10,064 bases of DNA from contig JAUWOV010000064.1 of assembly GCA_030611945.1 (NCBI GenBank), forward strand, positions 1 to 10,064, written 5' to 3'. A model generated the notes under the pieces. That model worked only from the letters and a program-made list of their open reading frames with translations, ran no database searches and had not been told where the DNA came from. How positions within the stretch are numbered: position 1 is the first letter of the stretch; each line of letters begins with the position of its first letter. The position numbers were made by a program, and so were the translations under genes. Shown here one piece after another: positions 1 to 10,064 of the stretch. Source of the stretch: a bacterium. GTDB taxonomy: Bacteria > JAHJDO01.

Positions 1-545
1 TCCTCTGCGGATTCATATGATAGCCTTGCCTTGCTTTTGATTATGCTCTCAAAGATTTCGTATTCTGTAATATTACCCTTCGCATCTATTTTTATCATAA
101 CTGTTAAAGCTAATCTGTTTTCGTCAGGTTTTAAACTGCACAAATTCTCAGAAAGCTTGGAAGGCAGCATTGGAATCACTTTATCAGGAAGATATATGCT
201 TGTTCCCCTGGAAAGAGCCTGCTTATCTATATGCTTATTCTTATTTACGTAATGATCAACATCCGCTATATGAACGCCTAGTAAGAAACCTCCATTTTCA
301 GTTTTCTTAATAGAAACCGCATCATCAAAATCCTTTGCATCTTCAGGGTCTATTGTAAAACACATAAGTTCTGTCAGATTGCGGCGTTTTTTTATTTCTT
401 CTTTAGAAATAAATGGGTCAATTTTTTCACATTCTTCTATTACTGGTTTTGGAAAAGTTGGGGATATTTTAAATTCCTCCAAAATAGACTTGATAGGATC
501 GATCACCTTTGGAGCAGAGTATTTATGGGATTTTTTACTGTGCAC
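1..545 (-). CDS. rnr: RNB-family 3'-5' exoribonuclease (RNase R/VacB type), partial, short N-terminus
   Basis: This is the N-terminal part of a processive 3'-to-5' exoribonuclease that degrades structured RNA in the cytoplasm; the gene continues past the left edge. The visible 181 residues enter the RNB catalytic domain. The motif DPEDAKDFDD at about residues 66-75 supplies the four metal-binding aspartates (D66, D72, D74, D75; equivalent to RNase II D201, D207, D209, D210). HIADVDHYV follows, then an RGTSIYLPD block and LSENLCSLKP, all typical of RNase R. Only about 60 residues precede the RNB motifs, whereas RNase R normally has two cold-shock OB domains there, so these appear to be missing. 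The frame is closed by a stop at 567-569. The start is uncertain: GTG at 545 gives an 11-nt overlap with the upstream PPIase gene, TTG at 560 is the alternative, and neither has a clear Shine-Dalgarno sequence. Translational coupling to the upstream gene is likely. Family assignment is very secure; the start is not. Confidence 0.9.
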   Translation of the reverse strand, partial: MHSKKSHKYSAPKVIDPIKSILEEFKISPTFPKPVIEECEKIDPFISKEEIKKRRNLTELMCFTIDPEDAKDFDDAVSIKKTENGGFLLGVHIADVDHYVNKNKHIDKQALSRGTSIYLPDKVIPMLPSKLSENLCSLKPDENRLALTVMIKIDAKGNITEYEIFESIIKSKARLSYESAE

Positions 546-1965
546 GTCGTATTTTATCAAGATTATTTACAATCTTTGCTTCCTGCTTTAGGTTTTTGAA
601 CCATTTCTCATATACTAACTGTTTCTTTTTTTGCAATAAGGTCTGTTTAATTTGTTCCTTTTGGGTATCAAATTCTTCTTTATCAGCAGCTTTTTTCTCA
701 ATAAGTTCTATTACAAATATACGTTGCGGCTCTGAGACTTTTTTTTTATCATCTTTTTCTAGAAGAAACGCTTCTGCTATGAGTTTAGGGGCGTATCCTA
801 TGTCTTTTGCATACACTCCTCTTTCAAAAAACTCTGTTTGCTTAATCTCATATTTAAGCTTTTTTGCCAGCTTTTCAATGTTTTTTGCCGATTGGGATTT
901 TTCAATGAACTCATCTGCTTTTTTCTCAGCCAGTTCCTCTGTTTTAAGAGCTGTTAACCTGTTGCGTACTTCATTCTTCACTTCTTCTATCTGCTCAGGC
1001 ATGTAGGACGGCTTTAGATCTATAAGTCTTAATATGCAAAACCCTTTAGCTGTTTTAACCGGATCGCTTATATCATCTTTGCTAAGAGAAAATGCGCTTT
1101 GGGAAAACTCGCGGGAATAGCCTATTTCTGGAATTTCCTCCGTTTCTGCAAAATATCCTGTCTTCTTTGATGAGAGGTTCTCTTTCTTCAGCACCTCGTT
1201 CCATTTTTTTTCTTCACCCAGGTCAATAGAGATGTCATATGCTCTCTCTTCATCTTCAATAAGAACGTATTCTATGTTAACTCTGTCAGGCTGCTTGAAT
1301 TCTTCTTTGTTTTCAGAAAAATACTCAGTAATATCTTCATCATTCACTGATACCTGAGTTTTTAACTCATCTACATTGAAACATATATATTTTATTTTTA
1401 CTTTTTCGTTTTTTAGCATAAATTCATCTAAAATTATCTTGCCGTCTATTATGACGGGATCGGTGACCTTTTTCCAAAGATGCTCAAGCGCAAGAGATTG
1501 CTTAACCCCATTCTCAATCCTTTGCCATTGGGAAGCAGGGATACCATTTACATACTGTTCAAATTTTGCCTTATCAAACCCGCCTTTCTTGTTTTTGAAT
1601 ATTGGATCCTGTTTTATCTTGTCTATGATCTCTTTGTCTGAGATTTTTATGCGCTGTTTTTTTATCTCCTGCATAAGAAGTTTTTGATCTATCAATTGAT
1701 TTAAAACCTGTTTCTCTAAGTCCATGTTTTTTTTGATTCTGTCAAACTGGTCTCCATACATTTTTCTATAATTTCTTTCCGTGCTTATTAGAGCATATCT
1801 GAACTTGTCATTTTTAATAGCAGCTCCATTTACTTTTGCCACAGTAATATTTGTCATTACTTTGGATGTCATATGCATTCCCCATGAAAAGAATATTGTA
1901 GCAATAAAAGCAAGCGCTGTTATCCACATTATGGGCTTCATGTTCTTTCTTATAGATTTAAGCAT
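535..1965 (-). CDS. PpiD/SurA-like membrane-anchored peptidyl-prolyl isomerase
   Basis: A 476-residue protein that probably assists folding of exported proteins at the periplasmic face of the inner membrane. It has a basic N-terminus (MLKSIRKNMK) and one hydrophobic segment at about residues 12-27, an uncleaved anchor as in PpiD. A SurA_N-like region follows (about 35-190), including VAKVNG, a KQVLNQLIDQKLL helix and a GGFDKAKFEQYV segment, as in PpiD. A parvulin-like region lies at about 225-312, ending with a segment matching the PpiD rotamase end (KGFCILRLIDLKPS). The rest is charged and helical. The parvulin part is divergent, so it may be a chaperone rather than an active isomerase. An RBS (GGAG, about 9 nt before the ATG) supports the start. 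The gene lies 27 nt downstream of tRNA-Arg on the same strand and overlaps the RNase R gene, so all three are probably cotranscribed. The choice between PpiD and a general SurA_N-domain protein is open. Confidence 0.85.
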   Translation of the reverse strand: MLKSIRKNMKPIMWITALAFIATIFFSWGMHMTSKVMTNITVAKVNGAAIKNDKFRYALISTERNYRKMYGDQFDRIKKNMDLEKQVLNQLIDQKLLMQEIKKQRIKISDKEIIDKIKQDPIFKNKKGGFDKAKFEQYVNGIPASQWQRIENGVKQSLALEHLWKKVTDPVIIDGKIILDEFMLKNEKVKIKYICFNVDELKTQVSVNDEDITEYFSENKEEFKQPDRVNIEYVLIEDEERAYDISIDLGEEKKWNEVLKKENLSSKKTGYFAETEEIPEIGYSREFSQSAFSLSKDDISDPVKTAKGFCILRLIDLKPSYMPEQIEEVKNEVRNRLTALKTEELAEKKADEFIEKSQSAKNIEKLAKKLKYEIKQTEFFERGVYAKDIGYAPKLIAEAFLLEKDDKKKVSEPQRIFVIELIEKKAADKEEFDTQKEQIKQTLLQKKKQLVYEKWFKNLKQEAKIVNNLDKIRRAQ

Positions 1966-1992
1966 TGTTTTTTTCTCCGTTGATTCAAAAAG

Positions 1993-2066
1993 TACGCCAG
2001 GAGGGATTCGGACCCCCGACCCTCTGCTTAGAAGGCAGATGCTCTATCCAACTGAGCTACTGGCGC
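1993..2066 (-). tRNA. tRNA-Arg (anticodon TCT)
   Basis: A 74-nt cloverleaf on the minus strand, reading AGA codons. The acceptor GCGCCAG pairs with CTGGCGT (six Watson-Crick pairs plus a terminal G1:U72 wobble). The D arm is GCTC/GAGC. The anticodon stem TCTGC/GCAGA encloses the loop CTTCTAA, with TCT at positions 34-36. The variable loop is 5 nt, and the T stem GGGGG/CCCTC encloses the loop TCCGAAT. The discriminator is A and CCA is not encoded. The T loop has C where nearly all tRNAs have U55 (TTCGAAT expected), and together with the G1:U72 pair this is slightly unusual. The fold is otherwise complete, so I consider it a functional gene. Confidence 0.95.
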
Positions 2067-2112
2067 AGGTTATTACCTAAACGTCACCGTCGATTTCTTC
2101 AAATATTTTCTT

Positions 2113-2763
2113 TTAATCTTCATCTGTTGTTTCTCTAGGCTTACCTAACCGATAATCATTAGTATCTATACAAGAATCATAAGTTTGTCTATCAATTTTA
2201 ATCCAATCAGTCTTATTTATACCTCTCTTATTTTTACATGTAGGGCTTACAGGAAAAGTTGAAGCTATTTTAATCCAGCGTTTTTGTGCAATAGCAATTT
2301 CTCTTATTTCTTCTGCAACTTCGCTTAAATCTTGATCTTGGCTAAATATAATCGCTATATCATAAACTTTTTCACGAGCAAGCCTAATAATATCAAGAGC
2401 TATACGGACATCTACTCCTTTCTCGTGTCCCACAAGAGTGGTATAAAGTTTATTGCATGATGGACATTCCATTTTTTGATTGTGGTATCTCAAATTTCTT
2501 GAAAAAAGCTTAATACCAGCCCGCCCCATAGAACTTAATTTTTTACTCCAGAAATTATGCCAGAAACCATTGTCTTGTGAATCTGGTATCCCCGTATAGA
2601 AATATATATCACCCAAAGTCCATCCTTGCATTGAACATATCCTTTCAGATAATAATTTAATATCATAGTTCGGAAAGGAATACCCAAAAGCTTCCTTTAC
2701 TGCATGAAATAAATCTTGCCCACCAGCAAATACAAAAGCCCTTTTTTTAGATGGTTTTATCAT
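2113..2763 (-). CDS. NYN-domain (PIN-like/LabA-type) protein with altered first active-site motif
   Basis: A 216-residue cytoplasmic protein with the NYN fold, a PIN-like nuclease fold thought to act on RNA; no cellular role is established. Family features are clear: FGYSFPNYD near residues 27-34, FYTGIPD (55-61), FWHNFW (67-72), a KGVDVRIALDIIRLA block (115-129; D118, D124), FSQDQDLSEVAEEIR (140-154; D143, D145), RWIKIAS (162-168) and a C-terminal RGINKTDWIKID. The N-terminal motif, which I remember as FVDGQNLF in this family, reads FAGGQDLF here (12-19): the first acidic residue is Gly and the Asn is Asp. A CPSC pair at 100-103 might be half of a metal site. The remaining acidic residues are present, so activity may be changed rather than lost. 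The gene stands divergent from a small XRE regulator, has its own promoter and a hairpin-bearing leader, and shows no strong Shine-Dalgarno sequence. The fold is secure; function is unknown. Confidence 0.85.
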   Translation of the reverse strand: MIKPSKKRAFVFAGGQDLFHAVKEAFGYSFPNYDIKLLSERICSMQGWTLGDIYFYTGIPDSQDNGFWHNFWSKKLSSMGRAGIKLFSRNLRYHNQKMECPSCNKLYTTLVGHEKGVDVRIALDIIRLAREKVYDIAIIFSQDQDLSEVAEEIREIAIAQKRWIKIASTFPVSPTCKNKRGINKTDWIKIDRQTYDSCIDTNDYRLGKPRETTDED

Positions 2764-2793
2764 TTCTTAAGATATAAGCCTATAAATGAATAA

Positions 2794-2827
2794 CCCCGCT
2801 TGAGCCTTTTCAGGAAATCAAGCGGGG
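2794..2827 (-). other. GC-rich hairpin in the leader of the NYN mRNA
   Basis: A perfect 10-bp inverted repeat, CCCCGCTTGA (2794-2803) and TCAAGCGGGG (2818-2827), with a 14-nt loop. It stands out in an AT-rich intergenic region. From the predicted minus-strand promoter it would begin about 7 nt from the 5' end of the NYN transcript and end about 30 nt before the start codon. On the minus strand it is followed by the moderately T-rich TTATTCATTTAT, not a clean U-run. It could stabilise the 5' end, act as an attenuator, or bind a protein. The inverted repeat is directly seen; the role is inferred. Confidence 0.6.
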
Positions 2828-2840
2828 AGCAAGTATCATC

Positions 2841-2868
2841 ACTATAACACAAGATTGCAGAGTGTCAA
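2841..2868 (-). promoter_or_regulatory. Sigma-70-type promoter for the NYN gene
   Basis: On the minus strand, TTGACA (2868-2863) is separated by 16 nt from TATAGT (2846-2841), a near-consensus housekeeping promoter. The expected transcription start is about 2834, giving a leader of about 70 nt that begins almost at the GC-rich hairpin and runs to the NYN start at 2763. Confidence 0.65.
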
Positions 2869-3036
2869 TCACTTTTTTCAATCCTTTTCCCCCAAAATAC
2901 TACCATTAAAACTAATTTAGGAACGAAACAATCAGTATATCTAAATTAATTATAGAATATTCCATGTATGCTAGCAAAAAGCACAACCCAGTTCAAGGTG
3001 CAAATTTCAGAAGTATTTGTATGTAGTATAAAAATT

Positions 3037-3255
3037 ATGAGAGACGTAAATATTGCTTTGAGATTGGCTAAAAGGATACGAAATTTAAGACAGGAGTATA
3101 ATTATACACAGCAAAAGCTATCTGAAATGGCAGATATTGACTACAAACATATTCAGCTTTTAGAAAGCAAAAAACCTCCATATGTGAAATTAGATACACT
3201 TGAAAAACTCGCCAAAGCATTCAAAATAAAACCTTCAAAATTACTAGAGTTTTAA
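3037..3255 (+). CDS. Small XRE-family HTH transcriptional regulator
   Basis: A 72-residue protein that is essentially one Cro/C1-type helix-turn-helix domain, expected to bind DNA as a dimer. The five-helix pattern is clear: LAKRIRNLRQEY (helix 1), TQQKLSEMA (helix 2), DYKHIQLLES (recognition helix), KLDTLEKLAKAF (helix 4) and KIKPSKLLEF (helix 5). I chose the ATG at 3037 because it starts just before the domain. An in-frame ATG at 2968 would add 23 residues of unremarkable sequence. Neither start has a good Shine-Dalgarno sequence. It faces away from the NYN gene and precedes a toxin-antitoxin pair, so it may regulate one of these neighbours or itself. The palindrome GAATATTC at 2955-2962 is a possible but unproven operator. 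Such short solo XRE proteins are common in mobile or accessory DNA. Confidence 0.8.
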   Translation: MRDVNIALRLAKRIRNLRQEYNYTQQKLSEMADIDYKHIQLLESKKPPYVKLDTLEKLAKAFKIKPSKLLEF

Positions 3256-3269
3256 GATTTACGCTGGAT

Positions 3270-3342
3270 TGTCAAATCAAGCAGAAAAAACGAGATTGCT
3301 TCAGGATTTCATCCTTCGCAATGACTCGGTTGCGGCTTGACA
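3270..3342 (+). repeat. MITE-like/dispersed hairpin repeat
   Basis: A 73-bp unit is bounded by TGTCAA (3270-3275) and its inverted copy TTGACA (3337-3342). Inside is an imperfect palindrome: ATTGC (3295-3299), AGGAT (3303-3307), ATCCT (3311-3315) and GCAAT (3318-3322) around a TTC loop. Read on the minus strand the core has the form GTCATTGCGA...GAAGCAATCTC, which I remember as a hairpin repeat scattered between genes in many unrelated bacterial genomes. It lies directly upstream of the toxin-antitoxin promoter. Boundaries are approximate, and only one copy is visible in this window. Confidence 0.5.
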
Positions 3343-3348
3343 TTTTTA

Positions 3349-3377
3349 TTGACGTTTCAAGCAATTTTAGCTATAAT
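3349..3377 (+). promoter_or_regulatory. Sigma-70-type promoter of the toxin-antitoxin operon
   Basis: TTGACG (3349-3354) and TATAAT (3372-3377) are separated by exactly 17 nt, a near-perfect housekeeping promoter. The start site would be near 3384, giving a leader of about 53 nt to the antitoxin start. Type II antitoxins usually repress this kind of promoter; no clear operator palindrome is visible. Confidence 0.75.
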
Positions 3378-3406
3378 AACATTTAAAGTGCCAGTGAATT
3401 AATATT

Positions 3407-3433
3407 ATGCCAAATATTGCGGAGGAGGTGTAG
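3407..3433 (+). other. Possible 8-codon leader ORF containing the antitoxin Shine-Dalgarno
   Basis: ATG at 3407 opens a tiny frame encoding MPNIAEEV and stopping at TAG (3431-3433), three bases before the antitoxin ATG. Its GCG GAG GAG GTG codons are the strong Shine-Dalgarno stretch GGAGGAGGT (3421-3429) of the antitoxin. It lacks an obvious ribosome site of its own, so it may be chance. The antitoxin ribosome binding site itself is well supported. Confidence 0.25.
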
Positions 3434-3436
3434 AAA

Positions 3437-3625
3437 ATGCAGTCAATAACATTAAATATCAAAAATGACAAATTAGTAAACAAAGTTACTTGGCTTCTGG
3501 AGCATTTTAAAAATGATGGATTAGAAATTGTATCAAAAGAGGATATGGGCGACTTGAAACTATTGAAAGCTACAAGAAATGAAGATGCTATTTCTTTTGA
3601 TGAGTATATGAAAAATGAAGATTAG
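3437..3625 (+). CDS. Type II antitoxin, RelB-like
   Basis: A 62-residue acidic protein immediately upstream of a RelE-type toxin. It should neutralise the toxin by direct binding and probably help repress the operon. The N-terminal strand (SITLNIKNDKLVNKVTWLLEHF) resembles the short DNA-binding or dimerising part of small antitoxins. The acidic C-terminus (ISFDEYMKNED) has the usual toxin-wrapping character of RelB-like partners. A very strong Shine-Dalgarno sequence (GGAGGAGGT, about 7 nt before the ATG) is in keeping with the need for excess antitoxin. The last 11 nt overlap the toxin start, allowing translational coupling. The sequence alone is too short to assign to a named antitoxin family; the call rests largely on position, size and charge. 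Confidence 0.75.
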   Translation: MQSITLNIKNDKLVNKVTWLLEHFKNDGLEIVSKEDMGDLKLLKATRNEDAISFDEYMKNED

Positions 3626-3860
3626 TATTCGCAAAAGCGCTATTAAAGATTTAAAAAGGATTGATTGCAAGAGTAAAGAAAAAATTCATGCAAGAATTTT
3701 AGAATTGAACGATTTTCCAAATGTTCCAAATGTTAGAAAGTTGACAAGTTTTGAGTTTGCATATCGTTTTAGAGTAGGGGATTATAGAATCTTATTTGAT
3801 ATATTTGAGAGCACGATTCAGATAGGTAGGGTCTTGCATAGAAAAGATAGTTACAGATAA
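3615..3860 (+). CDS. RelE/ParE-superfamily toxin
   Basis: An 81-residue basic protein with the RelE/ParE fold. RelE-type members cut mRNA in the ribosomal A site; ParE members poison gyrase. The order is typical: an N-terminal strand (MKISIRKSAIKDLKRI), two helices with many lysines, the segment VRKLTSFEFAYRFRVGDYRILFDI (about 40-63) with R51, R53 and R58, and a C-terminal GRVLHRKDSYR with H75, R76, Y80 and R81. The R-V-G-D-Y-R-I core and the terminal HR..YR resemble RelE rather than ParE, so mRNA cleavage is the more likely activity. The ATG at 3615 overlaps the antitoxin by 11 nt. The gene is followed by a hairpin terminator. Superfamily membership is secure; target specificity is inferred. 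Confidence 0.88.
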   Translation: MKISIRKSAIKDLKRIDCKSKEKIHARILELNDFPNVPNVRKLTSFEFAYRFRVGDYRILFDIFESTIQIGRVLHRKDSYR

Positions 3861-3875
3861 GACTGTGAAGTGGTA

Positions 3876-3905
3876 GGACAGCCGCAAGGGCTGTCCCTGC
3901 TTTTT
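3876..3905 (+). terminator. Rho-independent terminator of the toxin-antitoxin operon
   Basis: GGACAGCC (3876-3883) and GGCTGTCC (3889-3896) form an 8-bp perfect stem with a 5-nt GCAAG loop, followed after CTGC by five T's (3901-3905). It begins 16 nt after the toxin stop codon. The T-run is short and offset by four bases, so the terminator may be leaky. A dispersed repeat is an alternative explanation for the hairpin. Confidence 0.65.
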
Positions 3906-3909
3906 GATG

Positions 3910-3938
3910 AATTCCAATACTGCTGACAAATTCCAATA
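3910..3938 (+). repeat. Short direct repeat ahead of the tmk promoter
   Basis: AATTCCAATA occurs twice, at 3910-3919 and 3929-3938, 19 bp apart. The second copy touches the presumed -35 element of the tmk promoter, so a regulator binding site is possible. A 10-bp repeat in AT-rich DNA could be chance. Confidence 0.35.
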
Positions 3939-3964
3939 GACAAAACAGCATGTAATGTTATAAT
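3937..3964 (+). promoter_or_regulatory. Promoter of the tmk-holB-ricT operon, very close to the start codon
   Basis: TATAAT (3959-3964) with TAGACA (3937-3942) 16 nt upstream. Transcription would start near 3971, only about 3 nt before the tmk ATG at 3974. No Shine-Dalgarno sequence precedes that ATG, which fits a leaderless or nearly leaderless message. Confidence 0.55.
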
Positions 3965-3973
3965 CATTGCATT

Positions 3974-4636
3974 ATGAAAAGAGGGCTTTTACTAACATTG
4001 GAGGGACCTGAGGGCAGTGGGAAATCCACGCATTCCAGGTTGCTTGCCGGTTATCTTATCCAGAAAAATATTCAGACTTATTGCACAAGAGAGCCGGGCA
4101 GTACAGCATTGGGAGAAAAAATGAGGCAATTACTGCTCTCTCCTTTGCACAAGAATATGTCAGCAAGAACCGAATTACTGCTATACGAAGCAGCGCGGGC
4201 GCAGCATGTTGATGAGATTATTATTCCTGCATTAAAGAAGAATGTTGCTGTGATCTGTGATCGTTTCTATGATGCTACATTTGCATATCAAGGATATGGA
4301 AGAAAAATAGATTTGAATATTGTAAAGCATATAAATGATTTTGCTGTAAACAAGGTAAAACCGGACTTGACAATCCTTTTGGATATTGACGTGAATATTG
4401 GATTGGAAAAATCTTCGCGCTTATCAAAGGATTCCTTTCCAAGAGGGGAGAGTGACAGGATTGAGCAGGAAGGTACTGAATTTCATAAAAGAGTGCGGGA
4501 AGGATATCTCAATCTTGCTCAAAGAGAGCCAGAGCGTATAAAAGTAGTTACAGTAGAAAGTGAAATCAGTAAGACACAGTTAGAAATCCAGAAGCATATA
4601 GATGGTTTATTGAGAAGAAATAATTATGTCGTTTAA
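3974..4636 (+). CDS. tmk: Thymidylate kinase
   Basis: A 220-residue cytoplasmic enzyme that phosphorylates dTMP to dTDP with ATP, an essential step to dTTP. The P-loop GPEGSGKST is at residues 11-19, the substrate motif TREPGST at 38-44, and the DRFYDATFAYQGYGR block at 96-110. A LID segment with several arginines (R149, R157, R162) lies at about 145-165. Length is normal for the family. The start is fixed by the family pattern, because MKRGLLLTLEGPEG begins exactly as other thymidylate kinases do. There is no Shine-Dalgarno sequence upstream and the -10 box ends only 9 nt before the ATG, suggesting leaderless translation. The stop overlaps the holB start by 11 nt. It heads a run of same-strand genes with no terminator visible before the right edge. 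Confidence 0.97.
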   Translation: MKRGLLLTLEGPEGSGKSTHSRLLAGYLIQKNIQTYCTREPGSTALGEKMRQLLLSPLHKNMSARTELLLYEAARAQHVDEIIIPALKKNVAVICDRFYDATFAYQGYGRKIDLNIVKHINDFAVNKVKPDLTILLDIDVNIGLEKSSRLSKDSFPRGESDRIEQEGTEFHKRVREGYLNLAQREPERIKVVTVESEISKTQLEIQKHIDGLLRRNNYVV

Positions 4637-5660
4637 TGATATTATTGGACAGGAAACAGCTGTAAAGCTTTTGCGAAATTCGTTGAAACATGGAAGAATT
4701 TCTCATGCTTATCTGTTCGTTGGTCCCAATGGAGTTGGCAAAAAGCTGGCAGCAATTAATCTTGCCAAAGCATTGAATTGCGAAGAGTCTGCTGAGATTT
4801 CTTGTGATAGATGCGTATGCTGCAAAAAAATAGACGCTTCTATACATCCGGATGTAAAATACATTTATCCAACAGGACCTTCTTTATCCATAACAATTGA
4901 TAATATTAGAGAATTAAGAACACAAATATCATTTAAAACATATGAAGGTAAGAAAAAAGCATATATTATTGCAGAAGCGGAAAATATGACTATTCAAGCC
5001 GCAAACTGCCTTTTAAAAACTTTGGAGGAGCCGCCTGAAAATTCCGTATTGATCTTAACCGCTGCAGACTCGCATTCACTTTTGCAGACCATAGTTTCGC
5101 GCTGCCAGGTAGTTCCTTTTAACAGGATAGAGCTTCATAGGATTGAGAGTTTTTTAGTAAAACATCATGGAGTGGACAAATCTCTTGCTCATTTCATAGC
5201 CAATTTATCTCAAGGCAGTTTAGGAGAGGCGCTTAAGTTGAAGGATGATGCACAAATACCTCTTGTAAAGGCAAAATTAATGGATATTCTTAGCAGGTTG
5301 AAGAATGAAGATGTGATTACTCTTGTCGGGGAGTTTAATAAGGAAGTGTTTAACAATGATAATGCTGAGCGAGGCAGAGATGTTGCGGAATATAGAAACA
5401 AGCTGCATATGAGCTTAGACATGCTTACAACATGCCTCAGAGATATTGCGATCTTAAAACAGGCTGGAGAACAAGTTCCTCTTATTAACTTGGATATTGA
5501 AGGAGAGCTTAAACAACTGGAAAATAAGTTCTCTCTGTCTCAGATTGATGGTTTTTTGAACACAGTTACTGATATGAAGATGCATATAAAGAACAACGTC
5601 AGTCCTCAACTTATTTTAGAGAGGTTGTTTTTAGATATGCAGGGAAATGCAGATGCATAA
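4626..5660 (+). CDS. holB: DNA polymerase III delta-prime subunit (clamp loader)
   Basis: A 344-residue AAA+ protein of the clamp-loader complex, which opens the sliding clamp and places it on primed DNA. The start IIGQE followed by ISHAYLFVGPNGVGKK (Walker A at 33-40, with Lys in place of the usual final Ser/Thr) is typical. Four zinc-ligand cysteines follow (C52, C60, C63, C66), then the degenerate Walker B region YIIAEAENM (113-121), the CLLKTLEEPPE helix (128-138) and the SRC sensor motif (158-160). The non-consensus ATPase residues fit delta-prime rather than the DnaX motor subunit. The remaining residues form the helical collar domain. It overlaps tmk by 11 nt and ricT by about 8 nt, an arrangement that suggests coupled translation; GAGAAG upstream is a plausible ribosome site. 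Confidence 0.95.
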   Translation: MSFNDIIGQETAVKLLRNSLKHGRISHAYLFVGPNGVGKKLAAINLAKALNCEESAEISCDRCVCCKKIDASIHPDVKYIYPTGPSLSITIDNIRELRTQISFKTYEGKKKAYIIAEAENMTIQAANCLLKTLEEPPENSVLILTAADSHSLLQTIVSRCQVVPFNRIELHRIESFLVKHHGVDKSLAHFIANLSQGSLGEALKLKDDAQIPLVKAKLMDILSRLKNEDVITLVGEFNKEVFNNDNAERGRDVAEYRNKLHMSLDMLTTCLRDIAILKQAGEQVPLINLDIEGELKQLENKFSLSQIDGFLNTVTDMKMHIKNNVSPQLILERLFLDMQGNADA

Positions 5661-6432
5661 AATAACCCGGGTTAGGATTTGCAAAGGCAGAACACTATGG
5701 CTTGATATTGGCAACACTGCTGCCAAGTATAACGATTACTGTCTAATAGAAGCGGATGGCGACAAATATTACGCTAAAATTGTATCAGGCATACAAGAGG
5801 TGGCTGATTGTATATGCTCAAAAGAGAGAGGACAGATCATTAGAGTTGCAATAGAGAGTGATATAAGTCAGATACAGGATATATCCAAACGAGAAAAAAA
5901 GTCATTAGCAATATGTTTAGAAAAAGCAGCCAAACATGATCTTCCAATTAGAGTTATAGATGCAAAATACACACATGAGGGAAGTAAAATAATATTTCAC
6001 TTTATGGCAGACAATAGAGTGGATTTTAGAGAACTGTTAAAAGACATTGAACGTACATTAAAAACAAGAGTGGAATTAAGGCAAATAGGCGTGCGAGATA
6101 GAGCGAAAATTGTTGCAGGATATGGGCATTGCGGGAGGGTTCTTTGCTGCGCAAGTTTCATTAGGGAGTTTCAGACAGTTACTATTCAAAATGCCAAATC
6201 TCAGAATTTCAACATGGATCCTTCAAAAATATCTGGTTTATGCGGCCGCTTGATGTGCTGCCTGAGATATGAATCAAACACGTATCAGGAGATGAGAAAA
6301 TCTTTTCCTGAAATAGATGCAACAATAGATACAGAACATGGGCAGGGGAAGGTAGTTGATTTAAATATACTCAAAGGCAGTGTTACTGTGGAATTGGATG
6401 ATGGTAAAAAACACGAACATAAGATAAAATAG
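5653..6432 (+). CDS. ricT: PSP1-domain regulatory iron-sulfur protein RicT (YaaT)
   Basis: A protein of about 259 residues. In Bacillus subtilis RicT (YaaT) forms an Fe-S complex with RicA and RicF that stimulates RNase Y-dependent RNA maturation and affects sporulation and competence. Two conserved cysteine clusters characteristic of the PSP1 domain are visible: CGRVLCC (C160, C165, C166) and CGRLMCC (C197, C202, C203), followed by LRYE. The mid-domain DFRELLKDIERTLKTRVELRQIGVRD segment also matches the family. I chose the ATG at 5653 because the Shine-Dalgarno AGGGA (5641-5645) is 7 nt away; the ATG at 5647 would be only 1 nt from it. It overlaps holB and follows the common tmk-holB-ricT order. 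Whether RicA/RicF partners exist here cannot be seen. Confidence 0.92.
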   Translation: MHKITRVRICKGRTLWLDIGNTAAKYNDYCLIEADGDKYYAKIVSGIQEVADCICSKERGQIIRVAIESDISQIQDISKREKKSLAICLEKAAKHDLPIRVIDAKYTHEGSKIIFHFMADNRVDFRELLKDIERTLKTRVELRQIGVRDRAKIVAGYGHCGRVLCCASFIREFQTVTIQNAKSQNFNMDPSKISGLCGRLMCCLRYESNTYQEMRKSFPEIDATIDTEHGQGKVVDLNILKGSVTVELDDGKKHEHKIK

Positions 6433-6453
6433 GATGAAGGAGGGTATGAAATT

Positions 6454-7215
6454 ATGAAGATTTTTGGTATTGGAATGCATCCTGATGACATAGAATTTAT
6501 TATGGCTGGAACTCTTGCTCTGCTGAAGAAAAAAGGGCATAAGATAACCATTGCAACTGTAGGTTCAGGGGATATGGGATCTGTTGAGTATGTTCCGGCA
6601 GACTTGAGCAGAAAACGGTATTCGGAAGCTAAGGCATCAGCAGAACTGCTTGGAGCCGAATATATTAGCTGCGGTATATCCTGTCTGCATGTTGTATTTG
6701 ATAATCCTACAAGATTTATGGTTACAGAAATGGTACGGAAAATAGACCCTGACATTGTTATTACCATGTCTCCTCAGGATTATATGAAAGATCATGAGAT
6801 AACTGCTGATCTGGTGTGGGATGCGTGTTTCAATGCGTCGCTTCCCAATTATCATACTGGTTTGGCGAATCCAGCAAAAGCAACGTCCAAGATTCCATAT
6901 CTATACTATGGAGACCCCGTTGAATTTAAGGATAGATTCGGCAATTCTATACATCCTGAATTTTATGTGGATATTAAAGATGTAATGGAAATAAAAACAA
7001 GTATGTTAAAGAAACATGAAAGTCAACGCTCATGGCTAAAAAGACAGCATGGCATGGACAAATATACAGAGACTATGAAGGAGCTTTCAGGCAGAAGAGG
7101 AAAAGAAATCGGTATAGAATACGCCGAAGGATTCAGACAGCATAAAGGGCATGCATTTTCTCAGGATAACGTCTTAGAGAAGCTGTTAAAGAACAAGGTT
7201 AAATATAAAAAATAA
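6454..7215 (+). CDS. PIG-L/LmbE-family zinc-dependent N-deacetylase
   Basis: A 253-residue cytoplasmic protein of the PIG-L (LmbE) fold, whose members remove N-acetyl groups from sugars or sugar conjugates (for example MshB and BshB). The zinc motif MHPDDIE lies at residues 8-14, with H9 and D12 as likely ligands and D11 as likely base. A second motif, DYMKDH (109-114), supplies H114, the third ligand. The intervening TVGSGDMGS (35-43) and the RYSEAKASAELLGAEY helix (55-70) are also typical. The GGAGGG Shine-Dalgarno (6439-6444), 9 nt before the ATG, supports the start. The gene starts 21 nt after ricT and stands 12 nt before a NagB-like gene, with a FGGY kinase next. This context points to amino-sugar catabolism rather than thiol synthesis. 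The natural substrate is unknown. Confidence 0.88.
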   Translation: MKIFGIGMHPDDIEFIMAGTLALLKKKGHKITIATVGSGDMGSVEYVPADLSRKRYSEAKASAELLGAEYISCGISCLHVVFDNPTRFMVTEMVRKIDPDIVITMSPQDYMKDHEITADLVWDACFNASLPNYHTGLANPAKATSKIPYLYYGDPVEFKDRFGNSIHPEFYVDIKDVMEIKTSMLKKHESQRSWLKRQHGMDKYTETMKELSGRRGKEIGIEYAEGFRQHKGHAFSQDNVLEKLLKNKVKYKK

Positions 7216-7227
7216 GGAGTAATAATT

Positions 7228-8178
7228 ATGGATTTAATGAGTACAATTAAAGGATCTTTGTTGGAAAATTTCTTTCCGCAGGGATGGGATATGGAGAAGC
7301 TGGATAAATGCTGCGATAATTCCCCAGAGTCGGTTACTGAGCGTCAGGATTGGTGGAACAAAGGATTTGAACCTGTTCCATGCGAAACACTGAGTGATTT
7401 TGATACTATGATGGGGCATGAAATAGCTATAGAGATTAAAAGGGCGAGAGATGATGGCAGGAAGATAGCGTTTATATTGCCTGTTGGTCCTATGGGAATG
7501 TATAAATGGGCTGTTTATTTTCTAAAAGAATGGAATGTGGATTGTAAACACGTTTATGGATTCAATATGGATGAATGGAGCGATAAAGACGGAAGTACAT
7601 TGCCTTCTGATAATACAGGGGCTTTTCAAAATGCAATGGAACAAGCTTTCTATGGACCGCTCGGCGGTATGACTATTCCAAAAGAACAACGACATTTTGC
7701 TACAAAGGAGATGCTTCCCACATATCCTGAGAAGATAGGAGAACTCAAGGCAGAAGGAGCGAAGCTTGTAGTTGTCTTTGGTATTGGAAGAGTGTTTCAT
7801 ATTGCTTTTTGGGAACCGCATTTTGCCGGCGAATTTTCAGGAGAGAAGGAATGGAAGAAACAGTGCTACAGACTGGGAGCAAAACTGCATCCTCTTACCA
7901 TAGAACAGAATGCAGTAACCAGTTTCAAGAGCAGGACAACACTGGTTCCATGTTTTGCCAATACAATTGGTCCGGGGCTATTTCTTAAAGCTGATAAAAT
8001 AATCGGCGGATGTGACGGGACACTGGGAAGGGGAATGATGTGGCAGGGGTTATCTCTCTGGGTTACTTTAAGACACGGACCAAACATCTGGATCCCTTCC
8101 AGCTTTATGCCTACTTTGGCTGGCAAGCTTTTCTTCCTAAAAGAGCTTGCGGGTCCATTAGTAGCAGACTGTAATTAA
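7228..8178 (+). CDS. NagB-like sugar-phosphate isomerase/deaminase homologue
   Basis: A 316-residue protein of the glucosamine-6-phosphate deaminase/isomerase superfamily, longer than E. coli NagB (266). NMDEW (113-117) holds D115, equivalent to catalytic D72, after an [11 protein letters not shown] phosphate-loop-like segment (83-93). The active-site block reads [13 protein letters not shown] (185-197). H191 and E196 match NagB H143 and E148, but V189 sits where NagB has catalytic D141. Other family-like parts are [19 protein letters not shown] (246-264). Classic NagB deamination of glucosamine-6-phosphate may therefore be altered, and another sugar phosphate or an isomerase-only reaction is possible. 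The Shine-Dalgarno AAGGAG overlaps the stop of the PIG-L gene, 8 nt before the ATG, so the two are coupled. Superfamily membership is strong; the reaction is inferred. Confidence 0.8.
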
Positions 8179-8229
8179 CTAAATAACTTCAGCGTATATT
8201 ATAGATTGTATTAAAAGAGGATAGTAACA

Positions 8230-9738
8230 ATGGAATATGTTATTGGAATTGATATAGGCACAACAGGTGTAAAAACTCTTTTATGCAATAACAATGGGAA
8301 AATAATATCCAGTTCCCTTAATGAATATCCTCTATCCCATCTAAAACCGGGCTGGGCGGAACAGGATCCGGATGACTGGTGGAAAGCTGCAATAGAATCT
8401 ATCAGATCCGTCATGAATGATACAAACATCAATAGAGAAGATGTTAAAGCAGTAGGATTAACAGGGCAGATGCACGGCGCTGTTTTTCTGGATGGCAATA
8501 ATAATGTACTTCGGCCTGCGATACTCTGGTGTGATCAGAGAACAAGTTCTGAATGCGATGACATAAATAGAATTATTGGAAAAGAAAATCTAATTATACT
8601 TACCTCTAATCCAGCTCTTACCGGTTTTACTGCTCCAAAAATCCTCTGGGTCAGGAAAAATGAACCTCGTATTTATGAGAAAACCAAAAAGATTTTGCTT
8701 CCAAAAGATTATATAAGATTCAGGTTAATCGGAGAATTTGCAAGCGATGTCTCAGATGCTTCAGGAACTTTATTGTTTGATGTGAAGAATAGGAAGTGGT
8801 CAGATGAAGTCTTAGAAAAGCTAAACATTGACAAAAATCTGTTGCCTGAAGTTTATGAGTCTACAGAAATCACAGGGACACTAACTAAAGACGCTTCCAA
8901 GCTTACCGGTTTGTCAACAGAAACAGCAGTTGTTGCCGGCGCTGGAGACCAGGCTGCAGGAGCAGTTGGATGCGGAATCGTAGAAGAAGGAATCATATCC
9001 TCAACAATAGGAACATCAGGTGTTGTTTTTGCATATACAGATAAAGTAAAAACCGACCCACTAGGCAGTGTTCACACATTCTGCCATGCAGTTCCTGGCA
9101 AGTGGCATGTTATGGGAGCAGTGCTTGCCGCCGGAGGATCTTTCAAATGGCTCAGGGATATGCTTGGAGAGGATTCATATCAGCCAATGACTGAACAGGC
9201 ATCAAAAGCTCCAGTAGGAAGTGAGGGACTTATTTTTCTTCCTTATCTTATGGGAGAGAGAACACCTCATGCTGACCCGGACGCAAAGGCAGTGTTTTTT
9301 GGAATCTCTCCACGACACACAAGAGCTTATATTATCCGTTCAGTAATGGAAGGAGTAAGTTTTGGATTAAGAGATTCATTAGAAATTATTAAGAAACTGG
9401 ACATTCCTGTATCTGAAATTCGGGCCTCCGGAGGCGGGGCAAAAAGCAAACTCTGGAAACAGATCCAGGCAGATGTTAATAAAGAATCGATTTATACAAT
9501 AAATGTTGATGAAGGACCAGCATTTGGCGCTGCATTACTTGCTATGGTTGGCGCGGGAATTTTCCCCTCTGTGCCTGAAGCCTGCAGGCAGACTATAAAA
9601 ACAATAGATAAAATTGAACCTGTTATAAAGAATACAAAAATCTATGATGAATACTATAAGCTATACAAAAAATTATATTCCTCTTTGAAAGATAATTTTA
9701 AACAATGCTCTGAATTAATCAGACAATTTAGGAAATAA
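8230..9738 (+). CDS. xylB: FGGY carbohydrate kinase, xylulokinase type
   Basis: A 502-residue cytoplasmic kinase, normal length for xylulokinase, which phosphorylates D-xylulose to xylulose-5-phosphate. The first ATPase motif GIDIGTTGVK is at 6-15. LTGQMHGAVFLD (77-88) carries the QMHG substrate motif of XylB, and ILWCDQRT lies at 98-105. GAGDQAAGAVG (237-247) contains the catalytic base D240. YLMGERTPHADPDAKAVFFG (339-358) and the FGGY signature-like SGGGAKS (400-406) follow. Xylulokinase is the closest match, but FGGY kinases are specificity-labile and the neighbours are amino-sugar-like rather than xylose isomerase or a xylose transporter. The actual substrate may be another ketose made by the NagB-like enzyme. 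The Shine-Dalgarno AGAGG (8216-8220) is 9 nt before the ATG; the gap to the preceding gene is 51 nt. No terminator is evident before the tRNA. Confidence 0.9.
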   Translation: MEYVIGIDIGTTGVKTLLCNNNGKIISSSLNEYPLSHLKPGWAEQDPDDWWKAAIESIRSVMNDTNINREDVKAVGLTGQMHGAVFLDGNNNVLRPAILWCDQRTSSECDDINRIIGKENLIILTSNPALTGFTAPKILWVRKNEPRIYEKTKKILLPKDYIRFRLIGEFASDVSDASGTLLFDVKNRKWSDEVLEKLNIDKNLLPEVYESTEITGTLTKDASKLTGLSTETAVVAGAGDQAAGAVGCGIVEEGIISSTIGTSGVVFAYTDKVKTDPLGSVHTFCHAVPGKWHVMGAVLAAGGSFKWLRDMLGEDSYQPMTEQASKAPVGSEGLIFLPYLMGERTPHADPDAKAVFFGISPRHTRAYIIRSVMEGVSFGLRDSLEIIKKLDIPVSEIRASGGGAKSKLWKQIQADVNKESIYTINVDEGPAFGAALLAMVGAGIFPSVPEACRQTIKTIDKIEPVIKNTKIYDEYYKLYKKLYSSLKDNFKQCSELIRQFRK

Positions 9739-9764
9739 AATAAAAAATAAAAAATTAATGGGAT

Positions 9765-9770
9765 TATAAT
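9765..9770 (+). promoter_or_regulatory. Possible -10 box for tRNA-Leu and the RNase E/G gene
   Basis: TATAAT lies 16 nt before the first base of tRNA-Leu, giving a start site near 9777. No good -35 element is visible about 17 nt upstream (the stretch is nearly all A/T), so this is a weak call. Confidence 0.35.
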
Positions 9771-9786
9771 TCAACTACATATTTTT

Positions 9787-9872
9787 GCCGGAGTGGTGGA
9801 ACTGGCAGACGCGCCGGACTCAAAATCCGGTGGAGCTTAAACTCCGTGAGGGTTCAACTCCCTCCTCCGGCA
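9787..9872 (+). tRNA. tRNA-Leu (anticodon CAA)
   Basis: An 86-nt class II tRNA reading UUG. The acceptor GCCGGAG pairs with CTCCGGC. The anticodon stem CCGGA/TCCGG encloses CTCAAAA, with CAA at positions 34-36. A long variable arm (GGAG/CTCC around CTTAAA) is present, and the T arm is GAGGG/CCCTC with a normal TTCAACT loop. The discriminator is A, as expected for tRNA-Leu, and CCA is not encoded. Confidence 0.97.
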
Positions 9873-9897
9873 CTAAACAAACATTTAGGGGAATATA

Positions 9898-10064
9898 GTG
9901 AAAAAGGAATTGATTATAAGCGTAGACGCTTATGAAGTAAGGACAGCGTTATTAGAAGAAGGTGTGTTAGCGGAGTTTGCTATTGAAAGAAAGGGAGAAA
10001 GACGCATTGCAGGCAATATTTACAAAGGCAAAGTAAAAGCTATATTGCCAGGCATACAATCTGC
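9898..10064 (+). CDS. rng: Ribonuclease E/G family, N-terminal part
   Basis: The first 55 residues of an RNase E/G endoribonuclease, which processes rRNA, tRNA precursors and mRNA; the gene continues past the right edge. The opening pattern (KKELIISVDAYEVRTALLEEG, then AEFAIERKGERRIAGNIYKGKV followed by LPGIQSA) is the family start and leads into the S1 RNA-binding domain. The GTG start has an AGGGGA Shine-Dalgarno (9887-9892) 5 nt upstream. The gene lies 25 nt after tRNA-Leu with no terminator between, so they are probably cotranscribed. Whether it is RNase E or RNase G cannot be decided without the C-terminus; I use rng because non-gammaproteobacterial members are usually short and G-like. 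Confidence 0.88.
   Translation, partial: MKKELIISVDAYEVRTALLEEGVLAEFAIERKGERRIAGNIYKGKVKAILPGIQS

Follow-up and report, generated by a model that had tools for sequence, protein, structure and literature searches.

The closest described systems are NagB-type enzymes, PIG-L-type deacetylases and the xylulokinase XylB. The catalytic roles of Asp72, His143 and Glu148 in NagB are well established, and PIG-L proteins also have roles in thiol and glycolipid pathways. For E. coli NagB, His143 has been named as catalytic and contacts Glu148 (PMC4008608). In the archaeal chitin pathway, a CE14 diacetylchitobiose deacetylase works together with an exo-glucosaminidase; this deacetylase is of the PIG-L type and acts on GlcNAc compounds without a 6-phosphate (PMC9779004, PMC3575233). 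In NagB/PIG-L fusions (NF002557, PRK02122), a NagB and a PIG-L domain serve a single function. A full-text search, the coverage of which is incomplete so that absence proves little, found no literature linking PIG-L or LmbE to NagB-type proteins.

The analysed stretch of DNA (10,064 nucleotides, hereafter the window) carries representatives of all three families. Three open and complete reading frames lie on the plus strand at 6454–7215, 7228–8178 and 8230–9738, separated by 12 and 51 nt and located behind a tmk-holB-ricT housekeeping run (3974–6432, plus strand; profile matches). The first-pass annotation was therefore right about order, strand, spacing and position behind a housekeeping operon, and its assignments as PIG-L deacetylase, NagB-like enzyme and xylulokinase-like kinase agree with PF02585, a predicted NagB fold and TIGR01312, respectively. 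The three genes do not, however, form the conserved cassette that it proposed. We consider the chances to be even that the first two, which form a conserved pair, would de-N-acetylate and then isomerise or deaminate an amino sugar with no need for a 6-phosphate, with xylB as a recent neighbour.

The first gene encodes a PIG-L/CE14-type N-deacetylase of 253 aa, which passed the gathering cut-off of PF02585 (71.5 versus 28.2 bits). The protein can be aligned to the solved structures of BC1534 (2ixd), a BshB1-type deacetylase (6p2t) and archaeal diacetylchitobiose deacetylases, and its His-Asp-His metal triad (H9, D12, H114) aligns with the ligands of 2ixd. Its best-scoring NCBIfam model is that of the bacillithiol deacetylase BshB1 (TIGR04001), but with 108.6 bits the protein stays below the equivalog cut-off of 182.5, and a bacillithiol context was not seen. 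The likeness to the archaeal chitin pathway is likewise limited to the deacetylase, as the window contains no glucosaminidase and the next enzyme encoded is the NagB-like one.

The surroundings of related NagB-like genes were compared. Across 80 loci with 1.15 Mb of flanking sequence, all 27 PIG-L matches were immediate neighbours of the NagB-like gene and none were found elsewhere. At 21 of the 63 loci with both flanks, the PIG-L gene was adjacent on the same strand, and about two thirds of the core loci had no adjacent PIG-L gene. It lies upstream of the NagB-like gene in Firmicutes, Spirochaetes, Chloroflexi and the window, and downstream in Omnitrophota and Hydrogenedentota; the occurrence of both orders points to a functional linkage of the two genes rather than to an inherited order. 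Adjacency of PIG-L and NagB-like genes thus exceeds chance and spans many phyla, so that the conserved adjacency expected for the trio was recovered for this pair and not for xylB as a third member. Unlike the NagB/PIG-L fusions, the two proteins of the window are encoded by separate genes, and the NagB-like one reaches only 22.2 bits against the NF002557 cut-off of 384. The pair represents a variation on the known association of PIG-L with NagB; its NagB-like partner is unusual and uncharacterised.

Further partners recur around the core family, whose scores lie far above those of a second subfamily (over 600 versus under 190 bits in a sample of 385 genomes). Taking the 44 core loci covered for 5 kb or more to either side, we counted genes within 6 kb of the NagB-like gene and found one particular Gfo/Idh type at 16, PIG-L at 15, one particular DegT type at 9 and FGGY kinases at none, while 20 of the 44 showed none of the recurring partners. 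Gfo/Idh and DegT proteins are members of abundant, generic families. PIG-L, Gfo/Idh, DegT and NagB-like genes occur all together at four core loci (L034, L039, L102, L178), and a locus of the second subfamily (L172) combines the same four with a ROK regulator, a TIM-barrel gene and an ABC-transporter-like set called from sequence reading. Within the genus of the window, DegT orthologs (62% identity) are encoded elsewhere in the genomes G002, G003 and G004 and as contig-end fragments in the genome of the window (G000); Gfo/Idh relatives (46–48%) were detected in G001, G002 and G004, whereas G000 and G003 yielded none.

When 84,980 species genomes were scanned, 312 proteins related to the NagB-like one were obtained; the top 80 come from Omnitrophota, Planctomycetota, Bacillota, Acidobacteriota, Armatimonadota, Hydrogenedentota, Verrucomicrobiota, Spirochaetota, Chloroflexota and others. 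The distribution of the core family is patchy: in the 385-genome sample, 380 genomes lie outside the genus of the window, and about 10 of these carry a member. Between phyla, the NagB-like proteins share 71–80% identity, compared to 66–77% for EF-Tu of the window's genome in the same genomes (where a near-full-length copy was found), 35–52% for the adjacent PIG-L proteins and 28–45% for holB-type matches. Across phyla, the NagB-like protein is thus conserved to a degree similar to that of EF-Tu, although its loci were picked as best hits, which biases its values upward. A quick tree of the family follows the phyla (15 label changes, minimum 12, shuffled mean 42). Since sequences group by phylum far better than chance, slow evolution is the more likely explanation compared to recent spread, and recent horizontal transfer as the source of the high identity was ruled out as far as this quick tree allows. 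Viral contigs gave no match to the NagB-like protein, and relatives on plasmids were limited to 26–28% identity (Haloarcula and Vibrio).

This conservation raises the alternative that the pair serves a housekeeping role, for example in envelope or glycoconjugate turnover or in a small-thiol-like pathway, and not in sugar catabolism. The EF-Tu-like conservation, the phylum-wise tree, the position of the pair at the end of tmk-holB-ricT in G002 and G004 and the closeness of the deacetylase to BshB1-type enzymes all fit such a role. The patchy distribution speaks against it, as do the neighbouring genes, among them sugar oxidoreductases around the core family and, around the second subfamily, a sugar-type ABC transporter; the PIG-L score also lies well short of the BshB1 cut-off. 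Overall, we regard a housekeeping function as unlikely, and retain amino-sugar conversion as the preferred reading.

The third gene encodes an FGGY-family xylulokinase of 502 aa, which exceeds the equivalog cut-off of the XylB model TIGR01312 (616.5 versus 380.25 bits) and has E. coli XylB (PDB 2itm) as its closest solved structure. In contrast to a typical XylB setting, no xylose isomerase (TIGR02630) was matched in the window's genome at 1e-3, with positive controls and a genome completeness of 91%.

Comparison with congeneric genomes revealed how the kinase gene came to lie here. The order RNB-SurA and tmk-holB-ricT-PIG-L-NagB-like is kept in G002 and G004 as in the window. Directly behind the NagB-like gene, both G002 and G003 have tRNA-Leu and then an RNase E/G-type gene, xylB being absent from this stretch, and the G004 contig, which ends 0.9 kb past the NagB-like gene, contains no xylB up to there. 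An xylB-free junction is also present on another contig of the window's own assembly (C105; 87.6% identical DNA), which probably stems from a different strain or from a contaminating relative. Consequently, xylB is missing at the junction in all four compared sequences (three congeneric genomes and C105). Based on blastn of the window against L103–L106, L116, L133 and L134, the segment from 8186 to 9784 has no counterpart at the locus in congeners, whereas the DNA on both sides (7961–8185 and 9785–10,064) matches. It is bordered by tRNA-Leu(CAA) at 9787–9873 (plus strand; ARAGORN), followed by the 5' end of the next conserved neighbour (9898–10,064, plus strand; 85% identity over 55 aa to the L023 ORF), which we take to be an RNase E/G-type gene; such a gene comes after tRNA-Leu in L103, L104 and L106 as well. 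Positions 8215–9726 show 81–90% DNA identity to xylB regions that G001, G002 and G004 carry elsewhere in their genomes. In these congeners, the xylB orthologs (84–90% identical) are located upstream of a PocR/AraC-type regulator, unlike the window gene, and no ortholog of this regulator was found in G000. In G003, the pair is present and xylB was not detected. These results show that a segment of about 1.6 kb containing xylB was recently inserted behind the pair in the lineage of the window.

Two further possibilities were rejected. Delivery of xylB by a tRNA-directed element was dismissed, as no direct or inverted repeats were found around the gene. The idea of a separate promoter or terminator in the gap that separates xylB from the NagB-like gene was likewise discarded, because the number of matches did not exceed that in shuffled sequences or did so only slightly.

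The insertion bears directly on the idea that the three genes constitute one dedicated pathway leading from an N-acetylated amino sugar via the amino sugar and a ketose to a ketose phosphate. The single strand, the short gaps and the compatible families favour this idea, and FGGY kinases adjoin NagB-like genes of distant subfamilies at three loci (L110, L111, L112). At two loci of one distant genus (L109, L171), PIG-L, NagB-like, DUF362, nadA-like, an 888-aa gene and XylB (592 bits) even form a run on one strand, in which three unrelated genes separate the NagB-like gene from XylB. For some relatives, a kinase step is therefore plausible, without being a constant component. Several facts stand against the dedicated pathway: neither the congeners nor C105 have xylB at this position, three congeners carry it elsewhere, G003 retains the pair with no xylB detected, and an FGGY kinase occurs within 6 kb at none of the 44 core loci. 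The three genes are adjacent neither in congeners nor in the 80 family loci, and the trio is thus not merely restricted to close relatives, which had been named beforehand as refuting the cassette, but missing even in the closest ones. We consider a dedicated three-gene pathway improbable; instead, the trio reflects ordinary gene shuffling, and recognising this averts a false pathway annotation.

It could also be argued that the position of xylB is an artefact of metagenome assembly, given that the bin is fragmented with 3% contamination and that C105 holds a second version of the same junction. However, xylB lies inside one contig (C32), and two misjoins would be needed, because the sequences at 7961–8185 and 9785–10,064 both match the locus; an artefact is accordingly very improbable, and we treat the insertion as genuine.

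The second gene of the pair encodes a NagB-fold enzyme of 316 aa belonging to a distinct, highly conserved family. It has no Pfam match at 1e-3 and matches NagB (TIGR00502) only weakly (E 5e-8, 32.5 bits; cut-off 236.9). An AlphaFold2 model built from 56 family members (mean pLDDT 88.7) matches solved NagB structures with Z of about 25 over residues 47–313 (25.9 to 2bkv, with 232 aligned residues at 2.5 Å, and 25.2 to 1dea; NagB is also represented by 1ne7). In the core family, 94 of 316 positions are invariant across 87 sequences. D115, H191 and E196 correspond to Asp72, His143 and Glu148 of E. coli NagB and are conserved in 87/87 sequences. The window protein differs from NagB in a 46-residue N-terminal extension, an identity of 21–25% and the replacement of the NDGH motif by R-x-x-H. 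The loop that holds the substrate phosphate (GGT/GST in NagB) carries a two-residue deletion (LPVG-PMG), and every subfamily shares this shortening. Moreover, the column of Arg172 is occupied by Ser232 in two independent alignments, with the model loop around 221–240 at low confidence (55–76), and no lysine is found at the position aligned to Lys208, where the alignment is gapped. With the phosphate loop shortened, Arg172 replaced and no lysine seen at the gapped Lys208 position, the substrate probably lacks the usual 6-phosphate. Invariant basic residues (R188, K234, R236) could, however, bind a phosphate or another anion in a different way. The loss of Asp141 was dropped as a distinguishing mark, as the true NagB of the genome also has Asn there. 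That the protein is a sugar-binding sensor or scaffold and not an enzyme, as the missing canonical phosphate-binding elements and matches to DeoR/SorC-type effector domains of the same fold (Z of about 10–11) might suggest, is scarcely credible in view of the invariant catalytic equivalents, the lack of a DNA-binding domain and the fact that its best structural matches are enzymes.

Taking the pair as two consecutive enzymes, PIG-L would take the acetyl group off an N-acetylated amino sugar. The NagB-like enzyme may then open the ring by means of H191/E196, while D115 would shift the C2 proton to C1, yielding ammonia and a ketose or an isomerised product only. The previously suggested sequence of deacetylation followed by isomerisation or deamination is thus reasonable for the phylum-spanning pair, but the kinase is no fixed third step. 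In other lineages, the Gfo/Idh oxidoreductase and DegT aminotransferase encoded nearby may act on another amino or keto position of the same sugar, and an FGGY kinase might sometimes capture the ketose. By analogy, the action of Gfo/Idh and DegT would be the reverse of known diamino-sugar biosynthesis. More tentatively, and at somewhat less than even odds, we propose that the 316-aa family represents a phosphate-independent amino-sugar isomerase/deaminase which, together with PIG-L, Gfo/Idh and DegT, constitutes an undescribed pathway for N-acetylated (perhaps diamino) sugars in at least ten phyla with EF-Tu-like conservation. If true, this level of conservation would be unusual for so patchy an enzyme. 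Despite its missing phosphate-binding elements, its coexistence with a true NagB and its EF-Tu-like conservation, the protein would receive the label glucosamine-6-phosphate deaminase-like or hypothetical. The recurring partners provide a concrete four-enzyme hypothesis. As the pair is carried by cultivable Paenibacillus and Cohnella species, its substrate can be sought in laboratory strains.

The genome of the window carries other amino-sugar genes as well. A true NagB is encoded on contig C111 (316 bits, above the cut-off), and the NagB-like gene is therefore not a mere replacement of NagB. Contig C81 carries a 795-aa NagB/PIG-L fusion, in which a NagB-type part is followed by a PIG-L-like HHDD motif, and on contig C48 a further NagB-like gene is located between class II aldolase-like and PfkB-like genes. 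Based on these three loci, the pair in the window is not the sole amino-sugar route of this genome.

In two genomes of one distant genus, the same run of same-strand genes was found (L109, 645-8560; L171, 7263-15194), in which a PIG-L gene is followed by a NagB-like gene of the second subfamily and then by genes for a DUF362-ferredoxin protein, a nadA-like protein, an 888-aa protein and XylB. At two further loci (L111 and L112), members of the third NagB-like subfamily cluster with genes for an FGGY kinase and Gfo/Idh. L112 additionally contains a gene of the creatininase family, and the sequence of each locus points to a possible lyxose-isomerase-like cupin. Omnitrophota-like genomes harbour a conserved run terminating in a NagB-like gene (L025, L026, L027, L036 and L057), which contains genes for GH4 and class II fructose-bisphosphate aldolase as well as three further genes tentatively read as an aldolase, a threonine synthase and a phosphoglycerate mutase.

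In the assembly containing the window, contig C81 encodes a 795-aa protein that fuses a NagB-type part to a PIG-L-like part (L169, 895-3282); against the NagB/PIG-L fusion model NF002557, it scored 196.9 bits, under the cut-off of 384 bits. Contig C105 of this assembly carries a second version of the junction (L103, 1-524), comprising the end of the NagB-like gene, tRNA-Leu and the start of RNase E/G, which is 87.6% identical to the window version. This duplicate probably reflects strain mixture or contamination of the bin. At another locus (L177, G353:C137), a core-family NagB-like gene is broken into two ORFs separated by about 0.9 kb and followed by a PIG-L gene; it is probably a pseudogene or interrupted gene.

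Besides the xylB segment, the window holds a second segment without counterpart in the congeners (2070-3926), which adjoins tRNA-Arg; both strain-specific insertions of the window border tRNA genes. This second segment encodes an NYN-domain protein, a Cro/C1-type HTH protein and a ParE-type toxin, possibly with a toxin-antitoxin pair among its genes.
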